From contig NZ_CP037922.1 of assembly GCF_004355185.1 (NCBI RefSeq), forward strand, positions 1,860,001-1,924,000: a stretch of 64,000 nt of DNA. The letters run 5' to 3'. Position numbers and translations under genes: made by a program. Of the stretch, positions 1 through 64,000 are shown one piece after another; positions within the stretch are counted from its first letter, which is position 1, and each line of letters opens with the position of its first letter. This DNA comes from Hymenobacter radiodurans (lineage in GTDB: Bacteria > Bacteroidota > Bacteroidia > Cytophagales > Hymenobacteraceae). Below the pieces are notes generated by a model. The model made no database searches and was not told the DNA's origin. It saw only the letters and a program-made list of their open reading frames with translations.

Positions 1-329
1 AAGCAATTCGAGCATTGTGGCCTAGCACTAGGACTAGGTAAGGTAATAATTGGGGTAAGAGTATACAGCTATCGCAAAGAATTGATCGACTGTCAAAACA
101 TTGATTTAAATGTATCGTGAAATAGCTGGCAACTATTTATGCATAATTTCCTGATCTCGAAGCAAGCCGCAGGCGCTGAGGAGATTTTAATGAATTTATA
201 TTATATGACAAAATTTCTTAACTAAATATATCAAGCAAAAAAAGCTATTGTTTAACTGTAAAGAGAGAATAGTTTTAGCAGTACATGATTTAAGCGACCT
301 ATTGATGATTGAAGCAATAATGGCGTTAG
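1..329. other. AT-rich stretch without a supported gene
   Basis: No open frame of useful length or recognisable motif is seen on either strand. The base composition matches the AT-rich accessory part that follows. It is simply the 3' side of the first minus-strand gene. Confidence 0.5.
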
Positions 330-803
330 CTACCTAGTGCGACGAATTGAATCAACAATAAATTCAAACCGATTTTGGTGCTTTATATAGCAATAACGGC
401 ATAGCCTTCTTGGATCATGTAAAATTAATTTATTATAAACATAATTTACCATTAATTTATCCGAATTGAATTCATATGGGGTAGTCTTTGATAGTATATC
501 AAAAGCTTCATGGGCATCTTTGCCAAACTCTTTGTGAATCTTATCAGTATAGTAATCAGCTGTTTGAAGACATAATAAATTTTCTCTAATTAGATAGACT
601 CTAGTCGAATCAGGTAATGTGATGCTTGAATAGAAATCCAAAACCTTTCTTTTTTCAACTTCTTTACTGAGCTCTTTACTAACAGCTAATACTGTTTGTT
701 CTAGCTTACCTACTTCACGTTTGGCATAGAACAAAGTAATAGCAGTAGCTAAAGCAATTAGTATTGATGAAATTAATGAAATTGAATAAATCTTAGAAGT
801 CAT
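330..803 (-). CDS. Small membrane-anchored coiled-coil protein of unknown function
   Basis: The 157-residue product begins with one hydrophobic segment (about residues 5-26, rich in I, L, A and S). A Lys/Glu heptad-like stretch follows (about 27-55) that probably forms a coiled coil. The rest is a soluble, presumably cytoplasmic domain with no motif I recognise. It ends in a basic tail with a CRYC motif. The next gene upstream on the same strand starts 25 bp away and has the same plan (one membrane helix plus coiled coil), so the two may be cotranscribed and act together. The function cannot be assigned. Codon use is AT-rich, like the neighbouring defence genes. Confidence 0.6.
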   Translation of the reverse strand: MTSKIYSISLISSILIALATAITLFYAKREVGKLEQTVLAVSKELSKEVEKRKVLDFYSSITLPDSTRVYLIRENLLCLQTADYYTDKIHKEFGKDAHEAFDILSKTTPYEFNSDKLMVNYVYNKLILHDPRRLCRYCYIKHQNRFEFIVDSIRRTR

Positions 804-827
804 TTCGATTAATATATAAATTCATAG

Positions 828-1121
828 TCAATCGCTTTCTTGAACACCCTTATTTGTGGATTTAAAGGCTAAGGCGATTTGTCCCTCCAATGTTGCATTC
901 TGAACTTGGATTTTCACAAGATCAGCGGTGATATTATCAGCTTTAGTGGATAATTTTTCAATGTCACCAATCAATTTTATATACCCACCGAATGCAATTC
1001 CTATGCTAAGTAAGAACATGCATATTCCCAAGAATTCTTTTATAGAGAATACCAGTCTTTGGTCGGAAGTATTTATGATTGTCGTTTGAACCTCGTGTTT
1101 ATCTCCCGGCTGAGTTACCAT
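828..1121 (-). CDS. Small single-pass membrane protein with coiled coil
   Basis: The 97-residue product has a short polar N-terminus, one strongly hydrophobic helix (about residues 30-52) and a C-terminal amphipathic region (about 53-85) with a heptad-like pattern. The layout resembles small phage or prophage membrane proteins that follow a membrane helix with a short coiled coil, but I see no diagnostic motif. It sits 24 bp upstream of the other small membrane gene on the same strand and is probably in one transcript with it. The function is unknown. Confidence 0.55.
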   Translation of the reverse strand: MVTQPGDKHEVQTTIINTSDQRLVFSIKEFLGICMFLLSIGIAFGGYIKLIGDIEKLSTKADNITADLVKIQVQNATLEGQIALAFKSTNKGVQESD

Positions 1122-2041
1122 ATTATATCTAAATTAAAAGAGTTAAGATAATTAACGGAGTTACCCTCATTTATGAAGCTTATTAAAGATAAAGAGATTT
1201 AATATGAATGTAAAGCTCAACTGTTACTGCCCGTATGTTTAAATTTAATCATAGCAGCGTCGATCATTTGGTAATGCCTCTTAATATTGTATAATATACA
1301 GTTGCCTATAGATAAGATAGCGATTATGGTAGAATATTATAAAACTAATTGTGTTATCTTCTGATGGACTTATGGCTGTGTTGTAATGGGTAGTTGTGTG
1401 GATGGAACGAAAGACCAACCATGGTATTCTTCAAACAAGTGGTCAATCCAAAAATGCATTTAACTGTACCGGGTAGGATCAGAGCGCGACCCATACCCCA
1501 ACTCGATAGCTTTTTCGATACCTCGCTCTTTGCTGGTGCTGATTGGAGGGGTAATTAATTTACCCAGAGTGGTTCTGAACTTTCTGATACTGCAGCCTAG
1601 CTGTTCGGTACTACAAAACCCGACTGTGTGGTAAAAGCTGTAATGCCAGAGACAGTTTCAAGTTACGTATCAATTCTGTAGACACCGATCTTTACTCAAA
1701 CCAGTATTTTAAAAGTCCTGTGGCTCATTGCTTCAGAACTTTTTTACTTGCTTTATGAACGCGAATGCAGAGTCTGCAATGAGTCTTTTAAGAGAAGAGC
1801 ATAGTTTGTTATCTCTAAGCTAATTAGCCTAGCTACCGAAGCAAATGGGAACGAAGCGAGTACATTTTTAAGAATAGGGGATAGGATAACACTCCACATA
1901 TTGACCACCCTAGTTTGTGCTGGTGACCTTGTCAGTCTGAGCAGTATAAGCTTATTCCTGAAAATACACTTATAGGAAAACGACAACCGGTTTACAGGAC
2001 GGTTTTGTTGAAATAACGCTTAAGGTAACACCTGATGTCCG
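1122..2041. other. 920-bp gap with no supportable gene
   Basis: The only frame of note (1753-1986, minus, 77 codons) has no recognisable domain and looks random. Short frames around 1440-1560 are interrupted by stops. A weak hairpin (about 1981-2010, CAAAACCG pairing with CGGTTGTCG on the minus strand, followed by T-rich sequence) could end the operon upstream. I looked here for a reverse transcriptase or msr/msd structure, because some Septu-type ATPase/HNH pairs are retron effectors, and found none. The stretch may be decayed mobile DNA. Confidence 0.4.
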
Positions 2042-2839
2042 TTACCAACTTGCCGCTCCCGGCACTAAGTTAAAGAGGCTCTGTAAAAAGGGAAGAGCAG
2101 AGATTTGCCGTTGCATTTCACGCCATACAGTAATATGTTGCTTTCGTAGTAACTCAGCACGCATGTGATTAAGTTGACTTAATGACCCATTATTTTGTTG
2201 AGCCATATAGTAACTTTTAAGACGTCCAGCAAAATCCTGAAATGCTTCCTTACGAGCTTGTTGTAATGGGTCCTTGTTTATACGTAATATTCGAATAGTG
2301 TAAAGTGCACGCTCCCTTTGTTGGGCATTTAGCGTTCGTCGAGGCTTAAATTCGAATGTATCTGTTAAGTCTAAAAAAAAGAACTCAGCAGGATTATCGT
2401 GTCGCGGATGTAATAATGCCTCTTGTCCGGCGGGGGGCGGAGTAGCTAAAGCATTCCTCAGGCGCTGAGCCTCATTTATTACACCAGATGTATCAACTAC
2501 CGCATAATTATTGTGTTTAGGGCCATTACAGGGACCACAAGCGAAAAGGTAATTATTTGGGTCAAACGTTTGGTCAGGAAACCAACTTTTAGGGCGAATG
2601 TGCTCAACCTCATCAGCTAGCGAGTCTTCACAATAGCCACACCGACGAGCTCCTGGACAGGTGCTTTCAAGAGCACTTCGAACACGTGAAAAGAGTGTAG
2701 CAGACTTGCTATTCCATTTTTGATCTGCTAGGATAACTTGGCTGTGATAATTAGCACCATTATTCACTAGTTGTTGAAGGGCTGCTAATTGTAGTCGGTC
2801 GGATGAACTGAGGGGCAAGGGAATAGCCAGCCGAATCAT
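2042..2839 (-). CDS. ptuB: HNH endonuclease, PtuB-like (Septu defence)
   Basis: The 265-residue product carries an HNH nuclease fold. A CGYC pair (Cys67, Cys70) is followed by EVEHIRPKS (His80 as the likely catalytic base), an N-rich turn (Asn95, Asn96) and a second zinc pair CGPC (Cys101, Cys104) followed by N-G-P-K. The two CxxC pairs would bind a structural zinc. In Septu systems PtuB is the HNH nuclease that binds the PtuA ATPase and cleaves nucleic acid during infection. Its ATG overlaps the stop of the ATPase gene by four bases (ATGA), so the two are translationally coupled. The ATPase lies upstream, in the usual ptuA-ptuB order. Assignment to Septu rests on this gene pair and the motifs. 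A general HNH nuclease of another ATPase-nuclease system is the main alternative. Confidence 0.8.
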   Translation of the reverse strand: MIRLAIPLPLSSSDRLQLAALQQLVNNGANYHSQVILADQKWNSKSATLFSRVRSALESTCPGARRCGYCEDSLADEVEHIRPKSWFPDQTFDPNNYLFACGPCNGPKHNNYAVVDTSGVINEAQRLRNALATPPPAGQEALLHPRHDNPAEFFFLDLTDTFEFKPRRTLNAQQRERALYTIRILRINKDPLQQARKEAFQDFAGRLKSYYMAQQNNGSLSQLNHMRAELLRKQHITVWREMQRQISALPFLQSLFNLVPGAASW

Positions 2840-5220
2840 AGGTTACCTAGCAACTTTTTGACAAATGCTTCGGAGTCACTAATAGGCAGAGTTGCGCGTA
2901 GTGTATTACGCTCCTGTTGCTCATCAGCAGTTAGTTCAGCACTTAGCGCTTGTTCATTCAAATCTGTTAAGCGAGATGTCTTTGCTTGACCTGCTTCGGA
3001 TTGAGTGTGTACCAATCCAAAAACCTCAGTACCATAAGCTTCAAGCACATTGCCGTATATCAAACGATTAAGTTCGGTGCCTGCTACCATTCTTCCTAAA
3101 CCTTCGGTTCCAGGACGTGGTAGGTGAAAGACAGAGCCGTGTTCAGCTGCTTGACAGACCAACGGACTATGAGTGGTGACGAAAAACTGAATATGGGGAA
3201 AATGTTTGGTCAGCCAGTAACCAATACGCTTTTGCCATATGGGGTGCAGATGTGCATCGATTTCATCGATTAAGACCACACCTGAAATACTGACTCTTAT
3301 CACTCCACTTTGATCAACTTCTTCAAATATACCCTCTCCATACTGGTTTTCAAGTTGACGTAGCAGTTCAAAAGCTAGGCTTAAGACTGACCTGAAACCA
3401 TCACTTAATTCATCAAGGTCAATTAAGTTATCACTACTATCACGAAAATAGATGCCTTCTGAGGATACTTCAGCTAAACGGGTACCGTGTGGTAAAAAAT
3501 CAGGTTGATTTATAAAGCTTTTTAGGCGCAGTAAAAAGTCTAAGCCATGTGACTCTAAACTGCGGAACTTTAATTGTCTTAACCAATTTAGAGCTTCAGT
3601 TAAAGCTACATTCTCCTTAAATAAGGATAAGTGGGCTGCGAGCCGTTTATGTTGTGGTGCATCGAATAACTTATGATATTCTGGGTCTCCACCTGTAAAG
3701 CGACGGAAGGGGCCAAAACCTGCTGAAAACCAGCCCTTGGTCTCGCTCCATAATGCATTGTAAGAAGAGTTACGGCCATTTTCAGTCGCTCGTGTTGTTA
3801 GTTTTCCAGTCTTTTTATCAATGGAGAACCCTATTTTCAACTGGTAATGCTCGCTATTTGCGTATTGCTCTAAGTCATCAGATTCAAAACTTGATACAGA
3901 ATTTAAATTTTCTGGAGTTATTAAAAATGAATCTTCAGAATAAGGTAAGATGCTCTGATTTTTCTCAGAGGATAGGCTCTCATTCTCTAACGGGACAAAT
4001 TCCTCATTAGGAAACCCTGAAGCAATCAGTGTTAAACGAATGCCTTGACCTAATGTAGAGTCAATGCCATGACCAAATATAACTTCGGCATCCTGACCAA
4101 CTTGATCCTGAAGGCGTTCCGTCATTTCTGTGAGTTCCTCCAGTTCTAATTCGGCCTGATTACCAGACATGACAGAAAGCAAAACCTTTTGGGCTCCAAG
4201 AAGACTAGTTCTACTTAGTAATGGGAGCATCAACGCTTCATCTACAGCACGGCGTGCTCTATCTTCACCTTCAGTATTACTCGACCCTATTACGGCCATA
4301 CCAGAATCCCTTAGCACAGCTTTTATGTCTTCAAAGTCTATGTGAACTTCACCAGTAGTAGTAAGGATTTGTGTGATACTCTGAACAGCTAGAAGTATAA
4401 TATCATCAGCTTGAGTGAATAGATCTCTGATGAACTTTCTTCCAGATATTTCACGCAAACTATCGTAGGGAATGACTACTGTTGCGTCACAGTTCTTTCT
4501 TAACTCATCAATTCCGCGTGTAGCCTGTTCAAGTCTCCTCTTCCCTTCAAAACGAAAGGGAACTGTAACAATACCTATTGTTAATATTCCTAACTCTTTA
4601 GCTATCTTAGCTATTACTGAGGCCGCTCCACTTCCGGTTCCACCGCCCATCCCGGCGGTTATAAATAGCATCTTAACCCCGTGTTTAAGTAATTCACGGA
4701 TTTGCTCTTGGCTTTCAATAGCTGCCATCCTACCCTTCTGCATGCTAGAGCCAGTACTTAGCCCTTCTGTCAAAGCAGCCCCTAGTTGCAACTTATTAGG
4801 CACCATGTTACTATTCAATGCCTCCCTATCTGTGTTACAAACGACTAACTCAACATCCTTGAGACCTTGGCTTAACATATAGTTCACTGCATTAGAACCT
4901 CCGTTGCCTACGCCCATAGCCATTAGGGCTGTGTTACTGCCTTTTGTGGATAACTCGTCCCCGATTTCTGGTTGTATTGTAAGTGAAATACTTCCCTCAC
5001 TAGTACCCTGACGAAGCCAGGTAGTGTAATCGACCCATAAGGCGGATGAGCGCTCTAACCCTAGTAGCCCAGCAGCTAGGGCTCGTAGTAGTGAGGACTT
5101 TCCCGACCCATTATCACCTAATATAACGTGCCATCCTGCTGGGTCCTGATTTTTGGGTAGCTGCCAGCAAAATGACTCAATGGCTCGAATATTCTCAAGT
5201 TTTACTCCAAGTAATTTCAT
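2836..5220 (-). CDS. ptuA: PtuA-like AAA/ABC ATPase with an internal FtsZ GTPase domain
   Basis: The ATG at 5220 gives 794 residues (a TTG one codon earlier is possible). Residues 1-95 form the N-terminal half of an OLD/SMC-like ATPase with Walker A GDNGSGKS (35-42). Residues about 98-403 are an FtsZ domain: GVGNGGSN (103-110), VVCNTD, the tubulin signature GMGGGTGSGAA (190-200), PFRFEGKRR, and a T7-loop region HIDFED (293-298). The two catalytic aspartates are kept, while the usual Asn is His. It ends in a Cytophagales-type region with EVIFGHGID and IASGF. After a polar linker (404-455) the ATPase resumes: GWFSAGFGPFRR, signature-like LSDGF (605-609), Walker B VVLIDEIDAHLHP (648-660) and H-loop THS. 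The reading frame is continuous. PtuA normally assembles with PtuB; the FtsZ domain could bind GTP, polymerise, or be a bait for phage FtsZ inhibitors (inference). The FtsZ C-terminal partner-binding peptide is absent. Confidence 0.88.
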   Translation of the reverse strand: MKLLGVKLENIRAIESFCWQLPKNQDPAGWHVILGDNGSGKSSLLRALAAGLLGLERSSALWVDYTTWLRQGTSEGSISLTIQPEIGDELSTKGSNTALMAMGVGNGGSNAVNYMLSQGLKDVELVVCNTDREALNSNMVPNKLQLGAALTEGLSTGSSMQKGRMAAIESQEQIRELLKHGVKMLFITAGMGGGTGSGAASVIAKIAKELGILTIGIVTVPFRFEGKRRLEQATRGIDELRKNCDATVVIPYDSLREISGRKFIRDLFTQADDIILLAVQSITQILTTTGEVHIDFEDIKAVLRDSGMAVIGSSNTEGEDRARRAVDEALMLPLLSRTSLLGAQKVLLSVMSGNQAELELEELTEMTERLQDQVGQDAEVIFGHGIDSTLGQGIRLTLIASGFPNEEFVPLENESLSSEKNQSILPYSEDSFLITPENLNSVSSFESDDLEQYANSEHYQLKIGFSIDKKTGKLTTRATENGRNSSYNALWSETKGWFSAGFGPFRRFTGGDPEYHKLFDAPQHKRLAAHLSLFKENVALTEALNWLRQLKFRSLESHGLDFLLRLKSFINQPDFLPHGTRLAEVSSEGIYFRDSSDNLIDLDELSDGFRSVLSLAFELLRQLENQYGEGIFEEVDQSGVIRVSISGVVLIDEIDAHLHPIWQKRIGYWLTKHFPHIQFFVTTHSPLVCQAAEHGSVFHLPRPGTEGLGRMVAGTELNRLIYGNVLEAYGTEVFGLVHTQSEAGQAKTSRLTDLNEQALSAELTADEQQERNTLRATLPISDSEAFVKKLLGNL
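4012..4929 (-). other. FtsZ-domain insertion inside the PtuA-like ATPase
   Basis: This is the part of the ATPase gene that encodes the FtsZ homology (residues about 98-403). It replaces the variable region that ordinarily connects the strand after Walker A to the GWF-GPFRR segment. Homology starts close to the T1 loop of FtsZ and stops after its C-terminal GTPase-activating domain, so a folded unit has been moved. By eye the base composition is the same AT-rich type as the flanks, which argues against a recent chimeric join with the host ftsZ. The sequence is related to, but clearly diverged from, cell-division FtsZ of Cytophagales (for example an MSGNQAELELEELTE segment). Confidence 0.85.
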
Positions 5221-5301
5221 CAATGTGGCTTCAGGAATGTTAACTTGTGAAAATGCTCAACGCCTAAATGGGGATAATTTGTAGATATATTAAGCATCTA
5301 A

Positions 5302-5309
5302 CAAAGGTA
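5302..5309 (-). promoter_or_regulatory. Candidate -7 box of the Septu-like operon
   Basis: On the minus strand this reads TACCTTTG, a perfect match to the Bacteroidota TAnnTTTG element. It lies about 80 bp before the ATG of the ATPase gene. I see no clear TTTG -33 box at the ideal distance, so the site is only a candidate. Confidence 0.45.
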
Positions 5310-5465
5310 GTATCATGAATATAGTGAGGCTTGCCTTCATTTAACTAACGGTGCATAATTTGAACACTGTTTCTAGAGACAAGTTGAAGTGAGCGGTGCT
5401 TGAAGCCTGATTCACTTTAATCTACCTAATGCTATCTGAGTTTCTAATATTTTAATTTACTCATT

Positions 5466-5493
5466 AAAAGAAAAGCCCCAGCAATGCCGGGGC
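5466..5493 (-). terminator. Intrinsic terminator after the zinc-ribbon gene
   Basis: On the minus strand the stem GCCCC-GGCATTGCT-GGGGC is followed by TTTTCTTTT. It lies about 50 bp after the stop codon of the small cysteine-rich gene. Confidence 0.75.
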
Positions 5494-5543
5494 CCCTTAT
5501 CGCACTTTATTGCTTATTCTTTAATGTTTAGTTGTACATATTA

Positions 5544-5852
5544 CTAGTAGTCCTCGTTAGGGTCAAGGCTTTCATGAAAGTTATACCCAAACCGAGACTT
5601 CTCTTTACCCCCCTCAATTCTCACATCATCGTTGTTAAAAGCGCCTGTCGGATACTCGTAAACTGAGTATTCAATGCTGATTTCATTCTCGCACTCATCG
5701 CACTCAATGGTTTCCTTCCATAAATAGCCATTTTCTTCACCCATTGATCTCTCGCTTCCTGATACAGAATCAAAATCCACATCCTCGGGACTAAAATTGT
5801 GGTGTTTACCACACGTTGAACAAGAAAACGAGAATATTCCAGTCACTATCAT
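5544..5852 (-). CDS. Small acidic zinc-ribbon-like protein
   Basis: The 102-residue product has two CxxC pairs, CSTCG (about residues 11-15) and CDECE (about 50-54). Together they could bind one zinc ion as a ribbon. The rest is acidic and beta-rich, with an NPEDY-like tail. No catalytic motif is visible. Proteins of this plan are common in accessory regions, but their function is generally unknown. It has its own terminator and is separated from the Septu operon by about 320 bp, so a direct role in that system is not supported by spacing. Confidence 0.6.
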   Translation of the reverse strand: MIVTGIFSFSCSTCGKHHNFSPEDVDFDSVSGSERSMGEENGYLWKETIECDECENEISIEYSVYEYPTGAFNNDDVRIEGGKEKSRFGYNFHESLDPNEDY

Positions 5853-6033
5853 ATAGCTACGTTATAAAGAGATGGTTTGAAGGCCCAACATTAATCAATA
5901 CTTTCTAATAAATAATATGGACCATAGTTATGGACTGGAAGCCAATTTATTAGAATTGTATGGTAAGGGCCGCGCATAACACAGCCCTTTAGCACTAGAG
6001 CCAATGGGTGTTGCATGGTAAGCGGCAGCATTT

Positions 6034-7359
6034 TTAACCTATGCTTTTCAATAGGGCTCCATCCATGTTTATTCGCCAGAGTTCTTCCAAATTAGTAGTG
6101 TAAGCTGGCGTCCGCATCTCCTTTTTCCCTGCCCATGAGGTTCTGTTGCTACTCTTGTATCGTTGAGCAACTGCGAAGCCCACCGCCCCCGTGCCATAGC
6201 GGGTGTTAAGCTCGTCTAAGTCAGCCATGAGCCTCTTCCGTTGCGGGGTCTGGGTAGTAAGCTCAAACAAGCTAAGTTGCTGCTGACCGGCTGCTTCCAA
6301 TCCGGCAAAGACTACTCCGGCCTTCTTGTACGTTGTGTTTGACTGCCACAATCTCTTCAGGGCTGCACGGGCATAACGAATCAGTTCTGCTGTGTCACTA
6401 GTAGCGACGGGAAGTGTCAGCGTGGCTGAAGCTGTGTAGGGTGGGGGCTCCGTACCATACCGATTCTTGCTGATAAACACTGTCAATAGCTGCACAGCGG
6501 AGTCTTGTCGCCGTAGCTTTTCTGCTGCCCGCGTGGTGAAGGCCGCGACCGCGCCCTGCACGTCTTGGTACGCGGTCAGGGGCTGGCCAAATGTGCGGGT
6601 GCAGGCAATACTTTGGCGGGATAGCGTGCCGTCCTCACTTGGGGCCATAGCCAAACACGGGACACCTTGTAGCTCGCGTACTAAGCGCGCCCCAACTACA
6701 CCCCCTAGATGTTTACGTGCCCATGCATCCGAGACATTTGCCAGCCCAGCAGCTGTTGTAATACCGTGGGCTTGGAGCTTAGTGGCATACTGGTGACCAA
6801 CGCCCCACACGTCCTCTACAGCGACCTGTTCCAACGCCCACTGTCTTTTCTGCTCAGAGTCCAGATACAGCACTCCCTCTAAGACTGGAGTCTTCTTGGC
6901 TATACGATTGGCTAACTTGGCTAGTGTTTTTGTGGGCGCAATACCTACGCAGGTAGGGATGTGGGTCCATTGCTTGACCTCACGGCGAATACGACGACCA
7001 TAAGCTTCAAGCCCTCCCAGCCAGCGCTCCATACCCGTCAGGTTCAGAAAGGCTTCGTCAATGGAGTATATTTCTACCTCAGGCGCTTCGTTAGCCAAGT
7101 AACCCATCACGCGCCGCGACATATCCCCGTAGAGGGCATAGTTGCTGGATAGTACCCGAATGCCGTGCTGTGCCACTAAGGGCTTGATCTTGAAGTACGG
7201 TTCCCCCATGGGAATGCCAAGTGCTTTGGCCTCAGCTGAGCGTGATACCACACAGCCATCATTGTTGCTGAGTACCACGACGGGTACGCCCTCCAGTTGG
7301 GGCTGAAAGGCCCGCTCGCAACTCACGTAAAAGTTATTGCCATCAACTAACGCGAACAT
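6034..7359 (-). CDS. umuC: UmuC, catalytic subunit of DNA polymerase V (Y family)
   Basis: The 441-residue length is typical of UmuC. The N-terminus [16 protein letters not shown] supplies the first metal-binding Asp (residue 6) of the palm. The second acidic pair is in YSIDEAFL (about residues 97-104). [13 protein letters not shown] is the finger-domain signature, and a helix-hairpin-helix region ([13 protein letters not shown]) and little-finger domain follow. It performs error-prone translesion synthesis with cleaved UmuD as cofactor. Its start overlaps the umuD end by 17 bp, giving a classic umuDC operon. As umuDC sets are often carried on plasmids and islands, its presence here fits an accessory segment. 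Confidence 0.95.
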
Positions 7360-7813
7360 AGCGCGACAGCCTCCCGGGCCGGGTTTCAGTAAGTACGTGC
7401 GTCACGACGCCCCAGCAGTCAAACAAGTCCGGCTCCTCCCCAATCGGGATAGACGGATACATCGGATTGTCCGGCACCAGCCACCAAGAGCCCGGGCTAC
7501 GCTCTACCAACCGCTTGACCGTATGTTGCCCTTCCACGACGGCAATGATCACGTCATTCGATCGAGGCTTGAGGCGACAATCTACTGCGAGTAACGCCCC
7601 GTCCCGGATGCCCGACTCGCCCCCTGTCATACTGTGCCCTTCTACCATCACTAGGTACGTCGCGTGGGGATGCGAGAGGAGCATGGCGTTTAAATCCAGT
7701 TTGACGCCCAAATGATCTTCGGCTGGAGAGGGAAACCCCGCCGGAACATAAGACTGAAAGAAGGGAAGCAGCAAAGGCTTCCGTAAAATGTCGAGAACAA
7801 CGACGCGGCTCAT
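7343..7813 (-). CDS. umuD: UmuD, S24 self-cleaving cofactor of polymerase V
   Basis: The 156-residue product has the S24 peptidase plan. A cleavage site Ala25-Gly26 in [12 protein letters not shown] is followed by the nucleophile Ser61 in EGHSMTGGE and the general base Lys100 in HTVKRL. RecA-stimulated autocleavage would remove the first 25 residues and activate UmuC. The gene is first in the umuDC operon. The leader carries a perfect 17-bp palindrome between the probable promoter elements (7852-7868), which would fit SOS-type repression, although umuD is not itself shown to bind it here. Confidence 0.93.
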
Positions 7814-7838
7814 AGCAACAACACAGGTGGGTTTGTCG

Positions 7839-7868
7839 CAATGATACGTATTACTAACTTAGTTAGTA
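7839..7868 (-). promoter_or_regulatory. umuDC promoter with palindromic operator
   Basis: TACTAAC-TTA-GTTAGTA (7852-7868) is a perfect inverted repeat with 7-base arms, 38 bp upstream of the umuD start. Just downstream on the minus strand lies TATCATTG (7839-7846), one mismatch from the TAnnTTTG -7 box. The palindrome therefore falls in the promoter spacer, where a repressor such as LexA or a LexA-like protein would block transcription. The motif is not the E. coli or Bacillus SOS box. Confidence 0.55.
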
Positions 7869-7890
7869 TAAAATATGCCAATAATTTTAG

Positions 7891-8163
7891 TTAAATCCCT
7901 TCTTGATCTAAGCTTAATTCTTTTAAATTGATGGAAACGGCGTAATCCTCTAAGCAATTGATACTGGTGAACGTGCGGGTGCGGACGAGGGTGTTGGCGA
8001 ATTGATCGTAGTAGAGCTCCACGAAAAAGCCTCCGGAGAAGTGGTATAGGTTTATGGCATCCTCTTCTTCGTAGCGGCAGGCTAGAAACACCCCCTCCTG
8101 CCAGATAGCTGACAGTTGATCGGCAAAGGGCAAGGCCCGAAAGGAATAGTGGGTGTACTTCAT
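7891..8163 (-). CDS. Conserved hypothetical protein, 90 residues
   Basis: The short soluble protein starts MKYTHYSFRALPF and has an alternating aromatic/acidic core (WQEGVFLACRYEE, FFVELYYD) that suggests a small beta-sheet fold. No signal peptide, membrane segment or catalytic motif is visible. It is probably its own transcription unit, ending some 20 bp from the umuD operator. I do not recognise the family. Confidence 0.6.
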   Translation of the reverse strand: MKYTHYSFRALPFADQLSAIWQEGVFLACRYEEEDAINLYHFSGGFFVELYYDQFANTLVRTRTFTSINCLEDYAVSINLKELSLDQEGI

Positions 8164-8265
8164 GCGGTTGAGCTGCGCAGGTTGGTCGCAAGTTTGAGTT
8201 AGAGATATATGCCTGTATCACTACACCCTTACTCCGGCTCCATGATCCGATAACTACCCCAAGAT

Positions 8266-8439
8266 ATGAAAGTACTTCTCTTAGGCTTCCTGCTAGCCTT
8301 CCTACTGGCGGGGCTGCCCCTATCTCTACTTTATACTCCCTTCTTCGCCTCCAAGGCTTCCTTACTGGTGATTGTAGGCGTACTACTGCTCACGGTCTAC
8401 CTGATTAGCAGTATCGTTGAGGGAGAGAAGAACCCCTAA
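8266..8439 (+). CDS. 57-residue hydrophobic peptide, two membrane helices
   Basis: ATG at 8266 to TAA at 8437-8439. The product begins MKVLLLGFLLAFLLAGLP, has a short YTPFFASK turn and a second hydrophobic stretch (about residues 31-49), and ends EGEKNP. It is a typical small two-helix inner-membrane peptide. The gene stops 14 bp before the start of the exported nuclease gene on the same strand, so the two are likely cotranscribed. It might be a toxin-like peptide or a membrane helper for the nuclease, but nothing in the sequence decides this. Confidence 0.5.
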   Translation: MKVLLLGFLLAFLLAGLPLSLLYTPFFASKASLLVIVGVLLLTVYLISSIVEGEKNP

Positions 8440-8453
8440 GCTATACTAAGTAT

Positions 8454-9314
8454 ATGTTTTCCCTACGCCATTTCCTTTCTAGCTTCCTACTACTGGCGTT
8501 GCTGACCACTGCCTGTTCGGAGGAGGAAGCAACGCCCAAATCACCAGTAACCCCAGCCTTGGAGGGGCATCTAACGATGGGCAATCCCAGTGGGGCGGTA
8601 GCAGATGTAGCTTCTCCTACGAACTACCTGCTCAGCAAACCCCAGTATGTACTCTCATATCACCGCGATAAGGGCATTCCGAACTGGGTGAGCTGGCACC
8701 TGGCTTCTTCCTGGTTAGGTAGCGCTGCCCGGCAAGATGACTTTAGGGCTGATAACACATTGCCTACGGGCTGGTACCAAGTGACGGCCGCCAGCTACAC
8801 CAGCTCAGGCTTTGACCGGGGCCACAACTGCCCCTCAGCCGACCGCACGGCCACCGAGGCCGACAATTCCGCTACGTTCCTAATGATCAACATGCTGCCC
8901 CAAGCGCCGCGCAATAATCAGCAGACTTGGGCTAGCTTGGAGGAATATTGCCGTACGCTCGTGGGGCAAGGCAATGAACTATATATTGTCATGGGGCAGT
9001 ATGGCACAGGCGGCATCGGTTCCAGCGGCGCCAAGATTACACTAGATAATGGACGGGTGACTGTGCCCCAACGAATCTGGAAAGTCATTGTGGTGCTACC
9101 TGAGGGGGCCAATGATGCCAGCCGCGTTAGTGCCAACACGCGGATTATTGCCGTGGATACGCCAAATGAGAACAATCTGAATACGGCATGGGGTAGTTAC
9201 CGAACGACGGTAGATAGCATTGAAGGGGCGACTGGCTATGACTTGCTGTCGGCAGTTCCAGCTTCAGTCCAAAGTGTTATTGAAGGCCGTGCGGATGTGG
9301 GGCCAACGCAATAG
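8454..9314 (+). CDS. DNA/RNA non-specific endonuclease lipoprotein (NucA type)
   Basis: The 286-residue product has a lipoprotein signal (hydrophobic stretch, then LTTAC with Cys21 as the lipidated residue). A beta-beta-alpha-metal nuclease domain follows, marked by the DRGH motif at 121-124, with His124 as the general base. The magnesium-binding region is NMLPQAPRNNQQTW (about 146-159), which contains the conserved Asn. The enzyme would degrade DNA and RNA outside the inner membrane, for nutrient scavenging or as a barrier against incoming DNA. It follows the small membrane peptide closely. The family is also used as secreted toxins, but no immunity gene is recognisable beside it. Confidence 0.9.
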   Translation: MFSLRHFLSSFLLLALLTTACSEEEATPKSPVTPALEGHLTMGNPSGAVADVASPTNYLLSKPQYVLSYHRDKGIPNWVSWHLASSWLGSAARQDDFRADNTLPTGWYQVTAASYTSSGFDRGHNCPSADRTATEADNSATFLMINMLPQAPRNNQQTWASLEEYCRTLVGQGNELYIVMGQYGTGGIGSSGAKITLDNGRVTVPQRIWKVIVVLPEGANDASRVSANTRIIAVDTPNENNLNTAWGSYRTTVDSIEGATGYDLLSAVPASVQSVIEGRADVGPTQ

Positions 9315-9435
9315 CTGTATTTCTCTTTTGTTAGCCATAGGTCCGTCAGGAACAGGCAGCTCAGCAGCCAACTTAGAATTTTCTCGCCTCAGTTAGGCTT
9401 TCAATTTGGATCGTAGCAACTTATTGAAAAAAATG

Positions 9436-10356
9436 TTATCCCTCCTCTGCTATTTTTATTGGCCTGACACAAGCATCTAAAAAAGCTATTCCATACTCAG
9501 TAAAACTCAGGTACCCTTTTCTTAGAATAAATTCCAGTTTCCAATTATCATTATCTTCATTATTGAATTCCTTTGCTGTTTCCTTTATCTGGTCAATTCT
9601 ATCCATATAAATTTTTTCAAGCTCTTCATACACAAGCTCATCCTCCTTATTATATTGATTTTTAGTAAGTTTCAAGAGCCCCAGTCTCGTCATATTTTCT
9701 ATATAAATATCGATATTATTTTTAAAAGTTAGATTGATTGAATGTTCTAGTCCAGATAAATTTTTATCAACCTCTATTTCTAATTCTAAAATATCCTGAA
9801 GTTCATATTTAATTTGCGCCTTTATTTGTTCTTTTGTTTTTGGTATATTGGAATTTGTTATTTCTGGCGGTGGTATCAATTTCTTGTATTTGCTAACGCT
9901 TATTTCAATGATGGGGATATTAGAGCCATCTTTTAAATGATATAATATCGATGCTTCATCCGCGCTCAGGTTCTCTAAAGTTTGAATAAACGCAGGATGT
10001 ACCATTCCAAGAGTAGAATATGTAGATCCTTTTGCTAGTAAATTAACGAAGGCATCTGATAATTTGTTTTGCTCTAGCGTTAGCAACTTATTAACTATTG
10101 GGAGGCCAATAGACGCCGGTATCTCACATATATCAGCCTGCTTTGTGTCAGCAAGTTTTTCCTCAGCGTTAAGGAAGTGCTGCCTCAACCGCTCTCTAGT
10201 ATCCTCATTTGATAACTTGGCAGATAAAAGACTAGCTGATTCGTATTTAAACACATCCGCGAGAGCTACACCGATCTTTGTAAAACCTCTGACTAAGGCA
10301 CTGATTTTTTTAGGTTCGTGACCCTCATTGTGAAACGAAAGGAGGTCTTGGCTCAT
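9436..10356 (-). CDS. Abi-alpha / DUF4393-like abortive infection protein
   Basis: The 306-residue, AT-rich gene resembles the Abi-alpha (DUF4393) family: an N-terminal helical part, the segment IPASIGLPIVNKLL (about 81-94), and the family-like core FVNLLAKGSTYSTLGMVHPAF followed by IQTLENLSADEASILYHL. The C-terminal half has a charged helical stretch and ends in a small domain (YLSFTEYGIAFLDACV) like a winged helix. Members are linked to phage abortive infection, with the mechanism unknown. The upstream membrane-protein gene on the same strand stops 36 bp before this start, so the two probably work as a pair. Confidence 0.7.
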   Translation of the reverse strand: MSQDLLSFHNEGHEPKKISALVRGFTKIGVALADVFKYESASLLSAKLSNEDTRERLRQHFLNAEEKLADTKQADICEIPASIGLPIVNKLLTLEQNKLSDAFVNLLAKGSTYSTLGMVHPAFIQTLENLSADEASILYHLKDGSNIPIIEISVSKYKKLIPPPEITNSNIPKTKEQIKAQIKYELQDILELEIEVDKNLSGLEHSINLTFKNNIDIYIENMTRLGLLKLTKNQYNKEDELVYEELEKIYMDRIDQIKETAKEFNNEDNDNWKLEFILRKGYLSFTEYGIAFLDACVRPIKIAEEG

Positions 10357-10392
10357 AAAATATTTAAATTAAACATGAGAAATATTTAATAG

Positions 10393-10971
10393 CTACTTCT
10401 TTTTCCCCCAAGTCGCTATAACCATAAATACAAGTACCGCCACACCAAAATTTAATAAATAATTATATATAGGCTGTTTAAAGGTTGGGATCAAGAATAA
10501 AAGAGAGTTTAAAATCACTACTATAAAAAATAAACCAATAAAAAAAGCTTGGCTTTCTGATTTATCTTTTGCTGTAAAAATATCAATAATTGCTAATAAA
10601 AAAAATAATACCGATGTAGATAAAAATCTTAATAAAATGACATCTCTATTATTGATGAATCGATTCATAGCTGCACTGTTGTATAAATTTCTTACTTCTG
10701 TCACCCAAGGTTTTCTTGTTCTAATTTGATTCGCAATATCATCTAGATCTTTTTTTAAAATAACTGTATCTTGCATTCCCTTAGGATACAGTTCGTTAAG
10801 TGATTTAATTTGTTCTATACGTTTATTAGTTCTATAGTTGAATGTAAAATTAAACGTGTCGTTTGTGAAGTAGATAGTTGTTATAATAAATAAAAAAAAC
10901 AATGTCTTTCGTGATAAGGAAAGCGTGCTATCAGTAACTAAATTGAGAAAATGTTTTATCAATTCTTCCAT
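10393..10971 (-). CDS. Multi-pass membrane protein, partner of the Abi-alpha-like gene
   Basis: The start at 10971 (MEELIKHFLN) fits better than the upstream ATG at 11019 because the extra segment is unlike a real N-terminus; this gives about 192 residues. The sequence shows one N-terminal membrane helix (FFLFIITTIYF), a soluble loop of about 75 residues rich in charged residues, then three closely spaced helices (FLLAIIDIF, FFIGLFFIVVIL, FGVAVLVFMVI). It is the first gene of a two-gene operon with the Abi-alpha-like protein. A membrane effector plus cytoplasmic sensor is a recurrent arrangement in anti-phage systems, so that role is plausible but not shown. Confidence 0.6.
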   Translation of the reverse strand: MEELIKHFLNLVTDSTLSLSRKTLFFLFIITTIYFTNDTFNFTFNYRTNKRIEQIKSLNELYPKGMQDTVILKKDLDDIANQIRTRKPWVTEVRNLYNSAAMNRFINNRDVILLRFLSTSVLFFLLAIIDIFTAKDKSESQAFFIGLFFIVVILNSLLFLIPTFKQPIYNYLLNFGVAVLVFMVIATWGKKK

Positions 10972-11198
10972 AAAAAATATTTTGCAATATAGCTTAAACT
11001 TGAAATACTTTGGGTTCAAGAAAACTTAGCAATTCTATAACAAAATTTATAGATAAAGCCGCCTCATCTTCATTACTATGTTTTCCATTGTGAATTACTA
11101 CATTCCTTACCGGCTTTAGGCAGTAACAAGCGGAGAAGCATGACATTAAAGCATGCATAAGCCCTGACTTGAATAAGTTGGGGCTTCTGTTCTCCAGC

Positions 11199-11543
11199 TT
11201 ATAGAGTGGGAGTATTGGCTCGGCCTAGAAGGGAGCGCTGATTGCGGTAGAGTATCTTGCTCTCGCAGAAGGCAATGCAGGAGGCGCGGGAGTAGCGAAT
11301 GGCGCGGCCCAGGCCCGTAGTCTTAAGCAGGCTGTCCTTGCGTTCCCGTTCGCTGCGTAGCGTGGTCAGGCTTTTAATGCCGGTCAGCTTTAAGGCAGTC
11401 TTGGAGGGTACGTACTCGTCGGTGCAGGCTTCGAGTTGTTCAATCCGTTTGAGTAGGGGAGAGGTAGATTTGTCTATTTGCTCTTGAATGGCAGTGGAGA
11501 GCCACTGACCGAACGAGGTAAATCCTTCTTTTAGCTCAGTCAT
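11199..11543 (-). CDS. Excisionase-like winged helix-turn-helix protein
   Basis: The start at 11543 (MTELKEGFTSF) gives 114 residues; the longer frame from 11648 reads through likely promoter sequence. An N-terminal coiled coil (about residues 10-40) is followed by a MerR/excisionase-type fold: YVPSKTALKLTGIKSLTTLRSER as the HTH, then GRAIRYSRASCIAFCESK as the wing and closing helix. Such proteins act as recombination directionality factors or small regulators on integrative elements. No integrase is in view, so it may be a remnant or a partner of an element that extends beyond the window. AAAGATCTTT, a 10-bp palindrome, lies just upstream (about 11612-11621). Confidence 0.6.
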   Translation of the reverse strand: MTELKEGFTSFGQWLSTAIQEQIDKSTSPLLKRIEQLEACTDEYVPSKTALKLTGIKSLTTLRSERERKDSLLKTTGLGRAIRYSRASCIAFCESKILYRNQRSLLGRANTPTL

Positions 11544-11843
11544 AAGGGAAGTGAGAGTGCTATAGCGAAATGGTATCAAGGTGGCACTATTGCCAGCCGA
11601 TACAAAGGTGAAAGATCTTTGTGTAATACGCAAAACAAAGATAATCAATTAGTTACGCACTTAATATGTGCATAAATGGTAAGTGTTACGTGCGTCAAAA
11701 GGTTTGTTTTTATCCGTTACAATCTGATTTTTACTACCTCCCGACTCTTGCATGAAATCGAAACAGGTCAATTTTTACCACAATTGGCAATAGGTATATT
11801 ATAATCTATATAATTATATGAAAATTTGAAGTATATCAATCTT

Positions 11844-12102
11844 ATGAAAACTCTATTAGGCACCTTGGCTTTGGTAATGGCTCTAGCCGCTGCCGCCCCA
11901 GTGTGGGTCCCCCTCACTGTCACTATTGCAAAAGCTATTACAGTCGAAGCCGCTGTCTACGTGTGCGTAAGTAAGTCGTTGGTAACTTACCATAGTTCTG
12001 ATCATTGCAGTGGACTCAACCGCTGCACCCACGAGGTAAATGTCATGTCAATTGGCAGACGCTCAACAGATGGGCAAAAGAGCGTGCCTGAACTGCTATT
12101 AA
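11844..12102 (+). CDS. Secreted Cys-rich small protein, frameshifted
   Basis: The first frame gives a signal peptide (MKTLLGTLALVMALAAAAPV) and the family motif VYVCVSKSLVTYHSSDHCSGLNRCTH. Around 12050-12051 one extra A shifts the frame. Reading on one base later gives LADAQQMGKRACLNCY and a TAA at 12100-12102. That tail is exactly the closing CxxC motif seen in this common Bacteroidota family of small secreted proteins. The unshifted frame instead ends in an unrelated tail at 12110. The repaired stop would be four bases before the next gene. I infer either a sequencing error or a fresh mutation. The function of the family is unknown; its four cysteines could form disulfides or bind metal. 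Confidence 0.65.
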
Positions 12103-12106
12103 GCGT

Positions 12107-12520
12107 ATGAAAAGTCTTATTAATCTCCTCGCAGTATCTACCACATTATGGGTATTGAATTCATCTTGCAACTCGCCTACTCAAAAGCCAGCAGATGAGG
12201 CACAGAATACAAAGCCTAATTCGCAAGAGATTATGAGAGTTCAAGAATCAATTTTGAACACGTATGGGGAGCTAGATGCTGTAGCAGCTAAGTATAATAT
12301 AGGGCGGGATACCATACAGGCTATAATAGCAGAGCATGTTGGACAAGGTGATTCCTCTAGAGTAATACTTGGGCTACTAAATTTTAGCGGTAAACAGCGT
12401 AGGCCAGCCAACGCTGTTGCCAAGGAACTAGCTATGCGCTATCATCTGCCATATTCAACTGTTGGCGGTATTATCTATGACACTCACGCCTTGCTCATCA
12501 AAGGGGCAGCCGCAGAGTAA
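12107..12520 (+). CDS. Small lipoprotein of unknown function
   Basis: The 137-residue product has a lipobox (LNSSC, Cys21) after a short hydrophobic signal. A Thr/Asn/Gln-rich linker and a mainly helical soluble domain (about 40-135) follow, with ESILNTYGELDAVAAKYNIGRDTIQAII at its start. No enzymatic motif is visible. The gene begins right after the repaired end of the Cys-rich secreted protein, so they form a two-gene export-directed operon. It is the last protein gene before the tRNA boundary. Confidence 0.6.
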   Translation: MKSLINLLAVSTTLWVLNSSCNSPTQKPADEAQNTKPNSQEIMRVQESILNTYGELDAVAAKYNIGRDTIQAIIAEHVGQGDSSRVILGLLNFSGKQRRPANAVAKELAMRYHLPYSTVGGIIYDTHALLIKGAAAE

Positions 12521-12770
12521 GTGGTTTTTAATAACTCACACCATAATGGATTACACACTTTTTTTCTGTTTACGCGTGAACAGGCACCGTGATACAGAGT
12601 GAACGTGAACAATGAAAGTGGAATTCTATTGCTCGATAAATAAGTTAACGGATACACATACACATACTCGTTAGCTAAAAATCTTTAAAGGCAGTGAGAT
12701 CGAAAGTAGATAAGGGGAATGAATTACAAACTGTCCCCCTGAGTGTACCCTAAACTTGGTCTATAAATGC
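12521..12770. other. Spacer before the tRNA-Glu gene
   Basis: No open frame or recognisable motif is visible. This is where an attachment-site copy of the tRNA 3' end would be expected if an element had inserted here. The tRNA sequence itself is intact, and I see no second copy of its 3' end in the window. Confidence 0.4.
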
Positions 12771-12807
12771 AAAAAACCCGCTCTGCGTTATGCATAGCGG
12801 GTTTTTT
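12771..12807 (-). terminator. Terminator of tRNA-Glu
   Basis: AAAAAACCCGCT and AGCGGGTTTTTT form a 12-base inverted repeat around a 13-base loop, 24 bp beyond the tRNA 3' end. It would work in both directions. Confidence 0.8.
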
Positions 12808-12830
12808 ACTGCCTAAAACGAGTGGTTAAG

Positions 12831-12902
12831 TAGTCCGTAGGGGAATCGAACCCCTGTTGGTAGAATGAAAATCTACTGTCCTAACCCCTAGACGAACGGA
12901 CC
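12831..12902 (-). tRNA. tRNA-Glu (anticodon UUC)
   Basis: On the minus strand the 72-base cloverleaf starts GGTCCGTTCG and ends CCTACGGACTA. The anticodon stem is GTAGA/TCTAC around the loop TTTTCAT, giving anticodon TTC (Glu). The T-loop has the GGTTCGATTCC motif. CCA is not encoded. The first acceptor pair would be G-U. The 3' end points at the accessory segment (positions below 12.8 kb), as expected when an island has used this tRNA as its integration site. A terminator follows. Confidence 0.95.
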
Positions 12903-14217
<1,315 letters not shown>

Positions 14218-14243
14218 GGCCTGCTATATTGCCTTTTAATAAA

Positions 14244-14271
14244 AAAGCCCGCCCACTTTGGGTGGGCTTTT
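14244..14271 (+). terminator. gap terminator
   Basis: AAAGCCCGCCCA, loop CTT, then TGGGTGGGCTTTT, followed by CT-rich sequence, 26 bp after the gap stop. Confidence 0.8.
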
Positions 14272-14405
14272 CTATTAGTGATTTGACGCGGCTGGGGGGC
14301 TTTTTTGCTTGTTTTGACTATTGTCGAGACGCGACCTTTCACAGTTCATACTTCAACTTACGCCGCTACTCAACCTTGGGCTTCGCGCCGCGTTTCTATC
14401 CATCT

Positions 14406-15284
14406 ATGCCCGCTAAGCCGCGTATCTGTTTTATTCTGAATCCTGCTTCTGGTACTAACCGTGCGCAAGATGTGCCAGCCCTGATTGAGCGTTACCTCGA
14501 TCATACGGCCGTTGACCATGCCCTGCGCCTAACGGCCTATGCCGGGCACGCGGAAGAAATAGCCCGCACCGCTGCTGCTGAGGGGTTTCGCACGGTAGTA
14601 GCCGTAGGCGGCGATGGCACAGTAAACGAAGTGGGTCGCGGCTTACTGGGTACGAATGCTGCGATGGGTATCCTACCGCGCGGCTCCGGCAACGGCTTGG
14701 CCCGCCATCTGGAGGTGCCATTGGCTTTGCCCGCTGCCATCCGCCGAATGAGCCAGCCTGAGTTTCAGCGTATGGATGTGGGTCGGATTAATGGTCGTCC
14801 ATTTTTCTGCACGGCCGGGCTGGGTTTTGATGCCCACGTAAGCAAGTGCTTTGCCACGGCTGGTACGCGCGGCCTTGGCACCTATGTACGCGTGGCGCTT
14901 CGTGAGTACCGAACTTTCCAGCCGAAGCCCATTACGGTTACGCTCAATAACCGCACACTAACCACCGATTGCTACGTGCTGGCCTTTGCGAATGCTGGGC
15001 AGTATGGCAACAACGCCTATATCGCTCCCCGCGCCGATATTCGCGACGGATTATTGGACGTGTGCCTGATTGATGCGCTGCCGCTACGTCGGGCCGTGCG
15101 CGTAGCTATTGGCTTAGCCCTAGGCGATTTGCCCCAGTCGGGGGCTGCAGTGTATCATACCTCGCGGCACGTATTGGTAGAAGCCGCGACACCCATGGGG
15201 TTTCATGTGGATGGCGACTATGCCGGCGAGGCGACTAGCTTTGAAATTGAATTGTTGCCTCTAGCTTTGGAGGTAGCCGTATAA
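14406..15284 (+). CDS. Diacylglycerol kinase-family lipid kinase
   Basis: The start at 14406 (MPAKPRICFILNPASG) is where family homology begins; the frame is open upstream to 14229 but crosses a terminator and a G6C motif. The product is 292 residues. ILNPASGTNRA is the N-terminal phosphate-binding region and GGDGT (68-72) is the catalytic nucleotide-binding signature, followed by LPRGSGNGLARHL. The C-terminal beta domain contains GLGFDAHVS and FHVDGDYAG. Members phosphorylate diacylglycerol, sphingoid bases or related lipids at the membrane. The exact lipid cannot be told from sequence. Confidence 0.9.
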   Translation: MPAKPRICFILNPASGTNRAQDVPALIERYLDHTAVDHALRLTAYAGHAEEIARTAAAEGFRTVVAVGGDGTVNEVGRGLLGTNAAMGILPRGSGNGLARHLEVPLALPAAIRRMSQPEFQRMDVGRINGRPFFCTAGLGFDAHVSKCFATAGTRGLGTYVRVALREYRTFQPKPITVTLNNRTLTTDCYVLAFANAGQYGNNAYIAPRADIRDGLLDVCLIDALPLRRAVRVAIGLALGDLPQSGAAVYHTSRHVLVEAATPMGFHVDGDYAGEATSFEIELLPLALEVAV

Positions 15285-15315
15285 CCCAAAACTGATTTCC
15301 GCTTTACATTTTGCT

Positions 15316-15663
15316 ATGAAAGCCGACAAAAACCGCCGCAGCCGCGAAGGCGTGGTGTACTCTACCAACTCCGATTTTTCTTATCAGCACGCCGATGAGG
15401 AATCGGTGGTAACCTTCCCGCCCCAGCAGCAAAATCTGCGCGTGCACCTCGACCGCAAAAGCGGGGGTAAACAGGTAACGCTCATCACCGGCTTCGTAGG
15501 TCAAGATGCGGATCTACAAACCCTAGCTAAGCTGCTGAAAACCAAATGTGGAGTGGGCGGTAACGCCAAAGACGGCGACATCCTCATTCAGGGCGATTTT
15601 CGCGATAAAGTGATGGGCGTCCTGCTAGATCAGGGCTACAAAGCGAAGAAAGCCGGCGGCTAA
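15316..15663 (+). CDS. SUI1/eIF1-family translation factor (YciH-like)
   Basis: The 115-residue product has a variable basic N-terminus and the SUI1 fold from about residue 38: LRVHLDRKSGGKQVTLITGF, then LAKLLKTKCGVGGNAKDGDILIQGDFRDKVMGVLLDQGYKAKKAGG. This is the usual ribosome-binding core of bacterial eIF1-like proteins. Such proteins influence start-site fidelity when expressed, but their cellular role in bacteria is not settled. It follows the lipid kinase by 31 bp on the same strand and could be cotranscribed. Confidence 0.9.
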   Translation: MKADKNRRSREGVVYSTNSDFSYQHADEESVVTFPPQQQNLRVHLDRKSGGKQVTLITGFVGQDADLQTLAKLLKTKCGVGGNAKDGDILIQGDFRDKVMGVLLDQGYKAKKAGG

Positions 15664-15740
15664 TCCGGCAGCAGGGGCGTATGCAGCGGTAGCTGGCTTA
15701 GCACACACTTTTCAATTACGCAGTCACTTTGACCACTTAG

Positions 15741-16145
15741 ATGGAAGCCGTCAACCCACGCGAAATAGCCGAAAGCGGCATTATAAACGCCGTACAGTGG
15801 CTAAAGCTGGGTGTCGAAACTGTTGGGGCGTTCATTATTGCCCTAGGCATACTCGTAGCGGCCTGGTTGCTGATAAAAGCATTAATACAGCGTCGAACGG
15901 CCAATTTTACGGCCATCCGCCTGACACTGGCCCGCTACTTGGCCCTGGCGCTGGAGTTTCAACTAGGCGCCGATATTCTCTCCACAGCAATTGCCCCAAG
16001 TTGGGAGCAAATTGGGCAGCTCGGCGCCATTGCCGTCATCCGAACGGGTCTCAACTATTTCTTAACTAAGGAAATGCAGCAGGAAGAGCGTCAGAGCGCC
16101 GAACAAGCTGTGACGGAGCGTGCACATCAAACTCCTAGTAGCTAA
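15741..16145 (+). CDS. DUF1622 inner-membrane protein
   Basis: The 134-residue product has three predicted membrane segments: about 24-46 (GAFIIALGILVAAWLLI), about 62-85 and about 90-105. Between the first two is the family segment IRLTLARYLALALEFQLGADIL. The C-terminus is a short charged tail (KEMQQEERQSAEQ). The DUF1622 family is widespread and of unknown function. It is convergent with kdsB, whose stop codon is only 9 bp away. Confidence 0.85.
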   Translation: MEAVNPREIAESGIINAVQWLKLGVETVGAFIIALGILVAAWLLIKALIQRRTANFTAIRLTLARYLALALEFQLGADILSTAIAPSWEQIGQLGAIAVIRTGLNYFLTKEMQQEERQSAEQAVTERAHQTPSS

Positions 16146-16154
16146 GAGGAAAAA

Positions 16155-16916
16155 TTACCCTTGGCTCTGTAAATGAATTAAGTGCCTTTTAGCCCGCTCC
16201 ACATCCTCCGGCGTGTCAATACCGATAGTTTCTAGCTCTGTTTCAGCAGTTAAGATGCGGTAGCCATTTTCCAGCCACCGCAGTTGCTCCAGGCTTTCGG
16301 CCTGTTCTAGTGAGGAAGGCGGCAGTTTCGTAATTGCGGCTAGCACATCAGGCCGGTAAGCATACAGACCGATGTGGCGTAGATAGCGATGATGCGCAAG
16401 CCACTGGGCAGGTTCAGTTTGCCGCTGATAGGGCAGGGGGTGACGACTGAAATATAAGGCGTGCCCTGCAGCATCGAGCACCACTTTAGGCAAGTGAGGA
16501 CTAAATAATTCTTCCTCGCTAAGCACTGGTTTGACCAATGTAGCGAGCTGGGGGGCTTTTTCAACGTCAAAAAGCGCTACGAGAGCATCAATTTGAGCGG
16601 GATGAATAAATGGCTCGTCGCCCTGAATATTAATAATACAATCGGCGGACACGCCGAGTTGCTGGTAAGCATCAAACACGCGGTCAGTGCCACTCGGATG
16701 ATCGGGAGACGTGAGCACCGCCTCGCCGCTGAAACTGTGCACGTGCTCCAAAATGCGTGCATCATCCGTAGCTACCACCACACGCCGGAGTTGCGCCCGC
16801 TTAGCCTGCTCTACCACTCGTTGAATCATAGATTTGCCCCCCAGATCAACTAATGGCTTGCCGGGTAAGCGAGTGGAGGCATAGCGAGCGGGAATAATCC
16901 CAATGGCGTGGATCAT
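16155..16916 (-). CDS. kdsB: 3-deoxy-manno-octulosonate cytidylyltransferase (CMP-KDO synthetase)
   Basis: The start at 16916 (MIHAIGIIPARYASTRLPGKP) is the canonical N-terminus; the longer frame adds 50 residues without homology. The 253-residue protein has the nucleotide-binding PARYASTRLPGKPL loop, VVATDD, the HPSGTDR motif (about 81-87) and NIQGDEPF with the metal-binding Asp. It activates KDO with CTP for lipopolysaccharide inner-core synthesis in the cytoplasm. Two dispersed G6C motifs lie inside the gene, one encoding EKAPQL and the other LGGKS. Confidence 0.95.
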   Translation of the reverse strand: MIHAIGIIPARYASTRLPGKPLVDLGGKSMIQRVVEQAKRAQLRRVVVATDDARILEHVHSFSGEAVLTSPDHPSGTDRVFDAYQQLGVSADCIINIQGDEPFIHPAQIDALVALFDVEKAPQLATLVKPVLSEEELFSPHLPKVVLDAAGHALYFSRHPLPYQRQTEPAQWLAHHRYLRHIGLYAYRPDVLAAITKLPPSSLEQAESLEQLRWLENGYRILTAETELETIGIDTPEDVERAKRHLIHLQSQG

Positions 16917-17201
16917 ACAAAGAAGTTTAGGGAAGCTGAATACGAGCGGGTGGCTTTTTTGCAAAGAACAATGAAAACCCCGAATTGACCGACGCTTATA
17001 TAAGGTGTGTGGCGTGGCAGGCCAATAAATGACACCCAGCCACGTTAGTTGTAAGTAGTTTATCAATGGCCTTTGAGCCTCGCAGAAATGGCATTTTTGG
17101 GACTCAGCTGGGATTATTTTTTATCTTTCGGCGCTTTTAAATTTCCCCCTAAGCTGCCCCGCCCTGATTTTGGGGCCACTCGTTTTTCGCGAACTGCTCG
17201 T

Positions 17202-18212
17202 ATGACCCGTTTTTTGTTGCTGCTGCCTGCGTTTGTTCTCGCTGGTTTTGCCGCTACCGCCGCGCCCCGGCTCGCTCTCCCACCCGATTCTATTGGGGTT
17301 GAATACCGCAATAATAAGATGTTTATCAAGCACCGTGTGGCGGCTGGTGAGACCCTCTACGGCCTCTCGCGGCGCTATTCAGTGCCCGTTGAGCAAATTG
17401 TGGAAACCAACTCTTCGCTCAAAGGTGCCCTCGTAACGGGCCAGGTAGTACTGGTGCCCCGCATACGGGTAGTGCTCACAACGCCCGCCCCCACAAGCAC
17501 CTCCGCTCGCCCATCAGCACCCGCCAATACGGTTGCCGCAGCCCGCTCTCTGCCCACCGATAGCAACGGAAACCGCGTATATACAGTGCAAAAAGGGCAG
17601 ACACTGTACGCCGTGGCGCGTCTATTTCAGCTTGCACCCGCCGACCTGGCGCGCTTTAATAACCTGCCTGCAACTACTGGAGTAAAAGTAGGGCAGCGCC
17701 TGATTATTGTGCCAGCCGGTGCCAAGGCGCCTGCAACGGCGGCAGCTACTCCGCCATCTGCACCTGTAGAGGCACCTGCTACTGCCGCACCTGCCTCGGC
17801 GCCAGCGCCTGCAACGCCTAAACCAGTCGTGTCGGCCCCGGTGCCTGCTCGAACGGCTCCTGTTACGGCTAACACCAAAGATTCAGTGCGTACTCCGGCC
17901 CAAATTGCTGAGGAACGTGCGCCGGAGCGAGCCAGCGAAGTAGTGCGTCGTGTAACCGAAAGCGGCTTGGCCACCAAAATTGAAGGCACCGGCACCGATA
18001 AATACCTGGCCTTGCACAAAACGGCTGCTGTTGGTACCATCATGCAGGTTCGCAACATCATGAATGGACAGTCGGTGTACGTGCGTGTCATTGGGCAACT
18101 GCCCGATACAGGCGAAAACAGCAATATTCTGGTGCGCCTCTCGCCCCGCGCCGTGCAGCGCCTCTCTACACCCGACAGCCGCTTCCGGGTCGAAACTTCA
18201 TACGTGCCATAA
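17202..18212 (+). CDS. Exported protein with two LysM domains and an RlpA-like C-terminus
   Basis: The start at 17202 gives a signal peptide (MTRFLLLLPAFVLAGFAATAA) and 336 residues. The first LysM lies at about 43-90 (HRVAAGETLYGLSRRYSVPVEQIVETN), the second at about 125-172 (YTVQKGQTLYAVARLFQLAPADLARFNNL). A linker of about 60 residues made of Ala, Pro and Thr follows. The C-terminal 90 residues (GLATKIEGTGTDKYLALHKTA onward) resemble the double-psi beta-barrel domain found after LysM in Bacteroidota proteins. It should bind peptidoglycan in the periplasm. Catalysis is not implied. A strong terminator follows. Confidence 0.85.
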   Translation: MTRFLLLLPAFVLAGFAATAAPRLALPPDSIGVEYRNNKMFIKHRVAAGETLYGLSRRYSVPVEQIVETNSSLKGALVTGQVVLVPRIRVVLTTPAPTSTSARPSAPANTVAAARSLPTDSNGNRVYTVQKGQTLYAVARLFQLAPADLARFNNLPATTGVKVGQRLIIVPAGAKAPATAAATPPSAPVEAPATAAPASAPAPATPKPVVSAPVPARTAPVTANTKDSVRTPAQIAEERAPERASEVVRRVTESGLATKIEGTGTDKYLALHKTAAVGTIMQVRNIMNGQSVYVRVIGQLPDTGENSNILVRLSPRAVQRLSTPDSRFRVETSYVP

Positions 18213-18234
18213 GCAAGAGCCTGAGACTTAAGAT

Positions 18235-18297
18235 CCAGGAGTCAGGAGTGGAGGCGAAAAGTAATGCCTCGCAACTCTTGACTCCTGGTTTTGTTTT
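18235..18297 (+). terminator. Long-hairpin terminator after the LysM gene
   Basis: CCAGGAGTCAGGAGTGGAGGC pairs with GCCTCGCAACTCTTGACTCCTGG (few mismatches) around a 10-base loop and is followed by TTTTGTTTT. Confidence 0.85.
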
Positions 18298-18324
18298 ATG
18301 GATAACCGCTTCTAAATCCTTCAG

Positions 18325-19083
18325 TTGAATCACGCGCAGCTCCGAGAGTTTCTCGACGACCACCACGACCGCTACAACCGGCCGGCCTTCATTACCAATG
18401 ACCCAATTAGTATTCCGCACCGGTTTCCTCAGCGTCAGGATGTGGAAATAAGCGGGCTTTTTGCGGCCCTGCTAGCCTGGGGGCGCCGTCCAACCATCAT
18501 CAGTAAGTGCCACGAGCTAATGCGTCGCATGGACGACGCGCCCTATCAGTTCATCACCCAGCACTCCGATGATGATCTGAAGAAGCTGCTGGGCTTCTGC
18601 CACCGCACCTTTTGCGACACCGACCTGCTGTACTTTGTGCATTGGCTGCGCTGGTACTACGCTAACCATGACACATTGGAAGACGCGTTTCTGCAGGGCA
18701 ACACTCAGCGCCAGCGGCTCGAAAACTTTCATACCCTGTTGTTTAGCCTGCCCGATGCGCCCCAGCGCACCCGCAAACACGTGGCTACGCCGGTCCGCGG
18801 CTCAGCCTGCAAACGGGTGAATATGTACTTGCGTTGGCTCGTGCGCCGCGACGACCGAGGCGTAGATTTCGGCCTTTGGACGCGCCTGCCCATGGCTGAT
18901 CTGGTCTGCCCCTGCGATGTGCACGTAGAGCGCGTTGCTCGTCGCTTGGGCCTGCTTACGCGCCGTATCGTTGACTGGTCAGCAGCCGAGGAACTGACCG
19001 CTCACCTCCGCGATTTTGCCCCCCAAGACCCCGTGAAGTACGATTTCGCATTGTTTGGGCTGGGTGTTGAGGAGAAGTTGTAG
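18325..19083 (+). CDS. TIGR02757 / DUF2400 family protein
   Basis: The 252-residue product starts at a TTG codon (18325); the first good ATG downstream would remove the conserved N-terminus LREFLDDHHDRYN. Family features include GLFAALLAWGRRPTIISKCHELM (about 44-66), LLYFVHWLRWYY, and the closing DPVKYDFALFGLGV. Many members resemble helix-hairpin-helix DNA-glycosylase-like folds, but no enzymatic activity is established. It is a common Bacteroidota housekeeping gene. A G6C motif inside encodes DFAPQD near the C-terminus. Confidence 0.85.
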   Translation: MNHAQLREFLDDHHDRYNRPAFITNDPISIPHRFPQRQDVEISGLFAALLAWGRRPTIISKCHELMRRMDDAPYQFITQHSDDDLKKLLGFCHRTFCDTDLLYFVHWLRWYYANHDTLEDAFLQGNTQRQRLENFHTLLFSLPDAPQRTRKHVATPVRGSACKRVNMYLRWLVRRDDRGVDFGLWTRLPMADLVCPCDVHVERVARRLGLLTRRIVDWSAAEELTAHLRDFAPQDPVKYDFALFGLGVEEKL

Positions 19084-19096
19084 GCTTCAAATTCCA

Positions 19097-20398
19097 TTAT
19101 GGCTGTGCGTATAGCGCGCCACCTTTCATCACCAGTTTTACCTGTCGCAACGCCGTTACATCGCGGGTGGGGTCGCCGGCTACGGCTACTAAGTCGGCAA
19201 GCAAGCCGGCGCGAACGCTGCCACGATCGGCGAGATGAAAAATGCGGGCATTGCCGCTGGTAGCAGCGCGCAATACCTCAAGCGGCTGCATGCCATGGTC
19301 TTGCACGAGCTGTTCCATTTCGCGCACATTGTCGCCGTGCGTGAATACGCCTACATCGCCGCCTATCACCAAATCGACGCCAGCTTTGCGGGCTGCCTTC
19401 ATACTGGTGCGCTTTTGCTGAACTCGTTCGGGTAGAGGCGCGGTACCTCTGCGCCAACCTTGATACTGGGAAATAGCGTCGCCGGCCGCTACGGTAGGGC
19501 AGAGCGCTACCCCGCGTTGCTTCATCAGCTTGAATATTTCCGGGGTTCCATTGTCGCCGTGCTCAATAGTTTCCACGCCGGCTAAAGTAGCCCGCCGCAT
19601 ACCTTCAGGCGTGCTGGCGTGGGCTACAACGGGGCGGCCCGCGGCCCGCGCGGTTTGCACAATCAGGTTCAGCTCGTCCTGCGAAAACGTTGGTCGGGAA
19701 GGCTCGCCCTGGCCCCAGCGGTAGTCGGCGTAGACTTTAATAATATCGGCGCCCTTCCCAATTTGCTCCCGCACGGCTCGCACAATACCGTCTACGCCAT
19801 CAGCTTCCTGCGCACCTTGGGGGGCATTTACATCCACAGAAAGCTTGGGCCCATAGCTGCCAGTTGCCACCAGCGCCAGCGTAGCCACAAGTAGGCGTGG
19901 CCCAGGTATAATACCTTGGTTTATAGCTTGTTTTAAGCCAACATCAGCGTAGCCTGCTCCCTCGCTGCCTAAGTCGCGGGCAGTGGTAAAACCAGCCAAA
20001 AGCGTTTTCTGGGCGTGGGCAGTGGCGCGAGCTACCCGCAGCGCGTGCGATTCCAGCAGCACTTGATCATTCCAGCTCGTCTCGTTGTAGGGGTGAAGCA
20101 GCATGTGCGAATGCCCCTCAATAAGCCCCGGCAGCAGCGTAAGCCCGGGCAGCTCCAGCGTACGTGCCCCTGCTGGTGCTGTCACTTGGCTGGCCGGACC
20201 AGCCGCCGTAATCTTGTCGCCGGTTACCACTACCACCCAGCCCGAATGTAGGCTTTCCCCATCGAAAACTGCCGCTGGACGAAGCAGTGTGGTAACAACT
20301 GGCGCAACAGAAGAAGCTTGAGCCAGAAGCGCAACGGGCTGCCCCAACCCAAACGCAGACAGCAAAAAACCTAAGCAGCTAAACGAAACACGATTCAT
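19097..20398 (-). CDS. Exported metal-dependent amidohydrolase (prolidase-like)
   Basis: The 433-residue product has a signal peptide (about 1-27) and the imidazolonepropionase-like amidohydrolase fold. [11 protein letters not shown] holds the metal ligands His96 and His98. DIIKVYADY contains the carbamylated or metal-bridging Lys region, VVAHAST and ETIEHGD provide further His ligands, and VIGGDVGVF gives the last Asp. Relatives hydrolyse Xaa-Pro dipeptides or cyclic amides, but the substrate is not fixed by sequence. It is monocistronic on the minus strand, close to the S46 peptidase gene, and the two may act together in peptide use. Confidence 0.88.
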
Positions 20399-20531
20399 AC
20401 AGAGGAGAGAAAGCTAATACAAAGCCAATGGCTGGAACCAGCTTAAAGAGTAAGCTGTGTCAATCAACCGAAAGTAAGGCCAATTAGCTTAGAATAGGCG
20501 TATTATAAAGAAGACCACGTCAACCCCGTCT

Positions 20532-22784
20532 TTACTTGGCCTTCTTCAATCGTTTACCTTTCTTCTTGTCTTTGCTCTCCGGTGGTGCGGCAGCAGACCC
20601 GCTTACGATTGTCATTTCATCGACTAAGTGTTTGGCTCCGGCATACTTATCTACCACGAACAACATGTAGCGCACATCAAGCGTGATATTGCGGACGCGG
20701 TCGGGGTCAAACATGATGTCGCTCATGGTGCCTTCCCAGTTACGGTCGAAGTTGACACCGATCAGCTCGCCCCGCCCATTGATAACCGGTGAGCCAGAAT
20801 TGCCCCCCGTCGTATGATTGGTAGCAATAAAAGCTACGGGCACCGTGCCATTCACGGCATATTGCCCATAATCTTTCTTCTGATACAAATCGGAGAGGCG
20901 GGCCGGAACTTCAAAATCCGGATTGGTAGAATCAGCTTTGGCCATGAGACCATCCAGAGTAGTATAATAGGCGTAGCGCACGCCATCAGCGGGTTCATAG
21001 CCAGCCACTTGCCCATAAGCTACCCGTAAGGTAGAGTTGGCATCAGGGTAGAATTTGCGGTCGGTCTGCATCTGGCGCAAACCGGCCAAATAGGTGCGGG
21101 CCAGGACAGCTACGTTATCGGTGGCAATAGTAAAAGGCGGCAAAATATTCGCCCGATAGTTCGTGACAATAGCATTTACCAACTGATAAGCCGGATCATT
21201 TAGCAACGCACGGGCATTTCCCTGGGCCACTTCATCAAGCACCGCGTACGCATCGGCTTGGGTAGTAAGGCGCGATTTTGAATACAGCGAAGAGGCAAAG
21301 GTAGCCCAGCCTGTGGGGCCGGGATATTGCTTGCGCAGTGTCTTTACGTAGTCGGGGAGGAAAGCTGCGGGAGTGCCGTCGGCGTAGAGGGCAAGTAGGG
21401 CCGCCGCCACTTTCTGGTCAGTCGGCTTGTTATAGTTCTTAAAGAAGCCGACGGCGCCTTTCTTTAGCTTTTCTACCGCAGCTGCGAGGTCGGCGGGGGA
21501 CGTTTTGGCAGCGGCCATGTCGCCTAACGCGGTAAGGCTATTGGCGTAGAGCAATAGTTCCACGCCCAAGGCAGCTTCGGTTACATAGTCGCGGGCTACG
21601 GTTAGGTCGCGCAGACTGGCGTAGTTTTTCTCAAATTCAGGAAGTAATGCGCCGTAGGTGGCTTTGCGGGCAGCATCGCCGGAGTTGACCCACTGCGTGA
21701 AACGGGCTTCCTGCTCGCGCTTGCGGGCAACGGCATCCAGCTTTTTAAGGCCCCGATTTTCACCTATCCACTTCTTCCAATAATTAGCCAGACTCGCATA
21801 TTTGGCCGCATACTGGATGCGCACTTTATCCGAGGCCTTCATATCCTGATCCAGAAGGCGAAGCTTGGCGTCGCGCACTTTGATTTTGGCGGGGTTGGAG
21901 AGCGAGTACAACTCGTCGACGCCCCACGAGGTCAGGTATTCGTTGGTCCTGCCGGGAAAGCCGAAAACCAGGGTAAAGTCGCCGGGCTTAACGCCATTTA
22001 GGGAAATGGGCAGATGATGACGCGGCTTAAACGGTTTGTTGTCAGGAGAATAAGTGGCAGGCTTATTATCAGGGCCGGCGTAGATACGGAACAAGGAGAA
22101 GTCGCCGGTGTGGCGGGGCCACATCCAGTTATCGGTGTCGCCGCCAAACTTGCCAATGGCAGAAGGCGGAGCGCCCACCAGACGTACATCCTGAAAAACC
22201 TCCGTGACAAACATATAATACTCGTTGCCATTGAAAAAGGGGCGTACAAATGCCTGGTAATGCGTGCCTTGCACGGCGGCCTGCGCCACGCGCTGCCCGT
22301 TCTGCTGCACCAGCCGCTCGCGCTCAGCCTCCGCGATACCCGTGGTAGGCACACCAGCCAATACCTGACTGGTTACATCCTCCATGCGCACGATAAACGT
22401 AGCCGTCAGGCCCGGATTGGGCAATTCCTGGTCGCGGCTCATCGCCCAATAGCCGTTGGTAAGGTAATCTTTATCGACGGAGGAATGGCTTTGAATCTGG
22501 CTATAGCCGCAGTGGTGATTGGTGAGCAAGAGGCCTTGGTCGGAGATAATCTCACCTGTGCAGCCACCGCCAAACTGCACGACGGCGTCTTTCAGGCTGC
22601 CTTTATTTACGCTGTAAATCTGCTCGGCGGTGAGCTGAAGGCCCTGTTTCTGCATATCTGCCTCGTTCAGCTGCTTGAGTAGCATTGGCAGCCACATGCC
22701 CTCATCGGCGCGGGCGGCAGGCAGAAAGGAAATCAGCGTGAGTACCAGTAGAAACAGGCGGGTAACGAATGGGTGTGTAGACAT
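20532..22784 (-). CDS. S46 dipeptidyl-peptidase, DPP11-like
   Basis: The 750-residue product has a signal peptide (cleavage near ARADEG) and a chymotrypsin-like double barrel with an inserted helical domain. The catalytic residues are His in TNHHCGY (90/91), Asp228 in HTGDFSLF and Ser663 in TGGNSGSPV. Arg681 lies exactly 18 residues after the serine, the position that in the family selects acidic P1 residues (DPP11), whereas DPP7 has Gly. The enzyme would release Xaa-Asp and Xaa-Glu dipeptides in the periplasm. The C-terminal tail is Lys-rich. Specificity is inferred from this single position and from the neighbouring GVNFDRNWEGTMSD segment. Confidence 0.92.
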   Translation of the reverse strand: MSTHPFVTRLFLLVLTLISFLPAARADEGMWLPMLLKQLNEADMQKQGLQLTAEQIYSVNKGSLKDAVVQFGGGCTGEIISDQGLLLTNHHCGYSQIQSHSSVDKDYLTNGYWAMSRDQELPNPGLTATFIVRMEDVTSQVLAGVPTTGIAEAERERLVQQNGQRVAQAAVQGTHYQAFVRPFFNGNEYYMFVTEVFQDVRLVGAPPSAIGKFGGDTDNWMWPRHTGDFSLFRIYAGPDNKPATYSPDNKPFKPRHHLPISLNGVKPGDFTLVFGFPGRTNEYLTSWGVDELYSLSNPAKIKVRDAKLRLLDQDMKASDKVRIQYAAKYASLANYWKKWIGENRGLKKLDAVARKREQEARFTQWVNSGDAARKATYGALLPEFEKNYASLRDLTVARDYVTEAALGVELLLYANSLTALGDMAAAKTSPADLAAAVEKLKKGAVGFFKNYNKPTDQKVAAALLALYADGTPAAFLPDYVKTLRKQYPGPTGWATFASSLYSKSRLTTQADAYAVLDEVAQGNARALLNDPAYQLVNAIVTNYRANILPPFTIATDNVAVLARTYLAGLRQMQTDRKFYPDANSTLRVAYGQVAGYEPADGVRYAYYTTLDGLMAKADSTNPDFEVPARLSDLYQKKDYGQYAVNGTVPVAFIATNHTTGGNSGSPVINGRGELIGVNFDRNWEGTMSDIMFDPDRVRNITLDVRYMLFVVDKYAGAKHLVDEMTIVSGSAAAPPESKDKKKGKRLKKAK

Positions 22785-22891
22785 CAGTAAGTAATGGCGA
22801 AAGGGTAGAGCAAGCTCATTTTAAGCACTTTGCCGATGGGTTAAAGTTTCGAAGTGTTCTCCAGAATACTTGAAGGGGAGCTTTGCACGCA

Positions 22892-22938
22892 AGAAAAAGC
22901 CCCCGCTAGCCGTTACGTCAAACGGCCAGCAGAGGGCT
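22892..22938 (-). terminator. Terminator after the YkvA gene
   Basis: On the minus strand AGCCCTCTGCTGGCCGTTT pairs with AACGGCTAGCGGGGGCT and is followed by TTTTTCTT. Confidence 0.75.
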
Positions 22939-22955
22939 ACGTTTCGTTTAAGGTG

Positions 22956-23465
22956 TTATGAATGACCTAGTTCAGCTACGGCAGGCTGCGACTTATCCGA
23001 TATAGCGGGCGTCGAAGGGGGGGTGAGAACACCGTTGTTTGGCGCCGCCGATTTGCTTTCCCAAGCTTGAAAACGAGCAATCTCACCCTGAAACTTGCTG
23101 ATAAACCAGCTAATCAGACTCAAATCGTCCAGAAAACCAACGACGGGAATAAAATCGGGCACCAAGTCGATGGGCGACAACACATACAGGAGCACGGCGA
23201 GGCCAGAGATGATTGTCGTCGTCTCAATTTGCCGATACGAGCCGCTGGCAAAGGCGCCTATCAAGCGAATCAGCGTGCGCCCCATATCGATAACTTGCTG
23301 TAGGGGGCCTTTTTTGCTGTCTTTCGCGTCGAGCTTAGAGGCTACTTCGCGCAGAATGAGGGCAATGCGGAACGGTCGCCCCAGCAGTTTGCTGGCGCGC
23401 CCCAGAAAGACGTTGAAAAGTGCGTTTTTCGAAATTGCGAGGCCTTTTTCGTACAATGAGGACAT
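22956..23465 (-). CDS. YkvA / DUF1232 family membrane protein
   Basis: The 169-residue product has the DUF1232 core at about 80-120: a membrane segment ISGLAVLLYVLSPIDLVPDFIPVVGFLDDLSLISWFI containing the signature SPIDLVPDFIP and the acidic GFLDD turn. The N-terminal 70 residues are basic and helical, and the C-terminal 35 are Pro/Ser-rich and disordered. The function of the family is unknown. The gene is monocistronic with its own terminator. Confidence 0.88.
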   Translation of the reverse strand: MSSLYEKGLAISKNALFNVFLGRASKLLGRPFRIALILREVASKLDAKDSKKGPLQQVIDMGRTLIRLIGAFASGSYRQIETTTIISGLAVLLYVLSPIDLVPDFIPVVGFLDDLSLISWFISKFQGEIARFQAWESKSAAPNNGVLTPPSTPAISDKSQPAVAELGHS

Positions 23466-23700
23466 GAGTAATCAGTTAGGTAAGAGGTTGGTAAATGGGG
23501 TACGGTTGAGAACGGGCTGGCGTTGTAGAAGTCTTATATGGTAAATGATTTTTGAGGGTGAGTTGAGGCGTAAGTGGGATTTGTGTGATCAGCTTAAAGT
23601 TCTAAAATCTGCGGGGGCTTTTTTGATGACCAACTACATTAGAATAGGTAAACAACTAGGTTTGGGTACAAAAAAAGCCCCCCAGTTAGTACTCATCCCA

Positions 23701-23739
23701 CAAAAAAGGTCCCACTTACCAAGTGGGACCTTTTTTGTG
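23701..23739. terminator. Bidirectional terminator
   Basis: CAAAAAAGGTCCCACTT and AAGTGGGACCTTTTTTG form a 17-base perfect inverted repeat with a 5-base loop. It ends the minus-strand nuclease/phosphatase gene. A G6C motif lies 10 bp to its left. Confidence 0.9.
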
Positions 23740-23763
23740 GGGTAGATTCTATCCGATGTTTAT

Positions 23764-26700
23764 CTATTGCTTCACAAAACGCTTCACATACGTCTGGCTT
23801 GGGCTGGTGATGCGTAGGATATACACACCATCACTGAGGGTAGACATCTGCTGGTTAAGCTGTTGGTTTACTTGCTCCAAGGAACCTGCCGCCTGCGCTA
23901 CGGCTCGGCCATCGGCGCTCATCACCTGCATACGCACCTGCTGACCCGCAGAAGCTGGCAAGCGCAACTGCACCTTACTGGTAGCCGGGTTAGGGTAAAT
24001 ATCAAGCTGAGCATTCGCCTTTTGTGCACTGCTGCTGGCCGTTACATAGCCAAAAGCAAAGCGCGTCAAGACAGGATAATGGTCGGAGGTGGTGTTGGCG
24101 TAGTTGGGAATTTGGGCTGCCAAATCGGTGCGGAGCTGCGCTGTGGAAGGCAGATAAAACGCATTCAGCTCGCTTGACACCACGACGTGGTCGATAACAT
24201 CGCCAAAATCCACGGTTGAGCGCTGGCCGGTCTGGCTCAGGGGCAAAGTAAGCGCAATGTAGTTAGCTACATCAGCGGTAAAGGCGCTATATGAGGTGGC
24301 AGTGGTGTTCACGCCGGAGGCTACGGTCTGGTCAAGGTCATCGTTGAAGTCACCCAAAATAATGACGTTACCAGTGCCGAAGCGCGTGTCCAGCTCAACT
24401 TTCAGCGCATCGGCTCCCACTTTACGGCGGTCATATGCCTCCTGAGCATCAGCTACGGAAGTGTTTTCGTTGGCTTTGGCGTGAATAAGCACAAAGTTTA
24501 TACGCTGCGTTTGCCCATTGATGCTCACGTCGGCTTCCATTAAATAAGGGAAGCGGCCCGACGACCAGGCGTTGTATTGGGGGCAAGTAGTGGCATTGCC
24601 AGGGCAGCGCAACAGCCCGGAGAACGTAGGATTGCTCACAACATTCGTGCGATACACAAAAATCAACTTCTGGGCCGAAGCGTAATCAGGGTCATTATTG
24701 TCGGGCGCATTCGAGCCGAAATCCGCTACCTTATACTTGTAATTGCCAGGCAATTGGCGCACCACAGCACCCAATCGGGCGGTATCTACTACTTCCACCA
24801 AGCCGTACACATCAGCATCGAGCTTGGTGAGCATGGCTAACGCATTGGCTTGCTGCAAGTCGTCATCGGTGGGCGCCTGCGCTGTAGAGCCAAACCACTC
24901 AATATTCCAGTTGACGATGTTGAGCGTGTTCTCAGGCGCATACGTGTTGCCCGACACAGCTACCGTTACATTCGAAGCACCTGTGGTACTGGCGGTTAAG
25001 GTTGCAGTGTAGGAGCGTGCCTCCAGAGTAGGCGTGAAGCGTACAGTAACGGGAGTGGAAGTGAAGTTGGCCTCTTCTACGGTGTAAGTCAGGGAGTTGG
25101 AGAAAGCAGTAGTACCAGTCTTGGAAAGCTGAAAGGCTGGATCAGAGGACGTTATCGTTACGGGACCAGTCAGGTTGCGGAAGGTGGCCGTCAGCGTTTG
25201 CTGAGCCGATGCATTAATAGCCTGATAGCCAAAGGCCAAACTAGCGGGATTGAGCAGCAAAACCGGCGCTGCGGGCGTACTAGCATTTTGCAGGCGCAAA
25301 TCATCCAACGTCCAACGGGCAGCTCCCAAGTCCGGGCCACTTGTATACACAAAAGCTATGTAAACAGCAGATGCCTTGAAGCGAGTGAGATCCACGTCTG
25401 GTGTCAACGTCCAAACGTCAGAGCCACTGCCGGGGAAGTCAGCGTTTAGGTCGGTCCAGGTTACGCCGGCAGCGGTTGGGCTGCCCGTACCGGAATAGTT
25501 GGTTGAAACCCGCAGCCGCAAACTTGGACCGGAGAAGGCTACCCGGCTCCAGAAAGAGAAACGGGGGAACTGGAAAGAACTTAAATCAAATGCTGGCGAA
25601 ATGAGCCAGTCTTCATTGGGTACACCAGCACCCGAAGCAAATCCGTTGATCTGCAATCCATTAGGAGCGGATGCCCTGTTAGTTGGATCATTGCCCGCGC
25701 GACCGAAGGTAGTGCAGCCCCAGGTTTGAGGCCCCGTCACGCTGATGGCCGTCCAGGTGTCAAAGCTAGTAGAGCCGCTGGGGCACACATCAAACGAAAA
25801 CAGGTTGTTATTCGGATCGATGCCGGTACCAGAAACGGCCACACTCTTGGCCTCCGCTCCCGTGCTGGTATGCACGATGGCACCGCTAGTAGCGCCGCCG
25901 GTAGTGGGGGTAAAGCGCACATACACCGTTTGGGCCGTAGCTAACTCAGCGGGCGTAAAGGTAAGCGTAGAAGTGAAGGCGGCGGCAGGGGCGTTGCTTT
26001 TAGATAAGGCGAAACCAGCTGGGGCCGTGGCTGTTACGTCGGCCGTCAGGCTGCTGCCGGTAATAGTATAGGATTTGAGTGCAGAGCTAGTGTTAATGGC
26101 TTGGCGGTCGAAGGCAAGACTGGCCGGGGTTACACTCAGAAGTGGGGAAGGAGTGCCCGCATTGAAAGACAAAGAAAAGTCGTCAATAGCCATTCCGTCA
26201 TCAGCCCCAGCGGCATTGAAATCGGTCCAGCGAATCCAGAAAGTGGCATTTGGAGCAATGTTCAGGTTGCTGATGGTGGCAGTGAGCGTAGCCGTATGAA
26301 TAGGGGTAGCCACTCCACCAACAACCGTAACGGCACTGGATGGATTGCTGTAATCAAGCTCGTTCACATCCAGCCAACCATCGGCCGTGGTAAGCGAAGT
26401 AGCTGAAGTACTGTATTGAAAATCAAGCCGATCGGAGCGAGTAGTGCCACCCACGCGCCAGGTCTCGCCTTGGTAGGTCAGAGTTAGGCTAGTGATGGTA
26501 GCGCTGGTGTTGTTGGTGAAGGAAGCTCCCAGCGTAGGAGTTACGCTGCCGCTTAATAAGCCCCCAGGGCTCGGTCCGTCGATCCATCGGCACCGTAGCT
26601 GTAGGTGTTGCCGCTATTCAGGGCGCCATTATTGGCAGTATAGGTATCATTAGCCCCTGTTCCCACCTCCACAAAATTCCACCCCGTAGGTAGCGTCGAC

Positions 26701-26840
26701 TTCTCATTGGTACCGGTAGTGGGCAGCAAGTCAAAGTTTTGCGTGTAAGGGCTAGTAGTAAGGGGCGCCTGCGCCCATGCACCGGCCCCCGGTGCGAGTA
26801 AAAGGCAGCAAAGCAGCCGAAAAAGTAAAGTCTGTTTCAT
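23764..26840 (-). CDS. Secreted endonuclease/exonuclease/phosphatase with T9SS sorting domain, frameshifted
   Basis: The first frame (26840 to 26553) gives a signal peptide and ends in DRALGAY. One more G in the GGGGG tract at about 26562-26566 would continue as DRALGGLLSGSVTPTLGASFTNN and join the second frame. The repaired protein is about 1025 residues: a lamin-like/jelly-roll region, two Ig-like choice-of-anchor repeats, then an EEP domain (WNIEWFGS, YGLVEV, ILGDFND, TSDHYPV with the catalytic His) and a C-terminal sorting domain (LDIYPNPATSKVQL to YVKRFVKQ). It would be exported by the type IX system. The broken tract is itself an instance of the dispersed G6CTT motif, so slippage or sequencing error are both credible. 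Confidence 0.85.
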
Positions 26841-26987
26841 GAGACAGGTGTTTGATGACGGATAGGCTAATCTACGTTCTTGTATTAAGAATAGATATTA
26901 TTTTAATACTACCAATTTATCATGATATCTCACTCGGTATTCCTTTCAGATTTACTATAGAGAACAATTCTCGTGTGCCCACAAACG

Positions 26988-27013
26988 AAAAAAGCCCCCT
27001 GGGGGGCTTTTTT
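26988..27013 (-). terminator. Terminator of the amidoligase operon
   Basis: AAAAAAGCCC-CCTGGG-GGGCTTTTTT lies 31 bp beyond the stop of the last gene on the minus strand. It is made of two facing copies of the G6C motif. Confidence 0.8.
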
Positions 27014-27043
27014 GCTAGCAATATGTAAATGGGGTGGACAAGT

Positions 27044-28231
27044 CTATTCGAACAGGCACACTGTGCCGCCCACCCAATCTTTATTTTTATTAAAATCGAC
27101 CCCAATCATTTCGCCCCGACTCAAGCGGCCCAAGTTGGTGAGCAAGAGTGGCCGCGGCGCGTGCTCCGGCCAGCCATACAACATCCTGATTTCGCATTTC
27201 ACCAATCCATCCGTCGACTGCACTACCGGCTCGTACTGCACCTTGCGTTGGAGCAGGAAGTTATGCTTGTCGGTGATGGCATCGAGGTCGGCAGCGGTTA
27301 TGTGCAGGCGCACGCCGCTACCCGCGAAGGAAAACAGTGGTTTGAGCACATAATTCTCCAGATCAGCGGGATAAGTAGTAAGGGTGTGGAGATAGTGGCT
27401 TTCGGGCACAAAAGGACTGTGCAGCAAAGGCATCGTGTACTTGCTGATGCGGAAAAACCAGTTGGGGTGTCCTACCCAAGTTACGTCCACGTCGTCGGTA
27501 AGCTGAAATTCCGTTTGTAGGTCGGGGTGCTGGTCTAGCTCGTCAAAAATCAAGCGGTTATAAATACGCTTTATCGGTATCTGCCGCCCATCTTTCTTAT
27601 AAAATAGCTGCCGCCCGTGCTTGCGTACTTTCGTCAGGCACACCACCTCAATTCCTAGGGCCCGGCGCGTCAGCTCAAAGTCGAGGCGGGTTTTCTGCTT
27701 CTCCGGAAACAGCTCCAGTAAGATCACCTGCTCCGGGTTCTCATCAGCTACAATCAGTTGGCGCAAATGCTCTATGTAGGCAGCACTACCACCCGGCTGA
27801 AACACGTGCGTAACCGAATCAGGCACCGGAAAATGCTCTCGGAACACTCGCGGCAGATAATCCTGAAAAGCATATAACGAAGGAAAACCTTGTAACTCAA
27901 TTAGCTGCGGTTCCAATTCGCCTTGCTCATTTCGGCACACTGCAAAGTCAATTGCCAGGAAAGAAGTATGCTCGTTTTCGTTGGGTACTCGTTGGCGGGG
28001 CGGTACAGCCTGCTCAGTGAGCGCCTTAAAATCGGGAGCCGTAAGCACATCAATAATGCTTTCGCCGGCGCTGATAAGCTTGTCCCGCAAAGCGGCGGGT
28101 ACAAAAATGGGCGTTTCGGCAATTCGAAAATCCGGCAGGCCAGGTAACTCACGCTCAATTGCTTCGAGCATTTCCTGGTAGCGCGACACGCTAAAGGCTT
28201 GGTTATACGCTTTGCGGATTTCGGGAATCAT
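27044..28231 (-). CDS. ATP-grasp-like amidoligase component
   Basis: The 395-residue product resembles circularly permuted or divergent ATP-grasp ligases. ECOG-style features are AIDFAVCRNEQGELEPQLIELQGFPS (about 93-118, with the acidic EL-Q-G core), VILLELFPEKQKTRLDFELT, NYVLKPLFSFAGSGVRLHI (about 292-310, with the K-x-G-S-G loop expected to hold ATP) and a final DFNKNKDWVGGTVCLFE. It is the last of five genes (esterase, ATP-grasp, GCS2, GATase, this gene) on one strand. The set suggests synthesis of a small peptide or amide-linked metabolite. Substrates are unknown. Confidence 0.72.
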   Translation of the reverse strand: MIPEIRKAYNQAFSVSRYQEMLEAIERELPGLPDFRIAETPIFVPAALRDKLISAGESIIDVLTAPDFKALTEQAVPPRQRVPNENEHTSFLAIDFAVCRNEQGELEPQLIELQGFPSLYAFQDYLPRVFREHFPVPDSVTHVFQPGGSAAYIEHLRQLIVADENPEQVILLELFPEKQKTRLDFELTRRALGIEVVCLTKVRKHGRQLFYKKDGRQIPIKRIYNRLIFDELDQHPDLQTEFQLTDDVDVTWVGHPNWFFRISKYTMPLLHSPFVPESHYLHTLTTYPADLENYVLKPLFSFAGSGVRLHITAADLDAITDKHNFLLQRKVQYEPVVQSTDGLVKCEIRMLYGWPEHAPRPLLLTNLGRLSRGEMIGVDFNKNKDWVGGTVCLFE

Positions 28232-28286
28232 AGCTGAATGGATAGAGGCGGAGTGAAGAGTAAGGGTCTGGCAAGTGTACGCAAAA

Positions 28287-28331
28287 TAAAAGAACGTCAG
28301 ACTCCACCTGCGTGGTGCCTGACGTTCTTTC
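28287..28331 (-). terminator. Terminator after the GATase gene
   Basis: AGAACGTCAG and CTGACGTTCT form the outer stem and CAC/GTG the inner one, followed on the minus strand by TTTTATTTT. Confidence 0.75.
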
Positions 28332-28356
28332 TACTAAATACCTGTACTGATGCTAA

Positions 28357-29190
28357 CTATGCTGGCTGCAACGTAGCTTCTGGTATCGACAGAGCGGTGA
28401 TGGCCTCCCGTAGAAACGTAGGAACTACCACCGATTCCGTCAATTCAATCGTATCAGGGTCCTGCAACAGACGCACCATGTCGTTATACTTGTCTTCGCC
28501 ATGCTCTTGCACAATCTGCTGGCGTTTGGCATCCGTTAGGAAGTAGCGCAGCATGCCTTCCCCATCGGCCTCCGGATGAAACTGAGTACCAACTATTTCG
28601 GGCGTAAACCGGATGGCCATAATGGCCCGTTCCAGCGGTACGTGAGGACGTTCCTTTTCCAGACACAACACCTTAATGCCCAAGTCGGCCATATGGTTAG
28701 CATCCGGCTCGGTTACTTGGTAATCGCGTGAATCGACGGCGTAGAATGGGGCCGGCAGCGACGCAAATAGGGGGTCAGCATGGCCAGCATCGGTTTTGGT
28801 GATGGGAAAAATGCCGAACGACGTGGACTTGCGCTTGCTCAAGGTACCAACGCCTAAGTGCCGGCTTACCAGCTGAAAGGAGTGACAAATGAGCAATAAA
28901 TGTTTTTTACGCACATGGATGCTATTCCAAGCAAAGATGCTGTCAATCAGCGCAAAATAGGGCTGCTCCCAAGCTTCATCGGAGGGAAGCGGACTGCCCG
29001 GTCCTCCCGAGGAAATGTAAATATCATAGTCCAACGTCGGTAATTCCGCATTAGCCCGGACATTAAAAATGTCGAAATACAAGGCCGCACCGTCAGTTTG
29101 GGCCTGACGGATTAACCGCAAAATACAACGCATGCCTTCGTTCGGCCGGTTGTCGTACATGTCTAAAATGGCAATCTTCAAAAACTTCAT
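28357..29190 (-). CDS. Type 1 glutamine amidotransferase
   Basis: The start at 29190 (MKFLKIAILDMYDNRPNEGM) gives 277 residues; the codon at 29196 is GTG. The class I GATase triad is visible: nucleophile Cys in LLLICHSFQLV (about residue 103), and His and Glu in GTQFHPEADGEGM (about 203-207). The N-terminal ISSGGPGSP is the oxyanion-strand region. It would release ammonia from glutamine for an amidation or ligase step. It sits between the GCS2 ligase and the second ATP-grasp gene, which points to a shared pathway. It is not a GMP synthase; no ATP-pyrophosphatase domain is present. Confidence 0.88.
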   Translation of the reverse strand: MKFLKIAILDMYDNRPNEGMRCILRLIRQAQTDGAALYFDIFNVRANAELPTLDYDIYISSGGPGSPLPSDEAWEQPYFALIDSIFAWNSIHVRKKHLLLICHSFQLVSRHLGVGTLSKRKSTSFGIFPITKTDAGHADPLFASLPAPFYAVDSRDYQVTEPDANHMADLGIKVLCLEKERPHVPLERAIMAIRFTPEIVGTQFHPEADGEGMLRYFLTDAKRQQIVQEHGEDKYNDMVRLLQDPDTIELTESVVVPTFLREAITALSIPEATLQPA

Positions 29191-29228
29191 TCGCACATGC
29201 TAACTGCAGAGAGTCAGCCAATTATTGG

Positions 29229-29273
29229 AAAAAAGTAGACCTCAGCAGTTACCCAATGGGTCTGTGAGGTCTA
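29229..29273 (-). terminator. Hairpin terminator between GCS2 and GATase genes
   Basis: GTAGACCTCA and TGAGGTCTAC (10-base arms) are followed on the minus strand by TTTTTT. It may cause partial termination within the cluster. Confidence 0.7.
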
Positions 29274-29338
29274 CACTCATTGGCAAGATACAACGTAGTT
29301 GCCTATCAGTACGTTTTTATCCTATTCGCATTGTAAAA

Positions 29339-30442
29339 TCAAAGTCCGAAACTGGTTTCCGCAACAATAAAGTCTACTACCTGCTTCAGGTCGCCGGTTT
29401 GGCGGAATACGGCTAGCTGACGGTCGGCACCGGTGCCCATTTCCAGCATCTTCAATACGTACTCTACTTCGTGGCGGCTACCTAGCTCGTCCACCACATC
29501 ATCCACAAAGTCAAGTAGTTCGAGAATGAGCGTGCGAGTCGGAATCTCTTCCTGCTTGCCAAAATCAATCATTTTGCCAGCAATGCCATAGCGGGCGGCG
29601 CGCCACTTATTCTCATTGATAAGCGCCTTGCGATACTGCCGAAAACTCAGGTTGCTTACCATAAGCTTATGGATTTTGGCCACCAACGCCTGCATTACGG
29701 CTGCCAGCGCGATGGCTTCATCGGCGCGCAGCATCATGTCGCACACGCGGTACTCAATGGTATTGAAAAAAGGATGGAGACGCAAATCCCACCATATTTT
29801 CTTGCCATTATCAATGCAGCCCGTTTTTACCAGCAGCGCGATATACTCATCGTACTCGCTGGCACTGGCAAAGTGTTCGGGAATACCCGTGCGTGGGAAA
29901 CGCTCGAATACTTTGGTTCTGAATGACTTGTAGCCCGTCTCACGACCTTCCCAGAAAGGTGAGTTGGTAGATAAGGCGAAAATGTGCGGCAGAAAATACC
30001 GCAGCGAGTTCATCATGTACACGCCTAGCTCGCGGGTTTCGAGGCCCACGTGCACGTGCATACCGAATACTAGGTTGGAGCGGGCAGCGTCCTGTAGTTC
30101 TTCTACAATCTTGTCGTAGCGCACATCGGGCGTGATGGGCTGATCCTGCCAGCGCGAAAACGGATGCGTGCCCGCGGCGGCAATCTTCAATCCTACCTTG
30201 TCGGCCAGCTCTATCACCTGCTGGCGCAGATGAATAACCTGGTGACGGGCTTCCTCGATATTCTGGCAAATAGTAGTGCCAACCTCCACCACCGACTGGT
30301 GCATTTCGGCTTTCACTTGTTCCTGCAGAATCATCTGGCCTCCCTCCACAATCTGCGACATGTGGGAGCGCAAATCGCGGGTTTCCGGATCAATCGTTTG
30401 AAATTCTTCCTCTATTCCGAGCGTAAAAACAGGCTTAGCCAT
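29339..30442 (-). CDS. Glutamate-cysteine ligase-type carboxylate-amine ligase (GCS2, COG2170)
   Basis: The 367-residue product begins FTLGIEEEFQTIDPETRDLRSHM, the GCS2 nucleotide and metal site with the EEEF acidic cluster. QVKAEMHQSVVEVGTTIC, GTHPFSRWQDQ and MHVHVGLETRELGV follow, all typical of YbdK-like ligases, with late NKWRAARYG and a C-terminal helical part. These enzymes make gamma-glutamyl or related amide bonds with ATP. Here the gene is placed between an ATP-grasp ligase and a glutamine amidotransferase, so it probably acts on a cluster-specific substrate rather than making glutathione. Confidence 0.93.
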   Translation of the reverse strand: MAKPVFTLGIEEEFQTIDPETRDLRSHMSQIVEGGQMILQEQVKAEMHQSVVEVGTTICQNIEEARHQVIHLRQQVIELADKVGLKIAAAGTHPFSRWQDQPITPDVRYDKIVEELQDAARSNLVFGMHVHVGLETRELGVYMMNSLRYFLPHIFALSTNSPFWEGRETGYKSFRTKVFERFPRTGIPEHFASASEYDEYIALLVKTGCIDNGKKIWWDLRLHPFFNTIEYRVCDMMLRADEAIALAAVMQALVAKIHKLMVSNLSFRQYRKALINENKWRAARYGIAGKMIDFGKQEEIPTRTLILELLDFVDDVVDELGSRHEVEYVLKMLEMGTGADRQLAVFRQTGDLKQVVDFIVAETSFGL

Positions 30443-30485
30443 AACGTTACTTACTTATCAATGGGAAGAGATGCCGCGAAAAGCG

Positions 30486-30529
30486 TTGGGGGCTTTTTTG
30501 AAAACTGAATATCTAAAAAAGCCCCCCAA
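30486..30529 (-). terminator. Hairpin of two G6C-type arms after the ATP-grasp gene
   Basis: TTGGGGGCTTTTTT and AAAAAAGCCCCCCAA form 14-base arms around a 15-base loop, immediately after the stop of the ATP-grasp gene. It can act in both directions. Confidence 0.8.
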
Positions 30530-30532
30530 ATA

Positions 30533-31630
30533 CTATTCCTGAGCCTTTTTAGCTTTAGGGGCCGCTGCTTTCTTTGGTGCGGCTGCTTTCTTAGGAGCCG
30601 CAGCCTTGGGCGCAGCTGCTTTCGCAGCGGCGGGCTTTTTAGCAGCAACGGCTTTGCCCGCTGGAATCGAATCCTGGAAGCCGTTCTGGGCCGAGCGTTG
30701 CACAAAAGTGCCCCAAGTAAGATTGTCGCGGCCGGGCTGGTAGGCGCGGGCCTTCTCGATGGCGAGGTTGGTGGCAGCTTCCACTACCCACTCAAAATTC
30801 TGCTGACCCACGGAGTTCACATCGGCGTCGGGAGCGGGGTTGCCAAAGTCGATGGCAATTGGAATACCATCGCGCACGGCAAATTCTACGGTGTTGAAGT
30901 CGTAGCCCAAGCCTTTGTTGAGGCGCAACACATAATCCTTGATGGTAGCCAGAAGCTTTTCGCCGGCCGGGCCGGTAGTTTTCATCTGGGTAGCATAGCG
31001 CTGATGAAACTCATTGCGGGGCTCGTAAGGCATAATGAGCACCTCTTTGCCGCCGATGCAGTAGCAACGGAAATAATCGTCGAACTCAATGGCTTCCTGG
31101 AGCAGCATTACCAATTGGCCGGTTTCGGCATAGGCGCGGAAAAACTCCTCTGGGTTGTGGAGCTTGTACACACTTTTCCAGCCGCCGCCGGAGTGAGGCT
31201 TCATGAAGGCAGGGAACCCAATTTTTTCGAAGGCCGCGTCCCAATCCATCATGCGCAGATTGCGGAACGACCGCTCGCTGGTATCGTCGGGGCGCTCTTT
31301 GGAGGGCAGGAGCAGGGTGCGCGGTACGGGCACGCCAAGCTGTACGGCTAGGGCATTATTGAAAAACTTCTCGTCGGCGCTCCACCAGAAGGGGTTATTG
31401 ATGACGGCAGTACCGGTCAGGGCCGCGTTTTTGAGGTACGCCCGATAAAAGGGTACATCCTGAGAAATGCGGTCGATGATAACGGCATAGTCAGTGGGCA
31501 CATTCTGCTCAACTTGGTCGATGGAAACGAACTCAGCAGTGAATTCGCCACCGGCTTTTTCATTTACCCGATCGACAAAAGCCTGAGGGAAAGTGTTTTC
31601 CTGGCCAAAGAGGATTCCGATTTTTTTCAT
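30533..31630 (-). CDS. ATP-grasp ligase with Lys/Ala/Pro-rich C-terminal tail
   Basis: The 365-residue product shows an ATP-grasp fold: the N-terminal GILFGQENTFPQAFVDRVN, the ATP-binding strand FPAFMKPHSGGGWKSVYK (about 133-150), a loop EFDDYFRCYCIGGKEVLIM and the metal-ligand region NTVEFAVRDGIPIAIDFGNPAPDAD (about 246-270). The last 40 residues are repeats of AAAPKK, a histone-H1-like basic tail that may bind nucleic acid or polyanions. The tail is not needed for catalysis in the family. The operon context predicts a peptide or amide ligase. The exact amine and acid are unknown. Confidence 0.88.
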   Translation of the reverse strand: MKKIGILFGQENTFPQAFVDRVNEKAGGEFTAEFVSIDQVEQNVPTDYAVIIDRISQDVPFYRAYLKNAALTGTAVINNPFWWSADEKFFNNALAVQLGVPVPRTLLLPSKERPDDTSERSFRNLRMMDWDAAFEKIGFPAFMKPHSGGGWKSVYKLHNPEEFFRAYAETGQLVMLLQEAIEFDDYFRCYCIGGKEVLIMPYEPRNEFHQRYATQMKTTGPAGEKLLATIKDYVLRLNKGLGYDFNTVEFAVRDGIPIAIDFGNPAPDADVNSVGQQNFEWVVEAATNLAIEKARAYQPGRDNLTWGTFVQRSAQNGFQDSIPAGKAVAAKKPAAAKAAAPKAAAPKKAAAPKKAAAPKAKKAQE

Positions 31631-31712
31631 GGTGTTAAGGTCTTAGGGAGGTGTTAAATATGAAAGGACGTCAGGCTGAGCGTGACGCTGTGAAAAGGCT
31701 TGGGGGGCAATT

Positions 31713-32417
31713 TTACATCAGGGACAAATAATGCGGAAACATTTCGCGCCAGATGGGCCAGTCGTGGCTGCCATTGGGCCGAATGTCGAGCCAGTGCCGG
31801 ATGCCTTTGTTGTGCAGGATACCCGACATTTCCTCGTTGCCTGGGCGACAGAAATCATGCTCAGCAGTGCCCAACACGATATTCATCTGATGGAAATGCT
31901 CATTCTGGGCATCGGGCATGTACTGCGGCGGGTTGTTGTAGTACACGTCCTCGTCGTAATGTCCATCCAGAAACCGCCGCATGTCGAAGGCGGCGCCCAT
32001 CGTAAATAAATAAGCTACCTGCTCGGGGTGCCGAAAGGCGAAGTTGAGAGCGTGAAAGCCACCGAAGCTGCACCCGGCCACTCCAATTTTATCGACGTGG
32101 CACTCCTGCTGGAGCGCAGGCACAAATTCCTGATGGAGGAAACGGTCGTAGCGGTTATGGTTTTGGATCCGCTCGGCGGGGTGAAGGTGCTTACCGTACC
32201 AACTGTCGTGGTCGCGGCTATCGAGGCAAAATAATTTGATTTTGCCCGACTCAATAAACCAGCGTACCGATTCGACCAGCAGAAAATCCTTGGCTTCGTA
32301 GTACCGTCCGCCCGAGGTCGGAAAAATTACGATTGGGTACCCATGCGTACCAAAAACCAGCATTTCGATGGCATGGCCAAGATGCTGGGAATAAAAGGTG
32401 CGGTATTCTTCGTGCAA
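31713..32417 (-). CDS. Alpha/beta-hydrolase esterase of the amidoligase cluster
   Basis: The 234-residue product has the serine-hydrolase triad: nucleophile Ser in VAGCSFGGFHAL (about residue 116), Asp in GTAEHDFCRPG and His in PNGSHDWPIW (near residue 218). The N-terminal PIVIFPTSGGRYYE and LDSRDHDSWYGKHLHP give the oxyanion-hole and substrate face. It resembles the EstD/DUF family esterases found next to GCS2 and ATP-grasp genes. As first gene of the minus-strand cluster, it could remove an ester or release a product. A divergent esterase-DinB gene starts 137 bp away. Confidence 0.85.
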   Translation of the reverse strand: MHEEYRTFYSQHLGHAIEMLVFGTHGYPIVIFPTSGGRYYEAKDFLLVESVRWFIESGKIKLFCLDSRDHDSWYGKHLHPAERIQNHNRYDRFLHQEFVPALQQECHVDKIGVAGCSFGGFHALNFAFRHPEQVAYLFTMGAAFDMRRFLDGHYDEDVYYNNPPQYMPDAQNEHFHQMNIVLGTAEHDFCRPGNEEMSGILHNKGIRHWLDIRPNGSHDWPIWREMFPHYLSLM

Positions 32418-32510
32418 AATCGTAAGAACTTAGAGGGAGAGGAGAGTTGGAGAAAAGTAATGAAATATTTCATTGCACCATGTAAGCTTCAGCTAAGAAC
32501 CGGAAAAAGG

Positions 32511-32518
32511 TACCTTGC
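32511..32518 (+). promoter_or_regulatory. Candidate -7 box upstream of the esterase-DinB gene
   Basis: TACCTTGC is close to TAnnTTTG and sits 37 bp before the ATG, in the divergent region between the two esterase genes. No clear -33 box is seen. Confidence 0.35.
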
Positions 32519-32554
32519 AAGCCTAATACAGCGTCCGCCGATTTAGTTTTAGTA

Positions 32555-34060
32555 ATGAATCAGTCACTTTTTTCGCCTTCCCAAGCTGCCACCGTACAAG
32601 TAGTACGCGATGAAGCACTCAGTTCAGCTGCTTTAGAGCGTACGGTGCGGCTTGATGTGGTGTTGCCGCCGGCCTTCGACCCCGCCAGTCACGGGCCTTA
32701 TCCGGTTTTGTATCTGAATGATGGCCAGGATTTGCGGCGCCTGCGCCTAAAAGCCACCCTCGATGCGCTGTATCAACAGCAGGCGCTGCGGCCGTTTGTG
32801 CTGGTTGCCATTCATGCCGGCGACCGGATGCACGAATACGGCACCTCCGGCCGGCCCGATTACTTGGACCGCGGCAACAAAGCGCATCTTTACACTGATT
32901 TTGTGCTGGAAGAATTGCTGCCTTATGTGCAGCAGAAATACCATGTGACCACCGATCCGGAGCAAGCCGTATTTGCGGGTTTCTCTTTGGGCGGCCTCAT
33001 GGCGTTCGATTTGGTGTGGCGCAACCCGGATGCGTTTACGCGGGTAGGCGTTTTTTCGGGCTCATTCTGGTGGCGGCGCAAAGCCTTCGAAGACGGCTAC
33101 ATCGATGCGGACCGCATCATGCATTCGCTTGTGCGCTCGGGTCGGCCGCATCCCGGTCACCGCTTTTGGCTCCAAACCGGTACGCAGGACGAAACCAATG
33201 ACCGTAACCACAACGGCATTATCGACTCGATTGAGGATACACTGGATCTGATGGCAGAGCTGATCCGCCAGGGTATTCCTGATCAGCATATTCGCTACGT
33301 GGAAGTGGCTGGCGGCCGGCACAACCAGGAAACCTGGGGCCGCATTATGCCGGACTTTCTGCGTTGGGCCTTCGGCAAAACGACGCCCCGCCCCGCCGAT
33401 GCCTGGCTGCCCGCCGGTGCTCTGCCTTCTAAGCGGAACTGGGGCAGCGCCCAGCGCCTAAGCCGACAACGACGCTTGGCGGTACCCAAAAAAGCCCCCC
33501 AAACCGTCGAAACCCCAGTCCCAGCGGAGCCAGTAGTTGTTAAACAACCCCTCAGTGGCGAATACCCCGCTTACTACGAAAACTACCTCCGCCACGTACC
33601 CGATAGTATCGATCCGGTGGAGCTGCTGGAAAAACAAGGTGCTCATGTTCGGGCGCTGCTCGGTGCCCTCACTGATGAGCAAGCGTTGCTGGCCTACGCC
33701 CCCGAAAAGTGGACAATAAAGGAGATGATTCTGCATATCCTGGATTCGGAGCGCATTTTTGCCTACCGCGCCCTGTGCATCGCTCGCGGCGACCAACAAT
33801 CGTTGCCGGGCTTTGATGAAAATGCTTACGCCCCCGCTTCGGAAGCCAACACCCGTCCGTTGGCCGATTTGCTAGCCGAACACGCTGCCGTGCGCGCGAG
33901 CACGGTAGCACTGTACCGGTCATTTGCCCCCCACATCCTCGATAAAGTAGGCCTAGCGAACAACCATCCAATAAGTGTGCGGGCCTTGGTACACGTAGTA
34001 CCTGGCCATGAGGCGCATCATTTAACAATTTTGCATGAACGGTATTTGCCGTTATTGTAG
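32555..34060 (+). CDS. Esterase D / DinB fusion protein
   Basis: The 501-residue protein joins two domains. Residues about 12-280 are an EstD/enterochelin-esterase-like alpha/beta hydrolase: FAGFSLGGLMAFDL with the nucleophile Ser (about 146), a late Asp in TGTQDETNDRNHNG, and GGRHNQETW with the catalytic His. A Pro/Lys linker (about 300-340, containing KKAPQT encoded by a dispersed G6C motif) leads to a DinB-like four-helix domain (about 345-501), with candidate metal ligands His in MILHILDSERIF and the GHEAHH pair. DinB domains usually act as metal-dependent thiol transferases. I infer a link with the neighbouring amidoligase cluster, possibly thiol chemistry. Confidence 0.82.
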   Translation: MNQSLFSPSQAATVQVVRDEALSSAALERTVRLDVVLPPAFDPASHGPYPVLYLNDGQDLRRLRLKATLDALYQQQALRPFVLVAIHAGDRMHEYGTSGRPDYLDRGNKAHLYTDFVLEELLPYVQQKYHVTTDPEQAVFAGFSLGGLMAFDLVWRNPDAFTRVGVFSGSFWWRRKAFEDGYIDADRIMHSLVRSGRPHPGHRFWLQTGTQDETNDRNHNGIIDSIEDTLDLMAELIRQGIPDQHIRYVEVAGGRHNQETWGRIMPDFLRWAFGKTTPRPADAWLPAGALPSKRNWGSAQRLSRQRRLAVPKKAPQTVETPVPAEPVVVKQPLSGEYPAYYENYLRHVPDSIDPVELLEKQGAHVRALLGALTDEQALLAYAPEKWTIKEMILHILDSERIFAYRALCIARGDQQSLPGFDENAYAPASEANTRPLADLLAEHAAVRASTVALYRSFAPHILDKVGLANNHPISVRALVHVVPGHEAHHLTILHERYLPLL

Positions 34061-34132
34061 CTTTAAAGCGCACAACACAGACTAAGCAGCCTGCGTTAAT
34101 ACGTCCACCTCTCACCTTCATCTGTTCTAGTC

Positions 34133-34252
34133 ATGGCTAAAGCACAAGACGCCCGCAAAGAGAAAAAGAAAGAGCCGACCAAGACGGCAAAAGAAAAGAA
34201 AGCCGCCAAAGACGAAAAGAAAAAATCGCGCGAGAGCAGCAGCGATATGTAA
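34133..34252 (+). CDS. 39-residue Lys-rich basic peptide
   Basis: ATG at 34133 to TAA at 34250-34252. The product is MAKAQDARKEKKKEP followed by a Lys/Glu/Ala-rich run and SRESSSDM. It lacks hydrophobic residues and is probably disordered. It is followed by a clear terminator, which supports expression. Short Lys/Ala proteins of this kind occur in Bacteroidota, often with no known role; nucleic-acid or ribosome association would fit the charge. Confidence 0.55.
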   Translation: MAKAQDARKEKKKEPTKTAKEKKAAKDEKKKSRESSSDM

Positions 34253-34266
34253 GCTGCTTACGCCTG

Positions 34267-34300
34267 AAAAAGCCCCCAAGTATTATTTGGGGGCTTTTTT
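34267..34300. terminator. Bidirectional terminator
   Basis: AAAAAGCCCCCAA and TTGGGGGCTTTTTT form the stem around TATTAT-type loop sequence, between the small basic gene and the convergent AlbA_2 gene. Confidence 0.85.
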
Positions 34301-34331
34301 GATGCTTTGTGTTTAGCGACGTTACCTCATC

Positions 34332-34952
34332 TTATAACGTATAATACACTTCCTTCTGCTTATCGTGGTGGCGCAGATAGCCGTGGAGTACAAGCTTAAT
34401 GAGAGTGCGGTAGGCCCGGCGCTGGCCCACGTTGATAAGTTTTTGATATTGAGCCAACGTGATGCGCGGGTTGGTACGCAGGTAATCGAGCACGGCCAGC
34501 TCATCTTTGTTTAGCGGGATTTTCTCGAAAGTTGGCTCTTCGCGTTCCAGCACTTTTTCGGTGAGGCTGCTGGTTTGCACGCTTTGGTCACGCACGCGCA
34601 CGTAGCCGCGCCAGTCGTCTTCGGCTACTTGGGCGCGGTGGGGCTTATGCGCGCTTTCCCGCACCGTCACAATCAGTACCGTACGGTCGTCTTCTTCTAC
34701 TTCTTTAAACGTGAGTAGGATAGGTGGGTCTACGAAGTGAGTGGCCGCCTCACGAAGCACATGTATTTCCTCCGCCGCATCGCGCACACCCACAATCTGC
34801 CCATCATCGTCGACGCCGACCAGCACGTACCCACCGCGGGTGTTGGCCAGAGAAGCCAAGGTGCGCGAAATGCGTGTCGGGTGAGTAGTCTTTTTTTTGA
34901 ACTCTACCTGTTCTCCCTCACCCTCCCGAATCATTTCCTGCAGCGTAGGCAT
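34332..34952 (-). CDS. AlbA_2/Schlafen-type ATP-binding protein with C-terminal HTH
   Basis: The 206-residue product has the AlbA_2 (AAA_4, Schlafen-like) domain in the first 120 residues: GEQVEFKKKTT, LASLANTRGGYVLVGVDDDGQIVGV and ILLTFKEVEEDDRTVLIVTVRES, ending with VYVRVRDQS-like residues. The C-terminus (about 145-206) is a winged-helix region (ELAVLDYLRTNPRITLAQYQKLINVGQRRAYRTLIKL). Related proteins are DNA- or RNA-associated regulators and some defence nucleases. The short size and HTH point to a regulator here. Confidence 0.85.
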   Translation of the reverse strand: MPTLQEMIREGEGEQVEFKKKTTHPTRISRTLASLANTRGGYVLVGVDDDGQIVGVRDAAEEIHVLREAATHFVDPPILLTFKEVEEDDRTVLIVTVRESAHKPHRAQVAEDDWRGYVRVRDQSVQTSSLTEKVLEREEPTFEKIPLNKDELAVLDYLRTNPRITLAQYQKLINVGQRRAYRTLIKLVLHGYLRHHDKQKEVYYTL

Positions 34953-35041
34953 GGGCTATACCGTGGTTGTGAAAGAAAACTCTGATTTGAGCCTTGAGGT
35001 TGTGATAGAGGATAAAATGCCTTGTGCTCAATTGATTCTAC

Positions 35042-35926
35042 TTATTCTATACCCGTTTCCTCCTGCGAGAGGCGCCAGAGGCGGGCAGCTTCGGGGCGGC
35101 TCTGGGAGCGGCCGGAGGCACGGCTGGGTTTGCGATTTTTAAAATACTTGCCGCTAACACCTTCAACTTCAGGCGAAGAAGCTAGGTAAATGCTGGTTTG
35201 GGCGCCTTTTTCGGGGCTAATCATAAACGGCCGGGCCGTCCACCACATCGCTTTCATCAGGGTAGAGCTCCCGGGATTTACCAAGCCAGTGTCAACCATG
35301 CCGGGATGAAGGCAATTAGCGGTTACTTTTGTTAGGTCGAGGCGATGAGCTAACTCGCTTGTGAACATGATGTTGGCCAGCTTGGAATCGCAGTAAGCCG
35401 TAAATGAGCTGTACTTCTCGCGGGCATTGCGGGCTTCGGCCGAGAGCTCAATCTCACCCAGCCAGTGCGCCTCGGATGCTACCGTAAGAATGCGCGCCTG
35501 TGGGGCCTCCAGTAGCTGCGGCAACAGCAAATTCGTGAGTGCAAACACTGCCAGATGATTCGTGGCCCAGCTCAGCTCGTGGCCTTCCTCGGTAATGGTA
35601 AGTGGGCCCGGAAATATACCGGCGTTATTCACCAGAATATCCAGACGATCGAAGCGCCGGGTTACTTCCTCGGCCAGGGTGCGCACATTGGCTATCAACG
35701 ACAGGTCGCAGAGCAGCAAATCGAGTTGAGCGTCGGAACCGATGGCTGCGCGGATGGCGGTACGAGCCTGCTCGCCGCGCTCTGGGTTGCGGCACACCAT
35801 TATTACGCGAGCACCACGTCGCGCCAGTTCGCGGGCAGTTATGAGCCCGATGCCACCGGAAGCGCCGGTAACGAGGGCAATTTTACCGCGCAGGGGGGAA
35901 GAAGCAAAATCGGAGGACGCGGTCAT
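35042..35926 (-). CDS. Short-chain dehydrogenase/reductase
   Basis: The 294-residue classical SDR has a TGASGGIG nucleotide-binding loop (about 20-27), an NNAG motif in ILVNNAGIFPG and the catalytic YCDSK (Tyr and Lys, about 184-188). The basic residues after the second strand (MVCRNPERG) suggest NADP preference. It resembles retinol-dehydrogenase/WW-domain-oxidoreductase type SDRs. The substrate cannot be assigned. It is monocistronic, with the mirror-repeat region upstream. Confidence 0.88.
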   Translation of the reverse strand: MTASSDFASSPLRGKIALVTGASGGIGLITARELARRGARVIMVCRNPERGEQARTAIRAAIGSDAQLDLLLCDLSLIANVRTLAEEVTRRFDRLDILVNNAGIFPGPLTITEEGHELSWATNHLAVFALTNLLLPQLLEAPQARILTVASEAHWLGEIELSAEARNAREKYSSFTAYCDSKLANIMFTSELAHRLDLTKVTANCLHPGMVDTGLVNPGSSTLMKAMWWTARPFMISPEKGAQTSIYLASSPEVEGVSGKYFKNRKPSRASGRSQSRPEAARLWRLSQEETGIE

Positions 35927-36295
35927 CAGGGAAAAGCGAAATCAGTAGTGGGGGGCAAAAATTGAGATAACGTACGCTTTAGAAGGGCAGACGTTAAGGA
36001 ATGGGCAGTGGTTCGGCAGTAAACGGCTTGTTAAGGCTAAAAAGTGCCTTTGATCAGAAAGGAATATAGTAAGTAGTGAAAGCGAAAAAGAACGTCATGC
36101 AGAGCAGAGCGAAGCATCTCGCGTGCTGACACAGGGTTACTAATCAGAAGACCGTACGCGAGATGCTCTGCGGTACTCTGCACAACCCAAGACCATCAGC
36201 TAAAACAAAATCTAGGTAAAAAAGCCCCCAACTGAAAAAAACAATGCCGCCCTTGGTAGAAGGCGGCATTGAGAGATTTTAGCAAAGCGGAACGC
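35927..36295. other. Spacer with G6C motif and inverted repeat element
   Basis: A G6C motif lies at 35950 just upstream of the SDR start, and a 97-bp palindromic repeat element at 36091-36187. No gene is seen. Confidence 0.6.
36091..36187. repeat. Palindromic REP/MITE-like element, copy 1
   Basis: GTCATGCAGAGCAGAGCGAAGCATCTCGCGTGCTGAC at the left is mirrored by a diverged complement on the right (GTACGCGAGATGCTCTGCGGTACTCTGCAC). The core GAAGCATCTCGCG is shared with the nested copies at 55357-55563. It probably forms a long hairpin in RNA and DNA. Confidence 0.75.
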
Positions 36296-36727
36296 TTAGA
36301 AAGGAAGATCGTTGTCGTCGTCGCCGGCGATAGGGGCGGCGGGCTGAGCACGAAGGTTCGGATTTTGGTTCTGAGCGGGAGCTGCAGCGCGGGGAGCCGC
36401 TTGCTGCTGATTGCCATAGTTGCCGCCAGCAGCGGGAGCACCGCCACCAGCACCGGCTTCGATGCGCCAAGCTTCTAGGTTGGTGAAGTACAGCATCTGA
36501 CCGTTTTTGTTGAAGCCGCGGCCACGCAGATTAAACGTCACTTTTACCTCGTCGCCGATTTTGAAAGGATCTATTAGGGCTGTCTTGTCCTGCACCAATT
36601 GGAACTTGATATGCTCGGGGTACTGGCCCTCCTGAACTTCCAGCACGAACTCGCGCTTGCGGAATTTTTCACTCACCTGCTGTTCGTCGAAAATCTCGTG
36701 CAGGCGGCCGGTAGCGTCGTAAGCCAT
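36296..36727 (-). CDS. DUF3127 domain protein (OB-fold-like)
   Basis: The start at 36727 (MAYDATGRLHEIFDEQQVSEKF) gives 143 residues; the longer frame is not conserved. The domain (about 1-95) contains KREFVLEVQEGQYPEHIKFQLVQDKTALIDPFKIGDEVKVTFNLRGR, a beta-barrel pattern like single-strand binding OB folds. The C-terminal 45 residues are Gly, Ala, Gln and Pro-rich and end in DDDNDLPF, a tail much like the acidic tip of SSB proteins, which recruits repair partners. The family is Bacteroidota-specific. I infer ssDNA binding. Confidence 0.88.
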   Translation of the reverse strand: MAYDATGRLHEIFDEQQVSEKFRKREFVLEVQEGQYPEHIKFQLVQDKTALIDPFKIGDEVKVTFNLRGRGFNKNGQMLYFTNLEAWRIEAGAGGGAPAAGGNYGNQQQAAPRAAAPAQNQNPNLRAQPAAPIAGDDDNDLPF

Positions 36728-36773
36728 AAAAAAGGAATAGTTGAAATGATGAAAATGGGAAGTCAAACGTACG

Positions 36774-36805
36774 AAAAAAAACCCGTTTCGGTTAAAAAAA
36801 CGGGT
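36774..36805 (-). promoter_or_regulatory. Terminator-like hairpin in the DUF3127 leader
   Basis: On the minus strand ACCCGTTTTTTTAACCGAAACGGGT is followed by TTTTTTT, only 47 bp before the ATG. It sits in the 5' leader rather than behind a gene, which fits transcription attenuation. Alternatively it insulates from upstream transcription. Confidence 0.5.
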
Positions 36806-36926
36806 CGAACTCCGGCCCGTAAGATGCGTACTTATTAGTACCAAAACAACCTGAAACTGGTTCCAGGAGCCAGTAATGCTTTGCCTTAATGTTGCGCTTT
36901 CAGGCGCCTCCACCCATTTTCTTCTT

Positions 36927-37874
36927 ATGGAATCTACCTTTGCACTGGCCATTCACGGCGGAGCCGGCACCATCTCCCGCGACCAAATGACACCCGAAAA
37001 AGAGCAGGCTTATCATGCCGCGCTCCGGCAGGTGCTCGAAGTGGGCCACGAGGTGCTGCGCCAGGGCGGCGCTGCTCTCGATGCAGTAGAAGCGGCTGTG
37101 CGCGTGCTCGAAGATTCGCCATTATTTAATGCCGGCCGGGGAGCCGTGTTCACCCATGATGGGCGCCACGAGATGGATGCCGCTATCATGGACGGGCGCG
37201 ACCGAAGCGCGGGAGCCGTGGCGGGCGTGCGCAATCTGCAAAACCCGATCAGCGCCGCGCGCATGATTATGGAAAAGTCGGACCACGTGTTGCTGGCCTG
37301 GCCGGGGGCGGAGGAGTTTGCCCGCGAGCATAACCTGCCCACCCAGCCCGACGAGTACTTTTTTACCCAGCACCGCCACGACCAGTTGCAGGAAGCATTG
37401 GAGTCGGGAGGAATTCATCTGGACCACAGCGAGTCAAAAAAAGCCCCCCAGAAAAAAATGGGAACTGTGGGTGCCGTTGCCCGTGACCGGCATGGCAACC
37501 TAGCGGCCGCCACCAGCACCGGCGGCATGACCAACAAGCGCTACTCCCGCATCGGCGACTCACCCATTATTGGGGCCGGTACTTTTGCGGATAATACAAC
37601 CTGCGCTATTTCCTGCACGGGCTCGGGCGAATATTTTATGCGCGCCGTGGCCGCCTACGATGTAGCCTGCCTCATGGAATACCGCGGCCTAAGCTTAGCC
37701 GAAGCCTGCCGCATTGTAGTGCATGATAAGCTGGCGCCGGTAGGTGGCGAAGGTGGCTTGATTGCGGTGGATGGCGCCGGCAATCTAGCGCTGCCCTTCA
37801 ATTCGAGTGGCATGTACCGTGGCACCTTTACTTCAGAAAGCCCGCTTTTCACCGCCATTTATGAGGACAAATAG
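36927..37874 (+). CDS. Isoaspartyl peptidase / L-asparaginase (plant type)
   Basis: The start at 36927 (MESTFALAIHGGAGTISRDQM) is the canonical N-terminus; 315 residues. IHGGAGT binds substrate and NAGRGAVFTHDG is the family signature. The autoprocessing Thr follows a long linker in KKMGTVGAVARDRHGNLAAATSTGG, so the precursor would cleave before Thr at about residue 183. It hydrolyses beta-aspartyl dipeptides and asparagine. It is convergent with the cyanophycinase gene 124 bp away, a natural partner because cyanophycinase releases beta-Asp-Arg. A G6C motif just before the nucleophile encodes KKAPQK in the linker that is removed. Confidence 0.93.
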   Translation: MESTFALAIHGGAGTISRDQMTPEKEQAYHAALRQVLEVGHEVLRQGGAALDAVEAAVRVLEDSPLFNAGRGAVFTHDGRHEMDAAIMDGRDRSAGAVAGVRNLQNPISAARMIMEKSDHVLLAWPGAEEFAREHNLPTQPDEYFFTQHRHDQLQEALESGGIHLDHSESKKAPQKKMGTVGAVARDRHGNLAAATSTGGMTNKRYSRIGDSPIIGAGTFADNTTCAISCTGSGEYFMRAVAAYDVACLMEYRGLSLAEACRIVVHDKLAPVGGEGGLIAVDGAGNLALPFNSSGMYRGTFTSESPLFTAIYEDK

Positions 37875-37935
37875 CTGAGCTTTGGCTGCGACATATATAT
37901 AAGGAGTAGCGCTCCCAGCGCGGACATCCGGCTTT

Positions 37936-37984
37936 CTTCACAAAAAAGGCCGCTCTTTCTTGAAAGAGCGGCCTTTTTGTGAAG
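37936..37984. terminator. Bidirectional terminator between isoaspartyl peptidase and cyanophycinase
   Basis: CTTCACAAAAAAGGCCGCTC and its near-perfect complement, with a TTTCTTGAAA centre, form a 49-base palindrome that serves both convergent genes. Confidence 0.9.
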
Positions 37985-37998
37985 AAACAGAAGGGTTT

Positions 37999-38919
37999 TT
38001 ATAAAGCCTGTGCCTCGGGCTTGGGTGAAGCTACGGGGGGCAAAATATCTTTGCTCGGATAGAACTTGCGCTCCTTGATATTATAAATATTGCCTTTCAC
38101 CATCACATGCAGCACCATGTTTTCGATGGACAGGGCCGCGCCCTTCTTCGCCAGGCTGGCGTTATTGTGCTCCAAATTGTGTCCATCCATAATTACAACC
38201 AAGTTGGAGCCGATGGTTTCAATCAGATTGCCTTCTGTGATAAGTATGCCGGTGTCCTCACCCAACCCGATGCCAATTAGCTTGGGGTATAGGGCTACAC
38301 ACTCAATGAGCCGGCCGAAACGGCCGCGTTTCACGAAGTGCGAGTCGATCATAACTTTCGGCATTAAGCCCAGGCCAGCGCCAATTTTGACGGCACCCTT
38401 CATCAGAGCATCGGGCACGCTGCCCCCCCGAATCATAACCTTCGACATCGCCATGGCCCCGGCGCTGGTGCCAGCAATGATAAAATTGGCGTGGTGGTGA
38501 TAGCGCTCCGTCAGAACCCGCAGAAACTCAGTATTACCGAACATTTCGGTAAGCCGGGATTGATTGCCTCCGCTAAACATGATAATGTCGGCCTCGCGTA
38601 GGCGGTCGAGGTGCTCGGGGCGGTCCGTATCCTCGGGCACCCGAATATCGAATACCCCCACGTTGAGGCAGTTGAGCATAGCAAAAGACGCCACATAAAT
38701 GCGTGCTACCTCTTCCGGAATCATGGAAGCTGTGGTGATAACCTCAATACGCGGGTCGGCTTTTCCTGATTCGGTTACAATCCGTTTTAGAATACCCAAC
38801 TCAAAGAAGTTGAGGTAATACTTCTTCTTGGTGCGCGGGTTGGGGTAAGTCCCTTTATCTTCATTGCCACCGATGGCAATCAGTTTACCGAGAGGTTTTA
38901 GATTTTCCAATACCAACAT
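37999..38919 (-). CDS. cphB: Cyanophycinase-like S51 serine peptidase
   Basis: The 306-residue product has the S51 nucleophile elbow GTSAGAMAMS (Ser about 157). Its upstream partner residues are VITTASMIPEEVARIYVASFAML and MFSGGNQSRLTEMF, and GLGLMPKVMIDSHFVKRGRFGRL supplies the substrate pocket. CphB proteins cleave cyanophycin (multi-L-arginyl-poly-aspartate) into beta-Asp-Arg. Pairing with an isoaspartyl peptidase completes the breakdown to free amino acids. No cyanophycin synthetase is in the window, so the substrate may be imported or made elsewhere. A G6C motif encodes DILPPV at the C-terminus. Confidence 0.88.
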   Translation of the reverse strand: MLVLENLKPLGKLIAIGGNEDKGTYPNPRTKKKYYLNFFELGILKRIVTESGKADPRIEVITTASMIPEEVARIYVASFAMLNCLNVGVFDIRVPEDTDRPEHLDRLREADIIMFSGGNQSRLTEMFGNTEFLRVLTERYHHHANFIIAGTSAGAMAMSKVMIRGGSVPDALMKGAVKIGAGLGLMPKVMIDSHFVKRGRFGRLIECVALYPKLIGIGLGEDTGILITEGNLIETIGSNLVVIMDGHNLEHNNASLAKKGAALSIENMVLHVMVKGNIYNIKERKFYPSKDILPPVASPKPEAQAL

Positions 38920-39083
38920 TCTAGACTAGTTCAACACAAAAAACAACAGAGCAGTCAGCTCAAATTCAAGCAAGCTTCGGGCCATGGCTGACCCAATGTA
39001 GCTCTATTAATAGGGCAGAGGGTTAGCCAATTAACAACTCAGCAGCTCAAACCTCTCACTTTGGACCTTTTTCTTAGCAGGAT

Positions 39084-40898
39084 TTATGATGGGCGGCCCA
39101 GCAATGCATCAAAAGTACTGGTAGCAACGGCGTGATAAGTGGGCCGAGCGCGGGCGTAGATGGCTTGGGCACGGGCCTTCCCATCGGGGAGGGTGAGGAG
39201 CGCTTTATAAAGAGGCGTCAAAAACTTGCGACGGCCCACCCGCAACAAAAAGCGTTGGGTTGCTTCTTCGGCCGGCAGATGGCCGGCTGCTAAGGCAACC
39301 GGGAGCCAAGCAGCCAGAATCTCGGCATTGCCGGATTTGGTCAGCTGGAAGGCGGCATCTAATTCTGCAATTTGCCCCCCGGTTAAATCGGCGGGTAAGC
39401 CTTGTACAAAATGTACCCACTCATGCGTGCTCCACTCCGACACTACCAGGTCGGCAGCCGAAGTACCTCGTTGCCATTGGCGCCGCGCGGCATCAACGGC
39501 CGCGAAGCGCTCCGAGGTGACGGCTGGGGCCACGCTCGGTATGCCAGGTCCATTTATCCAGGCATTCAACTGCAGCTTTTCTTCAAGGCCGGGCTCCCGA
39601 TCCAGCAGTTCGTTGCGGAGGTAGGCGACGAAGGAAGCCGTATCCATACTCTGAAAACTGTGCTGCGCGAAGTACTCCTTAATAAAGGCATCGAGGCGGG
39701 GGCGACCTATCAGGCTCTCTAGCGTGAGGAGTAGATAGTCGCCTTTTTCATATGCTATATCATTGAGGCCATCATCCGGGTCGCGGCCGGCAAGGTTGAG
39801 ATAGAGGTGGGTATCGGGACTCTGGGGACCAATTTCCTCTATGGTATGAAGCAACGAGCTATTGCCTAATACCTGAAGCATGTCGGCGTAAGTGGGGCCA
39901 TATAGCTTCTCCATAATCCGGCGCTCAAAATAGACCGTAAAGCCTTCATTCAGCCAGAAATCATTCCAGGTTGCATTTGTAACCAAGTTGCCCGACCACG
40001 AATGCGCAAGCTCGTGTGCTATTAAGCTGGTCAGACTACGATCCCCAGTGATAACAGTAGGTGTTACAAATGTTAATCTCGGGTTTTCCATTCCACCAAA
40101 TGGAAAGCTGGGGGGCAAAACCAACAAATCGTATTGCTCCCAACGATAGGGACCATATAGGCCTTCAGCCGCAGCCACCATTTTTTCTAGGTCTCGGAAT
40201 TCCGAGGCAGCTGCCGGCAAGGTGACAGGCTCGGCATAAATGCCAGTGCGAGCACTGATGGGCGCGTAGCTCAGGTCGCCTACGGCCAAGGCCATTAGGT
40301 AAGCGGGAATGGGCTGCGTCATGCGAAAGTGGTACTCGCCCTGCGGGTCTTTCGCCTGTGGATTCTCCGCGCTCATCAATGCCAGTAGATGGGTCGGCAC
40401 TCGCACCCACGCATCATAGGTGAAGCGCACACCAGGCGAGTCCTGGCAGGGGAGCCAAGTGCGCGCCAGAATTGCCTGCGACTGAGTAAACAGAAATGGC
40501 TGCTCCCGACCCGCCGTTTGAGCAGGCGGCAGCCATTGCAAAGCGGCAGCTTCGGGCGAGGTCTGATATCGGATAGTGATGGCCGTAGTCGTCGGCATGA
40601 TGGCTACGCGGAGCGCCTGCCCAAGCACCGCGTCGGGGGCTCCCAGTTCGTACGTGGTAGCAGCACCATCCGGGCCATCGAGCCATACAGACTCTATTTG
40701 AAGGTCGCGCGCATCCAGATAAATATCGGTGGCACCGCTGGGGTTGCTAAACTGCCAGGTAGCCTGACCCACGAGTATCTGCGCAGTAAAGTCTACGCTT
40801 AACTCAAGGGCCAGGTAATGAACCCGGGCTTCGGCAGGGCGGGCGTAGCTGTGAGGATCAGAGGTTGAGAAGGAGGTAGGAGCAGAGGAAGTAGGCAT
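39084..40898 (-). CDS. M1 family aminopeptidase, leukotriene A4 hydrolase-like
   Basis: The start at 40898 (MPTSSAPTSFS) is preferred over 40937; it gives 604 residues without a signal peptide. GGMENPRLTFVTPT is the M1 substrate-binding loop and the zinc site is HELAHSWSGN with WLNEGFTVYFE 18 residues on. The C-terminal HEAT-like helical domain ends RARPTYHAVATSTFDALL. It would trim N-terminal residues from peptides in the cytosol. Two G6C motifs lie inside the gene, one encoding VLPPSF beside the active site. Confidence 0.93.
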   Translation of the reverse strand: MPTSSAPTSFSTSDPHSYARPAEARVHYLALELSVDFTAQILVGQATWQFSNPSGATDIYLDARDLQIESVWLDGPDGAATTYELGAPDAVLGQALRVAIMPTTTAITIRYQTSPEAAALQWLPPAQTAGREQPFLFTQSQAILARTWLPCQDSPGVRFTYDAWVRVPTHLLALMSAENPQAKDPQGEYHFRMTQPIPAYLMALAVGDLSYAPISARTGIYAEPVTLPAAASEFRDLEKMVAAAEGLYGPYRWEQYDLLVLPPSFPFGGMENPRLTFVTPTVITGDRSLTSLIAHELAHSWSGNLVTNATWNDFWLNEGFTVYFERRIMEKLYGPTYADMLQVLGNSSLLHTIEEIGPQSPDTHLYLNLAGRDPDDGLNDIAYEKGDYLLLTLESLIGRPRLDAFIKEYFAQHSFQSMDTASFVAYLRNELLDREPGLEEKLQLNAWINGPGIPSVAPAVTSERFAAVDAARRQWQRGTSAADLVVSEWSTHEWVHFVQGLPADLTGGQIAELDAAFQLTKSGNAEILAAWLPVALAAGHLPAEEATQRFLLRVGRRKFLTPLYKALLTLPDGKARAQAIYARARPTYHAVATSTFDALLGRPS

Positions 40899-41177
40899 TG
40901 GCAGAATCCAAAAAATACGTTTTAATCTTTTCCTCAAAAATGAAGGCCAGAAAAGTAAAGGTAGCCAAAACCCTCACCGACGAGCCGAAAGGCAGTATAC
41001 AAGTGTGGAAGCAAAACGTGTATATTGCCCCCGAGGCGTATTCTCAGCTCTGCGGAAACTTCGTGGGGCCGAATGCAGTAGAACGCCCAAGCCGCCAACA
41101 AGGACCTATCTTAGGTTCGATTTTGTTGAGGAGGTTGCTTGGTCTTGGCTGCGTTTCTGTCGCTTCTTTATTTACAT

Positions 41178-42935
41178 ATGAAATCTCTCCTTCGCTTTTC
41201 TTTTCTCTCCACCTTCATGGTTTGGCTGCTGGGCCTTACGGTGCTCGCCACGTCTTCCTCATGCAGCCAAGATCAGAAGGATCAGATTAAGGAGGCGCTC
41301 CCCGGTGCCCTTACCAAAGCAGGCGGCCCGCAGCCTAAGCTCGATAGCACTTACGTGATTCGACAGATGAGCGCCGAGCCCGCTTTCAAGGAGCATATCG
41401 AGTGGGGTAAAAAGTTTTACAAGGAGCGGGACTACCGCTTAGGGTGGTTCCGCAACCACGAGTTGGTGCCGCAGGCCAAAACAATGCTTGGGGTGCTTGA
41501 AAAAGCCGCCGACGAGGGTTTAGATCCTAAAGACTACAAAATCAAGGATTTTGATAAGCTCTTCGCTGATTTGGAGGCGGTGCAATCAGATTCGACCAAG
41601 CGCAATGCCTTGGAAAAGGAAATTGATGTGGCCTTATCAAGCACGTATTTCAACTGGGCCTCCGATTTTTATCGGGGAACGGTAAGTCCACGCGAAGTCA
41701 AGAACATTGATTGGCGGGTAAAGCGCAACAAGATCAAGCTGCACAAGGCCCTGATGACGATTCTTCAGGAGCGTGAGAGTACCTATCCTTACTACGAATT
41801 CGAGCCGCTGCACCCGGAATACAATGCTTTGAAAAAGGCGTTGGCTGACTACCGGGCGTTGCAGCGCAATGGTGGCTGGCCAACTATTCCGGCCGGCACT
41901 AAGCTAAAACCAGGAAGCTCATCGCCGGCCGTTGCGCAGTTGCGGCAGCGTCTGCTGGGGGGCAAATCTGAGCCCACGGCTACCCCAGTGCAGCCCGTAA
42001 ATAACAACGGCCCTGCTGCCACATCAACCACAAACACGAGTCCGGCCGCAGTCTATGAAGGCGAGTTGGTGGAGGCTGTGAAGGCCTTTCAAACGCAAAA
42101 TGGTCTCAAGCCCGACGGTGTGGTTGGAGGCGAAACCTTGCGTCTGCTCAACGTGCCGCTGGCCGATCGTATCGATCAGATCATGCTAAACATGGAGCGC
42201 TGGCGCTGGATTCCGAAGAGATTTGAGCCAGATTATTTACTGGTTAATATTCCCGATTACAAGCTCCACGTGATTGAGGACAACAAGGAAGTGTTCAATA
42301 TGCGGGTGATCGTAGGCAAGGCGTTAAACGCCACACCGGTGTTCAGCGATAAGCTGGAATACGTGGTGTTGTCGCCCTACTGGAACGTGCCGATGAGCAT
42401 CATCCAAAAAGAATTGGCTCCCAAACTGGCCAACGATCCGAGCTACTTGGACCACCTGGATATGGAAGTGGTGAAGGGATACGGCGCCAAAGCGGTGCCC
42501 GTAGATCCAAGCTCTATTGACTGGACGAACGTAAACGAGAAGACATTTAAGTACACGCTACGCCGTCGTCCGGGTCCCAAAAACGACTTGGGTGAGGTCA
42601 AATTTATCTTCCCTAACTCCGACGATATCTACCTCCACGATACGCCCAACGACGAGCTGTTTAACCAAACCAAGCGCGGCTTCAGTCACGGTTGTGTGCG
42701 GGTAGAGGAGCCCATTAAGCTGGCCGAATACCTGCTCCGCAACAAGCCCGGCTGGAGCCGGGAAACCATTGTAGATACCATTCAGGCTCGCAGAGAGAAA
42801 TACATAACACTGAATGAAAAGCTGCCCGTGTATCTGGTATACTTCACAGCATGGGTAGCCGAAGATGGAGGTGTTCATTTCCGCGACGACATCTACGGCC
42901 ACGATAAGGTGCTAGCTCAGCAGTACTTCAACTAA
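41178..42935 (+). CDS. YcbB-type L,D-transpeptidase lipoprotein
   Basis: The start at 41178 gives 585 residues with a signal ending in ATSSSC (lipobox). The N-terminal helical scaffold (DYRLGWFRNHELVPQAKTML and following) and a peptidoglycan-binding-like region (PAVAQLRQRLLGG, interrupted by a Pro/Thr/Asn linker, then FQTQNGLKPDGVVGGETLRLL) precede the YkuD catalytic domain. The catalytic motif is SHGCVRVEEP with Cys506. These enzymes make 3-3 cross-links or attach proteins to peptidoglycan in the periplasm. Two strong hairpins follow the stop. Confidence 0.93.
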   Translation: MKSLLRFSFLSTFMVWLLGLTVLATSSSCSQDQKDQIKEALPGALTKAGGPQPKLDSTYVIRQMSAEPAFKEHIEWGKKFYKERDYRLGWFRNHELVPQAKTMLGVLEKAADEGLDPKDYKIKDFDKLFADLEAVQSDSTKRNALEKEIDVALSSTYFNWASDFYRGTVSPREVKNIDWRVKRNKIKLHKALMTILQERESTYPYYEFEPLHPEYNALKKALADYRALQRNGGWPTIPAGTKLKPGSSSPAVAQLRQRLLGGKSEPTATPVQPVNNNGPAATSTTNTSPAAVYEGELVEAVKAFQTQNGLKPDGVVGGETLRLLNVPLADRIDQIMLNMERWRWIPKRFEPDYLLVNIPDYKLHVIEDNKEVFNMRVIVGKALNATPVFSDKLEYVVLSPYWNVPMSIIQKELAPKLANDPSYLDHLDMEVVKGYGAKAVPVDPSSIDWTNVNEKTFKYTLRRRPGPKNDLGEVKFIFPNSDDIYLHDTPNDELFNQTKRGFSHGCVRVEEPIKLAEYLLRNKPGWSRETIVDTIQARREKYITLNEKLPVYLVYFTAWVAEDGGVHFRDDIYGHDKVLAQQYFN

Positions 42936-42952
42936 GGATTATATCCTCGCCT

Positions 42953-42984
42953 GCATTCCTATCTGATGCGTTAGATAGGAATGC
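42953..42984 (+). terminator. First of two hairpins after the L,D-transpeptidase
   Basis: GCATTCCTATCT and AGATAGGAATGC (12-base arms) enclose an 8-base loop, without a following T run. Confidence 0.6.
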
Positions 42985-42985
42985 A

Positions 42986-43037
42986 GGCCAGCAAAAAGCC
43001 CCCACGAACACTAAGTCGTGGGGGCTTTTTGCTGGCC
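42986..43037. terminator. Strong bidirectional terminator
   Basis: GGCCAGCAAAAAGCCCCCACGA and its exact complement form 22-base arms around an 8-base loop. The stem includes the AAAAAGCCCCC half-motif. Confidence 0.9.
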
Positions 43038-43266
43038 ATACATTTCAAAATTTGCCCCCTCTTATCTAGTGCCAGATGCTAGAGAATAGGAGTTGAGAAT
43101 ATCAAACACAGGCTCCAATATTCGGGGAATGATAAATAAGTTTACAATTGACATTTGTGAACTGCTAAGACATAGTTTATTGATGTTAACATACGTAACG
43201 CGATGTGCATAGACAATTTATAAATGTAACTAGAGGTTTGATGCGTCCGCGATTCCTAGATACTCG

Positions 43267-43274
43267 TACATTTG
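43267..43274 (+). promoter_or_regulatory. Candidate -7 box of the XRE regulator gene
   Basis: TACATTTG, a perfect TAnnTTTG, lies 25 bp before the ATG. A TTTG stands 26 bp upstream, slightly farther than usual. Confidence 0.5.
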
Positions 43275-43298
43275 TAAAGCATTAGTACAGCACATACC

Positions 43299-43955
43299 AT
43301 GGTTGAGCGCATTCGGCAGATAATACAGACCCGACAGTTGAGCCCGACTCAATTTGCCGATGCGTTGGGATTGGCCCGGCCGATTATCAGCCATGTGCTT
43401 AGTGGGCGTAATAAGCCGAGCCTTGAGGTTGTTCAGAAAATAATTGCAGCCTTTCCAGACATATCACTGCCGTGGCTTCTGAGTGGACAAGGCCCCATGC
43501 TGGCTTCCGTAGCTTCTCAACCTGCTTCCGCAGTTCCAGCCGCCCCAGAAAGCGCCGTAACACAAGCAAGCCCAGGGACTACGGCTTCTAATCAGCGCCC
43601 TAAACGCACGGCAGCACGTGCCGTAGAAGCTACTGGAACCGCTGCTACGGCCACCCCGTCTGCGCCGGCGGTAGCAGCCGCAACTGCCCCGATGGCTCCA
43701 GTAAACGCCGCTACTGCAGCCGAAAGTCTGGAGGCACCTCGGCCAGCTCCGCCTGTCGTAGCTGCCCAGCCTACACTTCCTTCATCAGTGGCTGTTGCTG
43801 CTCCGCAAAATGCCCCCCAGGCCCCTACTGCCCCGGTGCCTGCTTCCCCCGATTTGTTGTCTGCTTTTGCGGAGCCGGGCAAAACGATTCGTCGTATCGT
43901 GATCTTTTATCATGATGGCACCTTTTCTGCATACCAGCCGGAAATGCCCAGTTAG
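43299..43955 (+). CDS. XRE-family regulator with Ala/Pro-rich tail
   Basis: The 218-residue product has an XRE helix-turn-helix in the first 60 residues (MVERIRQIIQTRQLSPTQFADALGLARPIISHVLSGRNKPSLEVVQKII). About 120 residues are nearly all Ala, Pro, Thr, Val and Ser, and the protein ends in a conserved short block IRRIVIFYHDGTFSAYQPE. That closing block is typical of Bacteroidota XRE proteins with a disordered linker. Targets are unknown. A G6C motif encodes QNAPQA in the linker. Confidence 0.88.
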   Translation: MVERIRQIIQTRQLSPTQFADALGLARPIISHVLSGRNKPSLEVVQKIIAAFPDISLPWLLSGQGPMLASVASQPASAVPAAPESAVTQASPGTTASNQRPKRTAARAVEATGTAATATPSAPAVAAATAPMAPVNAATAAESLEAPRPAPPVVAAQPTLPSSVAVAAPQNAPQAPTAPVPASPDLLSAFAEPGKTIRRIVIFYHDGTFSAYQPEMPS

Positions 43956-44786
43956 GGTAATGCTGTTGCCTGCTTAAGCTAGTCAAACTACTTACCTAAG
44001 TCCTGTCGTATACGTATCTAAAAGCGCGAGAATTAGACGCTTTCGGATACGTATATCGCCCTGCTTTTTGGCTATAAAAGAAGCAACTATTCGAAATGCT
44101 GTATAACAGGTACGCAGCCTTTTATACCACCCGAAGTACAATCTAGCCAAACCTGTTTTTATGTGTTTTTTGGCAGCGCGCAAAAGGTGTTATATCTATA
44201 GGATATGCCTATTAATGATACCTGTAGTAATAAGGATAATTATAGTTGAAAACAGCAGTATGATATAGATATTGTTTTGTGAATATTAAATGTATATAGA
44301 TCGAATAATCAGATGTTTAAACTGATTTGATCAAAGCAATGCTAGTAGCATATACGTGCTGTTTTAGGGGCTGTAGGTTTATTGCTTGATTGCAAAAGAC
44401 AAGCTATGATTAATTGGTTGTCATTGCTGCTCTGCTTTTAAGAGATTACTAAGCCTTTTGACATGGTTAATTCATGTTAAAAGTGAAAGTAACAGAAGGG
44501 TTGTTGGGCGCTAAAGGCTTTAGTACTAGTCCTTAAATCTGCCCCAACTTTGCAAGCATAGTACAGCCACCTATCACGCTTGCCTGCATGGCTTTTTTGT
44601 TGGTCTTTGAATGGTGGAGCTTTAGGATTAGTTTTCAAATGTTATCTGGCGAAAGCGACTGAGTGAGTGCGTTGCTACGTCTCTTGGTAGACGGAATTGG
44701 TCATAATAACTTGTTGCGTTCCCAAAGCTGCTTTTTCGTTTAGCGCAGCAGTTGGGAGTTTTAACGGGGGTGCTTACCTTTGGACC
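43956..44786. other. 830-bp AT-rich gap with an inverted repeat
   Basis: TATACGTATC...AAAGCG (44009-44025) pairs with CGCTTT...GATACGTATA (44037-44055) and may end the XRE transcript. The remainder has no supportable frame. A small hairpin CGTCT-CTTGGT-AGACG lies at about 44680-44696. A non-coding RNA could be encoded but nothing recognisable is seen. This is the longest gene-free stretch of the core part. Confidence 0.5.
44009..44055 (+). terminator. Hairpin after the XRE regulator gene
   Basis: TATACGTATC-AAAGCG and CGCTTT-GATACGTATA pair around an 11-base loop. There is no strong T run, so termination is uncertain. Confidence 0.4.
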
Positions 44787-44966
44787 ATGAAAAAATTCCG
44801 TCTGCTTCTGCTGTTTGCTTTCTGCACCTCGCTCCTTACGACGACTTCCTGCTCAGTTCCTCCAAACGCGGAGGAAGATCCCAATGCTGATGCGGCCTAC
44901 AAGCGTTCTCACCGTGCTGAGAATTATCGCAAAGCACAGAGCAGCGAACCTTCCATTCAGCAATAG
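44787..44966 (+). CDS. 59-residue small lipoprotein
   Basis: MKKFRLLLLFAFCTSLLTTTSC has a lipobox (Cys22). A short charged, Asn/Ala/Glu/Ser-rich tail follows (SVPPNAEEDPNADAAYKRSH and on). The start is fixed by this signal; the frame opens further upstream at 44697. A perfect TACCTTTG -7-like box lies only five bases before the ATG, and a strong terminator follows. Such tiny lipoproteins are common in Bacteroidota and of unknown function. Confidence 0.65.
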   Translation: MKKFRLLLLFAFCTSLLTTTSCSVPPNAEEDPNADAAYKRSHRAENYRKAQSSEPSIQQ

Positions 44967-45039
44967 CAATAATTGATTGAACGCAGGCACTCGACGTAGT
45001 GCCTCAATTAGTGAAGTAGAAAGACTCAGGATATAAAGT

Positions 45040-45075
45040 AGAAGCCCCACCCGACGTAAGTCAGGTGGGGCTTCT
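45040..45075 (+). terminator. Terminator after the small lipoprotein
   Basis: AGAAGCCCCACC and GGTGGGGCTTCT form perfect 12-base arms around CGACGTAAGTCA. Confidence 0.85.
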
Positions 45076-45115
45076 GTATGCCTAGGCAGTTTGCCTTCGA
45101 AAAGTAGTTTCGCTA

Positions 45116-45619
45116 TCAGTTGACCAACTCCGTTGTCAGTTGCTCCGTGATTGGAACTGAAGTTGGTTGGGGGGCAAAATTGGGGAGGCTAATACTGGCT
45201 AGTAAAGAATTCTCCAGCAAGTCTGCCCAAGTGCGCAGATAAAGTACCACGTCGTCGCGCTGGTTGTGGCGAAGGGCGTTGCGGCGCTCAAAGGGAATAG
45301 CCGCCCGAATATCAGGGTCGGCGAGACGTTCGAGGTGCGTCAGGTCTTGACGGGAGAAGCCTAGCGCCAGCATCTCATCAATTGTTTGATCGATAGGCAG
45401 GCCGCTGGTGGGACAGTAGTCGATGAGTTGACGCTCCCAGTCGCCGTAGCGCTGCATGGCGCGGGCGTGAATCTCGGCTTTGGTAAGACGAGTAACAGTC
45501 TGGGCAAGATGGCCGCAGTTGCAACTACCCATGTGGCCCCATTGATAAGGAGCCTGAGTAGCGAGGCGCTGGGCCGTATCGCGCAGGGCCTGAATAACGG
45601 GAAGAGTGCTCTTAGCCAT
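45116..45619 (-). CDS. Conserved hypothetical protein, 167 residues
   Basis: A soluble protein with a CNCGHLAQT motif (about 33-41) and CPTSGLPIDQTIDEMLALGF (about 70-89), followed by DLTHLERLADPDIRAA and LYLRTWADLLE. The pattern of Cys and His near the N-terminus may bind a metal. It resembles proteins that are widely conserved in Hymenobacter and relatives but unnamed. The C-terminal tail contains NFAPQP, encoded by a G6C motif. Function is not assignable. Confidence 0.65.
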   Translation of the reverse strand: MAKSTLPVIQALRDTAQRLATQAPYQWGHMGSCNCGHLAQTVTRLTKAEIHARAMQRYGDWERQLIDYCPTSGLPIDQTIDEMLALGFSRQDLTHLERLADPDIRAAIPFERRNALRHNQRDDVVLYLRTWADLLENSLLASISLPNFAPQPTSVPITEQLTTELVN

Positions 45620-45696
45620 AAAATGGTTGATCGATTTGAGACAAATACTAAACGACTTCCGATGCTATAAGGCTAAAGAACACCGTTTTGTTTCAC

Positions 45697-45733
45697 AAAA
45701 AAAGCGGAACCAACTTATCGTCGGCCCCGCTTT
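45697..45733 (-). terminator. Terminator of the DEAD-box helicase gene
   Basis: AAAGCGG and CCGCTTT arms around a 19-base loop, followed on the minus strand by TTTTTTTGTG. Confidence 0.75.
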
Positions 45734-45752
45734 GGGTTAGGCTATTTAGGAG

Positions 45753-47164
45753 TTACCGGCCATTGCCATTGCTGCCGTAGCGACGACGATTTTGTCCCCC
45801 AGTGCTACCACCACTACTCGTGCGCTCGCCACCGGCGGGCCGGGGCGAAGAAGAGCGCGGGCCAGCGGCTGGGCGGCCTTGACCACCACGGCTAGTTGAC
45901 TCAGCGCCCGCGCGGGCTGGACGAGCACCGCCGCCACCGTCGCGGCCAGGCCGCGCTGGGCGACCCGCTGGACCTTTCGGGCGCGGAATGGATTCGCGAC
46001 CGTTTAGCAGCACCGGCGCAATGGCTGTAGACCGATATGGGTGCGTTGCTACGTCAATCTGCCGACGAATCAGCTTTTGAATATCCTGGAGGTAAGCGCG
46101 TTCTTCGTCTTCGCAGAAGGAAAGAGCGATACCGTTGGCTCCGGCGCGGCCTGTGCGACCGATGCGATGCACATAAGTCTCGGGCTCATTCGGGATTTCG
46201 TAGTTAATTACGTGCGTCAGCTCGTCTACGTCGATGCCGCGGGCGGCAATGTCGGTGGCGACTAGCACGCGGATGCTGCCAGCTTTGAAGTTAGATAAAG
46301 CCCGCTGCCGGTGATTTTGCGACTTATTACCGTGAATGGCTTCGGCGGCAATGTCGGCCTTCACCAACGTTTTTACCACTTTATCAGCGCCGTGCTTGGT
46401 GCGCGTAAACACGAGGACCCGCCGAATGTTTTTATCAGAGAGCAAATGCTCCAGCAAATCGGCTTTGTCGTGCTTATCGACCATGTACACGGCTTGCGAA
46501 ACCGTATCGGCCGTGCTGGATACGGGCGTAACGGCCACTTTCACCGGGTTAGGCTTCAGAATCGTGCTGGCCAGCTCCTGAATGGGGCCGGGCATGGTAG
46601 CCGAGAAGAACAGGGTCTGGCGCGCGGTGGGCAGCTTAGGCAGCAGGCGCTTGATATCGTTGATAAAGCCCATGTCCAGCATGCGGTCGGCCTCATCAAG
46701 CACAAATACTTCCACGTGGCGCAGGTCAACAAATCCCTGGTTCATTAGGTCGAGCAAACGCCCAGGGGTAGCGATGAGAACTTCCACGCCGCGACGCAGC
46801 GCGTTGGTTTGGGGCAATTGGCCCACGCCCCGAAAATAACGGTATGACGTAGCGGCAAGTGGCGGCCGTAAGCAGCAAAGCTTTCGCCAATCTGGATGGC
46901 CAGCTCGCGGGTTGGCGTGAGCACTAGGCAGCGAATGCGCGAGTGCGAGACGTGCGCTACTTTGGCCGTCTGGGTTAGAATTTGAAGAATCGGAACGGTA
47001 AAGGCGGCGGTTTTGCCAGTGCCCGTTTGGGCAACGCCCAACAAATCATGACCTTCCAGCACCTGCGGAATGGCTTGCTGCTGAATAGGGGTGGGCGTAG
47101 TGTAACCTTCTTCGTGCAAGGCACGGAGGATAGGATCAATCAGATTGAGTTCGTCGAATGACAT
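45753..47164 (-). CDS. DEAD-box RNA helicase, frameshifted by one base
   Basis: Frame 1 (from 47164) has the Q-motif region, AQTGTGKT (Walker A) and PTRELA, then derails at LRHTVIFG. One more G in the GGGG tract at about 46830 restores [34 protein letters not shown], after which the second frame runs through [22 protein letters not shown] and [10 protein letters not shown] to the end. The repaired protein is about 470 residues, the normal length of RhlE-type helicases with a Gly/Arg/Ser-rich C-terminal tail. The enzyme would remodel RNA in ribosome assembly or decay. I consider the gap a sequencing or slippage error. Confidence 0.88.
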
Positions 47165-47249
47165 TGAAAAAGATAAAAGGAGCCACCCCTAACGAATACG
47201 GTAGGCGGCAGCCGACAAAAACGCGGCTTAGAACCGGTCGAAAAAGAGA

Positions 47250-47275
47250 AAAAAGCCCCCGGCGGTGCCGGGAGC
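47250..47275 (-). promoter_or_regulatory. Terminator-like hairpin in the helicase leader
   Basis: On the minus strand GCTCCCGGC-ACC-GCCGGGGGC is followed by TTTTTT, 85 bp before the helicase ATG. It could attenuate transcription of the helicase gene, or insulate it from upstream transcription. Confidence 0.5.
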
Positions 47276-47378
47276 GTAAGCGGATTGCGGCGGTTGAACG
47301 TATAACCAGAACCAGACGCCGCGCCTGGCTTAGTTATTTCCGATAAAATCCAACGTTTACACGCCAAGCTTACGACCT

Positions 47379-47902
47379 ATGAACATAAAGGACCGGAAAA
47401 TCCTCTATAAAGGCTTTTACAAACTTAGTCAACTCACGGTGCAGGATGGCTCCGAGGAGTACCAACGCATCCGGTTCGAGCCCGGTGAGGCCGTAGCGGC
47501 CTTGGTACTGGATACTAAGCGCCAACGCTATTTACTGGTCCGTCAGTTCCGAGTAGGAGCAGAAGCCGACGTATTAGAGATTCCGGCCGGCATGCTTGAC
47601 AAGGAAGGTGAGAGTCCGGAAGAGGCGCTGCGTCGTGAGATAAAAGAAGAATTAGGGTACAAAGTTGATCATTTAGAATTAATCATCCAGATCTACCCCT
47701 CGCCGGGGCCAATGCGGAGCGCATAACGATCTATTATGCTGAGGTAAGCGAAAAAATAGCCCTCGGCGGCGGTGAGGCCGGCGAGGGCGAAAAGCTGAAT
47801 GTGGAAGAGTTTAGCTGGGACGATCTGCTTCGGGAGCCCATCCAGGATGCTAAAACGCTGATAGCCGTGCAGTGGGCTAGGCTACGTAAGCCGAAGGAAT
47901 GA
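47379..47902 (+). CDS. Nudix hydrolase (ADP-ribose pyrophosphatase-like), frameshifted
   Basis: Frame 1 contains the Nudix box PAGMLDKEGESPEEALRREIKEELGY (one residue longer than canonical). It then runs to YPSPGPMRSA and a stop at 47726. One more C after GGGGCC (about 47711) gives YPSPGPNAERITIYYAEVSEKI, continuing with a good frame to TGA at 47900-47902 and a final RLRKPKE. The repaired length is about 174 residues, normal for ADP-ribose pyrophosphatases, and SPGP is their typical post-box motif. Hydrolysis of ADP-ribose or a similar nucleoside diphosphate is likely. Confidence 0.85.
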
Positions 47903-47903
47903 A

Positions 47904-48476
47904 TTAACCCTGTGGGTCTACCACGTATTCGAAGTTCTGCTGGAGCTTGGAATCGGTGATGATGACGGTGAGGGGCTGCGGAGTTTCAGTTTTAACAAAT
48001 GGAATAGTCCGTTCGCTTTTGTAAAGGTCGCGGTTCCAGAAGCGGCCGGAGCCCGCCGCTGGAGTTTTATTAAACACTTCTTCTCCTGCTTTATTCTTGG
48101 CCGTGATGGTCAACAGGCTCGGGTCGGCGTTCTGGGCACCACGGCGATACATGGTTACCACTAAGTTGCCGCCGGCAGGCAAGCTATTAAAACGGCGTTG
48201 ATACGTCGTGTCGGCCCAGTTATTCATTTTCCGCAGGGCATTAATTTCGGTCAGCAACTCCTCGTAGGGGCGGTAGGCGAGGCGCGTGGCGGTGCCGTTG
48301 GCTTCGGAGTCTTCGCCAGTGTTCTTGGTTACATTGGAGATATAAGCGCAGTCTTTATCCTTTTGAGGAAGCATGTAGCGCTGCTTGCGCTCCTCTTTTT
48401 CCTTATTCTTTTGGCTTTTTTGAGCTGTAGCAGCAAAAGAAGATACCAGGCAGCAGAGGAGGAGAAGTTTTTTCAT
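47904..48476 (-). CDS. Exported protein of unknown function
   Basis: The start at 48476 (MKKLLLLCCLVSSFAATAQ) gives 190 residues with a signal peptide (cleavage after ATAQ). A Lys/Glu-rich helical linker (KSQKNKEKEERKQRYM) and a beta-rich domain containing LVVTMYRRGAQNADPSLLTITAKNK and FWNRDLYKSERTIPFV follow. No catalytic motif is visible. It is convergent with the Nudix gene, stop codons one base apart after repair of that frame. Confidence 0.65.
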   Translation of the reverse strand: MKKLLLLCCLVSSFAATAQKSQKNKEKEERKQRYMLPQKDKDCAYISNVTKNTGEDSEANGTATRLAYRPYEELLTEINALRKMNNWADTTYQRRFNSLPAGGNLVVTMYRRGAQNADPSLLTITAKNKAGEEVFNKTPAAGSGRFWNRDLYKSERTIPFVKTETPQPLTVIITDSKLQQNFEYVVDPQG

Positions 48477-48835
48477 GGAGATAGTAAAGGAATGAAAATA
48501 AGGCTGCGCGGTAGCGCAGTAAAAGTGGGAGAGTAGCCTGCGCAAAGTGGAAGCTTAGTGGGGCATCGGCGCCACAGCAAAAAGCGTGACAAACCCATAA
48601 TACTTGCGTAATCTCGGCGTCATAGGCCGCCTCAATTTTTGCGGCGGATAAACCAACCTTGGCGTATGCCTGCTCCTGTGATAACAGCGCAGCCGCGTCC
48701 GTTTACACGGGTGTCCGCTGCCTGCAAGCTCCTTTTACACAGCCTGATTTACACTTAACCCGGATAAATGCCGAAATAGCACGGAGCTTGCTACCTCGTC
48801 TGTTACTTATCTATTTCACGTTTAATCCCTTTCTC

Positions 48836-49834
48836 TTGCCACGTATTCTCTACGCCATTCAAGGCACTGGCAACGGCCACCTGAGTCGGGCCCGCGATAT
48901 TATTCCGCTGCTCCAAGAGCGCGCCTCCCACCTCGATGTGCTCGTGAGCGGTCCGCCCGCCGACCTGGCGTTGCCTTTTCCGGTGCAGTATCAGTTTCAC
49001 GGGATGGGGTTCGTGTTTGGCAAAAGTGGCGGCATCAGCTTTACCAAAACCTTTGGACAAGTAAACGCTCCCGCGTTCGTGCGCGAAATGCGGCAGCTGC
49101 CCGTGGAGCAGTATGATCTGGTTATCAATGACTTTGAGCCCGTGTCGGCGTGGGCCTGCCGGCTGCGCCACGTGCCGTGCATCGCGCTGAGCCACCAGAG
49201 CGCGGTGCTCACCAAAAATGCCCCCCGGCCTAAGCGCCCCGACGTAGTAGGCCGCACGGTGCTGCGCCACTACGCCCCCGCTACGGCCCACTACGGCTTT
49301 CACTTTGAGCGCTACGATGCGGGCACGCACACGCCCGTTATCCGGGGGCAAGTACGTGCCTTAACACCCACCAACGAGGAGCACTACACAGTGTACCTGC
49401 CGGCCTACGACGAGGCAACGCTGGTGCAGCGCCTGCGCTACCTCAGTCGCACCACGCGCTGGGAAGTGTTCAGCAAGCATAGTCAGAAGGAGGCGGAGTA
49501 TGGCAATGTGCGCGTACGCCCCGTGAGCGGCGCGGCCTTTACGGATAGCCTTGCCCGCAGCGCCGGCGTGCTGTGCGGGGCCGGCTTTGAGACGCCTGCT
49601 GAGGCTCTGTTCCTGGGTAAAAAACTGGCCGTGGTGCCCATGAAAAATCAGTATGAGCAGGCTTGCAACGCCGCTGCGCTGGCCAAAATGGGTGTGCCCG
49701 TAGTGAAAGGGCTCAAGGATAAGCACCTCGATAGCCTCGACCAATGGCTGCAGTTTGGCAAGCCCATCCCGGTAAACTACCCCGATGAAACCGCCGCCGT
49801 GCTGGACAAGCTGCTACGCGAGCACCTGAAGTAA
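48836..49834 (+). CDS. Glycosyltransferase (GT-B, MurG/UGT-like)
   Basis: The likely start is a TTG at 48836, because family homology begins with PRILYAIQGTGNGHLSRARDIIPLL, where GTGNGHLSRA is the N-terminal GT-B glycine loop. The upstream frame to 48659 has no homology. The product is 332 residues. VINDFEPVSAWACRL, CIALSHQSAVL and the C-terminal donor site AGVLCGAGFETPAEALFLGKKLAVVPMKNQYEQACNA are the typical nucleotide-sugar binding region. Acceptor and sugar are unknown; an exopolysaccharide or glycolipid role is likely. Confidence 0.85.
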   Translation: MPRILYAIQGTGNGHLSRARDIIPLLQERASHLDVLVSGPPADLALPFPVQYQFHGMGFVFGKSGGISFTKTFGQVNAPAFVREMRQLPVEQYDLVINDFEPVSAWACRLRHVPCIALSHQSAVLTKNAPRPKRPDVVGRTVLRHYAPATAHYGFHFERYDAGTHTPVIRGQVRALTPTNEEHYTVYLPAYDEATLVQRLRYLSRTTRWEVFSKHSQKEAEYGNVRVRPVSGAAFTDSLARSAGVLCGAGFETPAEALFLGKKLAVVPMKNQYEQACNAAALAKMGVPVVKGLKDKHLDSLDQWLQFGKPIPVNYPDETAAVLDKLLREHLK

Positions 49835-49922
49835 GCGCTGGGGGGCAAAATGAAAGCTCGACGGCAAAGCCTAAATAAATTAACAAACTGATTATCAAAA
49901 TAATAGTAGTTCACAAGCCTGC

Positions 49923-49970
49923 AAAAGCACTCAGCCCCTGCATTAAGCCGGGAAGTCTGAGTGCTTTTTT
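49923..49970. terminator. Terminator after the glycosyltransferase
   Basis: AAAAGCACTCAG and CTGAGTGCTTTTTT pair around a 25-base loop. Confidence 0.75.
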
Positions 49971-50065
49971 GGTTAATGCTCCTAATTGCCCTAGTATCTT
50001 AGCTTTTCGAACTCTTCTGTCTGTGCCGGAAACAATGCCCGGTGACTTTGTTTCCCCTGCCCATA

Positions 50066-52885
50066 ATGTCTCATTCTGCCGCTGCCCCAAGCTCTCCATT
50101 GCCTGGCCTTCATGACCTGCAGCCGCTGGACGAGTTGCTACGGGGCGTGCTTGAAGTATCGCTCACTGGGCTGATTATTTATCGTCCGGTACACGACCCG
50201 GACGGCAGCGGCGGCATTATTGATTTCGCTTTTGCTTACGTGAATCCCACGGCTCAGCGTATGCTGGGCCTGCCTGAGCAGCCCGCGGTGACGCACTTGC
50301 AGCAGTGGCCGCGGAGTAAAGCATACGGCACGTTTGCCTTTCACCTCAATGCATTCGAGTCTGGGGAGCCTGGGCAGCACGATGTGCAGTACCAAGCCGA
50401 TGGCTACCAGAACTACTACCGCCTAGCCGCCCGCCGCTCGGGCCAGAGCTTACTGGTGAGCCTAACTGATACGCCCGATCAGCCCCGCACCCGCATTGAC
50501 GTGGCCCAGGCCCAAGCCGAGGTCGAACGACAAGGACAGCAACTGCAGCGCCTGTTCATGGAAGCACCTGCGGCCATCTGTATCCTTACGGGCCCCGACT
50601 TTGTCTTCGAACTGGTAAACCCTGGCTACCAGCGCCTGTTGCCGGGCCGGCAACTGCTAGGATTGCCCTTCGTAGAGGCGGTGCCTGAGTTGGCCAACCA
50701 CTCGTCGGTGGAAGTGTTTCGCCAAATCTATCAGACCGGAATAACCCACGAAGAACTGGGTATCTTGGTGCCCGTTGCTCGGCCTGATGGGGTACTGGAA
50801 GACCGTTATTTTAATTACATTCAGCAGGCCCGCCGCAACGAGCGCGGGCAGATCGACGGGGTGCTCGTGTTTGCCTTTGAGGTGACGGAGCAGTTTCGCG
50901 CCCGCCAGCAGACCGAAAGGCTTCAGGCAGAACTGCTGGCCGCTGCTGAGCGCCAGGCGCAGGCCAGCAAAACCATCTACCAGATATTCGAGCACACTCC
51001 GGCGCCCATCTGCATTCAGCGCGGCCCCGAACATCGCTACGAGTATGTCAACGCGGCCTATCAGGCTTTCTTTCCCGACCGTCAGCTGCTGGGCCTCTCC
51101 GTAGCTGAGGCATTGCCTGAAACCGTAGAGGCGGGCGTTGTAGACTTGCTGGATAACGTTTACCAGACGGGAGAAACGTACTACGGTGAAGAGTTGCCCT
51201 TGCTGATTGCTCAGCCGGATGGCCGCCCGCCCAAGCAGATGTACTTCACCTTCACCTACCAGGCTTACCGCGAAAACGGCGAGATTGTGGGCATTTCCAC
51301 CTTCGCCTACAATGTAGCCGACCAGGTACTGGCGCGCCAGCGACGCGAGGCCCAGCAGCAGCAGCTGGATAAGCTATTTATGCAAGCGCCTACGCCCATT
51401 GTCATCATCGATGGGCCTAAGATGGTGTTTCAGCTGGTTAACCCTGCTTACCAGCAAATCTTTCCCGGGCGGGAACTGCTTGGCAAACCCTTGCTTGAGG
51501 CCGTGCCAGAGCTAATCGATTCGCCTGTCCCTGATCTGCTGAGCCAAGTATATCAGACAGGAAAAAGCTATGTGGCGCACGAATTGCCCCTGCTGCTGAC
51601 CCGGCACGAGGATGGCGTGATGGAGGAAACGTATTGGAGCTTCACTTATCAGGGCCGGCGAAATGAGCAGGGTGCTATTGATGGGGTATTCGTTTTTGTT
51701 CAGGACGTCACGGCGCAGGTACAGGCCCGGCGCGTGGTAGAAGCGCGGGAAGAGTCCTTCCGTTTGATGGCTGACAATGCGCCGGCTATGCTGTGGGTAA
51801 CCGATCGGGAAGGGTATTGCACCTACCTAAATCAGCCCTGGTATACCTTCACCGGCCAAACCACAGCCGAGGCTCTGGGCATGGGCTGGGTAAGCGCCAT
51901 TCACCCCGACGATGCCGCTGCCGCAGGAGCAGCCTTTGTAGAGGCCAACTCCCGCCGCGCGTTCTATCATAAGCTTTTCCGGCTGCGACGCCACGACGGC
52001 GTATATCGCTGGGTAACCGACAGCGGTTTACCCCACTTTAATGAAGCCGGCGAGTTTGAGGGCATGGTAGGCACGGTGATCGATGTGCACGAGCAGAAGC
52101 TGGCTGAGCTGGCGCTACAGCGTCTGACCAAAAAGCTGCGCACCTCCCGCGATGAGGCTCAGGCTTTGAACGCGGAGCTGCGAACCGCCAACGACCAGCT
52201 CACACGCACCAATGTAGACCTGGACAATTTCATTTATACGGCCTCCCACGACTTGAAAGCGCCGATTACCAATATTGAGGGCTTGGTACAGGTGCTAGCG
52301 GGAGAGCTACCCCCGAAAGATCGGTCTGGCGAAGTTGCCTACATTCTGGAGCTGATGCAGAGTGCCGTGGATCGGTTCAAATCCACCATTAATCACCTGA
52401 CCGACGTCTCGAAGCTGCAAAAGGAGCATGGCCAAGCCGCTAGTCAGGTGATGCTGGCGGAGGTTGTCGAAGATGTGCGTCTGGATCTGGCTCCTTTGCT
52501 TCAGGAATCCGGTGCCCAGCTGAAGGTGGATGTGATGAGCTGTCCGGCTGTTGCTTTTTCGGAGAAAAATCTGCGCTCCGTCGTCTATAATCTGTTGAGC
52601 AACGCTCTCAAGTACCGTCACCCCAACCGTCCGGCGCAGGTAAGCCTGCACTGCAGCACAGAGGATAAATACGTGGTGCTGAAAGTTCAGGATAACGGCC
52701 TGGGTATCGATTTGACGCGTGACCGAGAGCTGTTTCAGATGTTTCAGCGCCTCCACACGCACGTGGAAGGCTCGGGCGTGGGCTTGTACATGGTCAAGAA
52801 GATGGTGGAGAATGCGGGGGGCAAAATTGAGGTGGAAAGCGAGGTGGGCGTCGGCTCTACCTTCACCGTGTACTTCAAGCGTTAG
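50066..52885 (+). CDS. Sensor histidine kinase with five PAS domains
   Basis: The start at 50066 (MSHSAAAPSSP) gives 939 residues; an upstream GTG is possible. About four similar PAS domains of some 130 residues (roughly 20-130, 165-290, 310-430 and 435-560, each with a LVNPAYQ... and GLPxxEAVPE-like pattern) are followed by a PAS_3 domain (575-690). A coiled-coil linker, the HisKA H-box with His728 in TASHDLKAP, and an HATPase with NLLSNALKYRH, DNGLGIDL and GSGVGLYMVKK complete it. No transmembrane segment is seen, so sensing is likely cytoplasmic. No response regulator is adjacent. A G6C motif encodes NAGGKIE within the ATPase domain. Confidence 0.93.
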   Translation: MSHSAAAPSSPLPGLHDLQPLDELLRGVLEVSLTGLIIYRPVHDPDGSGGIIDFAFAYVNPTAQRMLGLPEQPAVTHLQQWPRSKAYGTFAFHLNAFESGEPGQHDVQYQADGYQNYYRLAARRSGQSLLVSLTDTPDQPRTRIDVAQAQAEVERQGQQLQRLFMEAPAAICILTGPDFVFELVNPGYQRLLPGRQLLGLPFVEAVPELANHSSVEVFRQIYQTGITHEELGILVPVARPDGVLEDRYFNYIQQARRNERGQIDGVLVFAFEVTEQFRARQQTERLQAELLAAAERQAQASKTIYQIFEHTPAPICIQRGPEHRYEYVNAAYQAFFPDRQLLGLSVAEALPETVEAGVVDLLDNVYQTGETYYGEELPLLIAQPDGRPPKQMYFTFTYQAYRENGEIVGISTFAYNVADQVLARQRREAQQQQLDKLFMQAPTPIVIIDGPKMVFQLVNPAYQQIFPGRELLGKPLLEAVPELIDSPVPDLLSQVYQTGKSYVAHELPLLLTRHEDGVMEETYWSFTYQGRRNEQGAIDGVFVFVQDVTAQVQARRVVEAREESFRLMADNAPAMLWVTDREGYCTYLNQPWYTFTGQTTAEALGMGWVSAIHPDDAAAAGAAFVEANSRRAFYHKLFRLRRHDGVYRWVTDSGLPHFNEAGEFEGMVGTVIDVHEQKLAELALQRLTKKLRTSRDEAQALNAELRTANDQLTRTNVDLDNFIYTASHDLKAPITNIEGLVQVLAGELPPKDRSGEVAYILELMQSAVDRFKSTINHLTDVSKLQKEHGQAASQVMLAEVVEDVRLDLAPLLQESGAQLKVDVMSCPAVAFSEKNLRSVVYNLLSNALKYRHPNRPAQVSLHCSTEDKYVVLKVQDNGLGIDLTRDRELFQMFQRLHTHVEGSGVGLYMVKKMVENAGGKIEVESEVGVGSTFTVYFKR

Positions 52886-52906
52886 CGCTAGCTTACTGCC
52901 TGGCTT

Positions 52907-53545
52907 TTAGAAGCGGGTTTTGCTGGTGAAGCCTTTGCCGTTTGTGATGGAAACCTGCTTGAAGCCTAGCTCTGTCAGCTCGCTGCGCACCTGCTCAAGC
53001 ACGAAATCCTTGTTGTCTTCATTGAAGGCCGCGGAGGAAAGGGTAATGTTCTCGGCCTGAGCACCCGAAACGCGGGCCCGCACGTTCAGTTCATCCGAAA
53101 TAGCGTCTTCGGGCAACTCCTGGGCGTAATATTTCTTGAACTCGTCGGGTAGCTGGTCGGCGTGGGCGCGCCGCGCGGCAATGGCTATTCGGTTTTCGGC
53201 GGCTCGCTGCCGGGCGGCCGCCAGTTCCGCTGGGGAAGGCTTGGGAGGAGCGGGGGCCTTGGGGGGCAAAATTGGCTCCTCGGCCGGCTCCGACTCGGCG
53301 GTGGCTTCCAACTCAGGGGCGTTGGCGGCCGTGCTCTGCGCAAGCATGGCAGCGGCCACCGAATCCTGCATTCTGGCCCGCCGGGCTAGCACCGCCGCCG
53401 ATTCGGGCTTGCGTGCGCTACCTCCCCGGCTGGCTGGTAGCGGAGTGAAGGCAGGAGTGGCCCGTTGGATGCGACCAATGGCAAATGCCGCGACAAATAC
53501 CAGCAGGCTAAGCCCTATAATTCCTAAAAGGAAATTCTTCTGCAT
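52907..53545 (-). CDS. Membrane-anchored protein with Ala/Pro-rich linker
   Basis: The start at 53545 (MQKNFLLGIIGLSLLVFVAAFAIGRI) has an N-terminal anchor; 212 residues. A disordered Ala/Pro/Glu-rich middle (about 30-115, including LPPKAPAPPK from a G6C motif) is followed by a helical domain and a C-terminal beta-like segment VLEQVRSELTELGFKQVSITNGKGFTSKTRF. The C-terminal domain would face the periplasm or cytoplasm depending on topology. No family is recognised. It is convergent with the kinase gene. Confidence 0.6.
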   Translation of the reverse strand: MQKNFLLGIIGLSLLVFVAAFAIGRIQRATPAFTPLPASRGGSARKPESAAVLARRARMQDSVAAAMLAQSTAANAPELEATAESEPAEEPILPPKAPAPPKPSPAELAAARQRAAENRIAIAARRAHADQLPDEFKKYYAQELPEDAISDELNVRARVSGAQAENITLSSAAFNEDNKDFVLEQVRSELTELGFKQVSITNGKGFTSKTRF

Positions 53546-53914
53546 GGCTGGCAAGTTAAATGGCGAGTAAACGGCCGACTTTACCTTTCATATTCACTCG
53601 TAAAACTCAACCCAAATCTGCGACTTTAACTCATAGAAGATAAGCGAGTGCGCTGTTTTTATGCCAACCGAGGAGCTTTTTTGTGACTGTAAGCCTCATT
53701 AATCGTTGCGTTTTAGCAGCCACGCGCCACCGAATAATGTAAGCTATGACGTACAGAAAACTTTCCGGTAACGATGAAAGTTGCTTTTCACCGATTGCTG
53801 CGTATTGACCTTCCGGCCTCGGTTACGCGTATGCGTAGCCAAAAATAAGCAGATCAGGGCACCCACTTCTCCTGATTCGAGCGCCGGTGCCTGCTTCCCT
53901 TAGTTACTACCTGA
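53546..53914. other. Promoter region of the GH1 gene
   Basis: The stretch separates two divergent genes and should hold their promoters. I see no clean TTTG/TAnnTTTG pair and no hairpin. It contains a short inverted ACGCGTATGCGT. Confidence 0.4.
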
Positions 53915-55321
53915 ATGCCTGAATTTGCCGCCGCCCTGCCCGCCGCTTTCTTCCCCTCAACTACCCCTCAGACCTATACTAGCACCGATTTTGGTCCTGA
54001 TTTCCGGTGGGGTGTGGCGGCGGCGGCTTACCAGACCGAAGGCGCCTGGAACGCCGATGGCAAAGGGCCCAGCATCTGGGATGAATTTGTGCGCCGCCCC
54101 CGGAAAATCAGGGGCAACAGCCATGCCCAGGTAGCTACCGATTTTTACCACCGCTGGCCCACCGATCTGAATTTGATGCAGCAGCTGCACATCCCCAACT
54201 TCCGCTTTTCGGTGGCCTGGTCGCGGGTATTGCCGAACGGTATTGGGGTAGTAAATGCCAAAGGACTAGATTTTTACGACCGACTGGTGGATGGCTGCCT
54301 GGAACGCGGCATTACGCCCTGGCCCACGCTCTACCACTGGGATTTACCCGCCGCCCTGCAGCAGCGCGGCGGCTGGACCAACCGTAGCATCGTGGGCTGG
54401 TTTGCCGAGTATGCCCAACACGTAGCCGCTCGCCTCGGCGACCGAGTGCAGCACTGGATGGTGCTCAACGAGCCGATGGTATTTACGGGCGCGGGCCATA
54501 TGATCGGCATTCACGCGCCCGGCCGGCGGGGGCTGGGGGGCTTTTTATCGAGCACTCACCACGCTGCCTTAGCTCAGGCCGAAGGTGGGCGGGCCCTGCG
54601 CGCTGCGCTGCCGGCCACCGCCCAGATCGGCACCACGTTCTCCTGCTCTCACCTCACGCCCTGGCGCCCTCATTTAATTCGCGACCAGCGCGCCACGGCT
54701 CGCGCCAACGCCATCCTCAACCGTCTGTTTGTGGAGCCAACTCTGGGCCTAGGCTATCCGGTGGCCGAAGCACCGGTGCTCGACTGGCTCAACCGCTACA
54801 TAAAACCTGGGGATGAGGAGCGCCTGCCCTTCACCTTCGACTTCTGGGGTGTGCAGAACTACACCCGCGAAGTGGTGCGCCATTCGCCTTATATACCGTT
54901 GGTATGGGCTAAATTAGTGGGTGCTGCCGAGCGCGGCGTATCTCATACTACTATGGGCTGGGAAGTGTACCCGGAGAGCATCTATCACATGCTCAAGCAG
55001 TTCAGTAGCTATAAAGATGCCCCCCGCCTGCTCGTAACAGAAAATGGCGCCGCCTTCCCCGATGAGTTCATCGACGGCCGCGTGCCCGACGTGGCCCGCC
55101 AAGCCTACCTGCGCGCCTGCATAGGCCAAGTGCTTCGCGCCCAGCGCGAAGGTGTGCCGGTGGATGGATATTTCGCCTGGTCGTTCACCGATAATTTCGA
55201 ATGGGCCGAGGGCTACCACCAACGCTTCGGCCTAGTCCGCGTGGACTACGATACCCAAGAGCGCACCGTGAAAGACTCAGGCCATTGGTACGCGGGGCTG
55301 CTAGGGGGTGATGTGGTGTAA
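53915..55321 (+). CDS. GH1 beta-glucosidase
   Basis: The 468-residue length is typical. The N-terminal FRWGVAAAAYQTEGAW is the substrate-binding start of GH1, TLYHWDLPAALQQRGGW the central signature, and the acid/base is Glu186 in LNEPMVF. The nucleophile is Glu376 in VTENGAAF, and FAWSFTDNFEWAEGY closes the aglycone site. It hydrolyses beta-glucosides, beta-galactosides or related sugars in the cytoplasm (no signal peptide). A G6C motif codes for the GLGGFLSS region. Confidence 0.94.
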   Translation: MPEFAAALPAAFFPSTTPQTYTSTDFGPDFRWGVAAAAYQTEGAWNADGKGPSIWDEFVRRPRKIRGNSHAQVATDFYHRWPTDLNLMQQLHIPNFRFSVAWSRVLPNGIGVVNAKGLDFYDRLVDGCLERGITPWPTLYHWDLPAALQQRGGWTNRSIVGWFAEYAQHVAARLGDRVQHWMVLNEPMVFTGAGHMIGIHAPGRRGLGGFLSSTHHAALAQAEGGRALRAALPATAQIGTTFSCSHLTPWRPHLIRDQRATARANAILNRLFVEPTLGLGYPVAEAPVLDWLNRYIKPGDEERLPFTFDFWGVQNYTREVVRHSPYIPLVWAKLVGAAERGVSHTTMGWEVYPESIYHMLKQFSSYKDAPRLLVTENGAAFPDEFIDGRVPDVARQAYLRACIGQVLRAQREGVPVDGYFAWSFTDNFEWAEGYHQRFGLVRVDYDTQERTVKDSGHWYAGLLGGDVV

Positions 55322-55356
55322 GTGTAAGAAAATACCTGATACACCTACACTTCTAG

Positions 55357-55563
55357 AACGTCATGCAGCGCAGCGCGAAGCATCTCGCGTGCTGATGTTT
55401 GAGTGACTAAAGGCGGTCATGCTGGGCTTGCCGAAGCATCTCTCCCGCTTTATTTGATTACTAACCAGTAGAGATGCTTCGGTAAGCTCAGCATAACGGT
55501 CTCTTAAATAGATATTAGTCCTCCAACGATTCTACGCGAGATGCTTCCTTCTGCATGACCGCC
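55357..55563. repeat. Nested palindromic REP/MITE-like elements
   Basis: An outer inverted repeat (AACGTCATGCAGCGCAGCGCGAAGCATCTCGCG at the left; CGCGAGATGCTTCC-TTCTGCATGACC at the right) encloses a second, complete inverted repeat at 55415-55500 (GGTCATGCTGGGCTTGCCGAAGCATCTC and its complement GAGATGCTTCGGTAAGCTCAGCATAACGG). Both share the GAAGCATCTC core with the element at 36091. The inner copy looks inserted into the outer one. It fills the space between the convergent GH1 and peroxidase genes. Confidence 0.8.
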
Positions 55564-55602
55564 TGTTCATGTATTAGTTTTATTCTACAAACGCCTCTAA
55601 CC

Positions 55603-57549
55603 CTAATATTCGCCCCCCACAACTCGCTTATTCACTTGAGCCATACCTGCGGGAAAGTCCGGGAGGCGCTGGGGGGCTTTTTGGGTGTTGGTGGTATCGG
55701 TGAGGGCGCGGAGGAAGGCTAGCAGGTCGCTTTTCTCGGCTTTGGTGAGGTTGAGCTTATCGGGAGGCAAGGTTTGGTTGGGCACGTCGAGGCCCAGACC
55801 CGCCCCGCCGCCTTGGTCGTAGAACTCGATTACTTCTTCCAAGGTCTGGTAGGCGCCGTTGTGCATGTAGGGCGCGGTGAGGGCGACGTTGCGCAGGGTG
55901 GGCGTTTTGAAGGCGTGGCGCTGCCACTCAATACCTTGCAGGCGAAATTTGCCCGGATCGGGGTCTATAGTTTTGGGGTGGAGGCTGGCTTGGGCGGGCA
56001 CGCCCAGAATCTCGGTTTCGGTGCGCTCGAAGGTGGGCGCTACGTTGCCGTTAAAGAGAGGCATGAAGTGACAAGTGCCGCATTTGCCTTTGCCCATGTA
56101 CACGTTGAAGCCGCGCTGGGCCGCCGCATCCAACACGGCCGTTTCGCCGCGCACGTAGCGGTCGAAGGGCGAGTTGAGGCGCACCAGAGAACGAACGTAG
56201 CTAGCTAGCGCCTGCTGCACTTGGGTTTCGGTAATGGTAGCCTCGGTGGCGTCTGGAGCGTCAAAAGCGCGGGCAAACGCCACCTGATACGCCGGGCTTT
56301 GGCGCAACAACGCGGCGGCGCGGGCCAGGGAGCCGTGCATTTCCGTAGGGTTGGCCAGTACGTCGGCAGCCTGGTCTTCGAGGTAGGTGAGGCGGCCATC
56401 ATGGTATTGAGTGCGCTGTAGAGCTGCGTTCAGCAGGGTAGGAGCGTTGCGGCTGACCGTGCCTTTACCGGCAAAGGCCACGCTGCGGGCGCGGTTTTCG
56501 GCAAAGCCGCGGGCGGGCTGGTGGCAGGAAGCGCAGCTCCGACCACCATTACCCGACAACACCGGATCAAAAAACAAATGCTGGCCCAGCGCCACCTGCG
56601 TCGGCGTAGTGCGCGCATCACTCTGGGGGGCAAAATAATCGGCGTTGAAAGCGGCCGAGTCAAACAGCGTGGCGGCGCTGGCCCGCAATGCGCGCGCTTC
56701 CGTAAACTCTGGGATGCCTAAGGCCAACTGCGCCTGCCGTAGCTGCTGCGATAAAGGATTGGCGTATTTGGTTAAAAAAGCGAGCTGGTCGAAATTGGCT
56801 TTGGGTGCGCTTTTTAAGTTATTTATGCTGGTAGTCAAGGTTTTATCAAGGCGCTCAGCCAGGGACGCGTCGCGAGTGCGTAGGGCGGGCTCGTAGGCGG
56901 TCAAAGCGGCATGCAGGGCCTGTAAGCTGGCTATGGCCTCGGGTACTGCCGCTTCGGGAGAGGCAGGCGTATCGAAGCCCGGCAGGCCGAGCGTCACGAC
57001 CCGGAACACGCCCAGGCGCAGGGCGTCGAACACGTGCCGGTCGGTGAGCACCAGAATATCGGCCGAGTTGCGCAGGCCGCGCAGGGAGCTGCGCGTGAGG
57101 GCCAGCTGGTTGAGTAGCTCGGCGTGTTGAGCGGGGGCGTAAGCTTCGGGGTAGAAGTAGGTTTCGATTACCTGCAAGCCCTCGGGCATAATCTGGCGCT
57201 GCTCCTGGTCGTAGTCGGCTACTTCAATAATGGCCGGCCCATTGAGCAGCTTCGCTAAGGAAGCCTGGTAATATTCAGCTAAAAATTCCACCTGCTTATA
57301 GCGTTGCCGCGCCTGCCGAAACGCCCGCCGCTGGGCGGATAACGGGGTCTTGGTTGCCACGCTTTTTTGCAGTCGCACCAGCGCCGAATCGAGCAAGATC
57401 AGGTTCTGATGGTAGGTGGCCAGCACCTGATCGGTGGGGCGAGCTGCGCCCTTTTGAGCAACGTTAGCCTCGGGCCGCTGGCAGGCTATGGGGCCAAGTA
57501 AAGCCAGAGCAAACAAACCCGCTGCAATCCAGAATAAGATTCTTAGCAT
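55603..57549 (-). CDS. Di-haem cytochrome-c peroxidase with an N-terminal helical domain
   Basis: The 648-residue product has a lipoprotein-like start (LGPIAC, Cys23). An N-terminal all-helical domain of about 260 residues (NLILLDSALVRLQKSV, ADILVLTDRHVFDALRLGVFRVV) is unlike standard CcpA and resembles imelysin-like helical domains. The peroxidase core follows: haem 1 motif CASCH (339-343), FENRAR-like loop, haem 2 motif CGTCH (490-494), and GIEWQRHAFKTPTLRNVALTAPYMHNGAY. It would reduce H2O2 or, in MauG-like relatives, oxidise a protein or metal substrate in the periplasm. The extra domain suggests a specific partner. Two G6C motifs encode YFAPQS and QKAPQR. Confidence 0.88.
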   Translation of the reverse strand: MLRILFWIAAGLFALALLGPIACQRPEANVAQKGAARPTDQVLATYHQNLILLDSALVRLQKSVATKTPLSAQRRAFRQARQRYKQVEFLAEYYQASLAKLLNGPAIIEVADYDQEQRQIMPEGLQVIETYFYPEAYAPAQHAELLNQLALTRSSLRGLRNSADILVLTDRHVFDALRLGVFRVVTLGLPGFDTPASPEAAVPEAIASLQALHAALTAYEPALRTRDASLAERLDKTLTTSINNLKSAPKANFDQLAFLTKYANPLSQQLRQAQLALGIPEFTEARALRASAATLFDSAAFNADYFAPQSDARTTPTQVALGQHLFFDPVLSGNGGRSCASCHQPARGFAENRARSVAFAGKGTVSRNAPTLLNAALQRTQYHDGRLTYLEDQAADVLANPTEMHGSLARAAALLRQSPAYQVAFARAFDAPDATEATITETQVQQALASYVRSLVRLNSPFDRYVRGETAVLDAAAQRGFNVYMGKGKCGTCHFMPLFNGNVAPTFERTETEILGVPAQASLHPKTIDPDPGKFRLQGIEWQRHAFKTPTLRNVALTAPYMHNGAYQTLEEVIEFYDQGGGAGLGLDVPNQTLPPDKLNLTKAEKSDLLAFLRALTDTTNTQKAPQRLPDFPAGMAQVNKRVVGGEY

Positions 57550-57599
57550 CTGATTATCAATTAATAAACAAATGAGTAAACATGTGTTTTATACAAATG

Positions 57600-57633
57600 A
57601 GAAAGCCTCGTCTTGAGTTAGACGAGGCTTTCT
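57600..57633 (-). terminator. Terminator after the PhoX-like gene
   Basis: AGAAAGCCTCGTCT and AGACGAGGCTTTCT form perfect 14-base arms with a TGAGTT loop. Confidence 0.9.
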
Positions 57634-57648
57634 GCATGCATTTCGTCG

Positions 57649-59145
57649 TTAGCGGGGCAAGCCGCTAATCACCACTAACTGGCTGGCTTGGCTGTTGCCG
57701 TTGTTCGGCTTGGCACCACCATCGCGGTACTTCTGGCCGGTCCAGCTGTGGGGCTGAATGCAGACTACGAACGTGTTCGGGATGCCCAGGTCGTCGGACA
57801 CGTCGAGCATGGCGCCGTACTCCCAGCTGCCTTTGCGGGCGGCACCGCTGCCGACGTTGTATTTGGCGGCGTCGGCCTCGGTGCGGCGGTGATCCAGCTC
57901 TAGTACTTTCTTCAGCCCGCCCCCATTAATGGCGTACTGATAGATATAGGCGTCGTGGGTTTCGGGGCCGTAGCCGTTGGAGTCTTCCTGCACATACACG
58001 TAGTTTTCGGTTACGCAGATGTTGTCAGGGTTCTGAAACTCGCCGGCGATACCCGTGCGGTCGTCGCCGTCCAGAATTACTTCCAGAGTGCCTTTCAGCG
58101 GGTTTTTCTCATCGAGCACGAGGCGGTACACGCGGCCCCACACGGTCCGTGAGTTGTCGGCGTTGGCGCCGGAAGCGGCCTGGCCGGTCACGTTGAAGTA
58201 GATTTCGCGGCCGTTGGCGCGGTTGCCCTGGCCGTTGTTTTCGTGGCCCTTGCGGTAGTCAATATCCTCTACGCGACCAAACTTGATGGCTTTCAGCGGG
58301 TCAACCTGGGCTTGCATCTGGTTGCCGGTCAGGTTCTTATGGTCGGGAATCAGGGCAAACTCGATGGGATACTTCTGGCCCACTTTGATCTCGGTTTCCT
58401 TCTGGTTGAGGTCGGTGCGGCGGAGCATGTACTGCTGACCACCGTCGAGGTCGCCCACCGCGTTGCTCAGGTAGAGCGCCAATTGCCCCCCAGTGGCGTC
58501 GGAAGCGTCTTCACCGGTCAGCACCACCGTTTTGCCGGGGTAAGCCGACTTGGGCAGCGGCACCGCATTTTCGGCGCTCCAGTAGCCCAGGCCCCGAATG
58601 CCTTTGGCCATGCCCTGGGTATTGTTGGGCGCAAATGGGTCAATCAGATGGGTTTGGGCGTTTACATCACTCTCGCCCGCGCTCAGGAACACCGGACCGA
58701 AGCCGTGCTCTTTGGGCGTTACGAGCGTGGCCGAGCACAGGCGCCACCGGCCGCCGTCGGAGTTGAGCACGTACTCGCCGCTTACGGGCTTGAAGCTGTT
58801 ATCGAACTGCACCCGCGAGATGGACAGGTTGTCCTCGTGGTTGACGAGCATGGTGAAGCCGTTGCCGTCGGGGTTGCGGAGCAGGCCCGCGCCGTCGGCC
58901 GAGCCGCCGAACATAAACTCGGGCGAGGCGGGCAGCACGTCGTCAGAGCTGATGAGGGAGTAGATTTTGAGGTTGTCGAAGCCTGATAAGGGCTTGATGA
59001 GGGCCGGCGTTACCGAATGGTTTTCCAGCTTCACGGCCTTGTTAACCGGAATGCTCGGCTGGTTGCCTTTGTCGGTTTCGCAGCTGGTCAGCGCGGCGCC
59101 CAGAGCCAAGGCAGAAAGGCGCGTCGAGAGGGTAATGTTGTTCAT
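57649..59145 (-). CDS. PhoX/DUF839-like phosphatase lipoprotein
   Basis: The start at 59145 (MNNITLSTRLSALALGAALTSC) gives 498 residues and a lipobox, Cys22. The DUF839 pattern is clear: DGNGFTMLVNHEDNLSISR, GLGYWSAENAVPLPKSAYPGKTVVLTGEDASDATGGQLALYLS, and NPDNICVTENYVYVQEDSNGYG with the calcium/iron ligand carboxylates. PhoX enzymes hydrolyse phosphate esters outside the inner membrane. Alternatively the members here are calcium-binding beta-propellers without activity. A dispersed G6C motif lies at GGQLAL. The gene is separated from the peroxidase gene by its own terminator. Confidence 0.85.
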   Translation of the reverse strand: MNNITLSTRLSALALGAALTSCETDKGNQPSIPVNKAVKLENHSVTPALIKPLSGFDNLKIYSLISSDDVLPASPEFMFGGSADGAGLLRNPDGNGFTMLVNHEDNLSISRVQFDNSFKPVSGEYVLNSDGGRWRLCSATLVTPKEHGFGPVFLSAGESDVNAQTHLIDPFAPNNTQGMAKGIRGLGYWSAENAVPLPKSAYPGKTVVLTGEDASDATGGQLALYLSNAVGDLDGGQQYMLRRTDLNQKETEIKVGQKYPIEFALIPDHKNLTGNQMQAQVDPLKAIKFGRVEDIDYRKGHENNGQGNRANGREIYFNVTGQAASGANADNSRTVWGRVYRLVLDEKNPLKGTLEVILDGDDRTGIAGEFQNPDNICVTENYVYVQEDSNGYGPETHDAYIYQYAINGGGLKKVLELDHRRTEADAAKYNVGSGAARKGSWEYGAMLDVSDDLGIPNTFVVCIQPHSWTGQKYRDGGAKPNNGNSQASQLVVISGLPR

Positions 59146-59376
59146 AAACAAATAGTTAGGTAGGGGAAGAGGTTGCGCACTAAGAATGCCCAAAAGTATC
59201 GGGGGCATGTTACCGTCGTGTAAAGAGCCGGTTATCAAGCTGTGACGGCGAGGTTATGAAATTGCGACCCGCAGGGAGGCTGGGTGGCTTTTTTGGGCGG
59301 AATACAGGCCGCTGGGGTGCGGGCCTCCCGAACCCGACTATCTTGGGGGGCTTTTTTGCCGGTTTAGCTTCTCCTT

Positions 59377-60909
59377 ATGCTACTCACCATTACCACGACC
59401 CACCAGCCCGCCACCGATCTGGGCTATTTGCTGCACAAGAATCCGGCGCGCCTGCAGTCGGTGGACATAGCCTACGGGCAGGCCCACATCTTCTACCCCG
59501 AAGCCACCGCGGAGCGCTGCACGGCCGCTTTGCTGCTCGATATCGACCCCGTGGCGCTGGTGCGCAACCACCGCGGCCCGGCTGGCGAGGATTTTGCCCT
59601 GGAGCAATACGTGAACGACCGGCCCTACGCGGCCTCGTCCTTTATGAGCACGGCGTTGGTCAAAGCCTTCAACACGGCCATGAATGGCACCTGCAAAGAC
59701 CGCCCCGACCTGCCCGACACGCTTTTGCCTCTCGAAGCGACCGTAGCCGCCCTGCCCGCTGCCAACGCCAGCCAGCTCCAACGCCTTTTTGCTCCCCTGG
59801 GCTACGAAATCGAAACCGAAGCCCACCCGCTCGACCCCACTGTGCCGGCCTGGGGCGACAGTCGCTACTTTACCCTGCGGCTGCGCCACCCGGCCCTGCG
59901 TCTGCGCGATTTGCTGAGCCAGCTCTACGTGCTCATCTCCGTCCTCGACAACGACAAGCACTACTACATCGGGCAGGCCGAAGCCGACAAGCTCCTGCAC
60001 CGCGGCGGCGACTGGCTGCCCCAGCACCCCGACCGGGAGTTTATCACGCGCCGCTACCTGCGCAATCTACGCCAGTACGTGGACCCAGCGTTGGAGCGGT
60101 TGCTGGCAGGGGAGGAAGTTGACCTGACGACGGCCTCACCCCCTAGCCCCGCATCTGCTTTAAGCGCAGAGTCCCAAAGAGAGGGAGAACTAGACTCTAG
60201 TATTTCTAGCTCTAGTCAATCTGATTTAGAATTAGATCTAAAAGCTAGTTCCCCCTCTCCTTGGGAGAGGGGGCTAGGGGGTGAGGCCCTCGTTGAACAA
60301 GTCCAAAAGCAAAGCCTCCACGATCTTCGCCTCGACCGCGTAGCCGAGGAAATTAGCCGCTTCGGGGCCAAACGCGTGCTCGATCTGGGCTGTGGGGAAG
60401 GCAAGCTGGTGCGTCGACTGCTCAAAATTCCACACGTGGAGCACATTCTGGGCATGGATGTGTCGCACCGGGAGCTGCAACGCGCCCACGAGCGCCTGCA
60501 CATCGTAGAAATGCCCCCCAGGCAGCGCGAGCGGCTTACGCTGGTGCAAGGCTCCCTGCTCTACCACGACCCGCGCCTCAGTGGCTACGATGCGGCGGCC
60601 GTAGTCGAAGTCATTGAGCACCTCGACGAAAACCGGCTAGTGGCGTTTGAGCAGGTGGTGTTCGCCCGCGCCCGCCCCGGCGCGGTGCTCGTAACCACGC
60701 CCAACGCCGACTACAACCAGCGCTACGAAACCCTATCTGCCGGGGAGTTCCGCCACCAAGACCACCGCTTCGAGTGGACGCGGGCGCAGTTTGCGGCTTG
60801 GGCAGCAGGAGTTGCTGAGCGCCACGGCTACCGCGTGCGCGTGGAGCCGCTAGGGCCGGAGGCAGCAGAAGTAGGGGCGCCTTCGCAGTTGGCGGTATTT
60901 GAGCAGTGA
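59377..60909 (+). CDS. hen1: Bacterial Hen1, 3'-terminal RNA ribose 2'-O-methyltransferase
   Basis: The 510-residue product has the Hen1 N-terminal ligase-activating domain (about 1-245: MLLTITTTHQPATDLGYLLHKNP, RYFTLRLRHPALRLRDLLSQLYVLISVLDNDKHYYIG) and the C-terminal methyltransferase (about 310-500). SAM binding is in VLDLGCGEGKLVRRL, and the metal-binding EVIEHLDENRL with FRHQDHRFEWTRAQF is diagnostic. Between them lies a 157-bp inverted-repeat element read in frame (60132-60288), giving a Ser-rich linker. Hen1 marks repaired RNA ends to prevent re-cleavage by ribotoxins and normally sits beside Pnkp, which is not next to it here. Confidence 0.93.
   Translation: MLLTITTTHQPATDLGYLLHKNPARLQSVDIAYGQAHIFYPEATAERCTAALLLDIDPVALVRNHRGPAGEDFALEQYVNDRPYAASSFMSTALVKAFNTAMNGTCKDRPDLPDTLLPLEATVAALPAANASQLQRLFAPLGYEIETEAHPLDPTVPAWGDSRYFTLRLRHPALRLRDLLSQLYVLISVLDNDKHYYIGQAEADKLLHRGGDWLPQHPDREFITRRYLRNLRQYVDPALERLLAGEEVDLTTASPPSPASALSAESQREGELDSSISSSSQSDLELDLKASSPSPWERGLGGEALVEQVQKQSLHDLRLDRVAEEISRFGAKRVLDLGCGEGKLVRRLLKIPHVEHILGMDVSHRELQRAHERLHIVEMPPRQRERLTLVQGSLLYHDPRLSGYDAAAVVEVIEHLDENRLVAFEQVVFARARPGAVLVTTPNADYNQRYETLSAGEFRHQDHRFEWTRAQFAAWAAGVAERHGYRVRVEPLGPEAAEVGAPSQLAVFEQ
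60132..60288. repeat. MITE-like element with perfect 19-bp inverted repeats inside hen1
   Basis: GGCCTCACCCCCTAGCCCC (60132-60150) and its exact complement (60270-60288) bound 157 bp. The inner part contains secondary inverted matches (GGGAGAACTAG with CTAGTTCCCCC-like). The element is translated without a stop as the Ser/Glu/Leu-rich linker of the Hen1 protein. No clear target-site duplication is visible. Confidence 0.85.
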
Positions 60910-60927
60910 TTAATACTTGTTTTAAAA

Positions 60928-61496
60928 TTATGCTATGCCGTTAATTTGTAGATCAGAAAGTTGATTTTTAGTAAGATTGACGTTGACTTGCCAGTAATAA
61001 CTGCCACCGTCAAATACCCTTGCATAATCAGAGTTGTATTTAAGCCGATTATCATGATAGCCTTTTAATTTATCTATAATTGAATATTTATCCCAAAATA
61101 GATTTATATGTAAAACCATGTCTCCTTCTTTTGTAATAAAACCAACGTATTGCCTAAAATATTTGTTTAAATTATTGTGAATAATTGGGTTTCCATTTGC
61201 CTGGTTTGTTCTTTTATAATTTATGCTCTTTATGTTTTTAGAAAGTATATATTCGACTTTTTTAACTGTTCCAAATTTGGTGTGAATCTCTTTGAAGAAT
61301 CAATATCAGATACGTGTAGTAAACGGAATGAATATTTGTCAGTGAAAATAGTGCCTCTAAAGTTTTTACTCTTTACTCCTAATAGAGCTTTGTTATCAGT
61401 AGAAAAAATATCTAATGGAATTCTATGTTGAACTAATTGAGTTTTACAAGATATAAATGAGAAGAGTATGATAATTGCGCAATAAATCACCTTCAT
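60928..61496 (-). CDS. AT-rich small lipoprotein, frameshifted
   Basis: Frame 1 (from 61496) has a lipoprotein signal MKVIYCAIIILFSFISC and runs to LLHVSDIDSS. One more T near 61302 (CTTC to CTTTC on the minus strand) yields DSFKEIHTKFGTVKKVEYILSKN and a second good frame to the TAA at 60928 (KEGDMVLHINLFWDKYSIID, YYWQVNVNLTKNQLSDLQING). The repaired protein is about 189 residues, a small secreted domain with mixed beta strands. The gene is markedly more AT-rich than hen1 and the GH97 gene on each side, so it was probably acquired. The function is unknown. Confidence 0.65.
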
Positions 61497-61543
61497 ATTG
61501 TATGGAAAATTAGTTTGTGTTGTTTTAAGGCTATTTATTCCTC

Positions 61544-63496
61544 TCAATTCAACTCCAGCACAAACCCGCCGCGTGCTTTTACCGGCAGCGAGAGCGCCGT
61601 GCCCGTGAAGCTGCGGGTGCTGAAGTCGCGGTTGGTGGTGCCGTCGGTGATGAGGGTGCCGCCTTTGGTCGCGCCCAGCTTGGATAGGTCGAGGGTGATG
61701 GCCCGGTCGGAGGGGGTGCCGTTGATGCCGGCCACGTACCATTTGTTGTTGGCGCGGCGGGCTACTACGGCATACTCACCGGGAAAACCGTCCAGAAACT
61801 TCACGTCGTCCCAACTGGGGGGCAAATTTCGCACAAAGTCAAGCACGTAGGGCGGCTGCTTTTTCATGCCCTCCGGCACCTCCACGTAGTGCTGAATGCC
61901 TGACTGAAACAACACCGAAAGCGCCAGCTCGAAGCCGTTGGTGGTGATGCGGTTGCGGCCGGGGATTTCGGAAAAGCACATGGGCGTAAAGTCCATGGGA
62001 CCGACGGCGTTGCGGGTGAAGGGCAGCACGGCGCAGTGGGTGGGCTCCTGGTCGGTGCTGGCCTGGTCGAAGGTCAAGAACTCGAAGCCGCGGACGGCTT
62101 CCATGGTCATCAGGTGGGGGTAGGTGCGCGTCCAGCCGCGAGGGATGGTGGTGCCGTGAAAGTTGACCAGCAGCTTGGCCTGGGCTGCGTCTTCCAATAG
62201 GTCTTGGTAGTAGTTCATCATCGACTGCCCGTCGCCGCCGAAGAAGTCGATTTTCACGCCTTTTATACCCATTTGCTGGATTCGGGCAAACTCTTTCTTG
62301 CGCGATGCAGGATCGAAAAGCACGTTTATGGGCGTCTGGGGGGCTTTATTCCAGCTGCCGTTGGAGTTGTACCACACCAACAGGTCCACGTTTTTGGCGC
62401 GGGCGTAGGTGGCCAGCTCCGCCATTTTATCGTACCCGATTTGCTTGTCCCACAGGGCATCAATCAGGCAATATTTCCACTTCATATCGGCTGCATAGTC
62501 AATGAAGTCCTTCTGCACGTCGTATACCGTGGCTTCATCCTTCAGCAAAGCCCAGCTCCAGGAGGCCTTACCCGGCTTGATAAAGGCGGTATCCTTGATT
62601 TTGGCCGGGGCGCTGAGGTCAGTAGTAAGCGTCGATTCGACGATGTTGCCCAAGGTGGGGCCCACCACCAGCACGCGCCACGGCGTGCTCCACGGCAGCG
62701 TCGATTCGGGGGCAACTGGGGCCGTGGGCGTGGTGCCTTCCTTCTGCTGGGCAAAGGCAATGCTGTACTCGCCATCGGGCGAAAGGTGGGCCAGGTGAGT
62801 GCCACAATAGCTACGGTCCATGCCCGCCTCTGTCAACAGCACCCAGTGCCCGGCCGCCTGAAATAGCGCCGGGAACGACCAGCCTTGCCCCAAACTCGAC
62901 GGCGTGCCGGCAGCTATACCCATCTTATAGTACTCCTCGTACGACGGCTGCGTGTTGGACCAGCCCGTTTGAGCTACCGCGTGTGGGTGCAGCCACCCTT
63001 TGGCGGCGGCAGGCAGCTTGAAGGTGGTTTTTTCGGCTAGAATCCGCTGTTTCTCCTTGGATTTGCCCCTCAGCACATAGCGAAAAGCCACCCCATCGTT
63101 CGACACCTGAAACACCACGCTGAGCGTGCGCCCTTGGCTACCCGAAAACGCTATTTCGCGCCGATTGGCCTGGTAGCGGCAGGCCGCGCGCTTATCGTTG
63201 GTGAGGGTGTAGCTGTCGGTGACGGGCACGGTTTTGCCGGCGCTGGTGAGCTTGAGCCCTTTGCTTAAGTCCGCGTCGGCTAGCTGCAAACCCAGATGGG
63301 AAGGGCGAAGTAGCTCCGTTTGCCGGTAGGCCACCGAATACGTGGGCGCGCCCTGTTCGGTAACGCTGACCGTGACCCGCACGGCCCCATCGGGGCTGGT
63401 AATAAGGATAGGCTCTGGTGCGGCGGCTTGGGCCAGCATCGTTGTCAGGAGTAGCACGAGGGTCAGGGAGGCTTTCAGCATAAACGCAAACAGCAA
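61544..63496 (-). CDS. GH97 alpha-galactosidase/alpha-glucosidase
   Basis: The 650-residue product has a signal peptide (MLAQAAAPEP). N-terminal beta-sandwich: VTVSVTEQGAPTYSVAYR, TLSVVFQVSNDGVAFRYVLRG. Catalytic barrel: IKPGKASWSWALLKDEATVYDVQKDFIDYAADMKWKYCLID, GVKIDFFGGDGQSMMNYY, LMTMEAVRGFEF. The Asp in KIDF is the nucleophile position of the retaining, alpha-galactosidase-like subgroup; the inverting SusB type lacks it. The Glu of TMEAVRG fits as acid/base. Calcium ligands are also expected. Periplasmic action on alpha-glycosides is likely. Two G6C motifs encode NKAPQT and RNLPPSW. Confidence 0.92.
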   Translation of the reverse strand: MLFAFMLKASLTLVLLLTTMLAQAAAPEPILITSPDGAVRVTVSVTEQGAPTYSVAYRQTELLRPSHLGLQLADADLSKGLKLTSAGKTVPVTDSYTLTNDKRAACRYQANRREIAFSGSQGRTLSVVFQVSNDGVAFRYVLRGKSKEKQRILAEKTTFKLPAAAKGWLHPHAVAQTGWSNTQPSYEEYYKMGIAAGTPSSLGQGWSFPALFQAAGHWVLLTEAGMDRSYCGTHLAHLSPDGEYSIAFAQQKEGTTPTAPVAPESTLPWSTPWRVLVVGPTLGNIVESTLTTDLSAPAKIKDTAFIKPGKASWSWALLKDEATVYDVQKDFIDYAADMKWKYCLIDALWDKQIGYDKMAELATYARAKNVDLLVWYNSNGSWNKAPQTPINVLFDPASRKKEFARIQQMGIKGVKIDFFGGDGQSMMNYYQDLLEDAAQAKLLVNFHGTTIPRGWTRTYPHLMTMEAVRGFEFLTFDQASTDQEPTHCAVLPFTRNAVGPMDFTPMCFSEIPGRNRITTNGFELALSVLFQSGIQHYVEVPEGMKKQPPYVLDFVRNLPPSWDDVKFLDGFPGEYAVVARRANNKWYVAGINGTPSDRAITLDLSKLGATKGGTLITDGTTNRDFSTRSFTGTALSLPVKARGGFVLELN

Positions 63497-63590
63497 GGGA
63501 CAAAGCAGGGTAAGGACTAGCGAACGGATACCTGTACCCGCCGGGCTAAGTTAAGTATCATGGCCGTCCGTCAAACGTATCCAGCTATTA

Positions 63591-64000
63591 CTAATCCTCC
63601 CGGTGCTCACTTGCAATAGGCTGGGCGAGCTGCTTGTCAAGGTCATTTTTAATGTGAAGCGGCCTGCTTATTTTTTCGCTTTTAATAAATTGTTGCACCT
63701 TGATATTTTCCCAGATAACTAATTTATCTTCTACTCTGGTAATGGCGCGAATATCTCCGTCTTGGGAAATAACAAACCCCAAACTACCATTATTATTCCA
63801 GCAGTAAGAAAACATAGAGCAGTGCCGGGTGCCAAATTGATTAGGACTAACGGCCGTGACTTTATCATCACGCACGGTAGCACTTCTGCACACATACACG
63901 TACTGCGGTAAAGGCTTCGACCGAATAACGGTGCCAAAACCTTTTACTTTTAAATCGGTGCTGAGCACCACCAAACCATCAATACAGGATAGAGAAGAGA
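63591..64000 (-). CDS. DACNV-type sensor domain protein, 5' end outside the window
   Basis: The C-terminal part of a protein continues beyond position 64000 on the minus strand; the frame is open to the window edge (LSCIDGLVVLSTDLKVKGFG). QFGTRHCSMFSYCWNNNGSLGFVISQDGDIRAITRVEDKLVIWENI resembles the diadenylate-cyclase fold, with the GTRH motif that in DisA binds ATP. The recognised relative is the DACNV family of nucleotide-sensor domains in Bacteroidota defence or signalling genes. The final 40 residues are polar. Cyclase activity or ligand cannot be decided from a fragment. Confidence 0.65.
   Translation of the reverse strand, partial: SSLSCIDGLVVLSTDLKVKGFGTVIRSKPLPQYVYVCRSATVRDDKVTAVSPNQFGTRHCSMFSYCWNNNGSLGFVISQDGDIRAITRVEDKLVIWENIKVQQFIKSEKISRPLHIKNDLDKQLAQPIASEHRED

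Follow-up and report, generated by a model that had tools for sequence, protein, structure and literature searches.

A host-like FtsZ domain inserted in the ATPase of a Septu-like gene pair of Hymenobacter radiodurans: a candidate integrated decoy

Introduction

FtsZ is known as a phage target from other hosts. In plant NLRs with integrated decoys, a domain of a host target forms part of an immune ATPase. Among bacterial systems, Septu consists of the ATPase PtuA and the HNH nuclease PtuB, for which a table passage gives a 6:2 oligomer in E. coli (PMC12948488). The only trigger of CapRel-Ebc is FtsZ together with Gp0.4, and the FtsZ(Q47K) variant, which is considered monomeric, is active in the assay of this system (PMC13423816). 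Here, we analyze a locus of H. radiodurans that combines FtsZ and Septu. It is located in a stretch of 64,000 nucleotides (positions 1,860,001 to 1,924,000 of NZ_CP037922.1), hereafter called the window.

Results and discussion

The ptuA gene of H. radiodurans encodes an internal FtsZ domain

One uninterrupted frame on the minus strand is open from TTG 5223 to a stop codon at 2836 (795 codons). Its likelier start is ATG 5220, the next codon after TTG, which gives a protein of 794 amino acids (Table 1). Within the AAA_21/SMC_N ATPase of this protein, Pfam recognizes Tubulin (residues 101-260, 9e-40) and FtsZ_C (residues 308-404, 2e-18), in agreement with the continuous ATPase frame interrupted by FtsZ that was proposed in the initial annotation. 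The insert-bearing protein also reaches 312.6 bits with TIGR00065 (ftsZ), above the cut-off of 295.2. BLAST aligns residues 2-95 and 479-784 with an insert-free PtuA (P0017). The insert had been described as some 300 residues of FtsZ starting after about residue 95 and ending at a domain border: the insertion after the N-terminal ATPase part stands, but its extent is refined, with a conserved core at residues ~98-407 and, after it, a linker modeled at low confidence. We take GDNGSGKS in the N-terminal part to be the Walker A motif, its letters themselves being conserved in the alignment, and the C-terminal motifs are presumably the LSDGF signature, Walker B and the H-loop. The linker segment (residues 408-489) is the most divergent one. 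The FtsZ-like part ends at ~407, and the short linker that leads into PtuA appears to have little likeness to the host FtsZ tail.

In the AlphaFold monomer model, the FtsZ fold of the insert is obtained at high confidence and residues 414-453 of the linker (model numbering) at low confidence; the FtsZ domain is predicted to hang from the ATPase hairpin by two flexible stretches. The structure search lists were filled by FtsZ chains and barely sampled the PtuA part, and the kinship with PtuA is based on profiles and sequence rather than on this search.

The adjoining HNH gene overlaps ptuA by an ATGA that is also kept in six other locus records, corresponding to four genomes. Hence, the two-gene organization resembling Septu, with an HNH gene downstream and a 4-bp overlap, holds, and by its profile matches the pair is a Septu (PtuAB) system with a predicted anti-phage function. 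It belongs to a putative island that also carries the Abi_alpha candidate defense gene, 4.2 kb away from ptuA. Two other copies of the fusion also have defense genes nearby, namely CBASS for that of genome G161 and pPIWI-RE for that of H. arizonensis.

Table 1. Features of the ptuA-FtsZ locus and of its putative island (window positions unless indicated)
Feature	Position	Strand	Evidence or remark
ptuA with FtsZ insert	2836..5220	-	ORF; PADLOC PtuA1 (PDLC00269) 1.1e-141 in two stretches, the better one at residues 467-784; Pfam AAA_21; AlphaFold pLDDT 84.6
PtuA N-terminal part, residues 2-94, GDNGSGKS	4942..5220	-	alignment with insert-free PtuA
FtsZ insert, residues 98-407, GTPase and C-terminal subdomain	4003..4932	-	
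Tubulin signature GGGTGSG (T4 loop), residues 193-199	4627..4647	-	sequence
T7 synergy loop HIDFED, residues 294-299 (His for Asn, the two Asp retained)	4327..4344	-	alignment with E. coli FtsZ
Variable linker leading back to PtuA, residues 408-489	3757..4002	-	low pLDDT at 414-453 (model numbering)
PtuA C-terminal part, residues 490-795	2836..3756	-	PADLOC PtuA1; invariant alignment columns
ptuB, HNH nuclease	2042..2839	-	PADLOC PtuB1 (PDLC00340) 1e-89; Pfam HNH; 4-bp ATGA overlap with ptuA
UmuC-like (IMS) and UmuD-like (Peptidase_S24) pair, same putative island	6034..7813	-	
Abi_alpha / PDC-S47 candidate defense gene, same putative island	9436..10356	-	
Right 19-bp direct repeat at tRNA-Glu 3' end	12829..12847	.	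tRNA-Glu at 12830-12902
Left 19-bp repeat copy	genome C2 1852901-1852919, outside window		integrase beside it

The fusion is recurrent and its insertion slot is variable

The search for other ATPases with an internal FtsZ brought the fusion to ten members, from Hymenobacter, Pontibacter and metagenomes. PF00091 was found in 8 of 120 listed relatives (1017 matches in all), counting the window protein and the broken fragment. Among 204 Hymenobacteraceae genomes, five carry the fusion; one of them, H. arizonensis, has a copy disrupted in both genes, and each of the four genomic loci that are unbroken has a ptuB gene overlapping ptuA. For FtsZ fusions in other families, 395 genomes of the phylum were scanned with PF12327, which gave, among the matches listed, one long frame (773 aa in genome G544), the sole listed match of that genome. 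In viral contigs, three pattern matches were obtained, none of them a fusion relative. Among the matches listed from openly licensed PMC literature, no description of an FtsZ-PtuA fusion was found.

Since other members occur in independent genomes and metagenomes, chance or assembly error is implausible. An accidental gene fusion or an artefact devoid of function, as the broken state of one copy in ten might suggest, is scarcely credible in view of the ten members, the conserved insertion site and overlap, and the purifying selection acting on the insert, with a dN/dS of 0.15 for the one measurable pair, P. fetidus and Pontibacter Tf4.

In other proteins, the same PtuA slot harbors TIR domains (two cases), LRR (one case) or a coil-like stretch (one case). 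This survey covered 231 listed proteins, one source set being limited to long ones, and its 20/231 gives no natural frequency. The slot is also highly variable in 77 insert-free relatives that were chosen by length (430-450 aa). The domains other than FtsZ that the slot holds are of a recognition or signaling kind.

Several inserts group with the FtsZ of their hosts

The PtuA tree was built after excluding 8 of 14 genome loci that had no usable PtuA frame under the motif filter, and the PtuA frames of the fusions form one clade (SH-aLRT 100). The FtsZ tree includes 40 of 119 new free FtsZs (named species and a few metagenome rows), six host genes and four outgroups. The inserts fall inside Hymenobacteraceae FtsZ, as expected for a host-derived bait. 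When compared with host FtsZ, they are polyphyletic and host-matched. Inserts from Pontibacter fall among the FtsZs of that genus, those of P. fetidus and Pontibacter Tf4 grouping with the FtsZ of these two hosts (100/94), and H. arizonensis FtsZ is joined by the inserts of the H. arizonensis group (98/87). AU tests, on groups named post hoc with the tree already seen and with a bootstrap of the FtsZ tree that is not settled, rejected a single clade of all ten inserts (p 9.3e-7), a clade joining the inserts of the H. arizonensis group and of P. fetidus/Tf4 (p 6.7e-7) and a clade of all three Pontibacter inserts (p 0.0014). A single ancestral insert diverging along with its PtuA is therefore rejected, the PtuA frame being monophyletic. 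Since the PtuA frames form one clade but the inserts are polyphyletic and host-matched, the cassette was probably exchanged on three or more occasions, each time for the ftsZ gene of the host. Two of these captures are firmer than the third because the G161 insert is flagged as a longish branch (0.34); its silent-site distance to its host is 2.0, near saturation and hence barely informative.

The window insert is a long branch in the FtsZ tree. Its grouping with the two Pontibacter inserts gave p 0.0331, and its grouping with the H. arizonensis group plus P0002 gave p 0.0827. A separate capture was not retained for this insert since its grouping with the H. arizonensis group is not rejected (p 0.0645).

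The silent-site distances between the P. fetidus/Tf4 inserts and the ftsZ of these hosts (0.68-1.29) can be compared with the distance between the two host genes (0.83) and with that between host genera (3.69, near saturation). They favor descent rather than convergence onto host FtsZ for this pair. The inserts diverge faster than host FtsZ, which would not be needed for a strict mimic and counts against a decoy.

Assembly residues are changed and the T7 loop is largely retained

Residues are numbered here as in E. coli FtsZ, and counts cover the nine complete inserts, the partial insert of H. arizonensis being excluded. D45, Q47, N165, N207, D209 and D212 are invariant in 50 free FtsZs (46 from Hymenobacteraceae and four outgroups). 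By contrast, at least one of D45, Q47 and N165 is changed in all nine inserts (Q47 in eight, D45 in five and N165 in four). Unlike the invariant free FtsZs, the window insert carries Q47E and N165Y and keeps D45. D212 is kept in 9/9 inserts, D209 and N207 in 8/9 each. The Asn to His change in the T7 loop of the window copy, both Asp being kept, is as initially annotated; it recurs in a single one of the nine remaining members, the broken copy of H. arizonensis. When counted by lineage, D45, Q47 and R142 are changed in 11/18 cells versus 1/18 for N207, D209 and D212 (p 0.0009). The T7-loop aspartates belong to the surface to which SulA, MciZ and the phage protein Gp0.4 bind. The Gp0.4 footprint and the synergy loop are changed in 28/174 cells versus 325/1188 elsewhere (p 0.0012), cells not being independent and a single insert (P0007) contributing 12 of the 28 changes. 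The difference between the Gp0.4 footprint and the nucleotide-side loops is weak (p 0.046). Taken together, these loops show no more changes than the remaining core (71/294 versus 325/1188 cells), and the GTP side can be called changed on the basis of a few named residues only. Six positions are changed in at least three of four insert lineages versus 0.84 expected (p 1e-4, partial H. arizonensis insert excluded); this count assumes equal site rates and is considered as a lead.

The insert could be an oligomerization or GTP-sensing module whose FtsZ-like filaments, or reading of GTP, would license the PtuA complex. The FtsZ fold modeled at high confidence agrees with this, as do the tubulin signature present in most copies, the catalytic T7 aspartates present in nearly all and T108, E138 and F182 kept in 9/9 inserts (N24 in 8/9), and GTP binding by the insert may persist. 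However, changes at nucleotide- and assembly-contact residues are hard to reconcile with GTP sensing, the GTP site of P0007 is degraded and there is no obvious reason for re-taking such a module from each host. We therefore consider this explanation improbable, and the GTP sensing evoked in the initial annotation comes out weakened although several phosphate-side residues are kept. The same changes make ordinary co-assembly with the Z ring, another function evoked initially, unlikely; a one-sided binding of host FtsZ may survive from it. In S. aureus, Q48A (equivalent to Q47) still assembles with a GTPase activity about 6-fold lower (PMC8936486), so a change of Q47 by itself does not prove that assembly is lost.

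A proposed integrated decoy for phage FtsZ inhibitors

On balance, we somewhat favor the view that the FtsZ domain is an integrated decoy that allows Septu to detect phage FtsZ inhibitors, the bait being repeatedly copied from the host. The bait function suggested in the initial annotation thus gains support from the host-matched inserts, from the changes of assembly residues with a T7 loop largely retained, from the varied domains of the slot and from the CapRel-Ebc precedent. To our knowledge, no phage FtsZ inhibitor is known in Hymenobacter or Pontibacter hosts. A phage protein attacking FtsZ would bind the insert, which would retain the synergy-loop face that SulA, MciZ and Gp0.4 bind, and this would switch on the PtuB nuclease. 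Judging from its changed residues, the insert would polymerize poorly or not at all and leave the Z ring undisturbed. Binding of the trigger would alter the assembly of the PtuA ATPase and release or activate PtuB, which could then cut tRNA-Tyr or another nucleic acid and halt infection, on the model of E. coli Septu and retron-Eco7. After transfer of the mobile Septu lineage to another host, replacement of the bait by the FtsZ of that host would be favored by selection. The broader proposal, i.e. a plug-in slot in a mobile immune ATPase with an FtsZ re-copied from each new host and disarmed to give a self-updating decoy, has in our opinion about an even chance of being correct.

Host matching and T7-loop retention would also be expected if the insert, its T7 loop being kept and some of its GTP-side contacts changed, bound host FtsZ, capping protofilaments or gauging free FtsZ, so that Septu would sense division arrest as a guard or block division; moreover, a one-sided FtsZ is what a cap should look like. 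However, the cell would pay a high price for a constitutive cap, the TIR and LRR occupying this slot elsewhere suggest varied partners and CapRel-Ebc, albeit a different system, ignores other FtsZ inhibitors, i.e. division arrest as such (PMC13423816). This second explanation is thus unlikely, but deserves more weight than the GTP-linked module. The insert might also be a passive sponge titrating phage FtsZ inhibitors with no signal to PtuB, since passages of PMC7159879 propose predicted-inactive enzyme domains, MinD/ParA-like and FtsK included, as decoys elsewhere. Its location in the core hairpin of the ATPase, and not on a separate protein or tail, the ptuB gene present and overlapping in the four unbroken loci and the weak effect expected from a low-copy sponge make this very improbable.

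If the integrated decoy is real, bacteria independently evolved a plant-like logic with a bait re-taken from the host genome, and phages of these Bacteroidota should carry yet unknown FtsZ inhibitors. Furthermore, the slot contents (TIR, LRR, coil) would be a catalogue of what Septu watches or signals with, and phage sensing by Septu would become a directly testable question.

Comparison with known systems

The locus shares with stand-alone Septu its profile matches, gene order, ATPase motifs and HNH nuclease, and differs from it by an FtsZ domain of 310 residues that occupies the hairpin slot of PtuA. Retron-Septu systems (Ec78, Ec83, Eco7) have PtuA and PtuB homologues, but NF041760 and NF041761 match here far below cut-off. 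A retron link was rejected since reverse transcriptase (PF00078, RVT_1) is not matched anywhere in the genome, whereas matches occur in 3 of 14 control genomes, and positions 1-12000 of the window have no Rfam match at gathering score. As in CapRel-Ebc, immunity would be triggered when a phage protein attacks FtsZ as its host target (PMC13423816); there, FtsZ is a free host protein and the effector a fused toxin-antitoxin, whereas here FtsZ is built into the Septu ATPase. VMAP-ternary and related conflict systems, as presented in passages of PMC7159879, have in common with PtuA-FtsZ cell-division domains (FtsZ/tubulin rarely) and proposed inactive-enzyme decoys. "Septu" and "PtuA" are absent from the text of that paper and its passages mention no repeated host capture; PtuA-FtsZ is a different system. 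Compared with cellular FtsZ, the insert has the same fold and a family score above cut-off, but it appears to have no recognizable C-terminal peptide, its assembly residues are changed and it is embedded in an ATPase. Finally, unlike the integrated decoys of plant NLRs, the system described here is bacterial and based on Septu, and its bait has apparently been swapped for the gene of the resident host.

An FtsZ core within a PtuA ATPase

The initial annotation proposed one continuous frame in which FtsZ lies inside a PtuA-like ATPase, followed by an HNH nuclease gene with a 4-bp overlap, and both points are borne out. The frame is open over 795 codons. Pfam places Tubulin (residues 101-260) and FtsZ_C (308-404) within an enclosing AAA_21/SMC_N ATPase, TIGR00065 (ftsZ) scores above its cut-off, and PADLOC finds two stretches matching PtuA1 and assigns the adjoining gene to PtuB1. 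The two genes overlap by ATGA, as they do in the six other locus records inspected, which represent four genomes. An insert-free PtuA is aligned by BLAST to residues 2-95 and 479-784; blockwise identity is host-FtsZ-like over residues ~98-407 and PtuA-like outside them. A separate FtsZ, encoded elsewhere in the genome, is 63% identical to the insert across the core. We file the pair as Septu, and its FtsZ-carrying form as a new variant. In public resources, the predicted-protein database start of the window's protein (P0001) lies inside the FtsZ part, giving 693 aa, and the Pontibacter fetidus protein (P0003) is labelled 'cell division protein FtsZ'.

When the PtuA part was used as query, the same architecture was found in eight of the best 120 of 1017 hits, including P0001 and a fragment from H. 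arizonensis (P0108). Five of the 204 Hymenobacteraceae genomes carry it: the window's, three Pontibacter (P. fetidus, Tf4 and a third genome, G161) and H. arizonensis. In a sample of 390 genomes of the order, matches at 1e-30 lay in sufficiently long frames, frame length being the criterion, in two Hymenobacteraceae only. The search for other FtsZ-containing ATPases that had been suggested at the outset thereby gives ten members, the window's included: nine complete and one broken. The latter, from H. arizonensis (L005 / L018), is naturally broken, its ATPase and HNH genes both being interrupted.

Genomic context

The pair is likely carried by a putative tRNA-Glu island of ~19.9 kb, since repeats of the tRNA-Glu 3' end are found with a tyrosine integrase beside one of them (see table). 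Other defence genes occur near related copies, namely CBASS genes in G161 and pPIWI-RE genes in H. arizonensis. A retron-Septu identity was ruled out because the window's genome has no reverse transcriptase match.

Coordinates and contents of the features discussed
Feature	Location	Remarks
ptuA with FtsZ insert	window 2836-5223 (minus)	open frame; likely start ATG 5220
ptuB	window 2042-2839 (minus)	HNH gene
19-bp repeat of tRNA-Glu 3' end	window 12829-12847	
19-bp repeat, second copy	genome contig C2 1852901-1852919	adjoined by tyrosine integrase
Putative island	window 1-12847 plus genome contig C2 1852901-1860000 (L068)	bounded by the 19-bp repeats; tyrosine integrase, AAA_25 protein, Zn-ribbon/DUF6371 protein, FtsZ-Septu, UmuDC-like pair, Abi_alpha
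CBASS genes near the G161 copy	L069:12898-17652	cyclase, SAVED-HNH, patatin; from ~1.3 kb downstream
Weak tubulin-like match in the window's genome	L003:736-1743 (minus)	21.8 bits, below cut-off; contains FGGTGAAG; Pfam gives no family at 1e-4
Sole FtsZ_C match of a genome from the phylum scan	G544:C1:2201952-2202239	surrounding open frame is unusually long (773 aa)
Non-FtsZ contents of the FtsZ slot in other bacteria	P0077, P0105, P0298, P0086	TIR domains, LRR array or coil-like stretch

Separate histories of the insert and of PtuA

The insert phylogeny, whose comparison with host FtsZ had also been proposed, shows the inserts scattered among different host FtsZ (60 cores: 46 host or free FtsZ, 4 outgroups and 10 inserts; bootstrap not fully settled). 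The P. fetidus and Tf4 inserts cluster with the FtsZ of those two hosts (bootstrap/SH-aLRT 100/94), that of G161 falls elsewhere within Pontibacter FtsZ on a somewhat long branch, the H. arizonensis group joins H. arizonensis FtsZ (98/87) and the window's own insert forms a long branch. A single clade of all ten inserts is rejected (AU p 9.3e-7), as are a topology that joins the P. fetidus and Tf4 inserts to the H. arizonensis group (AU p 6.7e-7) and a clade of the three Pontibacter inserts (AU p 0.0014). The PtuA parts of the same ten proteins form one clade (SH-aLRT 100; 76 rows, quick method), and the three from Pontibacter cluster within it with a support of 96. Since the inserts are polyphyletic while the PtuA parts are not, the frame is common to all, and at least three exchanges of the FtsZ cassette have probably taken place; the evidence for the third is the insert of G161, with its somewhat long branch. 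This PtuA lineage may instead have acquired an insert at the one site several times, but exchange is the simpler explanation.

At silent sites, the Tf4 and P. fetidus inserts stand 0.68-1.29 from the ftsZ genes of these two hosts, a range close to the distance between the hosts themselves (0.83) and short of the near-saturated 3.69 between genera, which points to descent of these inserts from host ftsZ. For the same two strains, dN/dS is 0.15 for the insert, 0.09 and 0.07 for the PtuA flanks, 0.26 for the linker and 0.03 for host ftsZ; by these ratios the insert of this pair is constrained, yet more loosely than real FtsZ. In the remaining pairs, silent sites are too divergent for dN/dS in most segments.

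A variable slot in PtuA

Of 231 proteins aligned with a profile built from 77 insert-free PtuA relatives, 20 show an internal break. Ten of these breaks lie near profile positions 86-109 and hold FtsZ (6), TIR (2), an LRR array (1) or a coil-like stretch (1); the other ten, TPR-labelled, lie near position 203 (LRR and TPR assigned by precomputed Pfam annotation, the coil by eye). The relatives that lack an insert vary most over residues 71-130 (2.6-3.4 bits per block of 10 residues), the C-terminal tail excepted; across them the segment 80-132 measures 47-82 residues, versus 52-54 for a control segment. A recognition site would be expected to show such variation.

The TPR-labelled proteins (L022, L023, L024 and ten of P0301-P0314), several from Hymenobacter, carry 410-505 extra residues at the second site, and an HNH-like gene, judged by eye, adjoins PtuA at L022, L023 and L024. 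Further long PtuA relatives (P0084, P0089, P0111 and some of P0240-P0300) bear precomputed Pfam labels for nucleoside phosphorylase (N-terminal in P0089), PF00149 metallophosphatase, PF13091 PLD-like and NTPase.

Residues changed and kept in the insert

The nine complete inserts were compared with the 46 host or free FtsZ and 4 outgroups, using E. coli FtsZ as ruler. Q47 is altered in 8/9 inserts, D45 in 5/9 and N165 in 4/9, with at least one of the three altered in every insert; all 50 comparison sequences retain them. The T7 loop is largely kept (D212 9/9, D209 and N207 8/9 each). Over six lineages, D45/Q47/R142 are altered in 11/18 cells versus 1/18 for N207/D209/D212 (p 0.0009). At R142 these hosts carry K, and three of the changes there are K to R; leaving this position out gives 8/12 versus 1/18 (p 0.0006). 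Among deeply invariant positions, changes are lowest in T7/H8 (7/84) and highest in helix H7 (27/72), with 101/462 altered in the N-terminal domain and 29/138 in the C-terminal domain. The Gp0.4 footprint (from PMC13423816) plus the synergy loop is altered in 28/174 cells versus 325/1188 elsewhere (p 0.0012; cells not independent).

As a whole, the nucleotide-side loops show no excess of changes over the rest of the core (71/294; cells not independent), and T108, E138 and F182 are kept in 9/9 inserts; hence GTP binding may persist. In S. aureus FtsZ, D46A and T7-loop mutants are reported to fail to assemble, and Q48A still assembles with ~6-fold lower GTPase (PMC8936486). The E. coli FtsZ variant Q47K, regarded there as a monomer, still allows sensing together with Gp0.4 (PMC13423816). 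Set beside these mutants, the changes suggest that insert assembly is probably impaired, not surely lost.

Mechanism and comparison with known systems

Phage proteins that stop FtsZ, such as Gp0.4 and Kil, are known (PMC9372555, PMC11323111). Gp0.4 is predicted to sit on the synergy-loop face, like SulA and MciZ, with HDX-MS support, and CapRel-Ebc is reported to be activated only by FtsZ and Gp0.4 together (PMC13423816). tRNA-Tyr is a reported target of E. coli Septu, which cuts its variable loop, and of retron-Eco7, which degrades it (PMC13096335, PMC11555353); a review lists Septu as a phage DNA degrader (PMC12948488). From these precedents we infer that the insert would act as an integrated decoy: a phage inhibitor would dock onto the built-in FtsZ, PtuA assembly would then change and PtuB would be unleashed. 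The main rival is that a one-sided FtsZ insert binds host FtsZ; matching to the host and retention of the T7 loop agree equally with this and with inhibitor docking.

In the accessible text of openly licensed PMC papers, we found no description of an FtsZ-bearing Septu. The decoy reading has a parallel in other conflict systems, which are reported to carry cell-division domains, rarely FtsZ/tubulin, and in which inactive enzyme domains have been proposed as decoys (PMC7159879).
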